Part shown: positions 1 to 64,000 of the stretch, one piece after another
Numbering within the stretch: position 1 is the stretch's first letter
Layout of the letters: every line of letters starts with the position of its first letter
DNA from: Lachnospiraceae bacterium
Lineage (GTDB): Bacteria; Bacillota; Clostridia; Lachnospirales; Lachnospiraceae
Length of the DNA stretch: 64,000 bases
Reading direction: 5' to 3'
Assembly: GCA_022794265.1 (NCBI GenBank)
Contig: JAAWEK010000023.1
Location: forward strand, 29,696-93,695
Notes under the pieces: model-generated
The model's database searches: none
The model's input: the letters and a program-made list of their open reading frames with translations, nothing else
Told to the model about the DNA's origin: nothing
Translations under genes and position numbers: made by a program

Positions 1-3000
1 AAATCCGTATTAAATCGGAAAAGGATTTCGGTTTTGTATCCTTTAACATCTGAATAACAAAATCCGTTCCAAACTCCGGGATTCCAAGGGAACCCAGCTC
101 ACAGCCGCCAATATCCTCCGGAGTAATATCCAGAGCTTCGGTTCCGGCAAACAGCGACATCACCTCTTTGTTATCCAGCGGAATATCTTTGGCATCCAAT
201 CCTGTGATATCTTCCAGCATACGAATCATAGTTGGATCATCATGACCCAGAATATCCAGTTTCAGCAAATTATGGTCAATGGAATGATAATCAAAATGAG
301 TGGTAACGGTTTTGGTGGTCATATCATTGGCCGGATGCTGCACTGGTGTAAACGTATTGATATCCTTGCCGATGGGCAGTACAATAATTCCGCCGGGATG
401 CTGACCCGTGGTCCTCCGGACTCCGGTACAGCCTTCCGCAATCCGGGTAACCTCACACCGGCGCTTCCTGATTCCCCGCTCCTCGCAGTACTTCCGGACA
501 TAACCTTCCGCAGTTTTATCAGCCACCGTACCAATGGTTCCGGCCCGGAAGGTCTGGCCCTTGCCAAAGATAACCTCTGTATATTCATGGGCTTTGCTCT
601 GATATTCACCCGAAAAGTTTAAATCAATATCTGGTTCCTTATTTCCTTTAAACCCGAGAAAGGTTTCAAACGGAATATCAAACCCGGCTTTTACCAGCTG
701 TTCCCCGCAGTCCGGGCAGACCTTATCGGGCATATCACAGCCGGAAGCCCCTACATACTTCTTCACCTCTTCGGAATCAAAATCATAATAATGACATTTT
801 TTACAATAATAATGGGCCCTTAACGGATTTACCTCGGTAATCCCCGCCATGGTGGCCACAAAGGAAGAGCCTACGGAACCTCTGGAACCTACCAGATAAC
901 CATCCTCGTTGGATTTCCACACCAGCTTCTGGGCAATAATATACATTACCGCAAATCCATTGGAAATAATGGAATTTAATTCTCTTTCCAACCGCTCCAC
1001 AACGATTTCCGGCAGATGTTCCCCATACATTTCATGGGCGGTATTATAACAGATATCCCGAAGGGTCTGGTCGGAATTCTCAATAACCGGCGGACATTTA
1101 TCCGGGCAGACCGGAAACATATTTTCCACCATATCCGCAATCTTATTGGTATTGGTCACTACAATCTCGTAAGCTTTTTCGCTTCCCAGATACTTAAACT
1201 CCTCCAGCATCTCTTCGGTGGTTCTTAAATATAACGGCGCCTGGTCATCTGCATCCTTAAACCCTTTGCTGGCCATAATAATCCTTCGGTACACTTCATC
1301 CTGGGGGTCCAGAAAATGTACATCACAGGTGGCCACCACCATTTTGTTAAACTGATTTCCCAAATCTACGATTTTCTTATTGATTTCAATCAAATCTTCA
1401 TTGGAATGAATATTTTCATGTCTTTCATCTTCAATCATAAACCGGTTATTGCCCAGGGGCTGGATTTCCAGATAATCATAAAAATTCACTAGTCCGGCGA
1501 TTACTTCTTCTCCCTTTTCCTCCAGAATCGCCTGATACAGTTCCCCCGCTTCACAGGCGGAACCAATAAGCAGACCCTCCCGGTGTTTTAAAAAATCGCT
1601 TTTCGGTACTCTGGGCCATCGGTGATAATAAGTGACATGGGAATCTGAAACCAGACGATACAGATTTTCCCGGCCGGTTTCATTGACGGCCAGTATAATG
1701 GCATGATAAGAACGCTGTTTCTTTATATTTTCCACAGAAACGCTTGCCATTTCATTCAGTTCGTCCAGTGTATAGACATCCCGGTCTTTTAACATCTTTA
1801 CAAACTTCACGAATATCTCTGCGGTACATCCGGCATCATCCACCGCCCTGTGATGATTTTCCAGTGAAACATTCAATGCCTTTGCCACATTATTCAGCTT
1901 AAATTTACTAATCTGTGGAATCAGGATTCTTGACAGCGGTACCGTATCCACAATGGTAAAATCATGAGGCAGCTTCTGTTTTTCCGCCTCATTGATAATA
2001 AATCCCGTATCAAATTCCGCATTGTGGGCCACCAGTACACAATCTTTGGCAAACTCCAGAAATTCCGGTAATACCTCCTCGATTTCCGGTGCATCCATAA
2101 CCATGCTGTCACTTATTCCCGTCAGATTTTCTATCTGAAAAGGGATTGGTTCCTTTGGATTGACAAATGTACTGAACCGGTCCACAATTTTGCCGCCAGA
2201 TACCTTTACCGCACCGATTTCAATAATATTATTTTTCCGTACGCTTAATCCGGTGGTTTCCAGATCAAACACCACATAATCATCATCTAAAGACTGATTT
2301 TTAGAATGAACCACAATCTCCTTTAAATCATCCACCAGATACGCTTCCACTCCGTAAATCACCTTAAAATCAAAAGGCTCCTTAAAACTGAATTTTCCTT
2401 CCAGCTTCTGCAGTGCATGCCAGGCTTCAGTAAATCCCTGTACTACGCCATGGTCGGTAATGGCGAGGGCTGTATGTCCCCATTCCTTACACCGGGCAAT
2501 CAGGGATTTTGCATCTGCCACGCCGTCCATATCACTGAGTTTTGTATGACAATGCAGTTCCACACGTTTTTCGGCGCTGTTATCCATACGCTTCACCGAA
2601 AAATCCGTGGTCTTCATAATCCCATTCACCGAACTGATGACCAGATCATTATCAAATTTATCCAGAACCGTAATACCCTTTACCTTGATATATGTACCCT
2701 TTTTCAGATTTCCCCGCAGCTCCTCCAGATTTTCATCCCGGACAAACATTTTAAACACAATAGAATCCGTATAATCGGTAATGGTAACACTTAAGATTGT
2801 CCTCTCATTCTTAATTGGCCGCTCCTCCACCAGACGAATCTGCCCTCGTACCGTTACTTCACCCATTTCCCCGTCAATATCTTTCAGCTCCATGGCCGGA
2901 GTATCGAATTCACGTCCAAAAATAACATTAGGATTATCGGAGCGCCGGTAACCTCTCTGAAACCCTCCTTCTTTTTTTCTGAAGGAATCACTGGTTCCTG

Positions 3001-3700
3001 CGGAAACCTCCCTGCCTGCGGTATTTCCTTTTGCCGGTCTGCTGCCTGCAGGATTTATCTTTCCTCCGGATGCCTTCTCTCCGTCCATTTCAGGATTTCT
3101 GTTCTTCGAAGCCTGAATCTTCTCCTCTACTCTGGCAACAATAGCTGCCACCTCGTTTTCCATCTGAATTTCATTGAGTTTGGCATACCGGCTCTGCTCT
3201 GGCTCCAGATATTCATATCTCACTTCTATGGGAATCCCGCATCGCTCGTTAAAAATTTTTTCCAGTATCCGCTTCAGTTCCCCCGATTTTACGGTAGAAA
3301 TAACCGTTTCCGGCACCTTTAACACCATGATATCTTCCTGAAACGATACTTCCGCCCGGCTCAGGATACTATATTCCATACGGCTGTAATGATAGATTTC
3401 CTTCAGAATACTATCCCGGTAAGCTTCATACAGATTTTCAGGATTATACTGTGCCGACAGATGAAACTGTTCAATAATTTTAATCCGTACCCCCTGCCTT
3501 GCAAACAGTTTTTCAATACATCGTTCCACTTTAAAGACCGCCTCTTTCTGAATCAGGCGGTCACTGTCAATATATATACGAATACAATTTTTTGTGCGGT
3601 TATTTACCACACGTTTTACCATCACATTGCCGAATATTCCTGTCAGTTCCCGGTTTAACTGCAATGTGGAAAATACTTCTAAAAAATTCTTTGGTTCCAT
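1..3700 (-). CDS. polC: DNA polymerase III PolC-type alpha subunit, 3' end cut by window edge
   Basis: Replicative DNA polymerase of low-GC Gram-positives with built-in 3'-5' proofreading. About 1,233 codons are visible; the family is usually 1,430-1,500 residues, so only the C-terminal part is outside the window. Visible in order: N-terminal region, OB fold (about residues 250-320), PHP domain split around the exonuclease (ELHCHTKLSDMDG near 378), DEDDh exonuclease (VVFDLETTGLS near 480, HNAEFDTGF near 558, ENHHRAVDDA near 617), a Cys4 zinc site (CKKC near 968, then CPDCG) and the polymerase palm acidic motif EPDIDLNFSGEY near 1025. The ATG at 3698-3700 is the first usable start because an in-frame TAA lies at 3707-3709. 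It is the last gene of the long minus-strand operon, 20 bp after ispG. Confidence 0.97.
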   Translation of the reverse strand, partial: MEPKNFLEVFSTLQLNRELTGIFGNVMVKRVVNNRTKNCIRIYIDSDRLIQKEAVFKVERCIEKLFARQGVRIKIIEQFHLSAQYNPENLYEAYRDSILKEIYHYSRMEYSILSRAEVSFQEDIMVLKVPETVISTVKSGELKRILEKIFNERCGIPIEVRYEYLEPEQSRYAKLNEIQMENEVAAIVARVEEKIQASKNRNPEMDGEKASGGKINPAGSRPAKGNTAGREVSAGTSDSFRKKEGGFQRGYRRSDNPNVIFGREFDTPAMELKDIDGEMGEVTVRGQIRLVEERPIKNERTILSVTITDYTDSIVFKMFVRDENLEELRGNLKKGTYIKVKGITVLDKFDNDLVISSVNGIMKTTDFSVKRMDNSAEKRVELHCHTKLSDMDGVADAKSLIARCKEWGHTALAITDHGVVQGFTEAWHALQKLEGKFSFKEPFDFKVIYGVEAYLVDDLKEIVVHSKNQSLDDDYVVFDLETTGLSVRKNNIIEIGAVKVSGGKIVDRFSTFVNPKEPIPFQIENLTGISDSMVMDAPEIEEVLPEFLEFAKDCVLVAHNAEFDTGFIINEAEKQKLPHDFTIVDTVPLSRILIPQISKFKLNNVAKALNVSLENHHRAVDDAGCTAEIFVKFVKMLKDRDVYTLDELNEMASVSVENIKKQRSYHAIILAVNETGRENLYRLVSDSHVTYYHRWPRVPKSDFLKHREGLLIGSACEAGELYQAILEEKGEEVIAGLVNFYDYLEIQPLGNNRFMIEDERHENIHSNEDLIEINKKIVDLGNQFNKMVVATCDVHFLDPQDEVYRRIIMASKGFKDADDQAPLYLRTTEEMLEEFKYLGSEKAYEIVVTNTNKIADMVENMFPVCPDKCPPVIENSDQTLRDICYNTAHEMYGEHLPEIVVERLERELNSIISNGFAVMYIIAQKLVWKSNEDGYLVGSRGSVGSSFVATMAGITEVNPLRAHYYCKKCHYYDFDSEEVKKYVGASGCDMPDKVCPDCGEQLVKAGFDIPFETFLGFKGNKEPDIDLNFSGEYQSKAHEYTEVIFGKGQTFRAGTIGTVADKTAEGYVRKYCEERGIRKRRCEVTRIAEGCTGVRRTTGQHPGGIIVLPIGKDINTFTPVQHPANDMTTKTVTTHFDYHSIDHNLLKLDILGHDDPTMIRMLEDITGLDAKDIPLDNKEVMSLFAGTEALDITPEDIGGCELGSLGIPEFGTDFVIQMLKDTKPKSFSDLIRI

Positions 3701-3720
3701 ATCCGCTTACCATCCTGCCG

Positions 3721-4785
3721 TCATTTCACTTTTTCTGCCATCTGTTCCAGTTCCTTTTCAAATTCGGAAAGCAGTTCCGGCTCCGGTACTTTCCGGATGA
3801 TTTCACCTTTTTTTATAATCAGACCTTCCCCATGTCCGCCGGCAATTCCCAGATCCGCTTCTCTTGCTTCTCCCGGTCCGTTAACCGCACAGCCCATGAC
3901 AGCCACCTTTAAATCCCCTTTATATTTTGTCACAATGGATTCTACCTGACCGGCCAGTCCAATCAGATCAATCCGGGTCCGTCCGCAGGTAGGACAGGAT
4001 ACCACCTGTATTCCTCCGCTGCGTATTCCCAGTGTCTTAAGAATCAGTTCCGCCGTCCGGACCTCCTCTACCGGATTACCGGTCAGAGACACCCGTATGG
4101 TATCGCCGATACCCTGATATAATATAATGCCAAGACCCACCGATGATTTAATATTGCCCGAATACAGAGTTCCTGCCTCGGTAATTCCCACATGCAGAGG
4201 ATAGGAAGTCTGTCCTGCTATAAGTTCATGAGCCTTAACACACATCATAACATCCGAAGACTTGATACTGATGACCAGATTGTCATATCCCATGGATTCA
4301 ATCAGACGTACTTTATCCAATGCACTTTCTGCCAGACCTTCCGCTGTCACCCTTCCATATTTCTCCAAAATATTTTTTTCCAGAGAACCGCTGTTTACAC
4401 CCACACGAATGGGTATTTCCTTCTCTTTTGCCACATCCACAACGGCCTGTACTTTTGACCGGTCCCCGATATTACCCGGATTAATCCGTATCTTATCTGC
4501 GCCATGTTCCATGGCTGCAACAGCCAGACGATAATCGAAATGAATATCCGCCACCAGCGGAATCGATATCTGCTCCTTAATTTTGCTGATTGCCCTGGCG
4601 GCTTCCATCGTAGGCACCGCGCACCGGATAATATCACAGCCTGCCACAGTCAGCTCTTTAATCTGACTGACTGTAGCTTCCACATCTTCTGTCTTTGTAT
4701 TGGTCATGGACTGAATCAGTATATCATTTCCGCCTCCGATATATCTGTCGCCAATCCGCACAACCTTTGTATGCTCTCTCACCAT
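3721..4785 (-). CDS. ispG: 4-hydroxy-3-methylbut-2-enyl diphosphate synthase (IspG/GcpE)
   Basis: Penultimate step of the MEP isoprenoid pathway: reductive conversion of MEcPP to HMBPP with a [4Fe-4S] cluster. The 354-residue length is normal for the compact bacterial form. Cluster ligands are visible as CPTCGRTRIDL (C264, C267) and GCAVNGPGEA (C299, E306); the N-terminal TIM barrel begins with the IQSMTNT motif. The ATG at 4785 has AGGAG six bases upstream. It sits between the site-2 protease gene and polC, and shares its operon with dxr, the first committed MEP enzyme, so two steps of one pathway are co-transcribed. Confidence 0.97.
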   Translation of the reverse strand: MVREHTKVVRIGDRYIGGGNDILIQSMTNTKTEDVEATVSQIKELTVAGCDIIRCAVPTMEAARAISKIKEQISIPLVADIHFDYRLAVAAMEHGADKIRINPGNIGDRSKVQAVVDVAKEKEIPIRVGVNSGSLEKNILEKYGRVTAEGLAESALDKVRLIESMGYDNLVISIKSSDVMMCVKAHELIAGQTSYPLHVGITEAGTLYSGNIKSSVGLGIILYQGIGDTIRVSLTGNPVEEVRTAELILKTLGIRSGGIQVVSCPTCGRTRIDLIGLAGQVESIVTKYKGDLKVAVMGCAVNGPGEAREADLGIAGGHGEGLIIKKGEIIRKVPEPELLSEFEKELEQMAEKVK

Positions 4786-4830
4786 TTCATTCTCCTGACA
4801 ATATCAAAGTATGTCTCTTCTAAAAATTTT

Positions 4831-6105
4831 TTATAACAATTTTCCAATATCATTTATTAAAATCAGGACCATCAGAACCATTAGAACCACCATACCTACC
4901 AGATGAACAATCGCTTCTCTCTCTTTCTTTATGGGTTTGCCCCTGACTGCCTCAATAAACAGAAATACCAGCCTGCCGCCGTCCAGTGCCGGTAACGGAA
5001 ACAGATTCAGGACGCCCAGGTTTACACTGAACAATACAATCAGATATGCAATATTTAAAAACACATACCTGGCTCCGTCACTTTTTGACTCCTTATAGGC
5101 ATCTCCTACAATACTTACAATTCCTACCGGTCCGGATACGTCATCAGTACTCACCTGACCAGTAAACAACATATAGAAACTCTTTAATGTAGATTCCATA
5201 TCATAACGAAGTTCCGTAAAACTATAGCGCAATGTCTGAATCGGAGAAGCATCCACTCTGTACATACTGAAATTAAAACCAGTAGAATACGCTTTGGTTG
5301 GCGTCATGGTAAATGTCAGAGTTTCCTTATCTCTGGTCACGGTAATTTCTACCGGCTCACCGGTCAAAGGCTTCTGATCCAGTAATTCTTTTAACTCGGA
5401 ACCGCTTGCCACTTTATTTCCGTCGATAGACGTAATAATATCCCCCTGTTTGATTCCTGCCTGGTCTGCGGCACTGCCTTTTACTACTTCCGTTGTCTTA
5501 CACGGATCTGCAGTATCATAATATGAAACGCCCATACTGTAGCGTTCCGTAGCCGGCATTTGAATCTTATGCTCCTTCCCGTCACGCTCAAAAGTAATAT
5601 CAATATCCTTCCCGGTAGTGGAATGCATATACTGATATAACCACAGGTCTCTGGATATCACTATTTTTTTTCCATCATATTCTTTGATAACATCACCTTC
5701 CTGCAGTCCAGCTGCTTCTGCACCGGAACCTTCAGCCACATGCACCACGGAACACTGATCCCATCCTTCCATTCCTATGATTACAATGGACAGTACAAAT
5801 GCAAGAATAAAATTAAAAATCGGTCCTGCGGCTATAACGGATATTCTGGCCCATACCGACTTACTGTTAAAAGAATTGTCACTGTTATCATCCTCATCTT
5901 CCCCCACCATCATGCAGGAACCGCCGAACGGTATGAGTTTCCATGAATATTTCGTTTCTTTCCTGGTAAAACTCACAATCCTCGGCCCCATGCCAAGAGA
6001 AAATTCCGTTACACCGATTCCGTTTTTCTTCGCCAACAAAAAATGTCCAAATTCATGTATCAGTACCAATACACTGAATACAATTAAAGATAAAATTATA
6101 CTCAT
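4831..6105 (-). CDS. rseP: RIP (site-2) zinc metalloprotease, RseP/RasP family
   Basis: Intramembrane protease that cleaves membrane-spanning substrates such as anti-sigma factors and leftover signal peptides. Residues 10-22 carry the first transmembrane segment with the zinc motif HEFGH (H17, E18, H21); the second catalytic motif NLFPLPALDGGR is near 367-378 with the metal-binding Asp in LDGGR. Two PDZ-like domains lie between them (about 120-290), which is the two-PDZ layout of RseP rather than the one-PDZ layout of many Firmicutes. The C-terminus is a hydrophobic helix. Start ATG lies 3 bp after the dxr stop, indicating translational coupling. No substrate can be named from context, although this window does encode one ECF sigma/anti-sigma-like pair. 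Confidence 0.95.
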   Translation of the reverse strand: MSIILSLIVFSVLVLIHEFGHFLLAKKNGIGVTEFSLGMGPRIVSFTRKETKYSWKLIPFGGSCMMVGEDEDDNSDNSFNSKSVWARISVIAAGPIFNFILAFVLSIVIIGMEGWDQCSVVHVAEGSGAEAAGLQEGDVIKEYDGKKIVISRDLWLYQYMHSTTGKDIDITFERDGKEHKIQMPATERYSMGVSYYDTADPCKTTEVVKGSAADQAGIKQGDIITSIDGNKVASGSELKELLDQKPLTGEPVEITVTRDKETLTFTMTPTKAYSTGFNFSMYRVDASPIQTLRYSFTELRYDMESTLKSFYMLFTGQVSTDDVSGPVGIVSIVGDAYKESKSDGARYVFLNIAYLIVLFSVNLGVLNLFPLPALDGGRLVFLFIEAVRGKPIKKEREAIVHLVGMVVLMVLMVLILINDIGKLL

Positions 6106-6108
6106 TCT

Positions 6109-7269
6109 CTAACCCTTTCCGGACGCCTGCATGCGCTCTCTTACTGATTCATATGCTTCCTGTTCCGCCTTTAGAATCTCATTCAGATTAGGATTTTCCA
6201 CCTTTTTATGTTTTTCCATGGCGTATTCAATAATTTCCGCAATTTCCAAAAACCGGATATTTCCTTTTAAAAATTCGCTGACCGCCCGTTCATTAGCCGC
6301 ATTAAATACAGTGGGTAAACTTCCGCCTGCCCGTCCGGCCCGGTAAGCCAGCTGGAATCCACGAAACGTATCTCCGTCCGGTGTTTCAAAACTAATACTT
6401 CCAAGCTTTGCAAAATCCACCCGTTGGGTATTCAGCGTCTTCCGGTCCGGATAATAAAATGCATACTGAATCGGAAGCTTCATATCCGGTGTTCCAAGCT
6501 GTGCCATAATACCGCCATCCACATACTGCACCATGGAATGAATCAGACTCTGAGGCTGCACCACCACGTCAATCTTATCAAAATCCACATCAAACAGCCA
6601 TCTGGCCTCAATAACTTCCAACCCTTTATTCACCAGTGTGGCAGAATCTATAGTAATCTTTTTTCCCATGGACCAGTTGGGATGATTTAAAGCCTCCTGC
6701 ACGGTTACATCTTTCAAATCTTCCCTTTTTCTGCCTCTGAACGGACCGCCGGAGGCCGTAAGAATGATTTTCTCCACCTGCTCCTGTTTATTTCCCTGCA
6801 GTGACTGGAAGATGGCGCTGTGTTCACTGTCCACTGGCAGAATCCTGACCTGCCGTTCTTTCGCCAGAGGCATTATGATATGCCCTGCTGTCACAAGGGT
6901 CTCCTTATTTGCCAGAGCAATATCTTTTCCTGCCTGAATCGCAGCAATTGTCGGACGGATTCCAATCATTCCCACAACTGCCGTCAATACCATATCTGCT
7001 TTTGGTATCACCGCCGCCTCAATCAACCCTTCCATTCCGGAAACCACCTTCACATCCAGGTCTCTGACCGCCAGCCGTAACTCCGCCGCTTTGGATTCAT
7101 CAAATATACAGACCAGTTCCGGCAGGAATTCCCGAATCTGCCGCTCCAGCAATTCGGTATTGCTTCCCGCCGCCAGAGCCGCAATCTTTAAATCCTGGTT
7201 TTCCCGCAGAATTTCCAGTGCCTGTGTTCCAATGGAGCCTGTTGACCCCAGTATTGAAATATATTTCAA
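6109..7269 (-). CDS. dxr: 1-deoxy-D-xylulose 5-phosphate reductoisomerase
   Basis: Converts DXP to MEP with NADPH, the committed MEP-pathway step. The N-terminus has the Rossmann motif ILGSTGSIGT (residues 6-15); the metal/substrate motif PVDSEHSAIFQ and the flexible-loop region with GRKREDL follow, then the usual C-terminal helical domain. 386 residues is normal. The start codon is TTG at 7269, chosen because GGAGG lies 8 bases upstream and the protein then begins MKYISILGS, exactly at the fold. It follows cdsA with a 25-bp gap and precedes rseP by 3 bp. Confidence 0.96.
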   Translation of the reverse strand: MKYISILGSTGSIGTQALEILRENQDLKIAALAAGSNTELLERQIREFLPELVCIFDESKAAELRLAVRDLDVKVVSGMEGLIEAAVIPKADMVLTAVVGMIGIRPTIAAIQAGKDIALANKETLVTAGHIIMPLAKERQVRILPVDSEHSAIFQSLQGNKQEQVEKIILTASGGPFRGRKREDLKDVTVQEALNHPNWSMGKKITIDSATLVNKGLEVIEARWLFDVDFDKIDVVVQPQSLIHSMVQYVDGGIMAQLGTPDMKLPIQYAFYYPDRKTLNTQRVDFAKLGSISFETPDGDTFRGFQLAYRAGRAGGSLPTVFNAANERAVSEFLKGNIRFLEIAEIIEYAMEKHKKVENPNLNEILKAEQEAYESVRERMQASGKG

Positions 7270-7294
7270 CCTTCTCGCCTCCTGCCATATTATT

Positions 7295-8122
7295 TTATCC
7301 CAGAATTGTGATAAAATAGTAAATAATCGGTGCAGTAATTATGACGCTGTCAAATCTGTCTAAAATTCCTCCATGACCCGGTATCAGTTTTCCGTAATCC
7401 TTAATTTCATGGTTTCTTTTAATTCCCGATGCCGCCAGATCACCAATCTGGGATATCAAACCTCCCACTGCACATACCGCCGGAAACAGAATCATGGGAT
7501 TTTCCAGAGAAATATGTTCCTGAAATATATATGCATATACAAATCCCAGCAATGCGGCTCCTGCCACACCGCCGATACCGCCTTCCACGGATTTTTTCGG
7601 ACTTAATACCGGAGCCATCTTATGTTTTCCGAACATTACGCCTACCAGATAGGCACAGGTATCGCATCCCCAGGAGCATAGGAATATTAGCCATACCACA
7701 TATTTACCGTCTTCCATACCCCGAACCTGATAAATATAGGATAACATCAATACGACATAAAACATTCCGAAAAAGACTGCCATTATCTCATCTGCACAAA
7801 ACTTCGGAAATGTAAACACATAAGCTGCCAGTAAAACGATGAGATACAGAATAAAAAACAGCAGGAGATATTCAGATAAATCCATCCGTAACAATGCATA
7901 ATATGCAGCAGTTGCCAGATATCCCAGAATTCCCGGCAGTTTCCTCTCCATTCCGAATACTTTTGCCAGTTCATAAAATCCCAGCAGCGAAACAGCACCA
8001 ATGGTAACCAACAGCACATCTTCTCCAAGAATAATGGTAACAAGAGCTATCACAACCAGAATAATCCCGCTGACGGTTCTTTCCAGAAAAGACCTGGTCA
8101 TAAGTTTTTTTATCGCCGACAT
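7295..8122 (-). CDS. cdsA: Phosphatidate cytidylyltransferase (CDP-diacylglycerol synthase)
   Basis: Integral membrane enzyme that makes CDP-diacylglycerol from phosphatidic acid and CTP, the precursor of phosphatidylglycerol and cardiolipin. The 275-residue protein is mostly hydrophobic helices; the C-terminal family signature is present as SPKKSVEGGIGG followed by QIGDLAASGIKR and KDYGKLIPGHGGILDRFDS. ATG start one base after the uppS stop, with its GAGG site inside uppS, so the two are translationally coupled. A cardiolipin synthase gene near 58.5 kb uses the downstream product. Confidence 0.95.
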   Translation of the reverse strand: MSAIKKLMTRSFLERTVSGIILVVIALVTIILGEDVLLVTIGAVSLLGFYELAKVFGMERKLPGILGYLATAAYYALLRMDLSEYLLLFFILYLIVLLAAYVFTFPKFCADEIMAVFFGMFYVVLMLSYIYQVRGMEDGKYVVWLIFLCSWGCDTCAYLVGVMFGKHKMAPVLSPKKSVEGGIGGVAGAALLGFVYAYIFQEHISLENPMILFPAVCAVGGLISQIGDLAASGIKRNHEIKDYGKLIPGHGGILDRFDSVIITAPIIYYFITILG

Positions 8123-8123
8123 A

Positions 8124-8858
8124 TTACACCTCTTCTACTTTCCCATATCTTCTATTTCTCTGATTGTATATTTCAATCGCCTTAATCAATTCCTTTTTAT
8201 TAAAATCCGGCCACAATACATCGGTAAAGTAAAATTCCGTGTATGCCATCTGCCACAGCAGAAAATTGGACAACCGCTCCTCTCCGCTTGTACGGATTAA
8301 TAAATCAGGATCCGGAATACCGGCTGTATCCAGATACCCGGCTACAGTCTGCTCCGTCAGTTCCTCCGGATTCAGCCTGCCCTCTCTGCCATCCCTGAGC
8401 ATGGCCTGCATGGCCCGGATCATTTCATCCCTGCTGCCATAATTTAATGCAATGGTAAAATTAAGCCCCGTATTGCCTGCAGAACTCTTCTCCAGTTCTT
8501 CAATCCTGCTTCTGATATCTTCACTTAAACGGGACTTTTCACCAATGACCCTGACTTTCATATTGTTATTGTTTGCACGTTTCACGCAATCTTTCAGGTA
8601 GTTTTTCAATAACTTCATCAGAAGGGAAACTTCCTCCTCCGGACGATTCCAGTTCTCCGTGGAAAATGCATAGACCGTCAGATATTTGATTCCTAAGCTG
8701 TCCGCATCTTCACATATCTGTTCCACCGTTTTAGCCCCCTGTACATGACCGTAGTTTCTCGGCATCAGTCTTTTTTTAGCCCATCTGCCGTTTCCATCCA
8801 GAATGATGGCTACATGTCTGGGGATATTCATAGTTTCGGTTTTTTCTTTTTTCGCCAT
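8124..8858 (-). CDS. uppS: Undecaprenyl diphosphate synthase (cis-prenyltransferase)
   Basis: Soluble cis-prenyltransferase that extends FPP with isopentenyl diphosphate to the C55 lipid carrier for peptidoglycan and other wall polymers. Motifs: IILDGNGRWAKKR near residues 17-29 with the catalytic Asp, the central SLGIKYLTVYAFSTENWNRP block, and the C-terminal DLLIRTSGEERLSNFLLWQ block. 244 residues is normal. GGAGG lies four bases before the ATG. It links the MEP-pathway genes downstream to wall synthesis. The 86 bp between it and frr contain only a weak G-rich hairpin near 8878-8926. Confidence 0.96.
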   Translation of the reverse strand: MAKKEKTETMNIPRHVAIILDGNGRWAKKRLMPRNYGHVQGAKTVEQICEDADSLGIKYLTVYAFSTENWNRPEEEVSLLMKLLKNYLKDCVKRANNNNMKVRVIGEKSRLSEDIRSRIEELEKSSAGNTGLNFTIALNYGSRDEMIRAMQAMLRDGREGRLNPEELTEQTVAGYLDTAGIPDPDLLIRTSGEERLSNFLLWQMAYTEFYFTDVLWPDFNKKELIKAIEIYNQRNRRYGKVEEV

Positions 8859-8944
8859 AAAACCTCCATAAGTAATAAGGGAAAAGGGATTGCTTTCACA
8901 ATGTAAAGCCTCCCCTTCACAGCATAACGATACATATTATTTTA

Positions 8945-9499
8945 TTATACGGTCATTATTTCCTTTGTTTTTTCATCTACTGCTTTGTCTATCTCTGCCA
9001 CATATTTATCTGTCAGCTTCTGAATCCTGTCTTCCAGCTGTTTTAATTCATCCTCAGATACTTCGCCGGACTTGTTTGATTTCTTAAAGGAGTCGTTGGC
9101 ATCTCTTCTGATATTTCTTACGGCAACTTTGGCATTTTCACCTTTTTTCTTGATGTCTTTTGCCAGTTCTTTTCTTCTCTCTTCCGTAAGTTCCGGAAAT
9201 ACCAGCCGGATACATTTGCCATCGTTGGTGGGTGTCAGACCTAAGTCAGAACAGAGAATCGCTTTTTCAATCTCTTTGATGAGACTTGCTTCCCATGGCT
9301 GAATCTGTATCATTCTTGCTTCTGGTACGGATACGTTGGCAACCTGCTGAATCGAAGAAGCGGTTCCGTAATAATCTACGGTAATCTTATCCAATACATG
9401 AGGGTTTGCCCTTCCCGCCCGGATTGCAGAATACTCACTATATAAATTTTCCACTGATTTTTCCATTTTTTCTTCACATTGCGTCAATTTCTCTTCCAT
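8945..9499 (-). CDS. frr: Ribosome recycling factor
   Basis: Splits post-termination ribosomes together with EF-G. The protein shows the family pattern in order: SAIRAGRANPHVLDKITVDYYG, QPWEASLIKEIEKAI, LTEERRKELAKDIKKKGE and the C-terminal helix. Two in-frame ATGs are possible; the upstream one (9511) is part of the sequence that forms the GGAGG site, which lies five bases before the ATG at 9499. The 9499 start therefore fits better and gives 184 residues, the usual RRF length. It follows pyrH as in most bacteria. Confidence 0.95.
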   Translation of the reverse strand: MEEKLTQCEEKMEKSVENLYSEYSAIRAGRANPHVLDKITVDYYGTASSIQQVANVSVPEARMIQIQPWEASLIKEIEKAILCSDLGLTPTNDGKCIRLVFPELTEERRKELAKDIKKKGENAKVAVRNIRRDANDSFKKSNKSGEVSEDELKQLEDRIQKLTDKYVAEIDKAVDEKTKEIMTV

Positions 9500-9555
9500 C
9501 TTATCCTCCATCTTATCTGCGATATATTTAAATTGTTTATTCAGTGCTAATCGGT

Positions 9556-10257
9556 TTAATCAATGACCGTTCCCGTAAAATCACCGCTGACTGCACGGAT
9601 AATGCTGTTTTCCTCATTCAGGCCAAAGATTTTCATCGGCATATTATTTTCCATACACAATACTGATGCTGCCAAATCAATAACTCCAAGCCTCTGCTCT
9701 ACCACGTCGCGAATGGACAGTCTGTCATATTTTTTTGCCGAAGGATTTTTCACCGGGTCACTGTCATATACACCATCAATCGCCTTTGCCGCAAGAATAC
9801 AGTCCGCTTCGATTTCAACAGCCCGCAGTACCATACCCACATCTGTGGAAAAATAGGGATGACCGATTCCACCGGCAAAAAAACATACGGTGCCGCTACT
9901 GAGACACTCTATCGCCTGATCTTTGGAAAACAGACTGGTAAAGGTACCGCACGCAAAGGGTGTAAATACTTTCGTTTCCATTCCTTCCGTCCGGAATATT
10001 TCAGAAACATAAATACAATTCATGACCGTGGCCAGCATTCCGATGGAATCCGCCTTGGTCCTGTCAATTTTTTCACTGGTTCTGCCTCTCCAGAAATTGC
10101 CTCCGCCGATAACGATTCCCACCTGTGTTCCGTGTTCTGCCAGTTCTTTTACCTGTCTGGCTACCCCCACTACGGTAGGCTCATCAAATCCTGTCTTTTT
10201 TTCTCCTGCCAGTGCTTCACCGCTGAGTTTTAATAACACTCTGTTTAACCTGTTCAT
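9556..10257 (-). CDS. pyrH: UMP kinase (uridylate kinase)
   Basis: Hexameric amino-acid-kinase-fold enzyme that phosphorylates UMP to UDP. N-terminal VLLKLSGEALAG (about residues 7-18), VIGGGNFWRG for phosphate binding, the DSIGMLATVMN region and GTGNPYFSTD-equivalent sequence AGGIGHPYFSTDVG, then AAKAIDGVYDSDP near 160. The GIGHPYFSTD block differs slightly from the common GTGNPFFTTD, but all key positions are recognisable. 233 residues is normal. The gene is flanked by a bactofilin gene upstream and frr downstream. Confidence 0.95.
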   Translation of the reverse strand: MNRLNRVLLKLSGEALAGEKKTGFDEPTVVGVARQVKELAEHGTQVGIVIGGGNFWRGRTSEKIDRTKADSIGMLATVMNCIYVSEIFRTEGMETKVFTPFACGTFTSLFSKDQAIECLSSGTVCFFAGGIGHPYFSTDVGMVLRAVEIEADCILAAKAIDGVYDSDPVKNPSAKKYDRLSIRDVVEQRLGVIDLAASVLCMENNMPMKIFGLNEENSIIRAVSGDFTGTVID

Positions 10258-10299
10258 ATTCCAATGTTCTCCATTTCCGTACTATAATTCAAAGATATC

Positions 10300-11283
10300 T
10301 TATTGCTTGCTGAACGTCTTATCAAACAATGCAGCGTAGTCGATATCCGCATAGCACTGCGAAATCATACCTTCAATTGCAGCGCCGTTGTTAATCTGTA
10401 CGGAGCGTGAACGTATATTTCCCTGAACCACTGCCGTTCCATCAACAACTACCGGGCCATGCACATCAATATCGCCCTGTATCGCTCCGGCAATCACTGC
10501 TGAAGTTCCATATATATTTCCGATGATAACAGATCCGTTTCCGATTTTAATACTTCCGTCGCTAGTAACATCTCCGTCAATCTTGGCGTTATTTGTAAAT
10601 ACTTCCGCAGCTCTGGAAGAACCCACGATAGTTCCTGCCACTACCAGTTTCCCACGGCAGGAAACATTTCCTTTAATCTTACCGTATACATTCATGGAAC
10701 CTTCTGAAATAATATTACCATCAATCATGGTTCCCTTGGTTACTTCCGCTACCTCTTCAGATACCAGAGAAAATGTTTCTTCTTCCTCTTCAAATAACGG
10801 CGTCTCATAAATCGGCTTTTCACCTCTTAATGCCGCCTTAGTTGCTTCTTTCATCTTTTCTTCATTCATTTCCTGCGCCTCCTCCGGTTCCTCTGTCAAT
10901 TCTTTTTCCAACTCCAGTTCCAGTTCCCTGTCAAAACCAGAATCCGGAGAACTATCCTCTGTTTCATTGTCCGTTTCTTCCGTATCACTGTCATCGCTAC
11001 CGAACAATTCGTTTAACATATCCATGTCAATGTTTCCCTCTAACACCGAATCATCCAGTGTATTAACCATTTCATCCTCCTGTGCTTCTGTTGCAGTTAT
11101 TTCATCATTTTCAATTATTTTGTTCTTTGACTGCTTTGCCATATCTTCTTCCTCTTCCTGAATCTTAATTTCAACGTCACTCTGACCTTCAGCCGTCTCT
11201 TCTTCTCTGGCAGTTTCATCACTGCTTACAAGCTCATTTACAGCCTGTGATATTTCACTTTTAAAATCTTTTAAAAAACTCAT
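10300..11283 (-). CDS. Bactofilin-domain (polymer-forming) protein with long acidic N-terminus
   Basis: Cytoskeletal beta-helical protein. The last ~140 residues form a classic bactofilin (DUF583) domain built of short repeats (GTMIDGNIISEGSMNVYGKI, KGNVSCRGKLVVAG, DGDVTSDGSIKIG, GDIDVHGPVVVDG). The first ~180 residues are unusual: highly acidic, low in complexity and rich in Glu, Asp and Ser, likely disordered. The ATG at 11283 is chosen over an upstream in-frame ATG because GGAGG lies eight bases before it and the codon overlaps the previous stop as ATGA, a sign of translational coupling. Partner genes suggest envelope work, but the exact role is not known. Bactofilins polymerise without nucleotides and often position wall enzymes. 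Confidence 0.88.
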   Translation of the reverse strand: MSFLKDFKSEISQAVNELVSSDETAREEETAEGQSDVEIKIQEEEEDMAKQSKNKIIENDEITATEAQEDEMVNTLDDSVLEGNIDMDMLNELFGSDDSDTEETDNETEDSSPDSGFDRELELELEKELTEEPEEAQEMNEEKMKEATKAALRGEKPIYETPLFEEEEETFSLVSEEVAEVTKGTMIDGNIISEGSMNVYGKIKGNVSCRGKLVVAGTIVGSSRAAEVFTNNAKIDGDVTSDGSIKIGNGSVIIGNIYGTSAVIAGAIQGDIDVHGPVVVDGTAVVQGNIRSRSVQINNGAAIEGMISQCYADIDYAALFDKTFSKQ

Positions 11284-11534
11284 CCTAAGGTCCTCCATAT
11301 ATCTTCAACAATTGTCAGACTAATATTATCAATTCTCTGGTCAATCTGATTCATTTTAAACAGTATGGCAATCCATAGTATTATAGAAAGAAGAATCACT
11401 GCTGCCATTGTATAAATTATAACCTTTTTATAGAGGTTAATGCGTTTTCTGCGTTCATCTTTCTGAAGTTTCTCCATATGGTCTACTATGTTTTCCTGAA
11501 CTGCTTCTTCATAATTATTCTGTGTGGATGGCAT
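11280..11534 (-). CDS. Small single-pass membrane protein coupled to bactofilin
   Basis: 84 residues from the ATG at 11534, which has AGGAG three to six bases upstream; a longer reading to 11621 has no such site. The N-terminal half is charged and probably cytoplasmic (EKLQKDERRKRINLYKK), followed by one transmembrane helix (about residues 40-62, IIYTMAAVILLSIILWIAI) and a short outside tail. Its TGA stop overlaps the bactofilin ATG (ATGA), so the two proteins are made together. I do not recognise a named family. A plausible inference is that it anchors the bactofilin polymer to the membrane. Confidence 0.75.
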   Translation of the reverse strand: MPSTQNNYEEAVQENIVDHMEKLQKDERRKRINLYKKVIIYTMAAVILLSIILWIAILFKMNQIDQRIDNISLTIVEDIWRTLG

Positions 11535-11585
11535 AATCTCTCCTCTTTTATATTTTAATAGTAATATAATTACTTTTCTGCCATA

Positions 11586-11621
11586 TAGAATATATTCTAC
11601 CACATATAGGTGAATGTGCAA
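11586..11621 (-). promoter_or_regulatory. Promoter of the bactofilin-to-polC operon with palindrome
   Basis: On the minus strand, -35 TTGCAC (11616-11621) and -10 TAGAAT (11594-11599) are separated by 16 bp. The -10 is embedded in a perfect 14-bp palindrome TAGAATATATTCTA (11586-11599), which could be an operator or chance in AT-rich DNA. Transcription would start near 11587, about 53 bp before the first gene. Confidence 0.5.
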
Positions 11622-11720
11622 AGTGAAATTTTCATAAATAATTTTTTATATCCGGAATGCCAATTACCCGCCTATTCTTAGTAAAACAGAAATCCGTTTT
11701 TACAATGCATATTACCTAAA

Positions 11721-11786
11721 CGGTTGTTTTTTTACCCAAATGGTTGTTAAAGAAAACTTGTCTTTTTAAGCATTCTACAGTATTAT
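11721..11786 (+). promoter_or_regulatory. Promoter with upstream direct repeats for the LytTR two-component genes
   Basis: Direct repeats CGGTTGTTT (11721-11729) and TGGTTGTTA (11741-11749) are spaced 20 bp start to start and end nine bases before a -35 box TTGTCT (11758-11763), 17 bp, and -10 TATTAT (11781-11786). Two direct repeats about two helical turns apart immediately upstream of -35 is the arrangement of AgrA/VirR-type LytTR binding sites, so autoactivation by the gene that follows is likely. Confidence 0.6.
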
Positions 11787-11820
11787 TAATATGATTTTTA
11801 TATGAATCAGGAGGTATATC

Positions 11821-12546
11821 ATGAGAATAGCTCTTGTAGATGACGAGCAGGAAGAACTTGACCGCCTTTCCGGTATAATAGCCAGACAGCTGGCTTTGGC
11901 CGGATACTTTAAAAATCAGATTGATTGCTTTCCCAATGGTGAAACATTTCTGACAAACCTGACATATGGCAGATTCGACCTGATTATTCTGGATATTTTC
12001 ATGGACAATCTTTCTGGTATCGATGTTGCCCGAAGAATCCGCCAGACAGATAAAGAAGTCCGTCTGGTATTTTGTACTTCCAGCAACTCTTTCGCCAGTG
12101 AAAGCTATGAAGTATGTGCCAATTACTATCTCCGGAAACCTTATTCTGAAAAGAATATTTCCGATATGTTCCAACGATTAAACATGGAAGAATATGAACT
12201 CAGACGTTCTGTTTTCCTTCCTGACGGACAAAACATTATATTACGCAATATTCTTTATACGGAATATACCAATCATATTGTTACCATTTATAACAAAAAA
12301 GGAGAAAACATACGCACCAGAATCACACAAACAGAATTTGAACGACTGCTTATGGAATACCCATATTTCTGTATCACTTCCAAAGGTGTAATTGTAAATT
12401 TTTATGAAGTGGTTGAGCAAAATGAAAATGTTTTTTTATTAAGTAACGGCTGTACGGTTCCCATTAGCCGCAGAAAAAAGAAAGAGGTTCTGGAAATCTA
12501 CACAAACTTTCGTTTTGAACGTTTAAGAAATGAGGTGACGGAATAA
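11821..12546 (+). CDS. LytTR-family response regulator (AgrA-like)
   Basis: 241 residues: receiver domain (about 1-120) with acidic pocket D7/D8, phosphoacceptor D58 in LIILDIFMD and K106 in YLRKPYS, then a LytTR DNA-binding domain (about 135-235) in place of a winged helix. CAGGAGG lies six bases before the ATG. The stop overlaps the kinase start (TAATG). LytTR regulators usually control peptide signalling, bacteriocin or surface genes by binding direct repeats upstream of promoters, which are present in front of this gene. The only neighbours are its kinase and housekeeping genes, so the other targets are elsewhere. Confidence 0.9.
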   Translation: MRIALVDDEQEELDRLSGIIARQLALAGYFKNQIDCFPNGETFLTNLTYGRFDLIILDIFMDNLSGIDVARRIRQTDKEVRLVFCTSSNSFASESYEVCANYYLRKPYSEKNISDMFQRLNMEEYELRRSVFLPDGQNIILRNILYTEYTNHIVTIYNKKGENIRTRITQTEFERLLMEYPYFCITSKGVIVNFYEVVEQNENVFLLSNGCTVPISRRKKKEVLEIYTNFRFERLRNEVTE

Positions 12547-13874
12547 TGCCTCCCCTTTACAGAATAGCCGAAGTGGTTTTATTTTCCATCCTCAATTTTC
12601 TGCCATACCTGGTGATAGCACTTTATCCGTTTCACAAAAACCTCCGTCATTCCATGCGGCTGACGGTTCTTCTGATTACCATTATAATATTTATCCAAAT
12701 CGGAATCGGACTGTGCGTTGCTTTTCTGCTCCCTTCTCATAAAGGACTGCTCACAATTGCAAGCACCACCATATATTTCATATTTTATTTTGGCGCAGTC
12801 AGGGTACACCCCGGAAAAACATTATTTACCCTGCTTCTGATTTCAAACATTGCCAATTTTGTAGTGGTCAGTTCTAAATGTCTGGAAGGATTTTTATTTC
12901 CCGAACAGGCATTACAACAAAACCGATGGTCCTATTCCGCTCTTATGTTTACCATACAGCTTCTGGTACTGATTCCTTTGTTTTTGTATATTCGTAAATT
13001 TTACACGGATGCTGTCGGACGGGATAATATTCATATTTCATGGTGGTATTTATGGCTGATTCCCGCAACTTTCTATCTCATACAGTACAGCTACATTTAC
13101 GGTAATACAACGTCCGGTCTGGAAATAGCTCTTCAGCCCCAATACACCGTTTTTTTGTTGTTAATCAATCTGGGAGAATTTCTTGTTTATCATATTGTAG
13201 TCTGTCTGATCCGGGAATACGATATAAATATGGAACTGGAACTGCAAAATCACCTGTTTGCCCTGGAAAATCTACAGTACAGCAGCTTAAAAGAACGAAT
13301 TGAGGAAACACGGAAAGCCAGACATGATATCAAACATCATATCGCCGTTATAAATGGCTATCTGCAGGCAGGAAAAATTGACAAACTGAAGGATTATCTG
13401 GCTAACTACTGCAATTCCCTGCCAGATGACGGCTCCATTGTGTTCTGCCGGAACTATATTGTAAATCTTCTGCTGCTCCATTTTGCACAGCAGGCAAAAG
13501 AAAACCGGATTACATTTACCGTATATGTGGATATTCCGGAATATCTGAAAATTGCCGAAAATGATCTTTCCGTTATACTTGGCAACCTTCTGGAAAATGC
13601 CATTGATGCCTGTAATGCCCAGACAAACGGAGAACGGAAAATTATCATTCACGGAAAATCAGAGGGGAAAACCATACTGTTTACCATTGATAACACATTC
13701 GAAGGTGAATTAAAACAAAACAGTGATGGCATTTTCCTTTCCTCAAAACACGAAGGAACGGGTATCGGTATCGAATCCGTAAAATACATTGTCAGACGCT
13801 ATAACGGTATATACCGGACAGAACAAAAAGATGGTATGTTTTATTCCTCTGTGTTGCTGAACAGCCATGAATAA
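12546..13874 (+). CDS. AgrC-like sensor histidine kinase (GHKL)
   Basis: 442 residues with about six hydrophobic segments in the first ~220 residues, then a dimerisation helix with the phosphoacceptor motif ARHDIKHHI and a GHKL ATPase domain with N box NLLENAIDAC and G box GTGIGIESVKYIV. This is the AgrC/ComD-type layout used to sense peptides. No agrB-type peptidase or agrD-type propeptide was seen within the window on either strand, so the ligand is unknown. Start ATG overlaps the regulator's stop by one base. A strong terminator follows at 13893. Confidence 0.9.
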   Translation: MPPLYRIAEVVLFSILNFLPYLVIALYPFHKNLRHSMRLTVLLITIIIFIQIGIGLCVAFLLPSHKGLLTIASTTIYFIFYFGAVRVHPGKTLFTLLLISNIANFVVVSSKCLEGFLFPEQALQQNRWSYSALMFTIQLLVLIPLFLYIRKFYTDAVGRDNIHISWWYLWLIPATFYLIQYSYIYGNTTSGLEIALQPQYTVFLLLINLGEFLVYHIVVCLIREYDINMELELQNHLFALENLQYSSLKERIEETRKARHDIKHHIAVINGYLQAGKIDKLKDYLANYCNSLPDDGSIVFCRNYIVNLLLLHFAQQAKENRITFTVYVDIPEYLKIAENDLSVILGNLLENAIDACNAQTNGERKIIIHGKSEGKTILFTIDNTFEGELKQNSDGIFLSSKHEGTGIGIESVKYIVRRYNGIYRTEQKDGMFYSSVLLNSHE

Positions 13875-13892
13875 CTCAGATTACCTTATTGA

Positions 13893-13936
13893 AAAACCCC
13901 TGTACCGATAATATTCACTATCCGTACAGGGGTTTT
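13893..13936. terminator. Bidirectional terminator between kinase gene and pckA
   Basis: AAAACCCCTGTAC (13893-13905) pairs with GTACAGGGGTTTT (13924-13936); an inner GATA/TATC pair extends the stem. A-run on the left and T-run on the right let it serve both convergent genes. Confidence 0.85.
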
Positions 13937-13972
13937 GTTTCAAATATTTCTTAAATTATAATTTTTCAATTA

Positions 13973-15673
13973 TTAATTCAGCTCATCAACCACTTTCTGA
14001 ATTGCAGCCAGAGCATCTGCCGGAAGCTGGTTAAATCCACCCTCAGCAGTTTCCAGATTCTTAACATAGTTTAATCTGTCCATCATACGTGCCTTTAAAG
14101 TCTGAACATATTCTGCATTGTTTAAATCCGGAACAAATCCTTCCCACTCGAAGATTTCAATATCTTCAAACGGTCCCCACTGCTTAAATTCAGCCTTCTT
14201 CTCAACTACGGCTTCAATTACACCCAGTGTATCCTTCGGCTGTACTTTCTTGCCCATGAAATCACCAGTATTAATAATGTAGCAGTCTACATTCTTCTCA
14301 GCCACCAGTTTCTTAAACTTCTCATAATCATTTACCAGCGGATAAGTTCTGAATGGATTTGCATAAGGCTCTACAACCAATGCATTCGGGTCAACACCAG
14401 GTGCAAGTCTTTCTGCTGTCGATCTCTTTGTTGCCAGTGTAGCACCCATAACAGATGCAAGGGAAGCACCCTTTAACTTAACAATCGGAGGAATGGTCGG
14501 GTCCTTCATAATCCAGAATATAGCGTTTACAGGCGCATCTATCTTATCCACACGGTTCGGAGACCATAATTTAGACTTAATGGCACGTCCGTTACCATTT
14601 CTGATATCTTCTGTTACAAGAACAACTTTTCCGTCCTCATCCAGTGTAGCGGAACAGTTCTGCGCTGTTAATAAGTATTTATTATCTTCACATGCTGTAG
14701 GATAATCTGCTGTCTTGTCAAAATAAGTCGGCTCCATGGCAATCGAAGCACAGGTATCGGAATTAATGATAAACGCATCATCATGCAGTACCTTGATAGA
14801 AGGATACTTTCCGTCATGTTTTGCATGTGTAATGGTAGACTTACCGGAACCGGAAAGACCAAATACAGCAGCAACGAACTTAGATCCGTCTGCCAGTGTA
14901 TATTCCTTCTGTCCGCCGTGGCAGGAAGCGTACCCGTTTCTGTTTGCCAGAGCCCATCCAAGTGTAAGTGTACCCTTCTTATGCTCGCCAAAGTATCTCA
15001 TACCTAAGATTGCAGCACAGTTTGTATCTGTATTAAAGTAACATAAGCACTTTCCATCGCAGACATCTGTCTGATCAGAACCAACCCACTGCGGATCAGA
15101 GAAGATATAGATATCCGGTTCGTTTCCGTTGCCAATTGGCTGTGACTTTTTGTACATCTTAACATATTCATCTGACATATACTGGAAATTTAACATCCAG
15201 TTATATAAAATGTTCTCTTCGCCTTCCGGAATCAGAAGATGCGCTTTTGCCATAAATTCTGTGTCCAGACCGATGAATACTTCTGCATGATACATAGTCT
15301 TCCAACGTGTATCATAAACAGCATCCATAAGAATCTTGTCAAGTTTTGCACAGTTTGTACCTTCCTTACCAGTGATTCTTCTGGCAGCAGCATAACGGCC
15401 TGTAATGGAACCATCGTTAAATAATAATACTTTTGCATCCGGCTCCAGACCGAACTCTTCGCCTCTATATACCGGCATATCTGTTACGACAGTTCCCGGT
15501 GAATTCTTTGCTAATTCGTAAGCTTCCTTAAGAGTGTTAATCTTAATTACATTGTTACCGTAAAAAGCTGCTTCAATGATGGCACGGGTATTGGTTACCG
15601 GTGTACCAACTTTTGGAAAACCAACTTTGTTAGGACCAATTTCTGTTCTTGCATAATAAGCCTTTGTTGACAT
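13973..15673 (-). CDS. pckA: Phosphoenolpyruvate carboxykinase (ATP)
   Basis: Interconverts oxaloacetate + ATP and PEP + CO2; in fermentative gut bacteria it often runs in the carboxylating direction. 566 residues, slightly longer than the typical 530-540. The P-loop is FGLSGSGKST (residues 271-280; most family members have GLSGTGKTT), followed by VLHDDAF (295-301) with the metal-binding Asp pair. GGAGG precedes the ATG. It is a single-gene unit with its own promoter (15780-15808) and a strong stem-loop in the leader, and ends at the shared terminator at 13893-13936. Confidence 0.95.
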   Translation of the reverse strand: MSTKAYYARTEIGPNKVGFPKVGTPVTNTRAIIEAAFYGNNVIKINTLKEAYELAKNSPGTVVTDMPVYRGEEFGLEPDAKVLLFNDGSITGRYAAARRITGKEGTNCAKLDKILMDAVYDTRWKTMYHAEVFIGLDTEFMAKAHLLIPEGEENILYNWMLNFQYMSDEYVKMYKKSQPIGNGNEPDIYIFSDPQWVGSDQTDVCDGKCLCYFNTDTNCAAILGMRYFGEHKKGTLTLGWALANRNGYASCHGGQKEYTLADGSKFVAAVFGLSGSGKSTITHAKHDGKYPSIKVLHDDAFIINSDTCASIAMEPTYFDKTADYPTACEDNKYLLTAQNCSATLDEDGKVVLVTEDIRNGNGRAIKSKLWSPNRVDKIDAPVNAIFWIMKDPTIPPIVKLKGASLASVMGATLATKRSTAERLAPGVDPNALVVEPYANPFRTYPLVNDYEKFKKLVAEKNVDCYIINTGDFMGKKVQPKDTLGVIEAVVEKKAEFKQWGPFEDIEIFEWEGFVPDLNNAEYVQTLKARMMDRLNYVKNLETAEGGFNQLPADALAAIQKVVDELN

Positions 15674-15702
15674 TATGTGTATCCTCCTTAGATTGTTATA
15701 TT

Positions 15703-15745
15703 AGGAACGGATTTCCGGGAATATAAAAACCGGAAATTCGTTCTT
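15703..15745 (-). promoter_or_regulatory. Stem-loop in the pckA 5' leader
   Basis: AGGAACGGATTTCCGG (15703-15718) pairs with CCGGAAATTCGTTCTT (15730-15745), about 14 of 16 Watson-Crick pairs with the remainder wobble, 11-nt AT-rich loop. On the mRNA it lies near the 5' end and 10-20 nt before the ribosome binding site. No poly-U run follows, so it is not a terminator. It may stabilise the transcript or regulate translation. Confidence 0.6.
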
Positions 15746-15779
15746 GAAAAACATATTTATGTGAATCGAAATCTTAAAA

Positions 15780-15808
15780 ATTATCTCATTTTTTCAAACA
15801 ATTGTCAA
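15780..15808 (-). promoter_or_regulatory. Sigma-A promoter of pckA
   Basis: Minus-strand -35 TTGACA (15803-15808) and -10 GATAAT (15780-15785) with a 17-bp spacer, about 107 bp upstream of the ATG. The leader contains the hairpin described separately. Confidence 0.75.
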
Positions 15809-15856
15809 TGAAAATTTTTCTAAACTGGTTTAAAACGGATTACTATTGGGGTGAAT

Positions 15857-16132
15857 TGTAATTTTGCCAAACGGACGCAGTTACGCCCGGTACCCCTGGT
15901 CTGAATGTTCCACTACAGGCAGACGGAAGTTCTAAGTGTTCTGCGGGAGATTATCTCAGGCGGACGCTACCGGCGGATATTCGGCATCCTGCCTCAAATC
16001 CGCCTTTTTCTGACCTCGTGTCAGAAAATAGCTGAAATCAAAGCAGAACACTAAGAACTTACAATCTGCCCTTCGTAATCACATTCGGACCAGGGGTACC
16101 GGGCATAACTGCTGTGTGTTGGATGAAGTAAC
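15857..16132. repeat. Large palindromic element, copy A
   Basis: Arms 15877-15944 and 16043-16112 are near-perfect inverted repeats (about 68 bp, with the outer 32 bp differing only by two C/T changes that keep wobble pairs). Between them lie a 46-bp core (15959-16004, beginning GGCGGACGCTACC) and a 9-bp hairpin, TTTTCTGAC (16006-16014) with GTCAGAAAA (16020-16028). Similarity to copy B extends beyond the arms (ACGGACGCA on one side, TGCTGTGT and TTGGATGAA on the other). No ORF of note. Nature unknown: structured RNA or a non-autonomous mobile element. Confidence 0.8.
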
Positions 16133-16326
16133 AATGACAAACCGAATCAATCCGTCTGCTGAACAAAGGTTAAAAAAGATTTAAAAAAAAGCAGTTTTTC
16201 AGGCTTTTAAAATAATTAACCTGTGTCTGAAGGCTTTCACCTTTGCTCTTCTCTGTCAGATTTACAGAATCAGTCATATTCTTACCAGATGAGTACTTGT
16301 CAAAATATAAGATTGATATAATTTTC

Positions 16327-16606
16327 CATTGTAAATTCATCCAAAACACAGCATCTATGCCCGGTGAAATCGCTTCGAATGTGACTACGAAAGGCAGATG
16401 AAAGTTCTTAGTGTTCTGCTTTAAATTGTAGCTATCAACTGACACGGACGTCAGTTGAAGGCGGATTTGAGGCAGGATGCCGAATATCCGCCGGTAGCGT
16501 CCGCCTTAGAACATCTGGAGCAGAACACTTAGAACTTCATCTGCCTGTAGTGGAACATTCGAAGCGATTTCACCGGGCATAGATGCGTCCGTCAGACCAA
16601 TTTACA
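16327..16606. repeat. Large palindromic element, copy B (inverted relative to copy A)
   Basis: Arms 16351-16419 and 16520-16586 pair over almost their whole length. The 46-bp core at 16460-16505 is the exact reverse complement of copy A's core. The side hairpin is TCAACTGAC (16435-16443) with GTCAGTTGA (16450-16458). Where the arms differ from copy A (for example GGTGAAATCGCTTC versus GGTACCCCTGGTC) both arms change together. The 220 bp between the copies (16133-16326) hold nothing I recognise. Confidence 0.8.
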
Positions 16607-16643
16607 AACCGCTTGCAGCAATCCTGCCTGAATATCACTCCAT

Positions 16644-17684
16644 TTAATCCTTATAAACCGCCAGTATTTCCACTATATCATTATAACTCTGTTTAAATGC
16701 CTGTATCGCCTTAGGTGAAAACTGTTTCCCATCCTGGGACACAATTTCTTTATACGCATCTTCTATGGTCCAGCTTTCCTTATAGCTGCGTTTTGACACC
16801 AATACATCAAATACATCTGCAATGGCTGTTATGGCTGCCAGTTCATTGATTTCATCTTCTTTCAGTCCCAGATATCCGGATCCGTCCCATCGTTCATGAT
16901 GTTCTCTGGCAATTTGTCTTGCATTTTCCATAATTGCAGAATTGGAATCCACAATATATTCCTCCGCTGCCAGAACATGGGATTTCATCATATTAAATTC
17001 TTCATCCGTCAATTTATCCGGTTTATCAATAATTGCTTCAGGTATTGACATTTTTCCTATATCATGCATCATAGCAGATAATGCAAAGTCATCAGCTTCC
17101 TCCCGGCTGTACCCAAGGGTTCTTGCCATGGTTCTGACATACTCCGATACCCGTTTGATATGGTTTCTGGCATTTCCGGACCGTCCCTCACAAACGGTTG
17201 CAAAGGAAAGAATCGTATCTTCCTGCCCTTTAATCAGGTCATTGTTCAGCTTTGTATTGATAAAGGCTATACGAAGAGTTTCATATAGCAGTTCCAATGC
17301 CTCATCAGCCGGACAGTCCTCATAACGTTCTCCCTTGTTTTCCCGCATATCCTCCGGCCGGTCAAAATTTACAAAACCCGCAAAATCTTTGTCCTCTCCA
17401 ATCCACATATTCACATATTCCTGACGAATATCCAGCAGCTTCCCCCGATATATCAGGGGATTTCCCGGTTCTGCCAGCAGCTGCCCGGTTTCATCCGTGG
17501 CAGTCATAGAGAATCTGCCGTTAAAATCAAAGGTATAGTATACACCGTCTTCTGCCTTGATGCCTACTATACCTTTGTTAACTCCAAAAAGTTCGTGAAT
17601 GGACCAGACCGTCTGTTTTGCCAGATGAATCAAATCCCTCTGATTAAATATTTTCTGTGTTTCAGTCAATATACTCTTTAACAT
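16644..17684 (-). CDS. HD-GYP-type phosphohydrolase with N-terminal sensor-like domain
   Basis: 346 residues. The C-terminal half is an HD-GYP domain: H175, MMHDIGK (H207, D208, K211), H236, HHERWDGSGYLGLK (H262, H263) with GYL in place of GYP, then the DVFDVLVSKRSYK block. Such proteins hydrolyse cyclic dinucleotides, usually c-di-GMP; the metal ligands are intact so activity is expected, but the GYP change leaves some doubt. The first ~150 residues may form a GAF-like sensing fold (WSIHELFGVNKGIVGIKAED); I cannot name a ligand. No transmembrane segment. It is the last gene of a minus-strand cluster and is followed by the palindromic elements. Confidence 0.85.
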   Translation of the reverse strand: MLKSILTETQKIFNQRDLIHLAKQTVWSIHELFGVNKGIVGIKAEDGVYYTFDFNGRFSMTATDETGQLLAEPGNPLIYRGKLLDIRQEYVNMWIGEDKDFAGFVNFDRPEDMRENKGERYEDCPADEALELLYETLRIAFINTKLNNDLIKGQEDTILSFATVCEGRSGNARNHIKRVSEYVRTMARTLGYSREEADDFALSAMMHDIGKMSIPEAIIDKPDKLTDEEFNMMKSHVLAAEEYIVDSNSAIMENARQIAREHHERWDGSGYLGLKEDEINELAAITAIADVFDVLVSKRSYKESWTIEDAYKEIVSQDGKQFSPKAIQAFKQSYNDIVEILAVYKD

Positions 17685-17782
17685 CTCTTACCTCATTTCA
17701 TCCTGAACAGTGATATATCTCTGAAAGACCGGGGCAGTCACATCTTCCATTGTACCAATAAAATCTGTAACCGCCCGGTATA

Positions 17783-18445
17783 TTATGCCTGCTTTTCTAT
17801 AATTTCATTTTTATTCTTGTAAATAGAGCCGGAAGGAATATATCCTCTCACCATGGACAGCGGATACACATTGGTATCAGAACCAATCACCGTTCCCGGA
17901 TTCAATACGCTGTTACATCCCACTTCCACACGGCTGCCGAGAATTGCTCCCAGTTTTTTTAAACCGGTTTCCACCAACCCCTGCTCCGTCCGAATGGATA
18001 CCATGGATTTGTCGGATTTCAGATTAGAAGTAATGGAGCCAGCCCCCATATGTGACTTATAGGACAAAACAGAGTTACCCACATAATTATAATGGGGTAC
18101 CTGAACAGAATTAAACAATATACTGCTTTTTAACTCAGTAGAATTTCCCACAACAGTACCTTTTCCCACCACTGCAGAGCCTCTGATAAAGGCACAATGC
18201 CTGATTTCAGCCTCTTCATCTATTATTAAAGGCGCACCAAGATATGCCGTTGGTGCAACTTTCGCAGATTTTGCAACCCATACATGTTCGGAACGTTCCT
18301 CATATCTGTCTTTGGGCAATGATTTTCCAAGGGCAATAATTTTTTCCTCCAGTCCCTCAAAAACCTCCCACGGATATGTCAGTCCCTGAAAAAAACTTTT
18401 TGCTATTGTCTGATCTAAATCCAATAAATTTTCAATTCTCAGCAT
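17783..18445 (-). CDS. Left-handed beta-helix (hexapeptide) transferase, GlmU-C-terminus-like
   Basis: 220 residues built largely of hexapeptide repeats typical of acyltransferases and nucleotidyltransferase C-termini (AKSAKVAPTAYLGAPLIID, IRGSAVVGKGTVVGNSTEL, NYVGNSVLSYKSHMGAGS, LGAILGSRVEVGCNSVLNPG). The N-terminal 40 residues are a short helical lead. It lacks a Rossmann uridyltransferase domain, so it is not full GlmU. The gene lies 22 bp after glmS, pointing to amino-sugar or sugar-nucleotide metabolism. The exact reaction is unknown; databases often label such proteins as UDP-GlcNAc pyrophosphorylase-like. Confidence 0.8.
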   Translation of the reverse strand: MLRIENLLDLDQTIAKSFFQGLTYPWEVFEGLEEKIIALGKSLPKDRYEERSEHVWVAKSAKVAPTAYLGAPLIIDEEAEIRHCAFIRGSAVVGKGTVVGNSTELKSSILFNSVQVPHYNYVGNSVLSYKSHMGAGSITSNLKSDKSMVSIRTEQGLVETGLKKLGAILGSRVEVGCNSVLNPGTVIGSDTNVYPLSMVRGYIPSGSIYKNKNEIIEKQA

Positions 18446-18467
18446 CTCTCTACCTCAATTTAATCTT

Positions 18468-20288
18468 TTATTCAACCGTTACCGATTTTGCAAGGTTCCG
18501 GGGCTGGTCAACATTACAGCCTTTCAACACAGCAGTATAATATGCAATATACTGCATTGGAACTGCTGCCAGCAAAGGCATCAGTAAATCATCTATTTTC
18601 GGCAGTTTCACCAGATGATTTGCCACATTCTTATCCACATCCAAATCCTCGCTGCAAATCATTGTAACCTTTGCCCCCCGGGATTTTACCTCTACCACAT
18701 TGCTGATTGTCTTATCCATCAGGTCGCTCTGGGTGGCAACGGCTATCACAGGCATATCCTGGGTTACCAATGATATAGTTCCGTGCTTTAATTCTCCTGC
18801 CGCATAGGATTCTGAATGAATATAAGAAATTTCCTTTAATTTCAGAGAACCTTCCATGCTCAGGGCATAATCCAGTCCCCGTCCGATATACAAAAGACTG
18901 TCAGAATTTACCAGTCTGGAAGCGATAAACTGGCAGCGCTCTTTCATCTCCAAAACCTCTTTTAAATTATCCGGTATGGATACCAGAGCTTCCGTCAGTT
19001 CCCTGCACCGCTGCTCCGTGATGGCTTCTTTGACATATGCCAGTTCAAACGCTAAAAGATACATAATACTCAGCTGAACACTGTATGCCTTGGTAGACGC
19101 AACCGAAATTTCAGGACCCGCATGGGTATAAATCACATAATCGGATTCTCTGGCTATCGTAGATCCCTTTACGTTCACAATCGATAATGTAGCTGCTCCT
19201 CTTTCCTTTGCCAGCTTCAGTGCTGCATGGGTATCTGCAGTTTCTCCGGACTGTGAAATCAGGATTACCAGGTCTTCTTTCGTTATCAGCGGATTCCGGT
19301 AACGAAATTCAGAAGCAATATCAACCGTAACCTCTACTCTTGCCAGTTTTTCTATTACATACTTTCCAACAAGACCGGCATGCATGGCCGTACCACAGGC
19401 GACAATGTAAATCCTGCGGAAAGCCTTCAGCATCTCCCCGGTGATTCCGCTTTCTTCCAGATACGGCATGCCATTCTGGATTCTCGGAGCAATCGTTGTA
19501 CGAATCGCTGTAGGCTGTTCATTAATCTCCTTCAACATAAAATGCTCATAACCGCCTTTTTCAGCCGCATCGATATCCCAGTCAGCGGTTAATACTTCCT
19601 TTTCTACCAACCGGTTATGATTATCGCAGATGACCACTGCATCCGCAGTAATCGCCGCTATTTCATTCTGCTCCAGCAGATAATAATCTCTGGTATATTT
19701 TAAAATTGCCGGTACATCGCTGGCAATAAAGTTTTCATTCTCACCAACACCGATAATCAGGGGACTGTCCTTTCTTACTGCATAAATCCGGTCCGGGAAA
19801 TCCCGAAACATTATTCCTAATGCATAAGAACCCTGAACCTCATCTATCATATGGGCAATCGTCTGAACCGGGTCTCCGTCATAATAATAATCCAGCAGCT
19901 TTGCCACGGTTTCCGTATCCGTCTCGCTCTCAAAACCATATCCCTGGGAAATCAGAAATTCTTTTATCGGCTTATAGTTCTCAATAATGCCGTTGTGAAC
20001 AATAGTCACTCTTTTGTTTCCGTGAGGATGGGAATTGATATCGGAAGGCTCCCCATGGGTTGCCCATCTGGTATGTCCGATTCCACAATGTCCATGGGGC
20101 TTTTTCCCCTGCAACATCTTCTCCACCAGGTCATTTAATTTCCCTTTGGATTTTTCAACCACAATTTTTTCTTTTTCGAACACAGCAATTCCAGCAGAAT
20201 CATAGCCCCTGTACTCCAATTTACTGAGTCCGTCTACCAAAACATCCGCACAATCCCTGTTTCCTACATATCCAACGATTCCACACAT
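18468..20288 (-). CDS. glmS: Glutamine-fructose-6-phosphate aminotransferase (isomerising)
   Basis: Makes glucosamine-6-phosphate from fructose-6-phosphate and glutamine, the entry to peptidoglycan precursors. Begins MCGIVGYVGN with nucleophile Cys2 after Met removal; the glutaminase domain includes GIGHTRWATHGEPS, and two SIS domains follow (ISQSGETADTHAALK near 355, and SYAAGELKHGTISLV near 490). It ends in the invariant PRNLAKSVTVE. 606 residues is normal. Only 33 bp separate it from topB, so there is no room for a glmS ribozyme leader. Confidence 0.97.
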   Translation of the reverse strand: MCGIVGYVGNRDCADVLVDGLSKLEYRGYDSAGIAVFEKEKIVVEKSKGKLNDLVEKMLQGKKPHGHCGIGHTRWATHGEPSDINSHPHGNKRVTIVHNGIIENYKPIKEFLISQGYGFESETDTETVAKLLDYYYDGDPVQTIAHMIDEVQGSYALGIMFRDFPDRIYAVRKDSPLIIGVGENENFIASDVPAILKYTRDYYLLEQNEIAAITADAVVICDNHNRLVEKEVLTADWDIDAAEKGGYEHFMLKEINEQPTAIRTTIAPRIQNGMPYLEESGITGEMLKAFRRIYIVACGTAMHAGLVGKYVIEKLARVEVTVDIASEFRYRNPLITKEDLVILISQSGETADTHAALKLAKERGAATLSIVNVKGSTIARESDYVIYTHAGPEISVASTKAYSVQLSIMYLLAFELAYVKEAITEQRCRELTEALVSIPDNLKEVLEMKERCQFIASRLVNSDSLLYIGRGLDYALSMEGSLKLKEISYIHSESYAAGELKHGTISLVTQDMPVIAVATQSDLMDKTISNVVEVKSRGAKVTMICSEDLDVDKNVANHLVKLPKIDDLLMPLLAAVPMQYIAYYTAVLKGCNVDQPRNLAKSVTVE

Positions 20289-20321
20289 TTAAAACTTTCC
20301 TCCTGATTCCTGCCATAACAT

Positions 20322-22358
20322 CTATTTATAAAATTTTGCTATAACATCATAATTTTTTCTGAGTTCATACTGTCTGTCGGAATTCATTACCCCTAACGTT
20401 CTTCTGGTAACAAATCCGTCCAGTTTCGTCATATATTCTTCTTCCGTTATCTTTCCTTCGGCTACATAAGTCAGTCCTTTTTCCCAGCTTGCCGTCAGTT
20501 CCGGATTCAGCAGATGGCTGATGGAGGAATTCACCACTTCATATACCATCTCTCCCATCTGGGTAGGTGTTATTATCTGTGTCTTTTTATTCAGCGCAAT
20601 ATACTTAATATTAATCAATTTTTTCAGAATCTCTGCCCTTGTGGCACTGGTTCCGATACCGCTGCCCTTAATCTGCGCCCGCAGTTCCTCATCTTCAATT
20701 AATTGTCCCGCGCTTTCCATGGCCAGTACCATGGATCCGGAATTATACCTCTTGGGAGGTGATGTTTTTCCTTCTTTTACGGACAATTCCCTGCAGGTTA
20801 GTTTATCACCTTTTTTTAATTTTTTCAACAATTCTATAGAAGCGGCATCCAATGCCGGTTCCTCTTCCTCTTTTTCGGATTTCTTTTTTGCATAGGGATG
20901 TTTCGCAGCTTTTAAATATCCTTCCTCCGTCATCACCTTAAAGTTTGCAGTAAACAGCTCCTCCCACTCCGCCTGTTCACTTCCGTCCGGCCGGATTTCT
21001 TTCTTACCGTTTTTCATCATAAACTGCAGGGACAATTTCTGGTAAACTGCCGGCGGATAAAAAATACTGATAAACCGCCGGGCAATGATTTCAAAAACCT
21101 TTACCGACACCGCCGGAAGATTTCCCAGTGCAGACAGTCCCTGCCCGGTGGGTATGATTGCATAATGATCGGTAATCTGTTTATCATCTACATATCTGGT
21201 TTCCGCAATCGTTTTATAGCTTTCACCGCTTAAAACTTCCGTGGCAAAAGCAGCTACCGGAGTCCCTGCCGTCAGACCTTTAATATTTTTATAAATTTCT
21301 TTGGCTACCGCCGTTGAAAGAACTCTTGCATCCGTCCGGGGATAAGTTACACATTTTTTCTCATACAACTCCTGTACGATACGCAGAGTTTCATCAGGAC
21401 TAATCTTAAATAATCTGGAACATTCATTCTGCAGTTCCGCCAGATTAAATAACAATGGCGGATTCTTTTTCTCGGTTTTCCTTTCCACACTGCACACCAC
21501 AGCTTCCATTCCGTCGGCTTTGATTCCAGCTGTCAATTCCTCCGCATATTTTTTTTCCTTCAATCCGTTTTCTTTATAAAGATATGGAGATTCAAAATAT
21601 TTAGACCTGGGATTTACTTTCCATTCCCCATCAAACGTAATATTTTCCATATACTCTATGTTTCCGATTACCCGGTAAAAGGGGGTTTCCACAAAAGAGC
21701 GGATTTCCCGTTCCCGTCGGACCACCATTCCAAGCACGCAGGTCATCACCCGGCCCACAGATAAAACAAACCGGTCCAGTTTTAAATAATTGGATATACT
21801 TCTTCCATATTTTAACGTCAGAATCCTGGAAAAGTTAATTCCCATGAGATAATCTTCTTTTGCACGCAAATAAGCAGCAGAGGATAAGTTATCATATTCC
21901 GACAAATCCTTTGCTGTCTTTATACCCTTTAATATTTCTTCTTCTGTCTGGGAATCAATCCAGACTCTCTTCCGCTGTTTTCCTTTTACTCCTGCCATCT
22001 GCTCTACGAGACGGTATATATATTCTCCTTCCCGTCCGGAGTCCGTACACACATAGATGGTATCAATGTCTTCCCGGTTCAAAAGTTTTTTTACGATATT
22101 GAATTGTTTCCGTACCCCGTCAATCACTTCATATTTGAATACTTTCGGAATAAAAGGAAGAGTGCTCATACTCCATTTCTTTAACTCCGGGTCGTAGCTT
22201 TCGGGATAACTCATGGTAACAAGATGCCCCACGCACCATGTTACCACTGCGTTATCACTTTCAATATACCCATCCTGATTTCTCCCGTTTATCTTCAGTG
22301 CTTTGGCAAATTCTCTTGCTACGCTGGGCTTTTCTGTTATAAATAATGATTTAGACAT
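20322..22358 (-). CDS. topB: DNA topoisomerase III (type IA)
   Basis: Type IA topoisomerase that decatenates and relaxes DNA. TOPRIM domain starts FITEKPSVAREFA (residues 6-18) and includes DSGREGEYIYR (106-116) with the metal-binding acids; the active-site tyrosine is in CVTYPRTDARVL (Y339). The region after ~600 lacks zinc fingers, as in many TopB proteins. 678 residues. The start overlaps the end of the EAL-domain gene by 8 bp and its ribosome site is weak (AGAAAGAA), so it may depend on coupling. Confidence 0.93.
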   Translation of the reverse strand: MSKSLFITEKPSVAREFAKALKINGRNQDGYIESDNAVVTWCVGHLVTMSYPESYDPELKKWSMSTLPFIPKVFKYEVIDGVRKQFNIVKKLLNREDIDTIYVCTDSGREGEYIYRLVEQMAGVKGKQRKRVWIDSQTEEEILKGIKTAKDLSEYDNLSSAAYLRAKEDYLMGINFSRILTLKYGRSISNYLKLDRFVLSVGRVMTCVLGMVVRREREIRSFVETPFYRVIGNIEYMENITFDGEWKVNPRSKYFESPYLYKENGLKEKKYAEELTAGIKADGMEAVVCSVERKTEKKNPPLLFNLAELQNECSRLFKISPDETLRIVQELYEKKCVTYPRTDARVLSTAVAKEIYKNIKGLTAGTPVAAFATEVLSGESYKTIAETRYVDDKQITDHYAIIPTGQGLSALGNLPAVSVKVFEIIARRFISIFYPPAVYQKLSLQFMMKNGKKEIRPDGSEQAEWEELFTANFKVMTEEGYLKAAKHPYAKKKSEKEEEEPALDAASIELLKKLKKGDKLTCRELSVKEGKTSPPKRYNSGSMVLAMESAGQLIEDEELRAQIKGSGIGTSATRAEILKKLINIKYIALNKKTQIITPTQMGEMVYEVVNSSISHLLNPELTASWEKGLTYVAEGKITEEEYMTKLDGFVTRRTLGVMNSDRQYELRKNYDVIAKFYK

Positions 22359-24084
22359 AACGTGTTCTTTCTAATTTCCGTTTATTTTCTTCCATAATAA
22401 GTTCTATCAGCTTTTCTGCCGGCATGGGTTTTCCCAGCAAAAATCCCTGAATGTTATCACAGTGCATATTTTTCAGATATTCAAACTGTTCCTCCGTCTC
22501 CACGCCTTCCGCAATGGTTTCCAGTCCCAGTTTTTTAACCATGGTAATTACCGCATCCGTAATAATACTGGTAGAATCATCCAGCAATATGGTATCCACA
22601 AAAGATTTATCTATCTTCAATGTGTCAATCGGTATATCCCTCAAATAAGATAACGAAGAGTATCCGGTTCCAAAATCATCGAGAGATACCTTAAATCCCC
22701 GGTTCCGCAATTCTTCCAAAATTGAAATCGTAGATTCAAAATCCTCAATTAAAACACTTTCCGTGATTTCGATTTCAATATGCTCCGGAGACAGATTATT
22801 TATTTCCACATAGTGCAGCAGAGTGTCTTTAAAATTCTTTTCCCGCAACTGTATTGCGGAAATATTAATGGATATTATTCCGTCATACCCATATTCTTTT
22901 CTCCAGACCGCATAATCTGCCAGTGCATGTTTTATTACCCATGTTCCTATGTTTACTATACAGCCGTTTTTCTCTGCCATAGGAATAAATTCTCCGGGAC
23001 TGACATATTCTCCGTTTGACAGCTGCCACCGAATCAGGGCTTCCACACCTCTCAGTTCCTTTTTTTCTGAAAAATACTGTGGCTGGTAATACAGCATAAA
23101 TCCCAGAGTATCCACTGCGGTTTTTAATTTCTGCTCCAGTTTCACGTTTTTCATAAATTTCTTCAGCATATTTTCTTCAAAAACAAACATTCCGTTTTTT
23201 CCATGCTGTTTGACATTAAACATGGCTATATCTGCACATCTAATCAGGTCCACAGCTGTTTTTCCTCCGGAAGGATAAGATGCGATTCCGGCGCTTACGC
23301 TGACATAAACTTTACTGCCGTCACTGAGTTCAATGGGTTTCTCCAGTTTCTTAATGATATCCTTATAAAGATTCAGGGCTGATTCATCACTTTCTGCATC
23401 ATAAAATGCTATGGCAAATTCATCGTTATTGAATCTTCCGACTTTCAGCGTATGGGTAACGTATTCATTCAGCATTTTTGCAAATTTAATAATCAGTTCG
23501 TCGCCCAGGATAAAGCCCACACTGTCGTTAATGATATTATAATTGTCAATGTCCAGATAAAGTACCTGAACTTTATTATAACTGTTCGGTATCTTTCCGA
23601 CTGCACGTTCCAGCCGTTTTACAAAATAATTTCTATTATATACCCCTGTTTCATTATCAAAATATGCCATATACTCCAACTCCAGCTGTTTCTCTTTTAA
23701 CTCACTGATATCCCTGAAAAAAGAAAATTTTTCTATGATTTCCCCATTTTCATCATAGCGGTTGGTTCCCGTATGGGATATCCACGTTCTTCCGTCATGT
23801 ATCCGGTATTCTATTTCATATGAAGTTTCCTGATGACTTTCAATAATCTGCATCTTATCAAGAAACTTCTGTCTGTCTTCACTACAGATTCTTTCCGCAA
23901 CTATTTTTTCATATTGATTTTCTTCATCATTTATTTCAAATAACTGTTTCCATTTCGGAGATATGATGGAATATCCGCTTTGAAAATTCGTATATTGGAA
24001 ACCGTCATTGGATGCACTGGATATGTATTCGTACAGTTCTTCTAATGAATAATTATTTTTTTTACCAATCTGCTGTGTCTCCAT
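22351..24084 (-). CDS. PAS-GGDEF(degenerate)-EAL c-di-GMP phosphodiesterase
   Basis: 577 residues from the ATG at 24084, chosen because AGGAG lies seven bases upstream; the upstream in-frame ATG overlaps the previous gene. Order: PAS sensor (about 25-130, ending FSFFRDISELKEKQ), GGDEF domain (140-300) whose signature is FNNDEF (219-223), so cyclase activity is probably lost, and EAL domain from about 325 with GVEALIRW (E348), ITESVLIE, DDFGTGYSSL and ETIAEGVETEEQ, all intact. Expected role: sensor-controlled c-di-GMP hydrolysis, with the GGDEF domain possibly an allosteric GTP site. No membrane segment. It lies between yfbR and topB. Confidence 0.9.
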   Translation of the reverse strand: METQQIGKKNNYSLEELYEYISSASNDGFQYTNFQSGYSIISPKWKQLFEINDEENQYEKIVAERICSEDRQKFLDKMQIIESHQETSYEIEYRIHDGRTWISHTGTNRYDENGEIIEKFSFFRDISELKEKQLELEYMAYFDNETGVYNRNYFVKRLERAVGKIPNSYNKVQVLYLDIDNYNIINDSVGFILGDELIIKFAKMLNEYVTHTLKVGRFNNDEFAIAFYDAESDESALNLYKDIIKKLEKPIELSDGSKVYVSVSAGIASYPSGGKTAVDLIRCADIAMFNVKQHGKNGMFVFEENMLKKFMKNVKLEQKLKTAVDTLGFMLYYQPQYFSEKKELRGVEALIRWQLSNGEYVSPGEFIPMAEKNGCIVNIGTWVIKHALADYAVWRKEYGYDGIISINISAIQLREKNFKDTLLHYVEINNLSPEHIEIEITESVLIEDFESTISILEELRNRGFKVSLDDFGTGYSSLSYLRDIPIDTLKIDKSFVDTILLDDSTSIITDAVITMVKKLGLETIAEGVETEEQFEYLKNMHCDNIQGFLLGKPMPAEKLIELIMEENKRKLERTRYV

Positions 24085-24100
24085 ACCATCACTCCTTTCT

Positions 24101-24685
24101 TCAGGTCTGTTCATCTAACGTAAGACTATATGAATCCATAAAATGTTCCATAAAATAATCCGCTTCCTGCAGATGAAGTTCCCGAACCGCCAGAAGAGTT
24201 GCCTGTTCTGCCTGTTCAAAATCCCGGTTACCCATCCGTTTTTCTTCCACACATTTAATAAATGCGGAAATCTTATCTGCGGCTTTTACTATCCGGCGAT
24301 ATTCCGGCTCCTGATTCTCTTCCCTGAGAATCCTGCCGTAAACCGGTCTCAGTTCTATGGGCAGGGAGTCCAGAAGTTTGTCTATAGCTGTGTCCTCCAC
24401 TGTTTTATATGCCTCCCGTATTTCCGGTGCAAAATATTTTACAGGGGTTGGTAAATCTCCGGTTATGATTTCCGGTGCATCATGAAATACGGCATATACG
24501 GCAACCTTATCCGGATTTATCGTACCTCCAAAATAAATATTATTAATAACCGCCAACGCATGGGCTATAATACTTACTTCCAGACTGTGTTCCGAAATAT
24601 TCTCGGTAATGGTATTGCGCATCAGCCCCCATCGGTTAATGTATTTCATTCTTGAAAGCATTGCAAAAAAACTGTAATTCTCCAT
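24101..24685 (-). CDS. yfbR: HD-domain 5'-deoxynucleotidase, YfbR family
   Basis: 194 residues. Dephosphorylates deoxyribonucleoside 5'-monophosphates. The positions known for E. coli YfbR are conserved at the same numbers: R18/W19 (INRWG), H33 (SEHSLE), H68/D69 (VFHDAPE), E72, D77 (GDLPTPVK) and D137 (KAADKISA). Length is also nearly identical. It lies 15 bp after galM and 16 bp before the EAL protein gene, but no shared pathway is evident. Confidence 0.9.
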   Translation of the reverse strand: MENYSFFAMLSRMKYINRWGLMRNTITENISEHSLEVSIIAHALAVINNIYFGGTINPDKVAVYAVFHDAPEIITGDLPTPVKYFAPEIREAYKTVEDTAIDKLLDSLPIELRPVYGRILREENQEPEYRRIVKAADKISAFIKCVEEKRMGNRDFEQAEQATLLAVRELHLQEADYFMEHFMDSYSLTLDEQT

Positions 24686-24700
24686 CTGTTTTCTCCCCTC

Positions 24701-25759
24701 TTAAAAGATATAAAATTCGTATTTTGTCTTTGATACAAACCGCTTCCCCTTCAGAAGCACTGGTTGTACAAACTCCGGTATATGTATTGCATTCGGAAAA
24801 AACTGTGTTTCAAAACATACCGCTCCATACTTCTCATAAGTTACACCGTTTTTACCCTTATTTTTTTCACCCAATGCCCCTGCCGTATAAAACTGCATTC
24901 CGGGCATATCCGTATATACACGCATTCCTCTTCCGTTTTCTTCACATTCCAACACTGCTGCCTGTTTCTGTATTCCAAAAGAATCATTAATCTTATAATT
25001 TATATCGTATTCGTTAAATGGTGTAACCGGTTGAAATGGCCGGTTCAGACCGTCTCCAATCTTCTTTCGTTTTCTGAAATCAAATGATGTATCCCGGACG
25101 TCTGCCATACTTCCATCTGGTATCAGTCTTCGGTCCACCCTGCATACCCGGTCAGAATTTATTTGTACATAGTGCTGGAAAACAGATCCTGCATCCTGTT
25201 TTTGTAAATTAAAATAACAATGATTGGTCAGATTTAAAACCGTATCCGAATCTGACACACAGTCATAGGTCAGTGTAAGCGCATTATCCGATGACAGGGT
25301 ATAGATAACATCCACCTTCAGATTTCCTGGAAACCCCTGGTCTCCGTCCGGACTAAATAAAGTAAATTTAACATTAAAACCTTCTTCATCCTCATAGGCG
25401 GCGGATTCCCACACCCGGTACTGATATCCCTGACTGCCGCTGTGCAGCGTATATCCTGCCCTGCTCTTTTCCAACATGTATTTCTTTCCGTTCAGAGAAA
25501 ATACTGACCGGTCAATCCGGTTGGCACATCTTCCCACCACGGCTCCAAATGCCGGCCAGTTTTCAAAATAATACTCCGGTTTATCATATCCCAGAACCAC
25601 ATCATCCAGATTTCCGTTTCGGTCAGGGACTGATATTTCAATGATTGCCGCACCAATTTCACAGACTTTGACCGTCATACCGTTTTCATTTTTCATCTCA
25701 TAATATGCGGTTTCTGTTCCGTTCCTGTCTTTTGTAAATATCTCTTTTTTTATATGCAT
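24701..25759 (-). CDS. galM: Aldose 1-epimerase (mutarotase)
   Basis: Interconverts alpha and beta anomers of glucose/galactose. 352 residues from the ATG at 25759; a longer reading to 25810 lacks a ribosome site and adds a low-complexity lead. Family motifs: VVGRCANRI (substrate Arg), LTNHCYFNLQ (catalytic His), RLIPDGSMADVRDT, and CFETQFFPNAIHIPEF with the C-terminal catalytic Glu. The gene has its own strong promoter with a palindrome (25845-25877), suggesting it is regulated and leads the downstream cluster yfbR-EAL-topB-glmS. No galactokinase gene is nearby. Confidence 0.93.
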   Translation of the reverse strand: MHIKKEIFTKDRNGTETAYYEMKNENGMTVKVCEIGAAIIEISVPDRNGNLDDVVLGYDKPEYYFENWPAFGAVVGRCANRIDRSVFSLNGKKYMLEKSRAGYTLHSGSQGYQYRVWESAAYEDEEGFNVKFTLFSPDGDQGFPGNLKVDVIYTLSSDNALTLTYDCVSDSDTVLNLTNHCYFNLQKQDAGSVFQHYVQINSDRVCRVDRRLIPDGSMADVRDTSFDFRKRKKIGDGLNRPFQPVTPFNEYDINYKINDSFGIQKQAAVLECEENGRGMRVYTDMPGMQFYTAGALGEKNKGKNGVTYEKYGAVCFETQFFPNAIHIPEFVQPVLLKGKRFVSKTKYEFYIF

Positions 25760-25844
25760 CGGTCTTCTGCTCTCCAGTCTTAGCCGCAGCTGCAAATAAA
25801 AACAGCTCATATGGTGAGAATTCTATTATTTTCTCGAATATAAA

Positions 25845-25877
25845 GATAATTATATCATTTTTTGATATTATAATCAA
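25845..25877 (-). promoter_or_regulatory. galM promoter overlapped by 13-bp inverted repeat
   Basis: Minus strand -35 TTGATT (25872-25877), 17-bp spacer, -10 TATAAT (25849-25854). An inverted repeat (25845-25857 and 25863-25875; 11 of 13 positions match; TTTTT spacer) covers nearly the whole promoter, the position expected for a repressor operator. Confidence 0.6.
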
Positions 25878-25897
25878 GAACAAAGGCATCTGAACAC

Positions 25898-25925
25898 AAA
25901 AAAACTCCGCATAATGATATGCGGA
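25898..25925 (-). terminator. Terminator of iscS-iscU-rrf2
   Basis: Minus-strand stem TTCCGCAT/ATGCGGAG-like pairing (25906-25913 with 25918-25925) directly after the rrf2 stop, followed by seven U residues (25898-25904). Confidence 0.8.
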
Positions 25926-25926
25926 A

Positions 25927-26361
25927 TCAAATTACATAATTATCAGACTTTCCCTGCTGCCACTCAATCAAATTTTCGATTGTAACATTGTCAATCACAT
26001 GATTAATGGCATCATTTAATTTCTGCCACAATATTAATGTCGCACAATCATGCTGTCTCTCACACTCATTGACCTCTGATTCCAAACAGGACACCGGCGC
26101 TAGGCTTCCTTCAATCAGACGCAGAATACTGCCTACCGTATAATCTGCCGGAGCTTTTGTCAGCCGGTACCCTCCCTGGGGTCCTCGGATACTCTTGACA
26201 TATCCTGCTTTGTTCAGCACTGATATAATCTGTTCCAGATATTTATCCGAGATTCCCTGACGTCCGGCAATTTCCTTAATGCGAACCGGTTCGCCATGGT
26301 CATTTACTGCTATATCAATCATCATTCTTAATGCATATCTGCCTTTGGTGGATATCTTCAT
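25927..26361 (-). CDS. Rrf2-family transcriptional regulator (IscR-like)
   Basis: 144 residues from the ATG at 26361 (AGAGG just upstream); this start gives the family's standard MKISTKGRYALRMM. Winged helix with the DNA-contact region RIKEIAGRQGISDKYLEQ and the conserved SIRGPQGGYRL wing. Three cysteines, C92, C100 and C106, match the number and approximate positions of the [2Fe-2S] ligands of IscR (C92, C98, C104), so iron-sulfur sensing is likely. Its place after iscS and iscU indicates feedback control of cluster assembly; the likely operator is the inverted repeat before iscS. Confidence 0.88.
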   Translation of the reverse strand: MKISTKGRYALRMMIDIAVNDHGEPVRIKEIAGRQGISDKYLEQIISVLNKAGYVKSIRGPQGGYRLTKAPADYTVGSILRLIEGSLAPVSCLESEVNECERQHDCATLILWQKLNDAINHVIDNVTIENLIEWQQGKSDNYVI

Positions 26362-26466
26362 TTTCCCTCTGCATATCACAGATTGCTCTGCAATGATTCC
26401 TTTCCCTTTTTCCATTTTGTATTTTAACAGACTCTGTTGTTATTTTACTATTCCTAAATTCTTAAG

Positions 26467-26883
26467 TCAACTTAAAATTTCTTTCTTCGGTTCCTCCAGC
26501 CCTTCGATAACCAGATGATTTTTCTGTGCATAATCCCACAACGCTGCGTGTATGGCTTCTTCCGCCAGCAGCGAACAGTGTACTTTAACCGGCGGAAGAC
26601 CGTCCAAAGCTTCCATAACCGCCAGATTTGTTACTTCCATTGCTTCCTGTACCGTTTTGCCAATCACCAGTTCCGTGGCCATACTGCTGGTAGCAATTGC
26701 CGCTCCGCAGCCAAAAGTTTTAAATTTACAGTTACGTATTACTTCATTATTATCAATATCCAGATATATCCGCATAATATCACCGCATTTAGCATTTCCA
26801 ACGGTACCTACTCCGCTTGGATTTTCAATTTCTCCCACATTCCGCGGATTGGAAAAATGATCGATTACTTTTTCACTATACAT
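26467..26883 (-). CDS. iscU: Iron-sulfur cluster scaffold protein IscU/NifU-N type
   Basis: 138 residues from the ATG at 26883 (AAGGAAG about eight bases upstream). Cluster ligands C33 (AKCGD, with D35), C59 (FGCGAA) and C103 (VHCSLL) are all present. Receives sulfur from the IscS encoded 110 bp upstream. It is the clostridial IscU that lacks NifU's C-terminal domains. The 105 bp before rrf2 hold nothing notable. Confidence 0.94.
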   Translation of the reverse strand: MYSEKVIDHFSNPRNVGEIENPSGVGTVGNAKCGDIMRIYLDIDNNEVIRNCKFKTFGCGAAIATSSMATELVIGKTVQEAMEVTNLAVMEALDGLPPVKVHCSLLAEEAIHAALWDYAQKNHLVIEGLEEPKKEILS

Positions 26884-26993
26884 ATTGCTTCTTCCTTTCT
26901 TCAAATAGTTCTCAAGCCATTGCAAAATCCGCGGTCACAGACCGGAATTTTCAGCGAATTACGCCTTGAGGTAAACAATTTAGTATTATTTAT

Positions 26994-28190
26994 TCAGCAC
27001 ACATATTTTTGTCCGTGCAGATAATCTTCGTATATTGGAGACATATCCCGCAGCCGTTTCACAATCTGTTTCAGTTCCCCTACGATATAATCAATATCTT
27101 CTATCGTAGTTTCTGGTGATATGGTTATTCTCAGAGAACCATGGGCTATTTCATGAGGCAGACCGATTGCCAACAGCACATGGGAAGGATCCAGAGAACC
27201 AGAAGTACATGCGGAACCGGAGGAGGCACAGATTCCTCTGGCATCAAGCATAATCAACAGCGACTCTCCTTCTATAAAACGAATTGAAAAACTGGCATTG
27301 TTGGGAAGCCTGTCCACCCGGTCCCCATTCAGGCGGACATAGGGAATCTCCTTTAATACCCGGTCCACCAAATGCTGCCGGAGTGAAGTCATATATTCTG
27401 CATCCTGCTCCAGTCTCTGGTCCGCAATCTCTGTGGCCTTCGCCATTCCCACGATGGCTGGGACATTATGGGTTCCGGCTCTCCGGTTTCTCTCCTGTAC
27501 GCCTCCATGAATCAATGCGCCGATTTTGATTCCGTTTCTTATATATAAAATTCCAATTCCTTTTGGTCCATGAATCTTATGACCGCTGGCGCTTAATAAA
27601 TCAATCCCCAGTTCTTTTACATCGATTCTGATCTGTCCATAGGCCTGAACCGCATCCGTATGAAATAAAATATCATGTTTCCTGGCAATAGCTCCAATAC
27701 GTTTTATATCCTGTATGGTCCCAATCTCATTGTTTGCGTACATGATAGAAATCAGAACTGTATCCTCACGGATAGCAGCTTCCAAATCTGCCGGATTCAC
27801 CTTCCCGTTTTCATTTACATCTAAATATGTGATCTCATAACCATGGGTTTCCAAATATTCACAGGTATGAAGCACTGCATGATGTTCAATCCGGCTTGTA
27901 ATAATATGTCTTCCTTTATGATTCATTGCTTCGGCAGCCGCTTTGATGGCCCAGTTATCCGACTCACTTCCTCCTCCCGTAAAATAAATCTCATTGGAGT
28001 CTGCACCTAAAAATCCTGCAATCCGCTCTCTGGATTCTTCAATCGCCCGTTTCGCCGTTCCCGCAAATGTATATATACTGGCAGGATTTCCGTACCATTC
28101 GGTAAAGTACGGTTTCATACTGTCAAATACTTCCGGATATACTGCGGTTGTTGCCGCATTATCTACATATATGTTAAATTTATCAGTCAT
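26994..28190 (-). CDS. iscS: Cysteine desulfurase IscS/NifS
   Basis: PLP enzyme that releases sulfur from cysteine for cluster assembly and other thiolation pathways. 398 residues from the ATG at 28190, which has AAAGGATG seven bases upstream; the longer reading to 28313 would cover the promoter. Motifs: YVDNAATT at the start, H104 (IEHHAVLH), PLP lysine K205 in SASGHKIHGPKG, and the persulfide loop ASSGSACTSG with C328. A strong promoter and an inverted repeat lie upstream. Confidence 0.95.
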   Translation of the reverse strand: MTDKFNIYVDNAATTAVYPEVFDSMKPYFTEWYGNPASIYTFAGTAKRAIEESRERIAGFLGADSNEIYFTGGGSESDNWAIKAAAEAMNHKGRHIITSRIEHHAVLHTCEYLETHGYEITYLDVNENGKVNPADLEAAIREDTVLISIMYANNEIGTIQDIKRIGAIARKHDILFHTDAVQAYGQIRIDVKELGIDLLSASGHKIHGPKGIGILYIRNGIKIGALIHGGVQERNRRAGTHNVPAIVGMAKATEIADQRLEQDAEYMTSLRQHLVDRVLKEIPYVRLNGDRVDRLPNNASFSIRFIEGESLLIMLDARGICASSGSACTSGSLDPSHVLLAIGLPHEIAHGSLRITISPETTIEDIDYIVGELKQIVKRLRDMSPIYEDYLHGQKYVC

Positions 28191-28208
28191 TAATTTCATC
28201 CTTTCTTT

Positions 28209-28264
28209 AATTCCTACTATCGTTGTATGAATTATACTATACTCTTTTACTAGGAATTTGTCAA
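28209..28264 (-). promoter_or_regulatory. iscS promoter with flanking inverted repeat
   Basis: Minus-strand -35 TTGACA (28259-28264), 17-bp spacer, -10 TATAGT (28236-28241). AATTCCTACTA (28209-28219) and TACTAGGAATT (28248-28258) are an inverted pair matching at 10 of 11 positions. One half is in the spacer and the other in the start of the leader. Candidate site for the Rrf2 regulator of this operon. Confidence 0.65.
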
Positions 28265-28322
28265 GGAAAATATTTAAGAACAGATGGAAAAATAAATATA
28301 GTTTCAGGAACAAAATATCATC

Positions 28323-29057
28323 CTACTCTTCCAGAATATAACATGAACCGCCTGTAACTATTTCATCTGATATAGTTACAGGAAGCTTGGAATCCAAACA
28401 AAATGCCGGTCTGACATAATTTAAATCACTGGAATTTGCAGAACCAAGCATGTTATTACTTCCAATCGTGTATGTACAGGATACTCTCCATGTATCAGGT
28501 GTTCTTAACCACCAGCTAACGCAACTTCCATTTTCAGTATAAGAAATCCGGTTTTTAACCTCATTAAAAAAAGCAATCGAATCCCCCTCTTGTTCTACAG
28601 AATCAATATTCAATTCGCCAATTGACAGTAAGAAAATTTTTCTGTTAATAGTTATTTTTTCATCACCGGAAATACCTATGGAATCATCTGAAATTATAGA
28701 AATATCTACACTTTTTATCACATCTGCAATTTCGTTAAATTGATTAAGAAATATACTATTCAAGAATACATCTATTTCACTGTTTTCATAATATGAATAG
28801 TATTCATTTATTCTCAATGGTTCATCTAAAACATTTCTTCGTAATAAAAGAGTATTTCCCTTATAATCATCAGTAATTACAAGATATGGGACATAAACAT
28901 CATTCTCAAGCAGATATATCTCATGATTGGATTTATTCTGTTTGTTATAAGCTAAATCCGATAAAGTAGAAATATCCTTTTTTTCAGAACATGCTGAAAA
29001 AAAATTCATTCCCAATAATAACACTGCCAAAAAGGCAACTCCTCTTCTCATTTCCAA
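28323..29057 (-). CDS. Lipoprotein with DUF6273-like C-terminal domain
   Basis: 244 residues. Signal peptide with lipobox FFSAC (Cys near 23). The C-terminal part has the pattern SWWLRTPD...YVRPAFCLDS seen in DUF6273-type surface domains of Firmicutes. Function unknown. The start is probably TTG at 29057: GGGAGG sits six bases before it, while the next ATG two codons on would be 12 bases away. Sequence is visibly AT-richer than neighbours. It stands alone between iscS and the polyphosphate-module operon. Confidence 0.7.
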   Translation of the reverse strand: MEMRRGVAFLAVLLLGMNFFSACSEKKDISTLSDLAYNKQNKSNHEIYLLENDVYVPYLVITDDYKGNTLLLRRNVLDEPLRINEYYSYYENSEIDVFLNSIFLNQFNEIADVIKSVDISIISDDSIGISGDEKITINRKIFLLSIGELNIDSVEQEGDSIAFFNEVKNRISYTENGSCVSWWLRTPDTWRVSCTYTIGSNNMLGSANSSDLNYVRPAFCLDSKLPVTISDEIVTGGSCYILEE

Positions 29058-29371
29058 ATAAAACCTCCCTCTTTATTCAAGTGTTCCATGATATAAAAAC
29101 ATGAATATGTAAAATCCATGTTATACTACGGGTATATATTATAACACTTTTTTCTTTTCTAATATATATATTAAACACACAAAAAATACACCTTAAAGGT
29201 TCATATTACACACAATTAAACAAAAAAACAGCGCCTACGTCCGGTAAACTAAGCGCCGTTTTTATACAACTACCAATCAAGCATTCATTTCATACTGTAA
29301 ATAGTGAGATTGAAGAAATATCACAAAAAAGCAGTAACATTCATGCTGCTTCATATAACATACCCGGATTA
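29058..29371. other. 314-bp intergenic region
   Basis: Contains the leader of the lipoprotein gene (AT-rich, with promoter-like TATAAT-type sequences near 29130-29150) and the terminator of the upstream DUF4956 operon at 29222-29263. No further gene or RNA seen. Confidence 0.6.
29222..29263 (-). terminator. Terminator after the VTC/DUF4956 operon
   Basis: Minus-strand AACGGCGC (53-60 of 29200 block) pairs with GCGCTGTT, with an 18-nt loop, and is followed by a seven-U run (29222-29228). Located about 110 bp after the DUF4956 stop. Confidence 0.7.
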
Positions 29372-30064
29372 TTACAGCATCTCAACTACTTCTGCCCTGC
29401 ACAGCAGTATGCCTAAATTTCCGTTTCTGCATCTCAGTTCATCAATAAATTTTTTTTCATCCGCATCTTTCTTAAAAATAAGCTGATAGGTCAGTTCGTA
29501 CATGGAACCCATATTTGTAGTTCTCACCTTATCCAAATATATCTTATCTGTAAATTCCTGAAACAAATCATCAAACGCCCCCTGATAATTCAGGTTTTCG
29601 GGAATAGTTATGCGCAATGTCTTTTCCACATTCCGGATAACACCATAATTCGTCATCATCAGAATAAAATAAACAACTCCGATTATCACCGTAGCAACTG
29701 CCGCAAAAACAATATACCCCATTCCGGCGGCCAGACCGATGGCCATGGCAAATAATACATGGGAAATATCCTTGGAATCTCCAGGAAGACTCCGGAATCT
29801 TACCAGCGTAAATACTCCGGCTATGGAAAAAGCCCTGGCAATATCGCTTCCGACAAGTATAATAACAATGGATACCATGGCCGGAAGAATTACAAGAGTA
29901 ATCGCAAAATTTGTAGAAAAACGTTTTCTCCGGTTTGTAAATATATATATTATACTGATGATCAGCCCAAGAATCAGGGCAACTCCTATACATATCAGGG
30001 CATCCAAAGGCACTATGCTTAAAGTTGTACTTCCTTCAGATGTTTCAAAAATTGTATCTAACAT
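29372..30064 (-). CDS. DUF4956 membrane protein (partner of VTC-like polyphosphate polymerase)
   Basis: 230 residues with about four transmembrane helices in the first ~145 residues (DALICIGVALILGLIISI, FAITLVILPAMVSIVIILVG, a block around SLPGDSKDISHVLFAMAIGL, then VIIGVVYFILMM) and a soluble ferredoxin-like C-terminus. The conserved AFSIAGVFTLVRFRSLPGD motif is diagnostic of DUF4956. This family repeatedly occurs next to VTC-domain proteins, as here: its ATG overlaps the VTC gene's stop by seven bases. It probably forms the membrane channel or anchor that accepts the polymer, by analogy with the eukaryotic VTC complex; this is inference. Confidence 0.85.
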   Translation of the reverse strand: MLDTIFETSEGSTTLSIVPLDALICIGVALILGLIISIIYIFTNRRKRFSTNFAITLVILPAMVSIVIILVGSDIARAFSIAGVFTLVRFRSLPGDSKDISHVLFAMAIGLAAGMGYIVFAAVATVIIGVVYFILMMTNYGVIRNVEKTLRITIPENLNYQGAFDDLFQEFTDKIYLDKVRTTNMGSMYELTYQLIFKKDADEKKFIDELRCRNGNLGILLCRAEVVEML

Positions 30065-30798
30065 ATTTTTCTCTCCGTTCCGCTGCGTTTTGCAGCTATA
30101 TAATTTTTATATTCCGTTCCGTATTTCGAAAAGGAACAGCCGTAAATCCTCAGTTCCGTAAGAAGTTCCGACAACCAGACCGGCATACTTCCCACCGTTT
30201 TTATTTCCATGAGCCAGGTTCCCTTTTTTAATAATTCTTCTCCGTCATCCCCGGATTCCAACCGCAGACGTTCTCTTCTGGTTCGAATATTGGTATCAAA
30301 AGTAATACGCAGTTCTTCGTCCTCCTTTCCGAACAATGCCTTTCTGTCATATGCCAGATAGACCTTCGGCACAGGCTGATACAAATCCATAAAATACTTC
30401 AGTTCATTTAACACCTGTTCATTGATATAGGAATTTGGCATTGGAATTTTATTTTCCAGCAAAAAATCATAGGCTTCACTTAATTGCAAAACCGTTCTCC
30501 GCTTATTTACAACGCCTTTAAATTTTTTCTTGATTTCCAGAAAAACCTTATCCTCCAAAGCCGGAATACCGTAACTTCTAAGACGCAGCTTCTCCTTATA
30601 CACCGGGCGGTCAATGGAGCGGCGTATCAGTTCATCATCCCATGTATCAAAATAAATATTACTTATGGAATAAAATCTGTTTCCCATGCAGAACCTGTCC
30701 TCAACCATATAACCGCTTAACTTCTCATTCAGAACATGATAAGAGTAATCATCAATAATATACTTCTTTTCCACACGGTTAAATACTTCAATTGCCAT
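30058..30798 (-). CDS. VTC-domain polyphosphate polymerase-like protein
   Basis: 246 residues covering a complete VTC triphosphate-tunnel fold. Charged tunnel residues line up with the family: RVEKKY (8-13), SNIYFDT (46-52), KEKLRLRSYG (68-77; R72, R74), FLEIKKK (86-92; E88, K90), AYDRKA (R152), LMEIKT (E198, K200) and the C-terminal CSFSKYGTEY (221-230). In yeast Vtc4 the equivalent residues polymerise ATP gamma-phosphate into polyphosphate. Strong ribosome site (AGGAG). Cytoplasmic, coupled to the DUF4956 membrane gene; a two-component system is encoded just upstream. Confidence 0.88.
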   Translation of the reverse strand: MAIEVFNRVEKKYIIDDYSYHVLNEKLSGYMVEDRFCMGNRFYSISNIYFDTWDDELIRRSIDRPVYKEKLRLRSYGIPALEDKVFLEIKKKFKGVVNKRRTVLQLSEAYDFLLENKIPMPNSYINEQVLNELKYFMDLYQPVPKVYLAYDRKALFGKEDEELRITFDTNIRTRRERLRLESGDDGEELLKKGTWLMEIKTVGSMPVWLSELLTELRIYGCSFSKYGTEYKNYIAAKRSGTERKIC

Positions 30799-30813
30799 GT
30801 TTCTCCTGCCTTT

Positions 30814-32337
30814 CTAACTTTCTTCCGAAATCTTCAGTTCAAACCAGAAGGTACTTCCCATACCTTCCCTGCTTTCTACTCCATACTCCGCATGATGGAG
30901 CTTCAATATATTCTGAACAATGGATAATCCCAGACCGCTGCCCATAACCGCCCGCTTATGGTTCTTGTCCGCCTTATAATAACGTTCCCATACATTGTCC
31001 AGCTCACTTTCCGGAATTCCGGCTCCGGAATCTGCAACTTCAATTCTGACACTACCAGATGTTACACTTTGGCGAATCAGAACCTTTTTATCTTCCCCGG
31101 TATAATTCACCGCATTGCTGATCAGATTATATATAACCTGGTAAATCTTAAATTCATCCGCTTCCACTATGATATGTTCCCCATACTGAAATTCAATGAT
31201 ATATCCATAGGGCTCCAGCAGTTTGGCATACCGGTCTGTTGTGGCCTGAATACTTTCCGTCAAATCATATTCTTTCATTTCCAGAACGGTGACACCTGCC
31301 TGAATTTTTGACATGTCCAGCAGATCATTTACCAAAACGGTCAGTCGTCTGGTTTCGTCAATAATCACCTGTACATTTTCCGGTGTATTTTCGCCGGGCA
31401 AATCTCTCATTACCTCCGAATAAGCAGTAATCATGGTCAACGGAGTCCGTAGATCATGGGATACATTGGCCAGAAGTTCCTTCTGAAGCACATCGGTTTT
31501 GGAAAGTTCCTTTGCCGTATGATTCAGCGTATCGGACAATTCAGAAATTTCCCTGTAATCCTTTCCGTTGAATTCCACGGAAAAATTTCCTTTTGCCAAT
31601 TCCTTAGCTGTATCATTGATTACAATAATCGGACGGGATACTCTTCTTGATATTATAAATGCTATGACTAAAGATAACAATATCAATATAATGGATATAT
31701 AAACTAATTGAATCCGCAAGGTATGTACGGTAGCCCCTACCGGTGAAATCACAGAATTCAGAAAAACAACATATTCCGTTCCGGCGGCAACAGTCACCAC
31801 CTGTATGGATACAACGCTTTCGTTTTCGGTATTCTCAGGCATATTCGGCATCCAGTTAAACCGGTCTGGTTCCCTGTCCTTTCCGGCAGGAAACCGGTTG
31901 TCCGGTATATCCTCTTCCTTCTCTGTCATCCCCGACTCTATTTCTTTTGTCTTTAATTCCAATGTGCCTCCCTGTTCCACAGCCTTCTGATAAAGCTGAA
32001 CAATTACTTTCTGATGCAGCTTATGTATGGAACAGCCCGGAGTGGCTTCGGCCGAATACAGCTTTTTTCCTTCCGAATCCGTAATCAGAATACAGATATC
32101 ATAATTCCCGGATATAGTTTCCACCGCTTCCGCCAGATTGGTATCATTGATTACAGAAATCAAATTCTCTTCGGCGCTTTTCAGTTCTTTTTTCTTAATA
32201 CTCTTATAAAACACATCCAGATATACCGTCTGAAACAACCACAGCAGTATCAGCAGAATCACAATAAAACTTAAAAGATAACAGAAAATTTTCCATTTAA
32301 TACTAATTCTCTCATGCCTCAAAACGATATCCCACAC
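30814..32337 (-). CDS. Sensor histidine kinase (HAMP-HisKA-HATPase)
   Basis: 507 residues: transmembrane helix 1 (about 18-40), an extracellular sensor of ~170 residues with an acidic Pro/Glu segment, helix 2 (211-230), HAMP (230-283), HisKA with phosphoacceptor H294 in NVSHDLRTPL, and HATPase with N box NLISNAVNYTG and G boxes DSGAGIPE and GSGLGLSIV. The start is uncertain: the reading used begins with GTG at 32337 and overlaps the regulator gene by 26 bp; a TTG five codons later is an alternative. It follows its regulator and precedes the VTC gene by 15 bp, so phosphate or envelope stress are possible inputs. Confidence 0.9.
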   Translation of the reverse strand: MWDIVLRHERISIKWKIFCYLLSFIVILLILLWLFQTVYLDVFYKSIKKKELKSAEENLISVINDTNLAEAVETISGNYDICILITDSEGKKLYSAEATPGCSIHKLHQKVIVQLYQKAVEQGGTLELKTKEIESGMTEKEEDIPDNRFPAGKDREPDRFNWMPNMPENTENESVVSIQVVTVAAGTEYVVFLNSVISPVGATVHTLRIQLVYISIILILLSLVIAFIISRRVSRPIIVINDTAKELAKGNFSVEFNGKDYREISELSDTLNHTAKELSKTDVLQKELLANVSHDLRTPLTMITAYSEVMRDLPGENTPENVQVIIDETRRLTVLVNDLLDMSKIQAGVTVLEMKEYDLTESIQATTDRYAKLLEPYGYIIEFQYGEHIIVEADEFKIYQVIYNLISNAVNYTGEDKKVLIRQSVTSGSVRIEVADSGAGIPESELDNVWERYYKADKNHKRAVMGSGLGLSIVQNILKLHHAEYGVESREGMGSTFWFELKISEES

Positions 32338-32989
32338 CCCGCAATGTGACCAGAAACTTCCGGTATTCCTTCAGACTGCTTCGCAACAGTTTTATATGGG
32401 TATCCAGAGTCCTGTCATCGCCATAATAATCATAGCCCCATACTTCATTGAGCAGTTTCTCTCTGGACAATGCGATTCCCCTGTTTATCACCATATAAAA
32501 TAACAAATCATATTCCTTCGGAGTCAGCTCTGCCTTTTCTCCGTTTACTTTCACTATTCTGCTGGTAAAATCAATGTTCAGTCCCTCTGCTTCAAAGATG
32601 TCATGGGAATCAGAATTTCCTGTTCTGTTCTGATTTCTGGATATAACAACTTTTACCCGCATCATAAGTTCCTTTGGTGAAAATGGTTTTACCACATAGT
32701 CATCAATTCCCAATTCAAAACCATGAATTTTATCATATTCCTCTCCCCTTGCAGAAAGCATGATTATGGGTATCTCCCGGTTTTCCCGAATTTTTCTGCA
32801 AACGGTAAATCCATCCAGTTCCGGCATCATGATATCCAGTATTACCAGATTGAAATCTCTGGTTCTGCATAAATCTATCGCCTCTATTCCATTGGAAGCC
32901 TCGGTAATGGCATATCCCTCAAATTCCCCATATTTTCTTATAACTGTTCTGATTTTTTCTTCATCATCCACAACCAGAATACTGTACAT
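32312..32989 (-). CDS. OmpR/PhoB-family response regulator
   Basis: 225 residues: receiver with D8/D9, phosphoacceptor D52 (LVILDIMMPELDG) and conserved lysine in VVKPFSP, then a winged-helix DNA-binding domain (about 130-224; ELTPKEYDLLFYM, DDRTLDTHIKLLRS, RGVGYRFE). GAGGCG precedes the ATG. First gene of the unit regulator-kinase-VTC-DUF4956, which suggests that it activates its own operon. Confidence 0.93.
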   Translation of the reverse strand: MYSILVVDDEEKIRTVIRKYGEFEGYAITEASNGIEAIDLCRTRDFNLVILDIMMPELDGFTVCRKIRENREIPIIMLSARGEEYDKIHGFELGIDDYVVKPFSPKELMMRVKVVISRNQNRTGNSDSHDIFEAEGLNIDFTSRIVKVNGEKAELTPKEYDLLFYMVINRGIALSREKLLNEVWGYDYYGDDRTLDTHIKLLRSSLKEYRKFLVTLRGVGYRFEA

Positions 32990-33149
32990 TCAATCGCCTC
33001 CTTGTAAACAGACTATACCTTTTGAATGTGTTGAATATGTGTAAAATACTTAATGGATTTCTGATAGTTGCTTTCATATACTGATTGTGTAATTATAACA
33101 TATCCCCATTGGTTTTCATTAAAATATAATATATATTTTACTATTTTTA

Positions 33150-33178
33150 TTGAATTTTTCACGTTTTTATTGTAAAAT
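33150..33178 (+). promoter_or_regulatory. Promoter of the CheY-CheX-like operon
   Basis: TTGAAT (33150-33155), 17-bp spacer, TAAAAT (33173-33178), about 48 bp before the ATG, in very AT-rich DNA between divergent operons. Confidence 0.55.
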
Positions 33179-33225
33179 ATAAACAGATTTTAAAGGAATT
33201 ATAATAGCGAAAGGAGTTTTAGTCA

Positions 33226-33606
33226 ATGACTATTAATGAGTTTAAAGTACTTGTATGTGATGACTCCATTTTATCACGAAAGAAATTAAAAGATTGTATA
33301 TTATCCATGGGTTGTGCCGAAGTATTTGAAGCTGCCGACGGAGAAGAAGCCATTGCACAGTATGAGGCAAACAGACCGAATTTGGTATTTATGGATATTG
33401 TAATGCCGAAAAAAGATGGTATCGAAGCCGTAACAGAAATTTTAAAAATCGATTCCAAGGCAAAAATCGTTATGGCCTCTTCCGTAGGTACACAATCATT
33501 TTTAAAGGATGCCATTAAAGCTGGCGCTTTCGATTTCCTGCAAAAACCGTTTGATCCGGAACAGGTAAAAAAATTAGTTAATAACGTATGTAAAGGAGGC
33601 TGCTAG
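33226..33606 (+). CDS. CheY-like stand-alone receiver protein
   Basis: 126 residues, a receiver domain only. D12/D13 (VCDDS), phosphoacceptor D57 (LVFMDIVMPKKDG), the conserved Ser/Thr in VMASSVG and K107-region in FLQKPFDP are present. AAAGGAG precedes the ATG. The next gene begins directly after the stop codon. Without an output domain it must act through protein contacts; the CheX-like neighbour is the obvious phosphatase or partner. No flagellar or chemotaxis cluster is in the window. Confidence 0.92.
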   Translation: MTINEFKVLVCDDSILSRKKLKDCILSMGCAEVFEAADGEEAIAQYEANRPNLVFMDIVMPKKDGIEAVTEILKIDSKAKIVMASSVGTQSFLKDAIKAGAFDFLQKPFDPEQVKKLVNNVCKGGC

Positions 33607-34488
33607 ATGTTTACACAGTTTTTTGGAAACTACTTATTAAATCAGAATCTGGTAACGCCTGAACAGTTAGTGGATGCTCTTCAGGAGAAGAAAAACACAA
33701 GAATGAAACTGGGTGTTTTAGCCATCAATGCCGGTTATATGACTGCCAGCCAGGTGGAGCGTGTTCACGAAATGCAGAGCAAAATGGATAAACGTATCGG
33801 CGATATTGCTGTAGAATTGGGATATATGACCGACGAACAGGTAATGGAACTGCTCCATTCCCAGCCTCTTGGCTACCTTCTCCTCGGCCAGGCCCTGGTT
33901 GACAAAGGATATATGACCAATACCCAGTTTGAAGATGCCATTCATGCATATAAAGAAAAGTACTCTCTGACTGACGAGGATATCGCAGATAATAAAAATT
34001 CCAAAGTAGAAAATCTCATTTCTTCTTTCTGCGATTTCTCCCAGACTTCAAATCCTACATTATACGAGGAATTTGTATCATTACTGATGAATAATCTGGT
34101 CCGTTTTGTAGGAGATGATTTTACGCCATTGGAACCTGTAACTGTTACAGATGTAAACGGCTTAAAATCCACTACCCAGAATATCACCGGTGAATTCTCT
34201 ACTACCACATCTATTATGGCTGACGATTCTGCATTTATTGAATTTGCCACCAGATATGCTGATGAAGAGATTACCGAAATGAACGAATATGTAGAAGCTT
34301 CTGCTCAGGACTTTATCAATCTCCACAACGGCTTATTCACGGTTAATGTATCAAATAACCAGCAGATTGAGTTAAAATTAACCCCTCCGACACCGTTGTC
34401 CGATGCTGACCTGGAGAACTGCAAAAATGCACTGATTCTTCCTTTCCAGTATCCGTTTGGAATTATTAAATTCTGTATTACTCTTTAA
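33607..34488 (+). CDS. CheX-like protein with four MshEN-type 29-residue repeats
   Basis: 293 residues. The first 116 hold four repeats in exact 29-residue phase: the glycines of FFGN, KLGV, RIGD and LLGQ are at 7, 36, 65 and 94, and each repeat has a G(Y/L)(M/V)T turn and ends near Gln or Lys. A 24-residue motif joined by 5-residue linkers is the MshEN pattern that binds c-di-GMP; repeats 2 and 3 fit best (K34/R63 before LG/IG, Q57 and Q86 at the ends). Residues ~135-293 resemble CheX-type CheY-P phosphatases, with the likely catalytic helix at EASAQDFINLHNG (Asn kept, Asp rather than Glu). It abuts the CheY-like gene. A fusion of c-di-GMP sensing to receiver dephosphorylation is inferred. 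Confidence 0.75.
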   Translation: MFTQFFGNYLLNQNLVTPEQLVDALQEKKNTRMKLGVLAINAGYMTASQVERVHEMQSKMDKRIGDIAVELGYMTDEQVMELLHSQPLGYLLLGQALVDKGYMTNTQFEDAIHAYKEKYSLTDEDIADNKNSKVENLISSFCDFSQTSNPTLYEEFVSLLMNNLVRFVGDDFTPLEPVTVTDVNGLKSTTQNITGEFSTTTSIMADDSAFIEFATRYADEEITEMNEYVEASAQDFINLHNGLFTVNVSNNQQIELKLTPPTPLSDADLENCKNALILPFQYPFGIIKFCITL

Positions 34489-34502
34489 TATATGTCCTTG
34501 TT

Positions 34503-34546
34503 AAAAAAGAGATTTCCGATAGTAACAGACCGGAAATCTCTTTTTT
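34503..34546. terminator. Bidirectional terminator between CheX-like gene and thrC
   Basis: AAAAAAGAGATTTCCG (34503-34518) and CGGAAATCTCTTTTTT (34531-34546) form a perfect 16-bp inverted repeat with a 12-nt loop; usable from both converging genes. Confidence 0.9.
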
Positions 34547-34575
34547 CTTTCAATTCATCTATAACATATTTTCTA

Positions 34576-36063
34576 TTAAATCTCCAAAAACCGTTTTACA
34601 ACAGATTTCATTTCATCTACTTCACATACGGTATCATGAAGTACCTTTGCTGTCCTGATTTCTTCTATTGCATTCGGCACACTGACGCCGGATATTTTAC
34701 TCAATTCATCTACCAGTGTGAAATCATCCATGGCATCATATTTTGAATCAATGGAATTCATAACATTCCTTGTAAACTTAAACGGACTTGCTGTAGAAGC
34801 AATCACTGCTTTTGTTGTATCGGCGGTCTCTCCTGTATATTTGTCATATACCACTGCCGCTACCGCTGTATGGGTATCTATCACATAGCCTGTCTCTTCA
34901 TAAATCTTCTTAATGATTCCTGCAGTTTCTTCTTCACTTCCGTAATTACCATAGAAATCCTGTAATTTTCCCTTCATTTCTCCTGTAATACTATATCTGC
35001 CATCAGAAGAAAGAGCAGTCATAAGTTCTCTGTTTTTCGCTGAATCACAATCTGCAATCTTATAAATCAGACGTTCCAGATTGCTGGAAATCAATATATC
35101 CATAGACGGTGACATGGTTAAAATAAACTCCCGGTTCTTGTCATATGTTCCGGTTGTAAAGAAATCATATAAGACTTTATTGTCATTGGATGCACATATA
35201 AATTTATGAATCGGTAATCCCATGTTTTTTGCATAATAAGCCGCAAGTATATTTCCAAAATTACCGGTAGGAACTACAACATTAATCTCTTCTCCTTCCG
35301 TTATTTCACCATTGGCAAGCAGTTTCGCATATGCATACACATAATACACAACCTGTGGAACCAGACGTCCGATATTAATGGAATTGGCAGATGAAAACTG
35401 AAATCCCGCTTCATTCATTTCTTTCTCCAGTTCCTTATCTCCAAAAATAGCCTTTACTCCACTCTGTGCCTGGTCAAAGTTACCTTTGATACCTACCACA
35501 AATGTATTCTTTCCGGTCTGGGTCACCATCTGTTTTTCCTGAATCGGGCTTACACCGCCCTTCGGATAAAATACAACAATCCTCGTTCCCGGTACATCGG
35601 CAAATCCGGCCAGCGCTGCCTTTCCAGTATCTCCGGATGTAGCAGTCAGAATTACAATATCATTCTTAACATTATTTTTTCTGGCAGATGTAGTCAGCAG
35701 ATGAGGAAGAATGGATAATGCCATATCTTTAAATGCAATGGTTGCCCCGTGAAATAATTCCAGATAATAGGCTCCCTCTGCTTTTACAAGCGGCGCAATT
35801 TCCTCTGTATCAAACTTTGAATCATAGGCTTTATCAATACATGACTTCAGCTCTTCTTCCGTAAAATCCGTCAGAAACTCTTTCATTACAATATATGCTG
35901 TTTCTTTATACGACATCCCTGATAATTCCTGTAGCGATACGCTTAATTTCGGAATAGAAGTCGGAACAAATAATCCTCCGTCGCTGGCAAGCCCCTTTAA
36001 AATTGCCTGGGAAGCCGTAACCGTTTCGTTTTCACTTCTTGTACTTTTATATAGCAGATCCAT
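34576..36063 (-). CDS. thrC: Threonine synthase
   Basis: PLP enzyme converting O-phosphohomoserine to threonine. 495 residues, the longer ThrC class. The PLP lysine lies in FHGATIAFKDMALS; other motifs are TATSGDTGKAAL, FYPKGGVSPIQEKQM and VPTGNFGNILAAYYAK. A typical N-terminal insert starts STRSENETVTASQAILKGL. Single gene with a shared downstream terminator; no T-box leader is visible upstream. Confidence 0.95.
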   Translation of the reverse strand: MDLLYKSTRSENETVTASQAILKGLASDGGLFVPTSIPKLSVSLQELSGMSYKETAYIVMKEFLTDFTEEELKSCIDKAYDSKFDTEEIAPLVKAEGAYYLELFHGATIAFKDMALSILPHLLTTSARKNNVKNDIVILTATSGDTGKAALAGFADVPGTRIVVFYPKGGVSPIQEKQMVTQTGKNTFVVGIKGNFDQAQSGVKAIFGDKELEKEMNEAGFQFSSANSINIGRLVPQVVYYVYAYAKLLANGEITEGEEINVVVPTGNFGNILAAYYAKNMGLPIHKFICASNDNKVLYDFFTTGTYDKNREFILTMSPSMDILISSNLERLIYKIADCDSAKNRELMTALSSDGRYSITGEMKGKLQDFYGNYGSEEETAGIIKKIYEETGYVIDTHTAVAAVVYDKYTGETADTTKAVIASTASPFKFTRNVMNSIDSKYDAMDDFTLVDELSKISGVSVPNAIEEIRTAKVLHDTVCEVDEMKSVVKRFLEI

Positions 36064-36132
36064 GGTATCCCTCTTTCTTTAATCTTTTTCCTAGGATTAT
36101 AGCACAAGAATCCGATTTATACAAGCAAATGC

Positions 36133-37179
36133 CTAATTTGCATAAAAATAATGATCCCCATGAACAAATAATAACCTCAGTTTGCGGTTAAACCAGCTGT
36201 TGGAAGACGTGCGCATGGTAAAGTACAAGGCTCCTGAAGAATAATCTTCTCCAGCCATAGCCCTTCCCACACAATCAATGGTCCTCTGGGAAGGCGTCAC
36301 ATTATAAATCCTTTCATTTTTTACCGGCTCAAACTGATATACCCGTCCGTTATTCTGAAAAATAACCGACTTGACCGTATTGGGAAATGTCTGGCTTCTG
36401 ACACGGTTAAAAATAACATTTGCAACCAGTATTCTTCCAATCTCATCCTGATCCCCGGCTTCCGCTTCTACAATGCGGATGAGCCAGTAATAATCATCGT
36501 CATTAATCTCAAATCCCACAGCATTATAAATCTGATTCAGTGCCTGTTCCTGCTGAACTTCTGTTGCGGTCTGGATTTCTGTTTGCATCTCTGTCTGTGG
36601 TTCTGTTTGTGATTCGGTTTCCACAGGTCTTTCGGATTCCGTTTGGGTTTCTGCGGCTACAGTGGTTGCCGGCTGTGTTTCCGTTTGTTTTTCCGTTGCC
36701 TTTTCGGTAGTTTCTGCCGACACAGAGGTCCGCTGGTCTCCTGCTGTTACGGATAACGCATTTCTGTCCAGCATCTTTTTCGCAGAACCCAACAGTTCCA
36801 TATAGCCAGTCAGAGCATTACTGCTGATTCCAACGTGTTCCCGTTCGGCTGCTTTCAGCGAAGCAATTGGCTCCGATTCTTTTGTAATACTATTATCCTT
36901 CTGCAAATAAGATACTATATTTTGCAGATTATGATTTACCGGCTGTATTTCTGCTGTTTCATCTGTATCATCTTCTTCAGCGACTGATTCCCGGGATGTT
37001 CCTCCATCAGAATCTGTACTTCCATTCTTTCCTGCTCCATTAAAACTATTGGAATTCATTGTAACCAGGGCAAATAACGCTGTACCCGACACTACAACAA
37101 GTCCAGTGCGATACATTTTTTTAGAAACTGTTTTAATAAAACCAAAGAATTTCTGAATGAATGAGCAAATATTTAGCAT
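36133..37179 (-). CDS. SleB-like cell wall hydrolase with Thr/Glu/Gln-rich linker
   Basis: 348 residues from the ATG at 37179 (AGGAG five bases before); the longer reading has no good site. Residues ~25-45 form a signal anchor (LVVVSGTALFALVTM). Next is a long low-complexity Ser/Thr/Glu/Gln linker (about 150-220), then a Hydrolase_2 (SleB catalytic) domain in the last ~120 residues: EINDDDYYWLIRIVEAEAG with the catalytic Glu, ILVANVIFNRV and FVHGDHYFYAN at the end. Such enzymes cleave peptidoglycan as spore-cortex or vegetative lytic transglycosylases. A specific role in germination cannot be claimed. Sequence is secreted or membrane-anchored. Confidence 0.85.
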   Translation of the reverse strand: MLNICSFIQKFFGFIKTVSKKMYRTGLVVVSGTALFALVTMNSNSFNGAGKNGSTDSDGGTSRESVAEEDDTDETAEIQPVNHNLQNIVSYLQKDNSITKESEPIASLKAAEREHVGISSNALTGYMELLGSAKKMLDRNALSVTAGDQRTSVSAETTEKATEKQTETQPATTVAAETQTESERPVETESQTEPQTEMQTEIQTATEVQQEQALNQIYNAVGFEINDDDYYWLIRIVEAEAGDQDEIGRILVANVIFNRVRSQTFPNTVKSVIFQNNGRVYQFEPVKNERIYNVTPSQRTIDCVGRAMAGEDYSSGALYFTMRTSSNSWFNRKLRLLFVHGDHYFYAN

Positions 37180-37590
37180 TGATACTCCTCTTTTCATTTT
37201 TATTTGCAGACAATCCTGCATAAACTAGCTGACATTATATGGATAACTATTGAATGTGTCAATAGAAAAACCCTAATTTTGGTATGTTGGACGTACACAT
37301 TTTTATTAGTTTTGTGCTTTTACTGTTCTTATGCACAATTTTTTTTTAATATAATACTATTCTTTGTATAAATTAAACAGTCATATTAATACCAAACACA
37401 TGTTTTGCTATTAAGTATTTTTTACAAAAATTTTAAGAAATTTATCCAAACATAAGTTATGTAAACTTATATATGGAAATACTTTTATTTCTTAATAAAT
37501 ATTATTTATTAAATAGAATTTCCAATATTTAAAATGTTATACTATATATCATAAACATTTACTAAGCCATCGGGCAGATTGGGAGGAATC
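37180..37590. other. AT-rich 411-bp intergenic island
   Basis: Strongly AT-rich. Holds the leaders of two divergent genes. Perfect inverted repeats: ATAAGTT/AACTTAT (37452-37458, 37464-37470; 5-bp spacer) and an AATAAATA/TATTTATT palindrome near 37493-37511. A TATACT -10-like box is near 37545. Nothing further recognised. Confidence 0.5.
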
Positions 37591-38388
37591 ATGCAGTTAA
37601 AAAAAGGTGTTTTTCAGGCACAAAAAAAAGACGGAACTATTTATTTCCGTTCTTCATTGACATACAAATCCAAACATATCAGCCTCGGAAGTTTCCCTAC
37701 GGAAGAAGAAGCCCATCAATGCTATATGGAAGGTATTTTTATTTTATCATCGGATTGTGGCATCAAACAATACCACCCCAATCAATTTCACTTTCTGTCA
37801 TTTGAGAAGTATGTTTCGCTAGTAAACTTCAGAGATAATAATATTTATTTCAAAAATCCTATTTATCTGTTTTCCAGGTATTTTAAATATTATTATGATA
37901 TCAATACCGAATATACATTTGATGTTGACGATTTATTTTTTTATTCCAAACATAAAATCATGAAACGTAATGGTCATATGTTTGTTGCCGACTATGGTAT
38001 GCAGATCAATATTCTGTCCCGCTATGGCATAAAAAACTATGCGGTTCCCGGCAGAGACTATAAATTCATTAATGGAGACAATACAGATTTCAGATATAAA
38101 AATATACAGATTATAAACCGGTTTAACGGCGTAACAAAGTCAGAGAAAAACGGACGTATCGTTTATACTTCCAAAATCCATATCAACGGAGATTATATTA
38201 TAGGAAAATATTCTGACGAATATGATGCTGCTATTGCCTATAATAAAGCTGGTGATATTCTGGTGGAAAAAGGAATCCTGTCCGGTTATCAAAAAAATTA
38301 TCTGGAAAATCTCTCTTCTATTGAATATGCCGCCCGATATACCGGAATTAAGATATCAGATAAAATCAGAAGATATTCTGCAGTGTAG
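37591..38388 (+). CDS. Two AP2-like DNA-binding modules around a degenerate HNH core
   Basis: 265 residues from the ATG at 37591 (GGGAGG four bases before). Residues 5-50 (KKGVFQAQKKDG, HISLGSFPTEEEAHQCYMEG) and 179-222 (NGVTKSEKNGR, YIIGKYSDEYDAAIAYNKAG) both follow the AP2 pattern of three strands and a helix. Between them, about 125-178, is an HNH_3-like segment ending DYKFINGDNTDFRYKNIQIINRFN; the two catalytic His of HNH are Tyr/Lys here, so nuclease activity is probably lost. This looks like a homing-endonuclease relative turned DNA-binding protein. Stands alone in AT-rich DNA, possibly acquired by transfer; target unknown. Confidence 0.65.
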   Translation: MQLKKGVFQAQKKDGTIYFRSSLTYKSKHISLGSFPTEEEAHQCYMEGIFILSSDCGIKQYHPNQFHFLSFEKYVSLVNFRDNNIYFKNPIYLFSRYFKYYYDINTEYTFDVDDLFFYSKHKIMKRNGHMFVADYGMQINILSRYGIKNYAVPGRDYKFINGDNTDFRYKNIQIINRFNGVTKSEKNGRIVYTSKIHINGDYIIGKYSDEYDAAIAYNKAGDILVEKGILSGYQKNYLENLSSIEYAARYTGIKISDKIRRYSAV

Positions 38389-38408
38389 CCGATTTCATTC
38401 CATATGAA

Positions 38409-38458
38409 AAGAGTATCATTTACAGCCGTTTCAGACTGTAAACGATACTCTTCTTTTT
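38409..38458. terminator. Bidirectional terminator between AP2-like gene and amylase gene
   Basis: AAGAGTATCATTTACAG (38409-38425) pairs with CTGTAAACGATACTCTT (38436-38452) with one mismatch, followed by TTTTT; the other strand also ends in Us. Confidence 0.85.
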
Positions 38459-38516
38459 GGGGCATGATTTTTTAAAAAAGTTTTTGTAATATATATTACA
38501 TTTTACAACTGTATAA

Positions 38517-41429
38517 TTACTTTAAGTAAGTTCCTGCAACTCCAACTTTACCTGGTGCCGGTGTTGATGCTGTATCTAATACATAAACTCTCATGTTACC
38601 CTTGGATGTTCTTTCAACAGATAATGTTCCGTTTGTAACATTCTTAACATTACCGGTTACTGCATCCACATATCTTCCGTTTGGAATGCCTGTAAAGGTT
38701 GCTCCGTCTGTAACGGATACACATACAAAGCTGTCTACGCCTTCAGCGGCATTTGTATATCTTCTCTTAAATGCCATTTCGCCACTAACGCCTTCTGTAG
38801 AATACTGGCCTTTTCTCAAAGCCGGAACTGCTGCACGAATCTTATTCAGTCTCTGGATATGTAATGATAATGGATGATTTAATGTTTCAGCAATTGCTCC
38901 TGTCGCATTGTTGTATTCAGCAAATCCCGTTACGTTGATAGATCCTTCGATATAATCACCAAAGTATGCTCTTCCTGTGGTAGAAAGCGGTGCATTAGGA
39001 CCTACATCAATTGGAGCGCCTTTCATGAATTCTATTTCACTTCCGTAGTAGATACAAGGAATTCCTCTGAAAGTAAACATCAGGTTCAAATTCTCTGCCC
39101 ATGTATCCTGAGATCTTGCAAATCTCTGATTCTCCGGTGCACAGTCTGGTGCATAGTCATGGGAATCAACATAAGTTACATTCCATGTAGCATCATTGTA
39201 ATACTTGTCTCCGCCCACTGCTGTACGGAATGCGCTTCTTGCATCTTCAAAATTCCAGTGCATTGGGAAGTCGATTACACTTAAATCTGAACTCATGGAG
39301 TAATCAGGCGTATGATACTCATTGCCGTTCAGGAATGCATTGTTGCTTGTTGGCTGTGAATATGTGCTTCTGTTATCATCATAATGTTTTTCTGTTAAAG
39401 CAACATTCCATGCTGCATCCGTATCACTCCAACCATAGTCTTTTGTTTCATCCCAGGTATAGAACGGTGTTGATAAGTTTGGATTATCTCTGTACCATAC
39501 ATTTCTGTCTCTGGAACAAACTTCGGCAAACATGAAGAAATCCTCTCCGCCTGCTTCCATAAACTGATCCAGGAATACTTCGTTAAATGTTAATCTTGAA
39601 ATATGTTTTGCTGTATCAATTCGGAAACCATCTACACCCATGTTGATATAATTGGTATAGCAATCAACCAGATACTTGTAGACAATCGGATTTTCCGTAT
39701 TCAGATCCACACAGTCTCCTGCAATCTGAGCTAACTGTGAAGAATAATCATCCCAGTTGAAGTTTCCATAGTGATGATAGATATCCTTGGAATCATGGTT
39801 CACTCCATCGGTATTCTTCATAAGCGCCAGTCTTGCCTGATACTGCAGACCCGGCTGTAAGCTTTCATAATTAGACGGAAGGTTGGATTCCGGATGAATC
39901 TTCATACAATCCACGGTTCCTAAATCACCGGACTTTTCAAACATCGGAAGAAGATTGGTTTCTCCAAAGTTTCCGGTATGATTTAATACGATATCCTGAA
40001 TAATCTTCATATCTCTCTTATGAACTTCATTAATTAAGTCCTGATATGTAACATCTGATGATTCATATCTGGAATCTACCTTGCTGAAATCCATCGCATG
40101 ATAGCCATGATAATCATATCCGCTTGCATTCTCTACTACTGGTGTAATCCAGATTGCAGTAAATCCAAGAGCCTTGATATAATCAAGTTTTTCGATTAAT
40201 CCCTTGAAATCACCTCTCCATGCCGGATCGCTGTCAGGGTTTTTAGCCTGTCCGTCATCCCAGCAGTGTACATTGTTGGATTTATCACCATCATAAAATC
40301 TGGTTGTCATTAAGAAGTAAATGGTCTCATCACGGAAGTCTGTACGGGATACCGTGCTTGTCGGTCTCTCGTTCGGTGTTGTTGTTTCTTCCTGTTTTGG
40401 TGTTGTTGTTTCTTCCTGCTTTGGTGTTGTTGTTTCCTGCTGTGGTCCCTCCGGATTATGGTCGTACCATTTATTGTCCTTATACCACCATTCACCGGTT
40501 GTACGGGTTAAATCAGCAGTCTGCTGACCATTGTAGTTAAAGATAAGATTTAACTTTGTGGTATTGGCAAATTCATAAGAATACCAGTTGTTTCCTTCTT
40601 TAACCATCTCCGTTCCCGGCCAGTTAACTGTCTTTAACGACGGAGTTGCGCTCCAGTAATAAATCTTTGCGCCTCCCCAGGTGCTTTTAAAATGCACCTT
40701 GATGCCATTAAATGAAGGTGTTTCTTCTGCCGGTGTTGTTGTTTCTGAAGATGTTTCTTCTACTGGCGGTGTCTCCGGCTCTTCCGGATTACGGTCGTAC
40801 CAGGTACCATCCACATACCACCATTCACCTGCAGTTCTGCTCAGGTCTTTTGTCTGCTGATTTGATGAACCATTGTTGAATATCAGGCTTGCAGATTTTG
40901 CATTTGCGATGGTAAATCCATACCATTTATCACCTTCGCTCTTCATAGCGGCACCCGGCCATTCTACCGGATTATTATTACCACCGTTTAAGTTCCAGTA
41001 ATAAATCTTCGGACTGTTCCAATCAGTCTTCAAATGAACAATAATCTCATCATTGGATGGCGCTTCCGGATTATAGTCATACCATTTTCCGTCCATAAAC
41101 CACCATTCGCCTTCTGTTCTGCTCAAATCAGAAGTCTGCCAGCTGGAATAATCAAAAATCAGGTTTGCACTTGTTGCATTACTGATAGTGTAAGAATACC
41201 AGTCTTTTCCTTCTGCTGACATCTGTACTCCCGGCCAATCTACAGGATTATTGTTGGAATTATTAACATTCCAATAGTAGATATTCGGAGTTCCTGCTTC
41301 CCATTTAAAGTGTACGGTTATTTCATTCGATCCGTATACTTTGTCGTTCGATGACCATATGCCAAACCCAGTCAGCAGTAAAGCCACCGCGAGCAACGCC
41401 AGTAAAACTTTCTTCGTACTCGTCTTCAT
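38517..41429 (-). CDS. Secreted GH13 alpha-amylase with three N-terminal CBM26 modules
   Basis: 970 residues from the ATG at 41429 (AAAGGAGAAG upstream). Signal peptide (about 1-33). Three tandem starch-binding CBM26 modules (about 36-118, 127-212, 242-325), each with a KIYYWN-type and WPG motif. Then an eightfold-repeated Thr/Gln/Glu linker (330-355) and a GH13 catalytic barrel (about 365-870): nucleophile D605 in DGFRIDTAKH, acid/base E636 in FMFAEV, and transition-state D758 in YVDSHD. The usual NHD is DSHD here. The end has a beta-sandwich but no LPXTG or S-layer anchor, so it may be released or held by starch. Degrades starch to maltooligosaccharides outside the cell. Own promoter at 41599-41627. 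Confidence 0.93.
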   Translation of the reverse strand: MKTSTKKVLLALLAVALLLTGFGIWSSNDKVYGSNEITVHFKWEAGTPNIYYWNVNNSNNNPVDWPGVQMSAEGKDWYSYTISNATSANLIFDYSSWQTSDLSRTEGEWWFMDGKWYDYNPEAPSNDEIIVHLKTDWNSPKIYYWNLNGGNNNPVEWPGAAMKSEGDKWYGFTIANAKSASLIFNNGSSNQQTKDLSRTAGEWWYVDGTWYDRNPEEPETPPVEETSSETTTPAEETPSFNGIKVHFKSTWGGAKIYYWSATPSLKTVNWPGTEMVKEGNNWYSYEFANTTKLNLIFNYNGQQTADLTRTTGEWWYKDNKWYDHNPEGPQQETTTPKQEETTTPKQEETTTPNERPTSTVSRTDFRDETIYFLMTTRFYDGDKSNNVHCWDDGQAKNPDSDPAWRGDFKGLIEKLDYIKALGFTAIWITPVVENASGYDYHGYHAMDFSKVDSRYESSDVTYQDLINEVHKRDMKIIQDIVLNHTGNFGETNLLPMFEKSGDLGTVDCMKIHPESNLPSNYESLQPGLQYQARLALMKNTDGVNHDSKDIYHHYGNFNWDDYSSQLAQIAGDCVDLNTENPIVYKYLVDCYTNYINMGVDGFRIDTAKHISRLTFNEVFLDQFMEAGGEDFFMFAEVCSRDRNVWYRDNPNLSTPFYTWDETKDYGWSDTDAAWNVALTEKHYDDNRSTYSQPTSNNAFLNGNEYHTPDYSMSSDLSVIDFPMHWNFEDARSAFRTAVGGDKYYNDATWNVTYVDSHDYAPDCAPENQRFARSQDTWAENLNLMFTFRGIPCIYYGSEIEFMKGAPIDVGPNAPLSTTGRAYFGDYIEGSINVTGFAEYNNATGAIAETLNHPLSLHIQRLNKIRAAVPALRKGQYSTEGVSGEMAFKRRYTNAAEGVDSFVCVSVTDGATFTGIPNGRYVDAVTGNVKNVTNGTLSVERTSKGNMRVYVLDTASTPAPGKVGVAGTYLK
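40375..40440. repeat. 24-bp tandem repeats in the amylase linker
   Basis: About 2.75 copies of a 24-bp unit starting GGTGTTGTTGTTTCTTCCTG encode the TTTPKQEE linker repeats. Likely to vary in copy number between strains by slippage. Confidence 0.85.
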
Positions 41430-41598
41430 CCTTTTCTCTTCTCCTTTTTTTATTTTTTGACGCAAATAGCAGCCATATATTACAATGAAATCTTTCTGCA
41501 TAGTATTATATGACTTATTTACATCCATTGGCACAAATTCACAATAATAATACCGCCCCCAGTAAGATAATTGTGAATATTTTGTGTCTGTACTTTAA

Positions 41599-41627
41599 AG
41601 TATAGAGGAGTTAACAAAAAATGTCAA
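41599..41627 (-). promoter_or_regulatory. Sigma-A promoter of the amylase gene
   Basis: Minus strand TTGACA (41622-41627), 17-bp spacer, TATACT (41599-41604). Confidence 0.75.
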
Positions 41628-41756
41628 CATTTTTTAATACTTTCGTGCATTTTTTACATAAAAAAAGATAGTATTATACAATTTCAATAAATTTTTTATT
41701 AATTTAATGCAAAAAATATTAAAAAACACAATATATTATACCTTATAACCTCCAGA

Positions 41757-41802
41757 AAAAGAAAAACCACTGTCAGCTTTATCCTGAAGCGGTTTTTCTT
41801 TA
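41757..41802 (-). terminator. Terminator after leuD
   Basis: AAGAAAAACC (41759-41768) pairs with GGTTTTTCTT (41791-41800), extended by partial inner pairing; Us follow on the minus strand. Confidence 0.75.
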
Positions 41803-41804
41803 TT

Positions 41805-42290
41805 TTATTTATTATTAATATAATTAATCAGGCCTTCCGCCTTAATAATCTTCTGCATAAATTCCGGAAATGCCTGTCCCTGGAACTCCGTTCCTTTCGT
41901 CCGGTTATAGATTTTTCCTGAATCAAAATCTATTTCCACTTCATCGCCTGCTTCTATACCTTCTGCAGCCTCCGGACATTCAATAATCGGCAGTCCGATA
42001 TTAATTGCATTCCGGTAAAAAATTCTTGCAAAAGTTTCAGCAATTACACAGCTTACACCGGATGCCTTAATGGCTATCGGTGCATGTTCCCTGGAAGAAC
42101 CGCAGCCAAAATTCTTATTCGCCACTATAATATCACCCTGTTTCACCTGTTTTGCAAAATCCGTATCGATATCTTCCATACAATGTTTTGCCAGTTCCTG
42201 CGGGTCTGGCACATTCAGATATCTTGCAGGAATAATTACATCTGTATCCACATTGTCACCATATTTAAAAACCTTACCTGTTGCTTTCAT
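41805..42290 (-). CDS. leuD: 3-isopropylmalate dehydratase small subunit
   Basis: 161 residues, the swivelling domain of isopropylmalate isomerase in leucine synthesis. Motifs: [14 protein letters not shown] near the N-terminus, [21 protein letters not shown] in the centre and [12 protein letters not shown]. It is 36 bp after leuC, with which it forms the enzyme. Ends at a strong terminator. Confidence 0.96.
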
Positions 42291-42326
42291 TGATTGATTT
42301 CCTTTCTTTCCTGTTATTCTTTCCTA

Positions 42327-43592
42327 TTACAATCCCAGTTCTTCCGGACCGGATATCTTTCCGGTAATGGCGCTTGCGGCAGCTACCGCCGGACTTGCAA
42401 GATAAACTTCGGATTCAGGGTCACCCATGCGTCCTACAAAATTCCGGTTTGTGGTGGCAACGGCCCTTTCTCCTTTTGCCAGTATGCCCATATGACCGCC
42501 AAGGCACGGACCACAGGTCGGTGTACTGACTGCCGCTCCTGCTTTTATAAATGTAGCTAACAGACCTTCCTCCATGGCCTGAAGGTAAACCGCCTGAGTT
42601 GCCGGAATTACAATTACTCTTACTCCTTTTGCAACCTTTCTGCCTTTCATCACCTCTGCCGCCGCTCTTAAATCCGATATTCTTCCGTTTGTACAGGAAC
42701 CGATGACCACCTGGTCAATGGAAATATCAAAATCCTCATCAATGGTTCTGGTGTTTTCCGGCAAATGCGGAAATGCCACCGTAGGTTTTAACTGACTTAA
42801 ATCAATGGTATATTCTGCTTCATACTCTGCATCCTCATCCGCTTCATATATCTTATATTCCTTTGTGGAATGTTCCTTCATATATTCCACCGCCAGATCA
42901 TCTACCGGGAAGATACCATTTTTTCCACCAGCTTCAATCGCCATGTTTGTCATGGCAAAACGATCATCCATGGAAAGATACTGAATGCCGTCGCCCGTAA
43001 ACTCCATAGATTTATATAAGGCTCCGTCCACACCAATCAGACCAATGATATGAAGAATAACATCCTTCCCGCTAATCCATTTGCCCGGTTTTCCGGTCAG
43101 ATTAAACTTTATGGCAGACGGCACCTTAAACCATGCCTTTCCCGTAGCCATTCCTGCGGCCATATCCGTACTTCCCACTCCTGTAGAAAAAGCACCTAAT
43201 GCACCATAAGTACAGGTATGGGAATCCGCACCGATTACCACATCCCCGGCTACAACAAGACCTTTTTCCGGCAGCAGTGCATGTTCAATTCCAACTTCAC
43301 CGGTTTCAAAAAAATTGGTAATGTCATTGGCATATGCAAAATCCTTGGCACATTTACATAATTCTGCCGATTTAATATCTTTATTTGGTGTAAAATGGTC
43401 CAGAACAATGGCTATCTTATCTTTATCAAATACCCCTTCCACATTCATCTTCTTCATTTCACCGATGGCAACCGGAGATGTTACATCATTTCCCAGTACC
43501 AGATCCAAATCAGCCTCAATTAACTGTCCGGCAGTAACTGTTTCAAGTCCTGCATGCGCAGCTAAAATCTTCTGAGTCATAGTCATTCCCAT
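42327..43592 (-). CDS. leuC: 3-isopropylmalate dehydratase large subunit
   Basis: 421 residues, aconitase-fold subunit carrying a [4Fe-4S] cluster. Cluster cysteines are in VIGSCTNGR and [23 protein letters not shown] is also present. Length matches the short archaeal/clostridial type. GGAGG lies nine bases before the ATG. Transcribed away from a LysR-type regulator whose operator lies in the shared region. LeuA and LeuB are not in the window. Confidence 0.96.
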
Positions 43593-43631
43593 GTATAAAT
43601 TCCTCCTTTAAATATGTTATTTACTGTTGCT

Positions 43632-43705
43632 ATCATACCATTGAATCTGTTATAATGCAAATATATAATACTAATGTCAGGCATAACTTTAGGTTATATT
43701 ATAAT
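43632..43705. promoter_or_regulatory. Divergent leuC / LysR-regulator control region
   Basis: leuC promoter: TTGCAT (43655-43660), 17 bp, TATGAT (43632-43637) on the minus strand. Regulator promoter: TATAAT at 43700-43705 on the plus strand, with a poor -35. Perfect dyad ATAAC-N5-GTTAT (43683-43697), a LysR-type T-N11-A site, lies in the regulator's own spacer. A 13-bp direct repeat TATAATGCAAATA occurs at 43651-43663 and 43700-43712. Confidence 0.65.
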
Positions 43706-43729
43706 GCAAATACAGAAAAGAGAAGTCCC

Positions 43730-44641
43730 ATGGAATCATATAACACCTTAACCCAATATAAAGTCTTTCATACTGTGGCTATCCTTGGAAATATTTCAAA
43801 AGCTGCAGAAAAACTGTATATTAGTCAGCCCGCCATCAGCAAATCCTTAAAGCAGCTGGAAGAAAATCTCGGCGTCCGTCTGTTTAACCGGAATTCCAGA
43901 GGTGTCTCCCTCACCGAAGAAGGAACTCTTCTATTCAAACATATTCATTCTGCATTTGAAGAAATTTCCAAAGGAGAAGATACATTGCACCGGATGACCT
44001 CCCTTGGTCTGGGTACCCTTCGAATCAGTGCCAGCTCCACGCTCTGCAAATATATTCTTCTTCCGTATCTGAAAGGGTTTATCCGGGAAAATCCGCATAT
44101 CAAAATAAATATAGAATGTCATTCCACCACCCAGTCACTGGAATTACTGGAAGCCGGACAGACAGATATTGGTCTGGTAGGACATACCCCGTTTCACCAG
44201 AAGCTTACCTTCCTGTCTATCGGATATGTAAACTACGTCTTTACCGCTACGGATTCCTATCTTAGCAATCTCCGGACCCGGGGGATACAGACCATCGAAG
44301 AGATTTTTGAAAATGCCAATATCATGCTGCTGGACCAGGACAATGTTTCCCGGCTTCATGTAGATAACTTCTTAGAATCTATTGGGCTGAAACCTCAAAA
44401 TATATTGGAAGTCAATAATATGGAACTTCTGATTGATTTTGCCAAAATCGATTTAGGCATTGCATGCATTATATCCGATTTCATTCGGGATGATTTACAA
44501 AAACAGCGACTGACTGAGATTCCGCTGCCCGCCGCCATTCCTCCCCGGAAAATCGGCTTTGCATACAATGAAACGTCCATCTCATCCGCCGCTGTCAATA
44601 AATTTATTCAATATCTGAAAAAACACACAAAATATCTTTAA
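43730..44641 (+). CDS. LysR-family transcriptional regulator
   Basis: 303 residues from the ATG at 43730 (GAGAAG upstream). N-terminal winged helix typical of LTTRs (VFHTVAILGNISKAAEKLYISQPAISKSLK, in two parts: NISKAAEKLYISQPAISKS is the recognition region) and a periplasmic-binding-protein-like effector domain. Divergent to leuCD, which it most likely controls; effector unknown, by analogy a leucine-pathway intermediate. Its stop overlaps the convergent beta-propeller gene's stop by three bases and no terminator lies between. Confidence 0.9.
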   Translation: MESYNTLTQYKVFHTVAILGNISKAAEKLYISQPAISKSLKQLEENLGVRLFNRNSRGVSLTEEGTLLFKHIHSAFEEISKGEDTLHRMTSLGLGTLRISASSTLCKYILLPYLKGFIRENPHIKINIECHSTTQSLELLEAGQTDIGLVGHTPFHQKLTFLSIGYVNYVFTATDSYLSNLRTRGIQTIEEIFENANIMLLDQDNVSRLHVDNFLESIGLKPQNILEVNNMELLIDFAKIDLGIACIISDFIRDDLQKQRLTEIPLPAAIPPRKIGFAYNETSISSAAVNKFIQYLKKHTKYL

Positions 44642-46947
44642 TATTTCATTTCAGATATCAGCTTATAATTCTGAGAAATATCATATGTGTTTATCCTCTG
44701 GTCTCCCAGTATCAGATAAAACACATCATTGATGATAATACCTCTTATACTGCTTATATCCTCCAGTTCCATATCATATTTAAATCGTTCGGTAAATCCA
44801 TGATTTTCATCATAGGAATATACCACATACCCCGGAACTCCGTAATCAGACCAGATTTCAAATCCAATCACATTCTTTTCTCTTGAAATAAGAATACTCT
44901 TATAATCCCATGTATCGGTATAGCGGTTTCTTTTTGATTCCATCTCCTCTTCTGTGACATTTTCCGGATCCGAAATGTCAAACATGGATAATTTATAACC
45001 AGAAGTTCTGACATCTCCGTCCAGCTCTTCTGTATCGAATCCAATGCCCAAAAGTTTATTTTCTTCCCAGAAATGCAAATAATCAGAAAATCCCGGTACT
45101 TTTAATTCACTGAGTATCTTTGGCGATGAAGGATTGGAAAAATCCACGGCAAACAAAGGATCAATGGATTTAAAAGTTACAAAATAACCAATATTTCCCA
45201 TAAATCTTGCCGAATGTAACTCCTCTCCCTTTGCGATTCCTTCAATCTGTCCCAAAATATTCAGTGATTCATCCAATGTATAAACCCTGTTTTCATCTAC
45301 TGTTTCAAATCTTCTTATTTTCCATTTATTACTTTCTTTCCTTATATATATGTCTTCTCCATATTTTTTTTCCAGTTCCTGCCGTATCTTCTGTTCCTGT
45401 TCATATTTCGTTGCCTTGTTCTGTTCTCCGATAACAGAATCCACAAACGAATCATCCAGCGTCTCTCTTCTGGCAGTAATGGTATATACATTTGCCACCG
45501 CTCTCAATCCCCCGTTATATTCATCCAGATAAAAAGACTTATCTATTGTTCCCCTTACTCTGGAAGAAGCTTTAAATTCCACTTTGCCTGCAATATAGCT
45601 GAATTTATTAATCACCGTATCAGAAGAATAGATTTCCGTCAGCGTATCTCCCTGCTCCGTTTCCCCTTTCGTCTCTTCCTGTTCCAAAAGATAAATGTTT
45701 TTCTGACTGACATATACCAGGTCGCTTCCCGATAAAATATTAATATTGGTTACTAAATCTTCAGGACTGTCAATCTCTAAAGCGGTAATAATCGTATATG
45801 TTTCCCCTCCGTTTTCATTTATATAAACAGAATTTGCCGAAACCTCTTCTCCATCCACACATGGGAGATATCTTCCACTGTCCAGAATATCATAATAAAA
45901 ATTTGATAACACATACAGATAACCGTCCACAACTCTGCTTGTATTTAATTTTCCCTGTTGTGAATGTTTTGCCAGAAATTTGGGATGACTTTTATCACTG
46001 ATATCAAAACTCAGAATATATATTTCATTTATATATTTTGATGAATCCTGCCAATACAGATATTCTTCATAATCGATATCATCCCTAAATGCAGACTCCC
46101 ATTCCCCACCACCGTATGAAGATTTTTTCATTGCAGATATCACCAGTGTCAATCTGTCACCATCGATATACATTTCCTTTTCATCCAAAAGATTTGCCAC
46201 ATCACCAGCTCTCTCTGCTTCTAAATCATCTTTCAGGTATTCTTCCAACCGTATTTCGGAAATAGCAGCAGGATAACCTTTTTCTGCGGCTACAATACGA
46301 ATACTACTGCCGTTTTTAGAAGCTATATAAATATACTTACCGTCTGTTTTTACATAATCCCCCTCCGATACGCCTTCCACCTGCTCATTGGTATCCTTAT
46401 GATAATTTTCCTGATTATCCGGTACCTGGTCACCTTCTATTCCTTCGGGCAGCATTTCTGAACTTCCTTCATTATTTATCTGACCATTTTCATCTTTGCC
46501 CAATGTTGACCAGCCATATCCCCATAAATTTAAACTGTCATAATTTTTAATTTTATCATATATTTCTTCTCTGCTGGTCGCCGGAACCATGCCCTGTTCC
46601 AGTTTACCATATTCCACTTCCCCTACCCCAAGTCTTCCATTGGTCAGAGTAATAGTCCCTTTATAATTAACCAGCTGAAAAACCGATACGACACAAACCG
46701 ATGCTACTACAGCAATAGCTGCTGTCTTTTTTAAAAATCTCTTTTTATTCTTTCGTACTGGAACAATTGTCGTTTTTTCCTTTAACTCCTGCCGGAGTTT
46801 CTTCATCATATTTTCCGGCAACAGACTGTCCGGAATCTCCAATTCCTCGGATTTATTACGAATTTCCTTCATTATAAATTCATCTGCCTCCTCCCAGTCC
46901 TCCATTCTGTCTTCCATATCCTGAATCACAATATTTCTTTTCTTCAT
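44638..46947 (-). CDS. Membrane-anchored beta-propeller protein, probable anti-sigma partner
   Basis: 769 residues: a cytoplasmic N-terminus of ~70 acidic then basic residues (MEDWEEADEFIMKEI, RKNKKRFLKK), one transmembrane helix (about 75-93), then an extracellular C-terminal beta-propeller (PF09826-type) with repeats such as GVSEGDYVKTDGKYIYIASK, VDGYLYVLSNFYYD and GNIGYFVTFKSIDPLFAVDF. The gene starts one base into the stop of an ECF sigma gene (TAATG). That coupling and the topology suggest a membrane anti-sigma factor with a propeller sensor. No zinc-type anti-sigma motif (HxxxCxxC) is seen. Confidence 0.85.
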   Translation of the reverse strand: MKKRNIVIQDMEDRMEDWEEADEFIMKEIRNKSEELEIPDSLLPENMMKKLRQELKEKTTIVPVRKNKKRFLKKTAAIAVVASVCVVSVFQLVNYKGTITLTNGRLGVGEVEYGKLEQGMVPATSREEIYDKIKNYDSLNLWGYGWSTLGKDENGQINNEGSSEMLPEGIEGDQVPDNQENYHKDTNEQVEGVSEGDYVKTDGKYIYIASKNGSSIRIVAAEKGYPAAISEIRLEEYLKDDLEAERAGDVANLLDEKEMYIDGDRLTLVISAMKKSSYGGGEWESAFRDDIDYEEYLYWQDSSKYINEIYILSFDISDKSHPKFLAKHSQQGKLNTSRVVDGYLYVLSNFYYDILDSGRYLPCVDGEEVSANSVYINENGGETYTIITALEIDSPEDLVTNINILSGSDLVYVSQKNIYLLEQEETKGETEQGDTLTEIYSSDTVINKFSYIAGKVEFKASSRVRGTIDKSFYLDEYNGGLRAVANVYTITARRETLDDSFVDSVIGEQNKATKYEQEQKIRQELEKKYGEDIYIRKESNKWKIRRFETVDENRVYTLDESLNILGQIEGIAKGEELHSARFMGNIGYFVTFKSIDPLFAVDFSNPSSPKILSELKVPGFSDYLHFWEENKLLGIGFDTEELDGDVRTSGYKLSMFDISDPENVTEEEMESKRNRYTDTWDYKSILISREKNVIGFEIWSDYGVPGYVVYSYDENHGFTERFKYDMELEDISSIRGIIINDVFYLILGDQRINTYDISQNYKLISEMKY

Positions 46948-47486
46948 TACAGCTGCACCTCCATCCTTTTCTGCATCTTTGCAAATGCACGACTGATTTT
47001 TGACCGCACCGTTGCTGCTTTCATATTCATTAGTTCACCAATCTCCCAGCTCTTATATCCTCCAAATACTGCCATAGAAACCAAATCTCTTTCTTCTGAT
47101 GTCAGTTCTTCAAAAGCATGTTTCAAATCTTGTTCCTTCTCATATTCATTTACCGTTTTCAGGTTCCGATTTACTGATTCATCGTCCAGAGACAAATACT
47201 TTTTTGTCAGCTGTTTCCTTCTGGCCCTGCATTTATTCGATAAAATCTTAAAGACCCATGCCCGGAATTTTTCATTCCCCCTTAATTTTCTAATACCCTG
47301 ATATACTTCTATCACTGTATCACTTACCATATCCTCGGCTTCCTGCCGGTTCTCCAGCATATAATAAGCATACCTATACATATCCTTATATATCTGCTGA
47401 TATAATTCGGAAAAAGCCGCAGTATCACCTTCCTTTGCCTTTATAACCAATTCACTGACTGTCTCCAATCTGCCACTTCCTTTCAT
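46947..47486 (-). CDS. ECF-type RNA polymerase sigma factor
   Basis: About 179 residues. Region 2 contains DMYRYAYYMLENRQEAEDMVSD (split: YYMLENRQEAEDMVSDT is 2.1-2.2) and FRAWVFKILSNKCRARRK; region 4 contains LTSEERDLVSMAVFGGYKSW and MNMKAATVRSKISRAFAKM. The start is uncertain: ATG at 47486 has only GGGA upstream, while a TTG six codons on has AAAGGAAG seven bases before it. Coupled to the downstream propeller gene. Targets probably include its own operon. Confidence 0.88.
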   Translation of the reverse strand: MKGSGRLETVSELVIKAKEGDTAAFSELYQQIYKDMYRYAYYMLENRQEAEDMVSDTVIEVYQGIRKLRGNEKFRAWVFKILSNKCRARRKQLTKKYLSLDDESVNRNLKTVNEYEKEQDLKHAFEELTSEERDLVSMAVFGGYKSWEIGELMNMKAATVRSKISRAFAKMQKRMEVQL

Positions 47487-47612
47487 TTGTATTCCCATAC
47501 TGACACTGAACCTCTGCAATATCTTCCAAACCTCTGAGCTGAAATCCAGCTTATCATACATTCATATATATGTGTATAAACATACTAAAATTGTTGCAGT
47601 AAAAATAGTCCC

Positions 47613-47655
47613 AAAAAAAGCCCTACATTGGCCTAAACTGCCAATGTAGGGCTTT
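47613..47655 (-). terminator. Terminator after the 73-residue gene
   Basis: AAAGCCCTACATTGGC (47617-47632) is perfectly paired with GCCAATGTAGGGCTTT (47640-47655), seven-nt loop, with Us on the minus strand only (47613-47619). Confidence 0.9.
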
Positions 47656-47665
47656 CGGATTCCGT

Positions 47666-47887
47666 TTAGTTTATATAGTTTCTAAACTTCCTCTTATATT
47701 CCTCAACACGAGAAGATAATTTTTCAAAATCTTTGTCACTGATTTTGCCATCATTTCTCAAGTCTTTAATAATGGAAATAAACTCTTGAAAGGACTTATA
47801 TGCTGCATCCTTATAGTTATTTGACAAATTCAGCTTTAGTTCTGCTTCTTTATCTTCTACTATTTTTTTAGTTTTTCCAAACAGCAT
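47666..47887 (-). CDS. Small charged helical protein of unknown function
   Basis: 73 residues, rich in Lys and Glu, predicted all-helical (KKIVEDKEAELKLNLSNNY, EEYKRKFRNYIN). GGAG lies nine bases before the ATG, and a strong terminator follows 11 bp after the stop, which supports a real gene. I recognise no family. It sits 47 bp after ilvC on the same strand. Confidence 0.6.
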   Translation of the reverse strand: MLFGKTKKIVEDKEAELKLNLSNNYKDAAYKSFQEFISIIKDLRNDGKISDKDFEKLSSRVEEYKRKFRNYIN

Positions 47888-47934
47888 ATGAATATCTCCG
47901 CTTTAATGTTCAGTCTTTATAAATTATGCAAAAA

Positions 47935-48996
<1,062 letters not shown>

Positions 48997-49069
48997 CTAA
49001 TATGCAGTACATTTTAGACAACGATTAATCTCATGACCAAACCAGAATCCAATATGTATTACAAAAAAA

Positions 49070-49576
49070 TCATTCCAGTTCTCCCGACAGCATGTCCGCC
49101 GTTCCTCTTGTCAGTCCAGTGATGCCAGTTCTTACAAGTTCCTTAATCTCAAATCCTTCCAGCAGACCCACAAAAGCATCCAGTTTCTGCTGGTTGCCAG
49201 TGAGTTCAATCATCATCGAATCCGTGGATACGTCAACAATCTTGGCACGGAAGATGTCTGCAACCGCAATTACCTGCTGACGATCCGTAGCATCTACTTT
49301 TACCTTGCATAAGATTAGTTCCCTGCAAACGGATGCCCCGTCTTTCAGTTCAATAATATCTTTGACATCCACAAGCTTTGCAACCTGCTTGCGAATCTGT
49401 TCCAATACTTCATCCTCTCCGCTGACAACAATAGTCATCCTCGAAAAACCGTTTCTCTCGGTCTCGCTTACGGTCAGACTGTCTATATTATATCCTCTTC
49501 TTGAAAAGAGGCCGGAAATCCTGCTGAGTACACCTACCGTATTCTCAACCAGAATCGATAATACCATTTTCTTCAT
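49070..49576 (-). CDS. ilvN: Acetolactate synthase small (regulatory) subunit
   Basis: 168 residues: N-terminal ACT domain (VLSILVENTVGVLSRISGLF, YNIDSLTVSET) and a C-terminal regulatory domain (VDATDRQQVIAVADIFRAKI, ELTGNQQKLDAFVGLLE). It binds valine to inhibit the catalytic subunit. The catalytic ilvB gene is not in the window. Promoter at 49608-49635. Confidence 0.94.
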   Translation of the reverse strand: MKKMVLSILVENTVGVLSRISGLFSRRGYNIDSLTVSETERNGFSRMTIVVSGEDEVLEQIRKQVAKLVDVKDIIELKDGASVCRELILCKVKVDATDRQQVIAVADIFRAKIVDVSTDSMMIELTGNQQKLDAFVGLLEGFEIKELVRTGITGLTRGTADMLSGELE

Positions 49577-49607
49577 AGAAAATACTCCTTACACTATATT
49601 CTTAATA

Positions 49608-49635
49608 ATCATAGCACATTCGTTCATTTTGTCAA
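49608..49635 (-). promoter_or_regulatory. Promoter of ilvN-ilvC
   Basis: Minus strand TTGACA (49630-49635), 16-bp spacer, TATGAT (49608-49613), 32 bp before the ilvN ATG. The short leader leaves no room for a T-box or attenuator. Confidence 0.65.
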
Positions 49636-49648
49636 GAGTTTCATATCC

Positions 49649-49891
49649 TTACTCATCAAACTCTGCCATTACAAAAAACGCACTCCCCTCCGGACGAATG
49701 GCAGTCACTGTTCCTTTCAAACTTTTCAGCCGCTGCCGGAACGGTATATTATTAGACATTGCCAGCGCCGGTATGATGGTATAATAACATACCACTCCCT
49801 GCAGGGTCACCAGCTGGGATTCCTCCACCTCCACTTCATCACCTACATGAAGCAAATCAGGACGCTCCATTTTAAACTCTATCTCTTTCAT
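49649..49891 (-). CDS. Small beta-rich protein of unknown function
   Basis: 80 residues from the ATG at 49891 (GGAGG six bases before). Contains VGDEVEVEESQLVTLQG and LKGTVTAIRPEGSAFFVMAEF, which suggest an SH3-like or OB-like barrel. No known family recognised. Located 32 bp after a terminator, so it is its own unit or reads through to ilvN. Confidence 0.65.
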   Translation of the reverse strand: MKEIEFKMERPDLLHVGDEVEVEESQLVTLQGVVCYYTIIPALAMSNNIPFRQRLKSLKGTVTAIRPEGSAFFVMAEFDE

Positions 49892-49912
49892 GTTTTCCCT
49901 CCGTCTTATAAC

Positions 49913-49940
49913 AAAAAAGACCGCTCCCACGGTCTTTTTT
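49913..49940 (-). terminator. Terminator after the 67-residue gene
   Basis: AAAAAAGACCG (49913-49923) pairs with CGGTCTTTTTT (49930-49940), six-nt loop, with A/T runs usable on both strands. Confidence 0.85.
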
Positions 49941-49947
49941 GTCCATA

Positions 49948-50151
49948 TTATCTGTATAGCCATTCTCCTAACTGACGAATCGAATTATCCTCCTGCTCTT
50001 CCAGCTCGTCAATGATAAAAATCTGCTCCGGTTCTTTTGTAAAACCGGAAATCGCTTCCTTTGCTTCATTAAAACTGGAATATTGCCCGAGTACGCCTGT
50101 GCCGTCAGATTTTTCCCTATTGTAAACACCTAATTCAAAATACCGTCTCAT
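49948..50151 (-). CDS. Small acidic protein of unknown function
   Basis: 67 residues with GGAGG six bases before the ATG and a terminator eight bases after the stop, so probably real. Motif FELGVYNREKSDGTGVLGQY and an acidic middle. No family recognised. Confidence 0.6.
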   Translation of the reverse strand: MRRYFELGVYNREKSDGTGVLGQYSSFNEAKEAISGFTKEPEQIFIIDELEEQEDNSIRQLGEWLYR

Positions 50152-50235
50152 CCCAAACCTCCATAATTTTATAACTGCTGTTTACATTTTACTACAAATA
50201 ATCCAAAAAGTTAATAAAGAATTCAAAATTTAATC

Positions 50236-51945
50236 CTATTTTAAGATTACAATGGCATGTGGCGGAAGAACAATGGTATCCCCAACCTGATACGGCTGCT
50301 CTTCTCCGGTGGTCAGTATCCCCTGAATACAGGTATAACCGTATACACTTCTCGGTACCTCTGCATATGCCGTTTCTGTAGGACTTGTATTGGCAAGCAC
50401 AACAATCTTGCTGCCTTCATAGGTCTTTGTCATTGCACTAATCTTCTCATCCGTTACTTCATTGACAGAGGCAACCTCACCTCTGGCCAGTTCTGGAAAG
50501 ATATTTCTCAGTTTCACGGACTGTTTCACATAATTCAGAATCGAGTTTTTATCTGCCAGCTGTTCTTCCACAGATGGAAAACGGTTGATGACCATATTTT
50601 TATCCATATTTGCCGGACCATCACACTGACCAGTTGTATCGGCAGAGGACCAAATCATCGGTGAACGCTTGTTTTCATCAGCTTCCACTCCTCCCAGACC
50701 GATTTCATCTCCATAATATATATAGGTGCTTCCGTTGGAAATTCCCATAAGACCATGGGCAAACTTAATTTTGTCTTCATTAAATCCGAGATAATGAGCC
50801 GGCCGGTTCAAATCATGATTGCTTAAAAACAATGCCATAGCTCCGGTATCAGAATATTCCCTGACAGATTCCATGGACTTGATTAATGAATTTGTAAAAT
50901 AATCGCCGTTATAAGTTGCCGTATTGGTTCCCTGGGCAATCATGGTGTAGACACCGTCATGGTTACCATAACTAAAATCAAATGCTCCATCGATTCCACT
51001 CTCGTAATAGGAAGCATAATCTGCGGTCCATGTTTCTCCCACAATATAGGCCTGCGGATTCACACTCTTTACATAAGCGTTAAACCACTTTAATACTTCT
51101 ACGTTCTTTGCAGTGTTTCCAGAAAAATATTCTTTTGCTGCATCCAGACGAAAACCGTCTGCACCTAAATCCAGCCAGTATTTAACGATAGTTTCAAACT
51201 CTGCCCTGACATCCGGATTATCCAGATTCAAATCCGGCATGGACTGGGAGAATACACCTTCATAATAATAATCTGAAGTTCCTACCTTATAATAATTACC
51301 ACCCGGATTGTCCTTTACAAATGTATAGTAATTTACATACTTGCAATCCGCTGCATTAGGCTCCTGTCCTTCCGGAAGCTGTTCCAGATATTTTCTTGCC
51401 TCCTGGAACCATGGATGTCCAATGGAGGAATGATTCATTACCAGATCTACAATAATCTTAATTCCTCTTTTATCACATTCTTCCGCCAGTTTTTTGAAAT
51501 CCTCCGTTGTACCATAGGCTTTATCCACAGCACAATAGTCAGTTACATCATATTTATGATAAGACGGTGACGGACTGATAGGCATCAGCCAGATTCCGTT
51601 GCAGCCTAAATCGGTATCCGTTTCCGGGTTCCCATCATTTATGTAATCCAGCTTATCGATTACACCCTGCAAATCGCCCATACCGTCTCCATTACTATCA
51701 TAAAATGAACCCACAAAAATCTCATAAAAACTCCTGCTGTTATCATCAATAACATTTTGCGTGGAAGCCAGATTTGCCGCAACTTCTTCACCTTCTAATT
51801 TAACGGTGGTCGTTTCTTCCGTAGTGGTTTCGGCTCCGGCCGTTCCGGTAGTTGTTTTATTGTCGCCTGATTTCCCGCAGGCAGTAAAAATAAATGAGGT
51901 ACACAGCGCAAAAGCAAACGTTTTGGCCAACAATTTTTTTCTCAT
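50236..51945 (-). CDS. GH13 lipoprotein (alpha-amylase/alpha-glucosidase type)
   Basis: 569 residues. Signal peptide with lipobox FTAC (C23), Thr-rich spacer (31-50), then GH13 barrel: Ca-binding DSNGDGMGD (83-91), LVMNHSS, nucleophile D268 (DGFRLDAAKE), acid/base E304 (IVGETWTAD) and D378 (FLSNHD). Ends in a C-terminal beta domain. It is held on the outer face of the membrane and probably processes oligosaccharides released by the CBM26 amylase. Promoter at 51981-52009 overlaps the end of the preceding gene. Confidence 0.93.
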   Translation of the reverse strand: MRKKLLAKTFAFALCTSFIFTACGKSGDNKTTTGTAGAETTTEETTTVKLEGEEVAANLASTQNVIDDNSRSFYEIFVGSFYDSNGDGMGDLQGVIDKLDYINDGNPETDTDLGCNGIWLMPISPSPSYHKYDVTDYCAVDKAYGTTEDFKKLAEECDKRGIKIIVDLVMNHSSIGHPWFQEARKYLEQLPEGQEPNAADCKYVNYYTFVKDNPGGNYYKVGTSDYYYEGVFSQSMPDLNLDNPDVRAEFETIVKYWLDLGADGFRLDAAKEYFSGNTAKNVEVLKWFNAYVKSVNPQAYIVGETWTADYASYYESGIDGAFDFSYGNHDGVYTMIAQGTNTATYNGDYFTNSLIKSMESVREYSDTGAMALFLSNHDLNRPAHYLGFNEDKIKFAHGLMGISNGSTYIYYGDEIGLGGVEADENKRSPMIWSSADTTGQCDGPANMDKNMVINRFPSVEEQLADKNSILNYVKQSVKLRNIFPELARGEVASVNEVTDEKISAMTKTYEGSKIVVLANTSPTETAYAEVPRSVYGYTCIQGILTTGEEQPYQVGDTIVLPPHAIVILK

Positions 51946-51980
51946 CTCTATCCTTCCTTTCGCATTGTATTTTCTATCCT

Positions 51981-52009
51981 ATTATCCTATATTTCACATC
52001 ATTATTCAA
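51981..52009 (-). promoter_or_regulatory. Promoter of the GH13 lipoprotein gene
   Basis: Minus strand TTGAAT (52004-52009), 17-bp spacer, GATAAT (51981-51986). The -35 lies inside the stop of the upstream membrane protein gene. Confidence 0.6.
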
Positions 52010-52572
52010 GCATTATTCTGCATATATTTTTCTTTATAAGTAAAGGCAGAGGTGGTCATGTAGACCAGAATCATCAGATTTACGACCATTTCAAATATCT
52101 GGAACGTCATGGCAAATTCCGAAACGGCAAAGGTAATGGCAACATACTGGCAGGCAGTACATAATACTTTTACCATCAGCAGAGTATTAATCCTCTTTAC
52201 CTGAAACTGCCGGTTCATTCCCTGCAGACCGGTGAGCAGCCTGATATACATATAAATTGCCAGAATTCCCAGAATATCTGAAACAAGTGCCGCCGCCCAT
52301 GCCGCATACACACCCATATCCGAAATAACACCATATAAATCCAGAATACAGCAAAGATAGGTGACGACAGCCGATGCAGCAAACAGCAGGATTCCCTGCT
52401 TTGCCACTGGCTGAAATTCCAAATTTTCTCCATGCCGCTTCTGCATTCTCCAGATTCCATAGACCAGAACCGCATAACCGATAAAATCCGGTAGTAAATC
52501 AAACTGTATATTTTCAACGCCCAGTACCAGATCAAAGAGAATAAAAATAAATGCCACAACAAATTTAATCAT
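52006..52572 (-). CDS. Multi-pass membrane protein at the end of the ECF transporter operon
   Basis: 188 residues from the ATG at 52572 (GAGG five bases before), with five or six transmembrane helices (FVVAFIFILFDLVLGV, FIGYAVLVYGI, ILLFAASAVVTYLC, and so on). No family recognised. It starts seven bases after the S-component gene stop, so it is part of the transporter operon, but its role is unknown; it might be a second S-like or accessory subunit. Confidence 0.7.
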   Translation of the reverse strand: MIKFVVAFIFILFDLVLGVENIQFDLLPDFIGYAVLVYGIWRMQKRHGENLEFQPVAKQGILLFAASAVVTYLCCILDLYGVISDMGVYAAWAAALVSDILGILAIYMYIRLLTGLQGMNRQFQVKRINTLLMVKVLCTACQYVAITFAVSEFAMTFQIFEMVVNLMILVYMTTSAFTYKEKYMQNNA

Positions 52573-52579
52573 ATAAACC

Positions 52580-53224
52580 TCATTTCCGCACGGATTGTGC
52601 TGCATTTTCCAGACTTTCAAGTCCAAATTTCTTTCTCACACGCATTAATTTCCTGCCGATGGGTTTTCTCAAAACCATCATAAAAATAACATTGGAAACT
52701 GCGTATATAACTGTAAACGGCAGTGATGTCAGCAAAGCTGTTAAATATCTGGAGCCGTTCAGATATCCGTCAATCCATAATACCGTATAGATATCCATCA
52801 GCAAAGAATAAATAGCTCCGGAAGCCGCCGAATACAGATACAGACCAAACCTGTGGTTCCGCAGGAACCCGGAACCAATTCCGGCAATACCTCCAATGAT
52901 TCCCCAGACAATCATCTGAAACGGTGTCCATGCTCCCTGACCAAAATATAAGTTTGAAATTAATGCTGTCAGGGAACCGGTTAAAAATCCGGCTTCTTTT
53001 CCAAAATATATGCCAGAAATGATAACTACGGCCGTTACCGGTTTAAAACCGGGCAGTATTGCAAATACCAGTCTGCCAGTAACGGAAAGTGCAGTTAAAA
53101 CACTTATAACCACTAACAGCCTGAAATCCTGTTTCTTTTTTTCCAGCATCACAAAAAACTGCCGGAACGCAATCAATAAAATCACCAGTACAATCCCATA
53201 GACCACTGCCAGATGAAATCTCAT
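52580..53224 (-). CDS. ECF transporter S component (substrate-binding)
   Basis: 214 residues with about six transmembrane helices; S-component-like features are GFKPVTAVVIISGIYFGKEAG and GIIGGIAGIGSGFL. Its ATG overlaps the ATPase stop (ATGA). It determines substrate specificity, which cannot be read from sequence here. The operon's DUF4430 protein hints at a corrinoid; no cobalamin riboswitch was seen. Confidence 0.8.
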   Translation of the reverse strand: MRFHLAVVYGIVLVILLIAFRQFFVMLEKKKQDFRLLVVISVLTALSVTGRLVFAILPGFKPVTAVVIISGIYFGKEAGFLTGSLTALISNLYFGQGAWTPFQMIVWGIIGGIAGIGSGFLRNHRFGLYLYSAASGAIYSLLMDIYTVLWIDGYLNGSRYLTALLTSLPFTVIYAVSNVIFMMVLRKPIGRKLMRVRKKFGLESLENAAQSVRK

Positions 53225-54903
53225 ATTCCCACTTCCTTATACTTCTCATAGTAATCCAGCAGTTCATTTCCCTGGGAAACTGTAATCCTCTTTCCTGCCG
53301 CCTTTCTCAGAATCCGGCCGGTATAAGTCGTGAAATAAGTATTATGTTCAAAGAAATCCGCCGGTTCGGATGTTCCGAATATTTCACCGTCAAAAATCAT
53401 GGAACAGTAATCCCCGTATTCCGCCGCAAATTCTATATCATGGGTCACCATTAAAATCGTTTTCCCCTGAAGTATCAAATCTTTCAAAACCTGTCCGAAT
53501 TCTTCTTTGGAACCTGCATCCATTCCCTTAGTTGGTTCATCCAGTAAAATTATCTCTGCCTGGGATAATAATATCTTCATCAGGGCTGCCTTTTGTATTT
53601 CCCCGCCACTCAGGTCATAGGGATGCATATGGTACAGATTCCCAAGACTCAGCCGAGTTTCATAGTATTTTATCAGTGCTTCCGTCTCCTGTTTTGTCCT
53701 GCCATTTTGATATCCGGTATCCAGAAAATCCTCATAAATCGTTTCTTTCAAAAACATAAACTGTGGCGTCTGGCACATATAGGCAACGCTCTGTCTGTCC
53801 ATATGTCCCCGGTATGGCTTATAAAGTCCGCCGATTACCGATAGCAGCGTGGATTTTCCCGAACCGTTCCCCCCCAGAAGACAATGAAGGGTATGCTGCT
53901 GAACAGTCAGTCCTGCCCCCCGTAATATATCTTTGCCATTTTTTTCATAACGGAACCATATGTTTTTAAACCGCAGCGCCGGAGAGTTCATATTTCTTCG
54001 GGAATTATCCGTTCTGACAGATTTACGCTTTCCGGATAAATCTTCGTCCAGTTTCTTAAGAAGCTCCATATTATAACGGCGGTTCAGATACCGGACCGCT
54101 TCTTTGACGTTCAGCGGACATTCTGCTGCTGTGCTTCTGTCCGCAAACATACGGACTGCCGAAGGCAGTGCCTTTATCAGACTGTCTCCGGAATTCCTTT
54201 GTTTCAAATAACCGTATAAATCTTTTGGTTTCTCATCTGCAATCAGCATTCCATCATCCAATACCAGTACCCGGTCCGCCAATGAAAAGATATCTTCCAG
54301 ATTATGTTCTGCCATCAGTATGGTAATGCCATAAGTTTCGGATAATTTCCGAATCGTATGAATAAATTCTTCAGCCGTGATGCGGTCCAGTTTCGAAACC
54401 GGCTCATCCAACAGCAACACCAAAGGCTCCGTTACCAGTACCGCCGCCAGATTCACCAGCTGTTTCTGTCCGCCGGACAAATCCTCCACCTTTTTATGAA
54501 AGAGCTCCTCAATCCCAAAGGAAATAGCCGTCTCACTGACTTTCATCCGGATATGGTTATTATCATATTGAAAATTCTCCAACCCAAATGCCAGCTCGCT
54601 GTATACCTTCTCCGTAACCAATGCTCCCTCCGTATTCTGAGCCACATAGCCAATATATTTTGCCGACTCCAGGTAAGACAGCTCTTCCGCCGGTTTTCCC
54701 TGAAACAAAATCTCCCCCTGTCGGTTTCCCGCCGGCGCCACCTCTCTTTTCAGTAATTTTAATAAAGTTGATTTTCCACATCCGGATGCACCGCACAGAA
54801 TTACAAATTCTCCGGCATTGACGCTGAAATTTAATCGGTTTAATGCCATTCTGCCGGAATCCGGATATTGGAAACTCAAATCCCTGACCTGTAATAGTTC
54901 CAT
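53221..54903 (-). CDS. ECF transporter fused dual ATPase (EcfA-EcfA')
   Basis: 560 residues with two complete ABC ATPase domains in one chain: first with GASGCGKSTLL, VEDLSGGQKQLVNLAAVLV and LLLDEPVSKLD; second with GGNGSGKSTLL, YDLSGGEIQKAALMK and LLDEPTKGMDAG. ECF transporters usually use two separate ATPases, so the fusion is notable. The ATG at 54903 overlaps the T-component gene by 28 bp, and its own stop overlaps the S-component start. Confidence 0.92.
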   Translation of the reverse strand: MELLQVRDLSFQYPDSGRMALNRLNFSVNAGEFVILCGASGCGKSTLLKLLKREVAPAGNRQGEILFQGKPAEELSYLESAKYIGYVAQNTEGALVTEKVYSELAFGLENFQYDNNHIRMKVSETAISFGIEELFHKKVEDLSGGQKQLVNLAAVLVTEPLVLLLDEPVSKLDRITAEEFIHTIRKLSETYGITILMAEHNLEDIFSLADRVLVLDDGMLIADEKPKDLYGYLKQRNSGDSLIKALPSAVRMFADRSTAAECPLNVKEAVRYLNRRYNMELLKKLDEDLSGKRKSVRTDNSRRNMNSPALRFKNIWFRYEKNGKDILRGAGLTVQQHTLHCLLGGNGSGKSTLLSVIGGLYKPYRGHMDRQSVAYMCQTPQFMFLKETIYEDFLDTGYQNGRTKQETEALIKYYETRLSLGNLYHMHPYDLSGGEIQKAALMKILLSQAEIILLDEPTKGMDAGSKEEFGQVLKDLILQGKTILMVTHDIEFAAEYGDYCSMIFDGEIFGTSEPADFFEHNTYFTTYTGRILRKAAGKRITVSQGNELLDYYEKYKEVGI

Positions 54904-55751
54904 ATTATTTTTTCCTTTATCTCAAATATCCAGGGGATGCCTGATGCTCCGCCGCATAAACAATATATCAATATATTTCCGATACTCCGCTCCGGCCATC
55001 GGAACACCGGATAAAACGTAACATTCATACCGGAATCTTTCCATAATACCAAAATCAAAATTCCTGCTATCAAAAAAACAGACAAAAAAACAGCATCCCG
55101 CAGAGTAAACCGATAGACGGAATAAGAAGTCCGTTTTCGCATGCCATATCCTCTGGATTTCATGGAATCTGCCGTATCCAGAGCATTTTCAAATGACCAT
55201 GTCATAACAATGGAAAAAGTTTTCATTCCCAGCAGCAGTTTATCGACATAAGAAGGTCTGTATTTTTTCATATTAATTTTCTGATAAGCATATATCTCAG
55301 ACGCTTTTCGTTTAAACAAAGGAATAAACCGCATGCTCATAGATATAACCAGCGCCAAATGGGGCATAGCTCTTCCAGATACATAAATGAATTTATCACT
55401 GCTCATAACCTGATTCAGACAGCTGCCCCAGAGCATCATGGCTGACAGCAACAGTCCGATATATCCTCCGTATATTACAGCTTCCAGCGTGACCGCCTTT
55501 CCATTCATAAAAAACAGAATAGTCATGCCATTATGGGATATCATCGGATTGACACATGCCGTCCCACAGGTCAGTAAAAGAATCCACAAAACTGTCTTAC
55601 AGATTTCCAATTTTTTTCTATGGCAGCTTAAAAAAAGGATAGAAGAAAAAATCCACAATACCAGTATTACCGGATTATCACACAACAGAATCAAAAGCAG
55701 AACCCCGGTAAAATATATAACATTAACGAACGGATGATAGGATTCAAACAT
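54876..55751 (-). CDS. ECF transporter T component (EcfT)
   Basis: 291 residues from the ATG at 55751, which follows the previous stop by one base (TGATATG) with GAGG eight bases upstream. Five or six transmembrane helices and the cytoplasmic coupling motifs (SMSMRFIPLF and RKASEIYAYQ with TADSMKSRGYG, the second Ala-Arg-Gly-type signature). Couples S component to the fused ATPase. Confidence 0.85.
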   Translation of the reverse strand: MFESYHPFVNVIYFTGVLLLILLCDNPVILVLWIFSSILFLSCHRKKLEICKTVLWILLLTCGTACVNPMISHNGMTILFFMNGKAVTLEAVIYGGYIGLLLSAMMLWGSCLNQVMSSDKFIYVSGRAMPHLALVISMSMRFIPLFKRKASEIYAYQKINMKKYRPSYVDKLLLGMKTFSIVMTWSFENALDTADSMKSRGYGMRKRTSYSVYRFTLRDAVFLSVFLIAGILILVLWKDSGMNVTFYPVFRWPERSIGNILIYCLCGGASGIPWIFEIKEKIIWNYYRSGI

Positions 55752-55752
55752 A

Positions 55753-56673
55753 TCAGTTCCCTCGCAGATCATTGCCGCCGTCGCAGCTGAACCGCCATTG
55801 TACAAAGTCTCCATCCTTCAGCTTTTTGCTGCTGCAACCCACACCGGCCCACTCACCGTTAACCATATACATCCAGCCGGAGCTGCTTCCACATGATTTT
55901 TCATAGATATACTGAATTCCTTTGACATAAACAGTACTGTAAATATTTGCAGATTCTCCCTGATAATCCAGTTGGATTTGATTTGCCCTTGCTGTCATCT
56001 TCAGAAGGTCAAAAACCGTACTTCCTTCGTTAATCTGATATCCGGTCTTATCCAGTATCTTTCCGTTTCCTATATAATCAGCCAGAACCTCTCCATCTTT
56101 TAAATCTTCCATATGATCTAAAATATTCATACAATCAATACTGATATATACTGTAATGGTATCCGGTTCCTGCTGTGGCTCTTCCGTTGTTGTTACTGCT
56201 TCTGTAGTCTCTGGAACTGTTGTTTGCAAAACCTCTGACGAGTCCTCCTCAGACCGGGATTCCGGTTCCGCTGTCTGTTCCGTTTCTGTGGCAGTTATAG
56301 TCGTTTCTTCCCAGGAAGTCTCCTCTGTTCTTTCTGATGATACAAAAACATCCGGTTCGGTTTCCGTTTCTTCTGCAGTCTCCCCAGTAACCTCCGTACT
56401 TAATGAATCTCTCTCTGTCTCCGCTGCTTCACTGTATATCTCCGTTGTTGTTTTATACTCATGAACCGCTGTCTCTCCCTTCACATCGGAAGAAGCCTCT
56501 TCCACGATTTTCAACGTAACATTATAATACTCTTCCCTGCTCTGAAAATCATTAAACATGCAAAAACAAATGACTCCTGCAAGAATCAGACACACCGCTA
56601 CAATTTCTTTATGATTTTGGATAATTTCCATTAATTTATCTTTTATTTTTAAAATCCGGTCTTTCATAATCAT
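55753..56673 (-). CDS. DUF4430 surface protein of the ECF transporter operon
   Basis: 306 residues: N-terminal membrane anchor (about 19-41, IVAVCLILAGVICFCMF), a long Ser/Thr/Glu-rich stalk (about 60-180), and a C-terminal DUF4430 domain (about 205-300) with GSTVFDLLKMTARANQIQLD, YEKSCGSSSGWMYMVNGEW and VQWRFSCDGGNDL. DUF4430 resembles the C-terminal domain of transcobalamin and intrinsic factor, so it may capture a corrinoid and hand it to the S component. First gene of the transporter operon; the ATG has GGAG four bases upstream. Confidence 0.85.
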   Translation of the reverse strand: MIMKDRILKIKDKLMEIIQNHKEIVAVCLILAGVICFCMFNDFQSREEYYNVTLKIVEEASSDVKGETAVHEYKTTTEIYSEAAETERDSLSTEVTGETAEETETEPDVFVSSERTEETSWEETTITATETEQTAEPESRSEEDSSEVLQTTVPETTEAVTTTEEPQQEPDTITVYISIDCMNILDHMEDLKDGEVLADYIGNGKILDKTGYQINEGSTVFDLLKMTARANQIQLDYQGESANIYSTVYVKGIQYIYEKSCGSSSGWMYMVNGEWAGVGCSSKKLKDGDFVQWRFSCDGGNDLRGN

Positions 56674-56727
56674 TCACTCCGACCTTTATTTTTCCTCTGC
56701 ACATCCGTGCAGGCTTCATTATTATAC

Positions 56728-56771
56728 AAAAAAAACCGTCATAAAACAACCGGTTTTTGTTTTATGACGGT
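56728..56771 (-). terminator. Terminator after the Bax inhibitor-1 gene
   Basis: ACCGTCATAAAACA (56735-56748) pairs perfectly with TGTTTTATGACGGT (56758-56771), nine-nt loop, followed by Us on the minus strand (56728-56735). Confidence 0.9.
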
Positions 56772-56793
56772 AATGATGTATATTCCTTTTCTA

Positions 56794-57597
56794 TCAGTTT
56801 TTACTCTTTCCCATGATTGCAAGTAAACGAAGAAACAGATTAAGCAAATCAAGATATAACTCCATTGCAAAATATATGGCTAACGAATTAGCGTTGCCTG
56901 TAGTTGCCTGAAGAGAATGTTTCTTTAATTTCTGAACATCATATGCTGTTAATCCTACAAATATGATTACACCGATATAGTTCATCACCATATCCACTCC
57001 TGTACTGTGGAAAATCAATACATTAAAGAGAGTTACCACTAACATTCCAATCAAAGCCATAAGAGCAATAGCGCCAAAAGACGTCAAATCTCTTTTGGTT
57101 GTAAATCCATAGATGGCCATAACTGCAAATACAACTGCTGCCAAAACAAATATCTGCTGGATAGATCCGATTTCATATGCAAAAAAGATAACGGACAAAG
57201 TCATACCATTGATAATACAATATGCAGTAAATAAAATCCCTGCTGCTATGGCATTATTCTTTTTAATGCAGAACGATGCACCAATGACCACCGCAAATTC
57301 TATGATAAAGAACAGCATTACATTCTCAAGCATTGATTTAAACATAGATGGATTTGTTATTGTAATATATGCTGTAACCGCCGTAACCACTAACGCAATC
57401 ACCATGATCATAAAAGATTTTGCTATTGTGTTGGTCGCAAGTTCCGCTCTGTCTACACTGTCATATATGCTTCCGGAATATGCCCCCGAACTTCCCTGCC
57501 CCGGATAGGAATAATTCATGGAATCATTTGTTCCAAATTCCGAATACTGCATATTATCCTGACCGAACTGATTATAATCATCATTATAATTTGCCAT
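56794..57597 (-). CDS. Bax inhibitor-1/YccA family membrane protein
   Basis: 267 residues: a polar Tyr/Gln/Ser-rich N-terminus of ~55 residues, then seven transmembrane helices typical of the TMBIM family, including GFTTKRDLTSFG, VVTLFNVLIFHSTG and GVIIFVGLTAYDVQKLKK and the C-terminal FAMELYLDLLNLFLRLL. BI-1 relatives are pH-gated calcium leaks in other organisms; bacterial role unclear. Single gene with its own promoter and terminator. Confidence 0.92.
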   Translation of the reverse strand: MANYNDDYNQFGQDNMQYSEFGTNDSMNYSYPGQGSSGAYSGSIYDSVDRAELATNTIAKSFMIMVIALVVTAVTAYITITNPSMFKSMLENVMLFFIIEFAVVIGASFCIKKNNAIAAGILFTAYCIINGMTLSVIFFAYEIGSIQQIFVLAAVVFAVMAIYGFTTKRDLTSFGAIALMALIGMLVVTLFNVLIFHSTGVDMVMNYIGVIIFVGLTAYDVQKLKKHSLQATTGNANSLAIYFAMELYLDLLNLFLRLLAIMGKSKN

Positions 57598-57663
57598 GCC
57601 TACCTCTTTTCTGCCTGTCTCTGACAGGACTTTTTAATATCTGTGAACATTGTTCATTGTTAT

Positions 57664-57692
57664 ACTATAACACTATAATCATATTCCGTCAA
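57664..57692 (-). promoter_or_regulatory. Promoter of the Bax inhibitor-1 gene
   Basis: Minus strand TTGACG (57687-57692), 17-bp spacer, TATAGT (57664-57669). Confidence 0.6.
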
Positions 57693-57766
57693 TTATACAA
57701 AACGAAAATTTTTATGAATCATATATAATTTCTGCCAGATACTGTACCTGACTGATTATTTTTTTA

Positions 57767-59320
57767 TTATAAAAGCGGCGCAATCATACGCAAAAGTGAA
57801 TCAAACAGCCCGCCAAAAAACCCCTGCCTGGTGTCTGTTAAATATATTTCTCTGGAAATCTCAAAGGTATTCAGACAATCCTGCTTCAATTTTTGAATTG
57901 CCTGAGTATTATATAAAAAGGTTCCGCATTCAAAATGCAGATACAGGCTTCGGAAATCCATATTGATGGTTCCCACTACGCCGAATTTATCATCACAGAC
58001 ATAACTCTTGGCATGTATAAATCCCGGCGTATATTCATAAATCCTCACACCGGCTTTTAACAGTGGCGGATAATTGGATTTTGTTAAACGGTTGACGATT
58101 TTTTTATCCGCAATTCCCGGAGTTACAATCCGTACATCCACCCCTCGTTTGGCAGCCAGACACAACGCAGTCTTCATTTCATTGTCTATGACCATATATG
58201 GTGTGAAGATATATACATAATTCAATGCCTGATTGATTAATTCTATATACACGTTTTCGGCAATCGGCTCGTCTTCCAACGGTGTATCACAAAAAGGCTG
58301 TACAAAGCCGTCTGACCTGTCAAAAACCGGAAGTTCCTCCAAATGCGGCCGATAATTATTTATATCTGTATCATCTGGTTTATAGGCTCTCCATGCTTCC
58401 ATAAACATTACCGTAAAATTCCATACGGCAGGACCCTTTACCATAACTCCGGTATCCTTCCAGTGACCGTACTGGGAACCGATATTGATATACTCGTCCG
58501 ACAGATTAATTCCTCCGTTAAAAGCCGTGTGCCCGTCAATGACCATTATTTTTCTATGATCTCTGTTATTCATTACAAAGGATAAAAACGGAACCAGTGG
58601 ATTAAACGCCACACACTGAATATTGCTTCCCATATTCTCTACAAATTCCTGATAGCCCGGTGGCAGAAGCGCCACACAGCCAATATCGTCATACATGATG
58701 CGGACTTCTACTCCCTGCTCCGCCTTCCGGACCAGAATTTCCAGTATCGTATCCCACATTTTACCTTCATTCATTATGAAATATTCCAGAAAAATAAAAT
58801 GCTTTGCCTGTTCCAGTTCTTCACACATACGCTGGAACATCACTTCTCCCAGTTCAAAATACTCCGTACAGTAATTCGGATATACCGGATAATCACTGGT
58901 ATTATGAATATAATCAGAAGTCATTGCCGCCCGGTTATCCTGCCGTCTGAATTCTTCCCGGGCAATTTCATCCATTAAAATATCTTTTCGAAATTCATCA
59001 TGAAAACCCTTCATTTTTTTTCGCAGAAATTTAGACGGCTTTTTATCCCCAAAACAAAAATAAAACAGGCCTCCAAAAACAGGCAGCAGCAGAATCAGTA
59101 TAATCCAGCCGATTTTAAATTCCGGATTCAAATCCTTAGAAATCACATATAGTACCATTAACGCACTGATTAGTGCAAATGCGGCACTGATTGCTGCAGA
59201 ATATTCCGTCAGACGGAATAAGGATACAACAAGCCATCCAACCTGTAGCAGAATTAATACCACAGTCAGAAAAATTCTGTTGCATATTCTGTAGAACTTT
59301 TTTTTCACTCTTCTCTTCAT
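57767..59320 (-). CDS. cls: Cardiolipin synthase (phospholipase D type)
   Basis: About 517 residues from the ATG at 59320; a longer reading to 59380 overlaps the MATE gene by 25 bp and both ribosome sites are weak, so the start is not certain. Two transmembrane helices near the N-terminus (VVLILLQVGWLVVSLF, SALMVLYVIS with a third short one), then two phospholipase D motifs: HRKIMVIDG and HAKSYVCDD with GTINMDFRS. Condenses two phosphatidylglycerols, or PG with CDP-DAG, to cardiolipin; its precursor pathway uses CdsA at the start of the window. Confidence 0.93.
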   Translation of the reverse strand: MKRRVKKKFYRICNRIFLTVVLILLQVGWLVVSLFRLTEYSAAISAAFALISALMVLYVISKDLNPEFKIGWIILILLLPVFGGLFYFCFGDKKPSKFLRKKMKGFHDEFRKDILMDEIAREEFRRQDNRAAMTSDYIHNTSDYPVYPNYCTEYFELGEVMFQRMCEELEQAKHFIFLEYFIMNEGKMWDTILEILVRKAEQGVEVRIMYDDIGCVALLPPGYQEFVENMGSNIQCVAFNPLVPFLSFVMNNRDHRKIMVIDGHTAFNGGINLSDEYINIGSQYGHWKDTGVMVKGPAVWNFTVMFMEAWRAYKPDDTDINNYRPHLEELPVFDRSDGFVQPFCDTPLEDEPIAENVYIELINQALNYVYIFTPYMVIDNEMKTALCLAAKRGVDVRIVTPGIADKKIVNRLTKSNYPPLLKAGVRIYEYTPGFIHAKSYVCDDKFGVVGTINMDFRSLYLHFECGTFLYNTQAIQKLKQDCLNTFEISREIYLTDTRQGFFGGLFDSLLRMIAPLL

Positions 59321-59355
59321 TGTTTTTCCGGGTATCCTTTCGTAATGATTTAAAT

Positions 59356-60684
59356 TTATACCAGTGTATGCTCTCTCCATCTTTCACTTTTATAACGATA
59401 AATAAAAAATACGGACCTGACGCACCAGTCGATTACCATTGCAATCCATATTCCGAATGTCATCAGATGAAAATACTTTCCCAGCAGTATACCGCAGATA
59501 ATCCGGCAGAACCACATGGAGGCCACACCTATAATCATTGTATATTTTGCATCATTGGCGGCTCTCAATACATTCGGCAGGGTAAACGAAAGCGGCCAGA
59601 TAAATATGGCGCAGATTCCATGAAATACTAATATGCGGAACGTATACTTTGAAGTATCTGCCGATAACTGATAGATTTTCATAACCAGAGGCAACAAAAT
59701 CATAATAGCTATATTTACAACTGCCATGGCAATGTATGTATATTTCATTAGTTTTTTACAATAATACTTTGCCTGCTCATAATCACCAGCGCCGATACAC
59801 CGGCTGATTACCGTTACCATGGCAAGACCAACTGCCATTCCAGGCAGTATCTGAAATCCTGCAACCGTGTTTCCCACTGCATTCGCTGTAATCTGTACGG
59901 TTCCAAATCCCGATACAAAACTTAATAACAAAATCTTGCCAAGCTGAAACATACTGTTCTCCACTCCGCTTGGCACACCTATGTATAAAATTTTTCTAAT
60001 CATCTCTCTGTCCGGCTTGTAACGGAATGGTCTGCTGATATGAAGTACCTGCTTCTGATTTCTTAATATTACGACCACCAGAACAGCCGCTACGATTCTG
60101 GATACCAGGGTAGGAATCGCAACCCCTTCCACACTGAAATGAAATCCATAGATCAGCACTGCATTTCCTACGATGTTTAAAACATTCATCACCGTGGAAA
60201 CCACCAGTGAAACACCGGAATTTCCCATGGTCCTCAATATGGCTGCACCGCTGTTATAAATGGCAATAAAGGGAGTTGCCGCCATTACAATCAGCATATA
60301 CCGCCTGCTGTAATCCATAACATCGGCATCGATTTTTCCGAATACTTTTGTCAGAATAATGTTCTGACCCAGATAAATAATTACCATGATTACAATTGCT
60401 GCCAGAGTATTAAAAACCAGAAGCTGTTCCGTCGAACTACAGGCTTCCTTCTCCTTCTTTTTGCCCAGATACTGCCCCGCTACCACCGCACCGCCGGTTG
60501 CCAGCGCCGCAAACACCTGGTTCAGCAAGAGATTAATGGAATCCACCAGAGAAACTGCGGATATTGCCGATTCTCCCACTTTTGAAACCATCAGCGAATC
60601 CGCCAGTCCCACGGTAACCGCCAGTAATTGTTCAAAAATCAAAGGCATGATTAACTTTTTCAAATCTTTTGATGTAAATAACAT
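59356..60684 (-). CDS. MATE-family efflux transporter
   Basis: 442 residues from the ATG at 60684 (GGAG six bases before); the longer reading would cover the upstream hairpin. Twelve predicted transmembrane helices in two halves; N-terminal family motifs LIFEQLLAVTVGLADSLMVS and SINLLLNQVFAALATGGAVV. Exports drugs or metabolites with Na+ or H+. Substrate unknown; cls follows directly. Confidence 0.9.
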   Translation of the reverse strand: MLFTSKDLKKLIMPLIFEQLLAVTVGLADSLMVSKVGESAISAVSLVDSINLLLNQVFAALATGGAVVAGQYLGKKKEKEACSSTEQLLVFNTLAAIVIMVIIYLGQNIILTKVFGKIDADVMDYSRRYMLIVMAATPFIAIYNSGAAILRTMGNSGVSLVVSTVMNVLNIVGNAVLIYGFHFSVEGVAIPTLVSRIVAAVLVVVILRNQKQVLHISRPFRYKPDREMIRKILYIGVPSGVENSMFQLGKILLLSFVSGFGTVQITANAVGNTVAGFQILPGMAVGLAMVTVISRCIGAGDYEQAKYYCKKLMKYTYIAMAVVNIAIMILLPLVMKIYQLSADTSKYTFRILVFHGICAIFIWPLSFTLPNVLRAANDAKYTMIIGVASMWFCRIICGILLGKYFHLMTFGIWIAMVIDWCVRSVFFIYRYKSERWREHTLV

Positions 60685-60705
60685 AATCGTCTCCAATTTT
60701 AAAAT

Positions 60706-60731
60706 AACAGGGTGACTGTCATCACCCTGTT
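60706..60731 (-). terminator. Hairpin between corA and the MATE gene
   Basis: AACAGGGTGA (60706-60715) pairs with TCACCCTGTT (60722-60731), 6-nt loop. The tail is ATTTTAAAATT rather than pure U, so termination is probably partial. Confidence 0.6.
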
Positions 60732-60808
60732 CAATTATATTACGATTTTCGAATTGCTTCAATTAATTTTTTTCGGTTAATCCGGTAAATAATTTTATAA
60801 TCAGTATT

Positions 60809-61750
60809 TTACATAAGTTTTTTCTTTTTAAAATACACAATGCAGACCGAAACGATTACGATTCCAAACACTATCACATAAAGATATCCGTATCTCCACT
60901 GCAGTTCTGGCATAAAATTAAAATTCATTCCATACCATCCCGTAATCACGGTCAGCGGCAGAAATATAGTAGTGATCACCGTAAAAACTTTCATGATACT
61001 ATTAAGATTGATATCTAATGTGGCTTCATACACTTCCCTTAACTGGACTGCCATATCCATTAAAGACATAACGCTGCCCAGCAGACGGTTCACTTTTCCC
61101 GTAAATAAGCGTATATATTTTAAATCTTCCTCAGAAAACAGATGATTCTCATTTTCCTGTAATTCTTCTCCTACATCAATTAATTGCTCATAATAGTCCC
61201 GAAATGTGAGTAATTCTTTTTTAAACCGGAATATTTGCCGGTTGATCATATTATCTGGTACTGCATTTATCATATTTTCTTCCAATGCAGTAATGCGGTT
61301 TCCCATGGATTCCAAAATTTTATTATCCCCATTTATCATTCTTTCAAAATAGGCAAAAATAATTTTTTCCAAAGTAATGGAATCTTTATATTTTTTCAGG
61401 GCGGCTTCAAACATAGCTAAGGTACTTTCATTTTCGTCTTTTAATTTCACTATTAAAAACAGATTTTTTTTTATAAAATATGCAACCCTGTCCAGTTTTT
61501 CATGGAGCAGCGCCTGTTTAATAACGGTGATATAGCCGCAGCTGTAATCCTCATAAACATCAATATTGCTTCGAATACTTTCCCGATTATTTTCACATTC
61601 GGCAATTATATTTTCCGACAATCCAAAACAACTGTATATTTCCTCAAATTCATCAAAATTAATATATCCTGCATATACGTTGTCGTCTTTCATATTAATA
61701 TCTTTCAGTTCAATGGTTTCATCAACACTTTTTGTCAGATTATAAAACAT
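60809..61750 (-). CDS. corA: CorA-family divalent metal ion transporter
   Basis: 313 residues with an N-terminal alpha/beta cytoplasmic domain, long helices, and two C-terminal transmembrane helices; the selectivity motif is GWYGMNFNFMPEL (GMN) before the last helix. Magnesium, cobalt or nickel uptake. Ends in a Lys-rich tail (YFKKKKLM). It lies 25 bp after trxB. Confidence 0.93.
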   Translation of the reverse strand: MFYNLTKSVDETIELKDINMKDDNVYAGYINFDEFEEIYSCFGLSENIIAECENNRESIRSNIDVYEDYSCGYITVIKQALLHEKLDRVAYFIKKNLFLIVKLKDENESTLAMFEAALKKYKDSITLEKIIFAYFERMINGDNKILESMGNRITALEENMINAVPDNMINRQIFRFKKELLTFRDYYEQLIDVGEELQENENHLFSEEDLKYIRLFTGKVNRLLGSVMSLMDMAVQLREVYEATLDINLNSIMKVFTVITTIFLPLTVITGWYGMNFNFMPELQWRYGYLYVIVFGIVIVSVCIVYFKKKKLM

Positions 61751-61775
61751 TCGGTTCCCTCATATTCATTTTTCC

Positions 61776-62693
61776 TCATTCAACAATGGCCGCCAGAGCC
61801 GCTACCGCTCCGTCACTGGCAGCCGTTACCAGCTGGCGGACCTGTTTGGTACGGCAGTCTCCAGCCGCAAATATTCCCTCTTCACTGGTTCTGCAGTCTT
61901 CCCCTGCTATTATATATCCATATGCATCCAATGTGAGAATATCTTTATAAATATCATTCTGTGGTTCCCGTCCAATTGCCACAAAGAGTGCCGCTGATTC
62001 TATCACCCTGCCATCCGATAATTCCAATGATTCCAGTTTCTCATTGCCATTGATGGCCGTTACCCTGCAGTTCATCAGATATTCTATGTTGTTTTTCTGC
62101 TGCAGCTGCTCTGCCATTCTTTGCTCTGCCCGAAATGTATTTCTCCGATGAATGATATATACTTTACTGCAAAGTCCGGATAAATATACAGCCTCCTCCA
62201 ACGCTGTATTGCCTCCCCCATACACCGCCACCGTTCTTCCTTTAAAAAAAGCGCCATCACAGGTAGCACAATAGGATATCCCTGCTCCGGTCAGTCTTTC
62301 TTCTCCATCCAGACCCATCCGACGGCTTCGGGAACCGGTAGCAATAATAACTGTTTTTGTCCTATAAGTATTCACGTCTGTAAAAACTATTTTATACCGT
62401 TTTTCTTCCTTTAAAATCCGAATTCCGTCTGCTTTTTCAAACCGAATCTCCGCACCGGCACCCACCGCCTGCTCGTATAACCCTGTGGCAAACTGAAATC
62501 CGGAAACATGGCCGATACCCGGATAATTCTCAACCTCCGGAGAATAAATAATCTGTCCCCCATAAGATGTTTCTTCCAATACCAAAACCCTTTTGGAAGC
62601 CCTGGCTGCATATACCGCTGCCGATAGTCCCGCAGTTCCGGCTCCAATAATAATAACATCATATATTTCCAGTTCTCCAACCATGTTTCCCAT
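61776..62693 (-). CDS. trxB: Thioredoxin reductase
   Basis: 305 residues from the ATG at 62693 (GGAG nine bases before); a TTG five codons earlier is possible. FAD motif IIGAGTAGLSAAVYAARASK, redox CATCDGAF (CxxC), NADPH motif YGGGNTALEEAVYL and FAD-site GEDCRTSEEGIFAAGDCRT. The usual CATC is present. Reduces the thioredoxin encoded 31 bp upstream. Confidence 0.94.
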   Translation of the reverse strand: MGNMVGELEIYDVIIIGAGTAGLSAAVYAARASKRVLVLEETSYGGQIIYSPEVENYPGIGHVSGFQFATGLYEQAVGAGAEIRFEKADGIRILKEEKRYKIVFTDVNTYRTKTVIIATGSRSRRMGLDGEERLTGAGISYCATCDGAFFKGRTVAVYGGGNTALEEAVYLSGLCSKVYIIHRRNTFRAEQRMAEQLQQKNNIEYLMNCRVTAINGNEKLESLELSDGRVIESAALFVAIGREPQNDIYKDILTLDAYGYIIAGEDCRTSEEGIFAAGDCRTKQVRQLVTAASDGAVAALAAIVE

Positions 62694-62723
62694 AAAAATC
62701 TGCTCCAAACCATCTATTCTTAT

Positions 62724-63035
62724 TTAAACTTCCAGCATTTTTAATATTTCCGTCTTCGGACGGACACCTACTGTAGTTTTCAGTACCGTTCCGTTTTTGA
62801 TTAGAACCAGGGTAGGAATGGTTATAACTTTGTATTGAGCGGCCAGTTCCGGCTCTTCGTCCACATTTACCTTACAAACTTTTACATCCCCTGCCTCTTC
62901 GGCCACCTCATCCATAACCGGTAAAAGCATCTGACACGGACCGCACCACGCCGCCCAAAAATCAACTAATACAGGTTTATCTGACTGCATGACCTCAGTT
63001 TCAAAATTTGATTTTGTAATATGCATGACTGCCAT
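62724..63035 (-). CDS. trxA: Thioredoxin
   Basis: 103 residues, typical. Active site FWAAWCGPCQMLLPVM with the C-G-P-C motif and the cis-Pro loop ITIPTLVLIKNG. Good GGAGG just before the ATG. Together with trxB it supplies thiol reducing power, for example to ribonucleotide reductase. Confidence 0.96.
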   Translation of the reverse strand: MAVMHITKSNFETEVMQSDKPVLVDFWAAWCGPCQMLLPVMDEVAEEAGDVKVCKVNVDEEPELAAQYKVITIPTLVLIKNGTVLKTTVGVRPKTEILKMLEV

Positions 63036-63101
63036 ATCTTGTCCTCCTTTTCATCATTTACATTCCCGTATATCTTCTATTATGCTCTTAAATTTTCTTT
63101 T

Positions 63102-63638
63102 TTAATCCTGTTTTAATGCAATTCTCTGTGAAACCACTGACCATATTTTTGTAAGTTTTTCCATATTATATGCCGCATTTGCAGGACTGGTGGATGGCAG
63201 TGTCAAATGATTAATTTTTATTTTTTCTCCAAAATATTTATCATATAATCTTCCCGCCAGTTTTCCGTTTGTAAATATTGCAGTTATCTCTGTCTGTTTT
63301 ATGATTCCTTCAATATCTGCAGGAATTACATTTTTTATACTGCTGTCACTGGAACCGATAATATCACAGCTTTCTATCACATCCCATACCGCAATATTAT
63401 TTTTTAACAAAAATGATATTTTATCCCGGACTTCTGCATGTTTTAAATAATCAACATCATATCCCATTATCATTGGCAGGACTTTCCAAAAACGGTTCTG
63501 CGGATGTCCATAGTAAAAACCCTGGATCCTTGATTTTACAGAAGGAAAACTGCCCAGAATCAAAACTTTGGAATTCTCATCATATACCGGTTTAAAACAA
63601 TGACTTATATGTTCATATTCTTCATTTTTTCCGCTCAT
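63102..63638 (-). CDS. Uracil/hypoxanthine-DNA glycosylase superfamily protein (family 6-like)
   Basis: 178 residues. UDG-fold motifs: VLILGSFPSVKSR (motif 1 region), GHPQNRFWKVLP, ITAIFTNGKLAGRLYDK and the C-terminal LPSTSPANA. The pattern LGSFPS with GHPQNRFW matches the hypoxanthine-DNA glycosylase branch, which excises deaminated adenine. The exact substrate is inferred. Monocistronic; 65 bp after trxA's promoter region and near the rRNA operon. Confidence 0.85.
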   Translation of the reverse strand: MSGKNEEYEHISHCFKPVYDENSKVLILGSFPSVKSRIQGFYYGHPQNRFWKVLPMIMGYDVDYLKHAEVRDKISFLLKNNIAVWDVIESCDIIGSSDSSIKNVIPADIEGIIKQTEITAIFTNGKLAGRLYDKYFGEKIKINHLTLPSTSPANAAYNMEKLTKIWSVVSQRIALKQD

Positions 63639-63730
63639 ATCTTCTCTAAATTCTCTCCTTTATACTAAATTAAAGGATTGTGAAACTGCTGACAGTTAAC
63701 TATGTGTTTCTCTATCCTCCGTTTTAAATA

Positions 63731-63768
63731 AAAAAAAGAACAGACACCAGTCACCTGATTTCTGTTCT
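63731..63768 (-). terminator. Terminator of the rRNA operon
   Basis: AGAACAGA (63737-63744) pairs with TCTGTTCT (63761-63768), with an inner CAG/CTG pair, and is followed by an eight-U run on the minus strand (63731-63737). It lies about 95 nt beyond the 23S end. Confidence 0.8.
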
Positions 63769-63862
63769 CCTCCCTGTACCTTCAAAACTACACATTATAT
63801 TTTCAAACTTTCAAGACCCTGTCTGTTCCCGATATTCTTAAAACATGTTCCCAGACCTCAAT

Positions 63863-64000
63863 GGATAAGCCCTCGACCTATTAGTATCAGTCAGCTCCAT
63901 GCATTGCTGCACTTCCACCCCTGACCTATCTACCTCGTCGTCTTCAAGGGGTCTTACTACTTGCGTAGAGATATCTCATCTTGAGGGGGGCTTCACGCTT
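63863..64000 (-). rRNA. 23S ribosomal RNA, 3' end (partial)
   Basis: Reverse complement shows the universal 3' terminal region: AGCGTGAAGCCCCCCTCAAG, then the variable helix, GCAGCAATGCATGGAGCTGA and ACTAATAGGTCGAGGGCTTA near the end. The gene continues beyond the window. No 5S gene follows within the 95 nt before the terminator. Confidence 0.93.

Follow-up and report, generated by a model that had tools for sequence, protein, structure and literature searches.

TwoAYGGAY was reported in 2010 in a paper whose table lists it as probably an RNA (PMC2864571), and it is catalogued in Rfam as RF01731. A role in binding CsrA has been proposed for it in a paper that describes its external stem as poorly conserved (PMC4333381), and the account of Rfam 15 adds two covarying pairs (PMC11701678). 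The parts of these three papers that deal with the motif, supplements aside, make no mention of a multi-copy spread or of pairing between copies.

Among the closest described RNAs are the sponges of CsrA. The SELEX consensus of CsrA is RUACARGGAUGU, with the GGA usually in a hairpin loop, and in Firmicutes the described antagonist of CsrA is a protein, FliW (PMC7652899). TwoAYGGAY resembles the sponge RNAs CsrB, CsrC and RsmZ in that its hairpin loops carry GGA, up to two per element, which amounts to many sites per cell in sum. It differs from them in that it consists of many dispersed two-site copies, whereas the sponge RNAs are each one gene with many sites (PMC7652899), and in that a search for sigma-70-like sites did not find a promoter of its own.

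Palindromic DNA repeats provide a second comparison. REP sequences and BIMEs, among them the CGTC-tagged REPs, are mostly intergenic, multi-copy palindromes that occur mainly as head-to-head dimers (Di Nocera et al. 2013, PMC3733652), and so is TwoAYGGAY. REPs of the CGTC type are described as lacking a dedicated transposase (PMC3733652), and likewise none was recognised, by eye, in the 40 largest neighbour clusters of TwoAYGGAY. REP palindromes measure 20-40 bp (PMC3733652), whereas TwoAYGGAY measures ~245-663 bp and has a branched apex; CGTCC is found near the right end of TwoAYGGAY in some genomes only, and the motif appears to be placed differently with respect to the stem. The MITE-like elements bcr1, RUP and NEMIS (named in PMC3733652) are, like TwoAYGGAY, non-coding, a few hundred base pairs at most, dispersed and able to form strong hairpins, but the arms of TwoAYGGAY are specific to each copy and yet self-complementary.

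Here we describe a pair of elements, A and B, that are larger than TwoAYGGAY as it stands in Rfam, since they have outer arms, and that belong to a family with many copies, acquired by insertion and arranged in head-to-head pairs. New here are the extent beyond the model, the copy counts, the empty sites, the head-to-head bias, the association with csrA and the analysis of covariation.

Results

Two copies of TwoAYGGAY between pckA and an HD-GYP gene

The stretch of DNA that was analysed (the window) comprises 64,000 nucleotides. In it, pckA and an HD-GYP gene flank two long palindromes in opposite orientation, and the inverted-repeat search and the sequence bear out the original prediction on this point. 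As delimited by sequence, inverted repeats and fold, element A lies on the minus strand (15872..16115) and runs from GCGTCCG at its 3' end (15872-15878) to ACAGC at its 5' end (16111-16115); element B lies on the plus strand (16348..16591) and runs from ACAGC (16348-16352) to GCGTCCG (16585-16591). The two are head to head, the 5' ends of the strand modelled in Rfam facing each other across a gap (16116..16347) in which the promoter search found no sigma-70-like site. With cmscan and Rfam 15, both match the full 168-position RF01731 model, whose gathering cut-off is 43 bits: A with 108.4 bits (15910..16078, minus strand) and B with 116.1 bits (16386..16553, plus strand). Both structures are copies of TwoAYGGAY, and the suggestion that they might be an undescribed structured RNA is thereby set aside. 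A partial 23S rRNA gene lies at the edge of the window (63861-64000, minus strand).

The RF01731 model ends inside the palindrome, and copy-specific outer arms continue to the ACAGC and GCGTCCG ends in both elements. The inverted-repeat search places the arms of A at 15877..15908 (3' side) and 16081..16112 (5' side), 32 bp and 94% complementary, and those of B at 16351..16382 (5' side) and 16555..16586 (3' side), also 32 bp and perfectly (100%) complementary; in the folds, both arm pairs extend inward with internal loops. By eye, motifs resembling ACAGC and GCGTCCG also border the inner domain of the element. Folded as RNA, B has a z-score of -17.7 and A one of -14.2, and for each element none of 200 shuffles folded as well.

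The inner domain carries two hairpins, placed by sequence, cmscan and hairpin calling. In A, hairpin 1 (16006..16028) has the loop ACGAG, in which GGA is lost, and hairpin 2 (15972..16004) has the loop AGGAT, in which it is kept; in B, hairpin 1 (16435..16458) has the loop ACGGAC, an AYGGAY loop with a CsrA-type GGA, and hairpin 2 (16460..16492) again has AGGAT. GGA is present in three of the four loops of the pair, and B loop 1 alone fits AYGGAY exactly. The 46-bp core that had been called identical proves to be an exact reverse complement between the copies (15959-16004 and 16460-16505), both arms of a copy do change together, and the 9-bp side hairpin differs by three compensated changes, A having TTTTCTGAC/GTCAGAAAA (16006-16014 / 16020-16028) where B has TCAACTGAC/GTCAGTTGA (16435-16443 / 16450-16458). 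The match to an Rfam family, the loss of GGA in A loop 1 and the head-to-head arrangement had not been part of the original prediction.

Copy number, distribution and length

The source genome (G000) holds 18 RF01731 matches, of which six lie at the end of a contig, and one further truncated copy at the end of contig C25. Seven contig ends fall in or at a TwoAYGGAY element (C5, C6, C11, C12, C13, C25 and C32), so assembly seems to break at the long palindromes, and the number of pairs is probably an underestimate. In 17 other carriers that were counted in full, picked mainly because they had many matches, there are 7 to 52 copies. Two of nine species of the source genus carry TwoAYGGAY, the source species included, as do 35 of 200 genomes in a sample of the family; in a sample of the order, 22 of 295 genomes match, 18 of them above the cut-off. 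With the stricter search that was used for the family, no more than 1-6 matches came up in 21 of the 35 carriers, in some of them just one, so that a flood of CsrA decoys would not be general. When the named collection was scanned for a sequence pattern, the matches listed came mainly from Lachnospiraceae (Roseburia, Lachnospira, Agathobacter and MAGs), and 99 of 116 stretches from that scan, again among the matches listed, hold TwoAYGGAY by HMM. Carriage by phages or plasmids was considered and rejected, the window pair having no match in either collection and TwoAYGGAY being in none of 12 pattern-matching viral contigs.

The element is ~245 bp long in the window pair. In a genome from a related genus (G404), 9 of the 11 copies read are palindromes of 511-663 bp, and in the remaining 2 the seed-based palindrome search saw a shorter part. 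The conserved unit in G404 is ~470 bp and lies inside the longer palindromes; identity between its copies is mostly 87-96%, with a few at 75-80%. One copy (L015, ~1600-1635) has a small extra palindrome inserted in hairpin 1, that is, a nested palindrome.

Orientation and gene context

Among 24 copy pairs less than 1.2 kb apart, a set that includes close pairs fetched on purpose, of either orientation, 18 are head to head, 6 are tandem and none is tail to tail. The head-to-head count is 16 of 21 when three pairs less than 250 bp apart, which may be double matches to a single palindrome, are left out. In a second set, not chosen for pairs, all nine pairs among the matches listed are head to head.

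TwoAYGGAY is mostly intergenic, 28 of 172 copies overlapping an ORF called by a simple ORF caller. The downstream gene lies on the same strand in 75 of the 172 copies, on the opposite strand in 93 and on an unknown strand in 4. Sigma-70-like sites are not enriched upstream of copies (14 of 153 forward, 25 of 153 reverse), and strong forward promoter-like sites are found downstream of 33 of 169 copies as against upstream of 14 of 153. In the window, a promoter-like site (TTGACA, 17, TG before GATAAT; 11/12) lies on the minus strand at 15780..15808, past the 3' end of element A and ahead of pckA, and A therefore probably lies outside the pckA leader. The orientation of downstream genes and the position of this site together indicate that TwoAYGGAY is not a leader RNA. 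We note that the Cis-reg type which RF01731 has in Rfam finds no support in the orientation of the genes next to 168 copies.

Empty sites in sister species

The other eight species of the source genus have no close match to pckA, only weak partial ones in three of them, and the search for an empty site of the window pair was therefore moved to the genus of G404. All four copies examined in G404 are missing in sister species that keep both flanking genes, with three or more such species at each of the four sites. The flanking genes are 600-710 bp apart in G404 (~900 bp in one alignment) and ~4-180 bp apart in the sisters; the exceptions are at one site (L167 copy 2), where G357 has a gap of ~2.2 kb and G417 is rearranged. 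At three of the four sites the sequence itself was inspected by eye, and it showed ordinary terminator hairpins, a hairpin of another kind or no recognisable feature in the sisters; none of the 18 sister loci that cover these three sites matches RF01731. TwoAYGGAY spreads by insertion. The empty sites, the up to 52 copies and the patchy distribution thus favour one of the two options first offered for the pair, that of a non-autonomous mobile element.

A search for target-site duplications found element ends that are not sharp and sister sites that are too diverged. No transposase was recognised by eye beside copies in the first 70 residues of the proteins of the 40 largest neighbour clusters. 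A Y1 transposase domain is present in 17 of 35 carriers and 98 of 165 non-carriers (p 0.26), and none was found in the source genome, which is 91% complete. CGTCC is found near copies in 40 of 167 right flanks and 7 of 167 left flanks, and 26 of the 40 come from three genomes (G000, G016 and G094).

We also considered whether the outer arms derive from hairpins that already stood at the target. In nine 20-kb stretches of G404, the other palindromes are of terminator size (37-67 bp), with two long-spaced repeats besides and none of the large type, and by eye different copies still have residues of their outermost stems in common, which counts against target-derived arms; the idea was rejected. 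Genome G161 has a different branched hairpin (GGTTACG..CTACAAGCC..; L177 ~1334-1501 and L187 ~3406-3569) at two of the sites where G404 carries an insertion, possibly a second dispersed structured repeat; in L177 it matches no Rfam family.

Covariation in the stems

The case first made for the pair looked to further copies with covarying pairs, and these are many: RNAalifold predicts 33 pairs in 36 aligned copies, 31 of them with two-sided changes. In the arms outside the model, 254 within-genome copy pairs have 993 two-sided changes where ~205 are expected by chance, and 824 of the 993 lead from one Watson-Crick pair to another, in cells that are not independent.

Isolated stem mismatches in 167 copies are G.U in 119 cases and A.C in 79 (110 and 76 distinct cases), G.U thus being ~1.5 times as common as A.C, and in the core stem alone they are equally frequent at 7 each (6 and 7 distinct). 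Single changes between closely related copies give G.U 165 times and A.C 79 times in the core stem, and 398 and 336 times in the outer arms, in each case over 254 copy pairs with non-independent cells. In a set of 71 copies, G.U and A.C number 196 and 215 without clean flanks and 44 and 21 with clean flanks. In 46 distinct tRNAs (phage T5, E. coli and fetched loci) G.U makes up 5.1% and A.C 1.1% of pairs, 38 against 8 or 4.75 times (p 0.003 against the element arms), the tRNAs being counted over all stem pairs and the element over isolated mismatches only. Terminator-like hairpins, of which 74 were counted, have 25 G.U and 10 A.C and do not differ significantly from the element arms (p 0.25). 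Since these hairpins resemble the element arms and the tRNA counting differs, the argument for upkeep at the level of DNA is a moderate one.

The 372 compensated changes are clustered, 45 being adjacent where 20 are expected, and they include 160 transversions, for which G.U cannot serve as an intermediate. Template switching is a published source of compensated changes (PMC8794818). The near-pure Watson-Crick covariation points to maintenance of the pairing at the level of DNA, for instance by template switching, no less than to selection on an RNA. Selection on an RNA is only hinted at in the core stem, since the counts of single changes (165 against 79) and of distinct isolated mismatches (6 against 7) disagree there. 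The covariation that had been read as that of a selected RNA or single-stranded DNA fold is real, but the step from it to RNA selection is weakened by template switching and by the small excess of G.U over A.C. A pseudoknot between the GGAY loops and GUCC was rejected; by eye, the loops change without their proposed partner.

GGA loops and the association with csrA

Hairpins could be called automatically in 164 of the 172 copies. GGA is present in both loops of 108 copies, in one loop of 46 and in neither of 10, hence in at least one loop of 154 of 164, and since hairpins can be missed these counts are a lower bound. The stems around the GGA loops change freely between copies while the loops keep GGA, and loops such as GACAAGGAUGUC fit the CsrA SELEX consensus. 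In the source genus, loop 1 is mostly ACGAG or ACGAT; 13 of 16 copies in the source genome have no GGA there, and only 3 of the 16, and 1 of 8 in G001, have GGA in both loops. That so few copies of the source genome have both GGA loops counts against the reading of the element as a CsrA decoy.

In the family sample csrA (PF02599) is found above the cut-off in 108 of 200 genomes, comprising 34 of 35 carriers and 74 of 165 non-carriers (Fisher p 1.8e-9, with the kinship of genomes ignored); csrA without TwoAYGGAY is thus found in 74 genomes. Flagellin, with kinship again ignored, is found in 35 of 35 carriers and 75 of 165 non-carriers, and because csrA and flagellin co-occur almost perfectly, CsrA is not singled out. 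The Y1 transposase domain, a control of similar prevalence, shows no association with carriers (p 0.26). Among further genomes csrA is present in 17 of 17 carriers, 4 of which match RF01731 only below the cut-off, and in 16 of 22 non-carriers; this second sample adds little beyond its carriers, since 15 of 16 hand-chosen order-level non-carriers have csrA. In the source genus, the five species without csrA all lack TwoAYGGAY, and G003 and G006 have csrA and lack the element. Of the features that would mark a sRNA that titrates CsrA, presence only together with CsrA holds but for one carrier without a csrA match (G176, 93% complete), and is inseparable from flagellin; a regulated promoter of its own was not found among the sigma-70-like sites searched. 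We note that second, longer CsrA-like proteins (~90-130 aa) are encoded beside flagellin genes (G050:C54:10614-10763, and similarly in G045, G065, G082, G024 and G203).

Discussion

We have found that TwoAYGGAY is a dispersed palindromic repeat that spreads by insertion. The reading that we prefer, and whose chances we judge to be even, is that it is non-autonomous and that its transcript, if made, presents two hairpins of the CsrA type and acts as a decoy for CsrA. The element would insert mostly in intergenic DNA, often in head-to-head arrangement with a neighbouring copy, and may be transcribed by readthrough or from a promoter of a kind that our search does not recognise. The two hairpins at its apex, usually with a GGA loop, could together hold a CsrA dimer, and many copies might then serve as decoys for CsrA or buffer it. 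The arms may stay complementary in part through template switching, which would copy one arm onto the other, and the outer arms could thus drift freely and come to differ between copies. Judged from sequence, a decoy role would be the best fit to the GGA loops and to the link with csrA. We note that the rarity of G.U would be odd for a selected RNA and counts against an RNA decoy.

The main rival, which we consider possible if somewhat doubtful, is that TwoAYGGAY is a palindromic repeat of DNA only, like an oversized REP/BIME or MITE, whose single-stranded or cruciform form is read by a transposase or a repair enzyme, with the GGA loops belonging to the recognition site and the RNA having no role. 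Insertion, as seen in the empty sites, is what such a repeat would show; head-to-head pairs are the preferred dimer type of most REP families (PMC3733652), and the nearly pure Watson-Crick covariation, the transversions and clustering among compensated changes, and the failure of the sigma-70 search to find a promoter all point the same way. On the other hand, no transposase was recognised in the 40 largest neighbour clusters and Y1 is not associated with carriers, the link with csrA and flagellin is left unexplained, and the GGA of the loops fits CsrA. Single changes in the core stem, moreover, favour G.U over A.C (165 against 79), and isolated mismatches do not repeat this. The two readings may meet in a third, which we put forward only tentatively and hold to be rather unlikely in its full form: a selfish or domesticated palindrome of flagellated Lachnospiraceae and their relatives, kept up by template switching, would furnish high-copy genomes with dozens of two-site CsrA decoys.

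We give little credence to mobilisation by a RAYT, a REP-associated tyrosine transposase of the Y1 type, as proposed for GTAG REPs: the palindromes, the head-to-head pairs and the excess of CGTCC in right flanks (40 against 7 of 167) would suit it, but the Y1 domain is found in only 17 of 35 carriers, without association (p 0.26), and not in the source genome, and three genomes supply 26 of the 40 right-flank motifs. It is equally improbable that TwoAYGGAY is a stand-alone functional small RNA, vertically inherited and duplicated once or twice, since the strong fold, the covariation and the single matches of some carriers, which would agree with this, are outweighed by the 7-52 copies in the 18 fully counted genomes, the presence in two of nine species of the genus and the empty sites, all of which contradict it. 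That it is a leader RNA which regulates the next gene in cis, for which the Rfam type and the position of A upstream of pckA on the same strand can be cited, is scarcely credible and largely refuted by downstream genes on the same strand in just 75 of 168 copies and by the promoter-like site between A and pckA, and further opposed by the direction of B, which faces the HD-GYP gene from its 3' side, by promoter-like sites that are commoner downstream of copies (33/169) than upstream (14/153), and by the score of n for cis-regulatory in the table of PMC2864571.

TwoAYGGAY has stood since 2010 with no assigned function and with a doubtful Cis-reg label; here it emerges as a spreading, often high-copy repeat. 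Dense two-sided changes alone, we caution, are no proof of an RNA, since one arm of a DNA palindrome can be copied onto its partner. The genome-wide association with csrA agrees with the published idea of a role in CsrA binding, and both the question of spread and that of CsrA become directly testable. If the third reading above is true, control of CsrA in Firmicutes would have, in addition to the protein FliW, a layer made of RNA and supplied by a mobile repeat.
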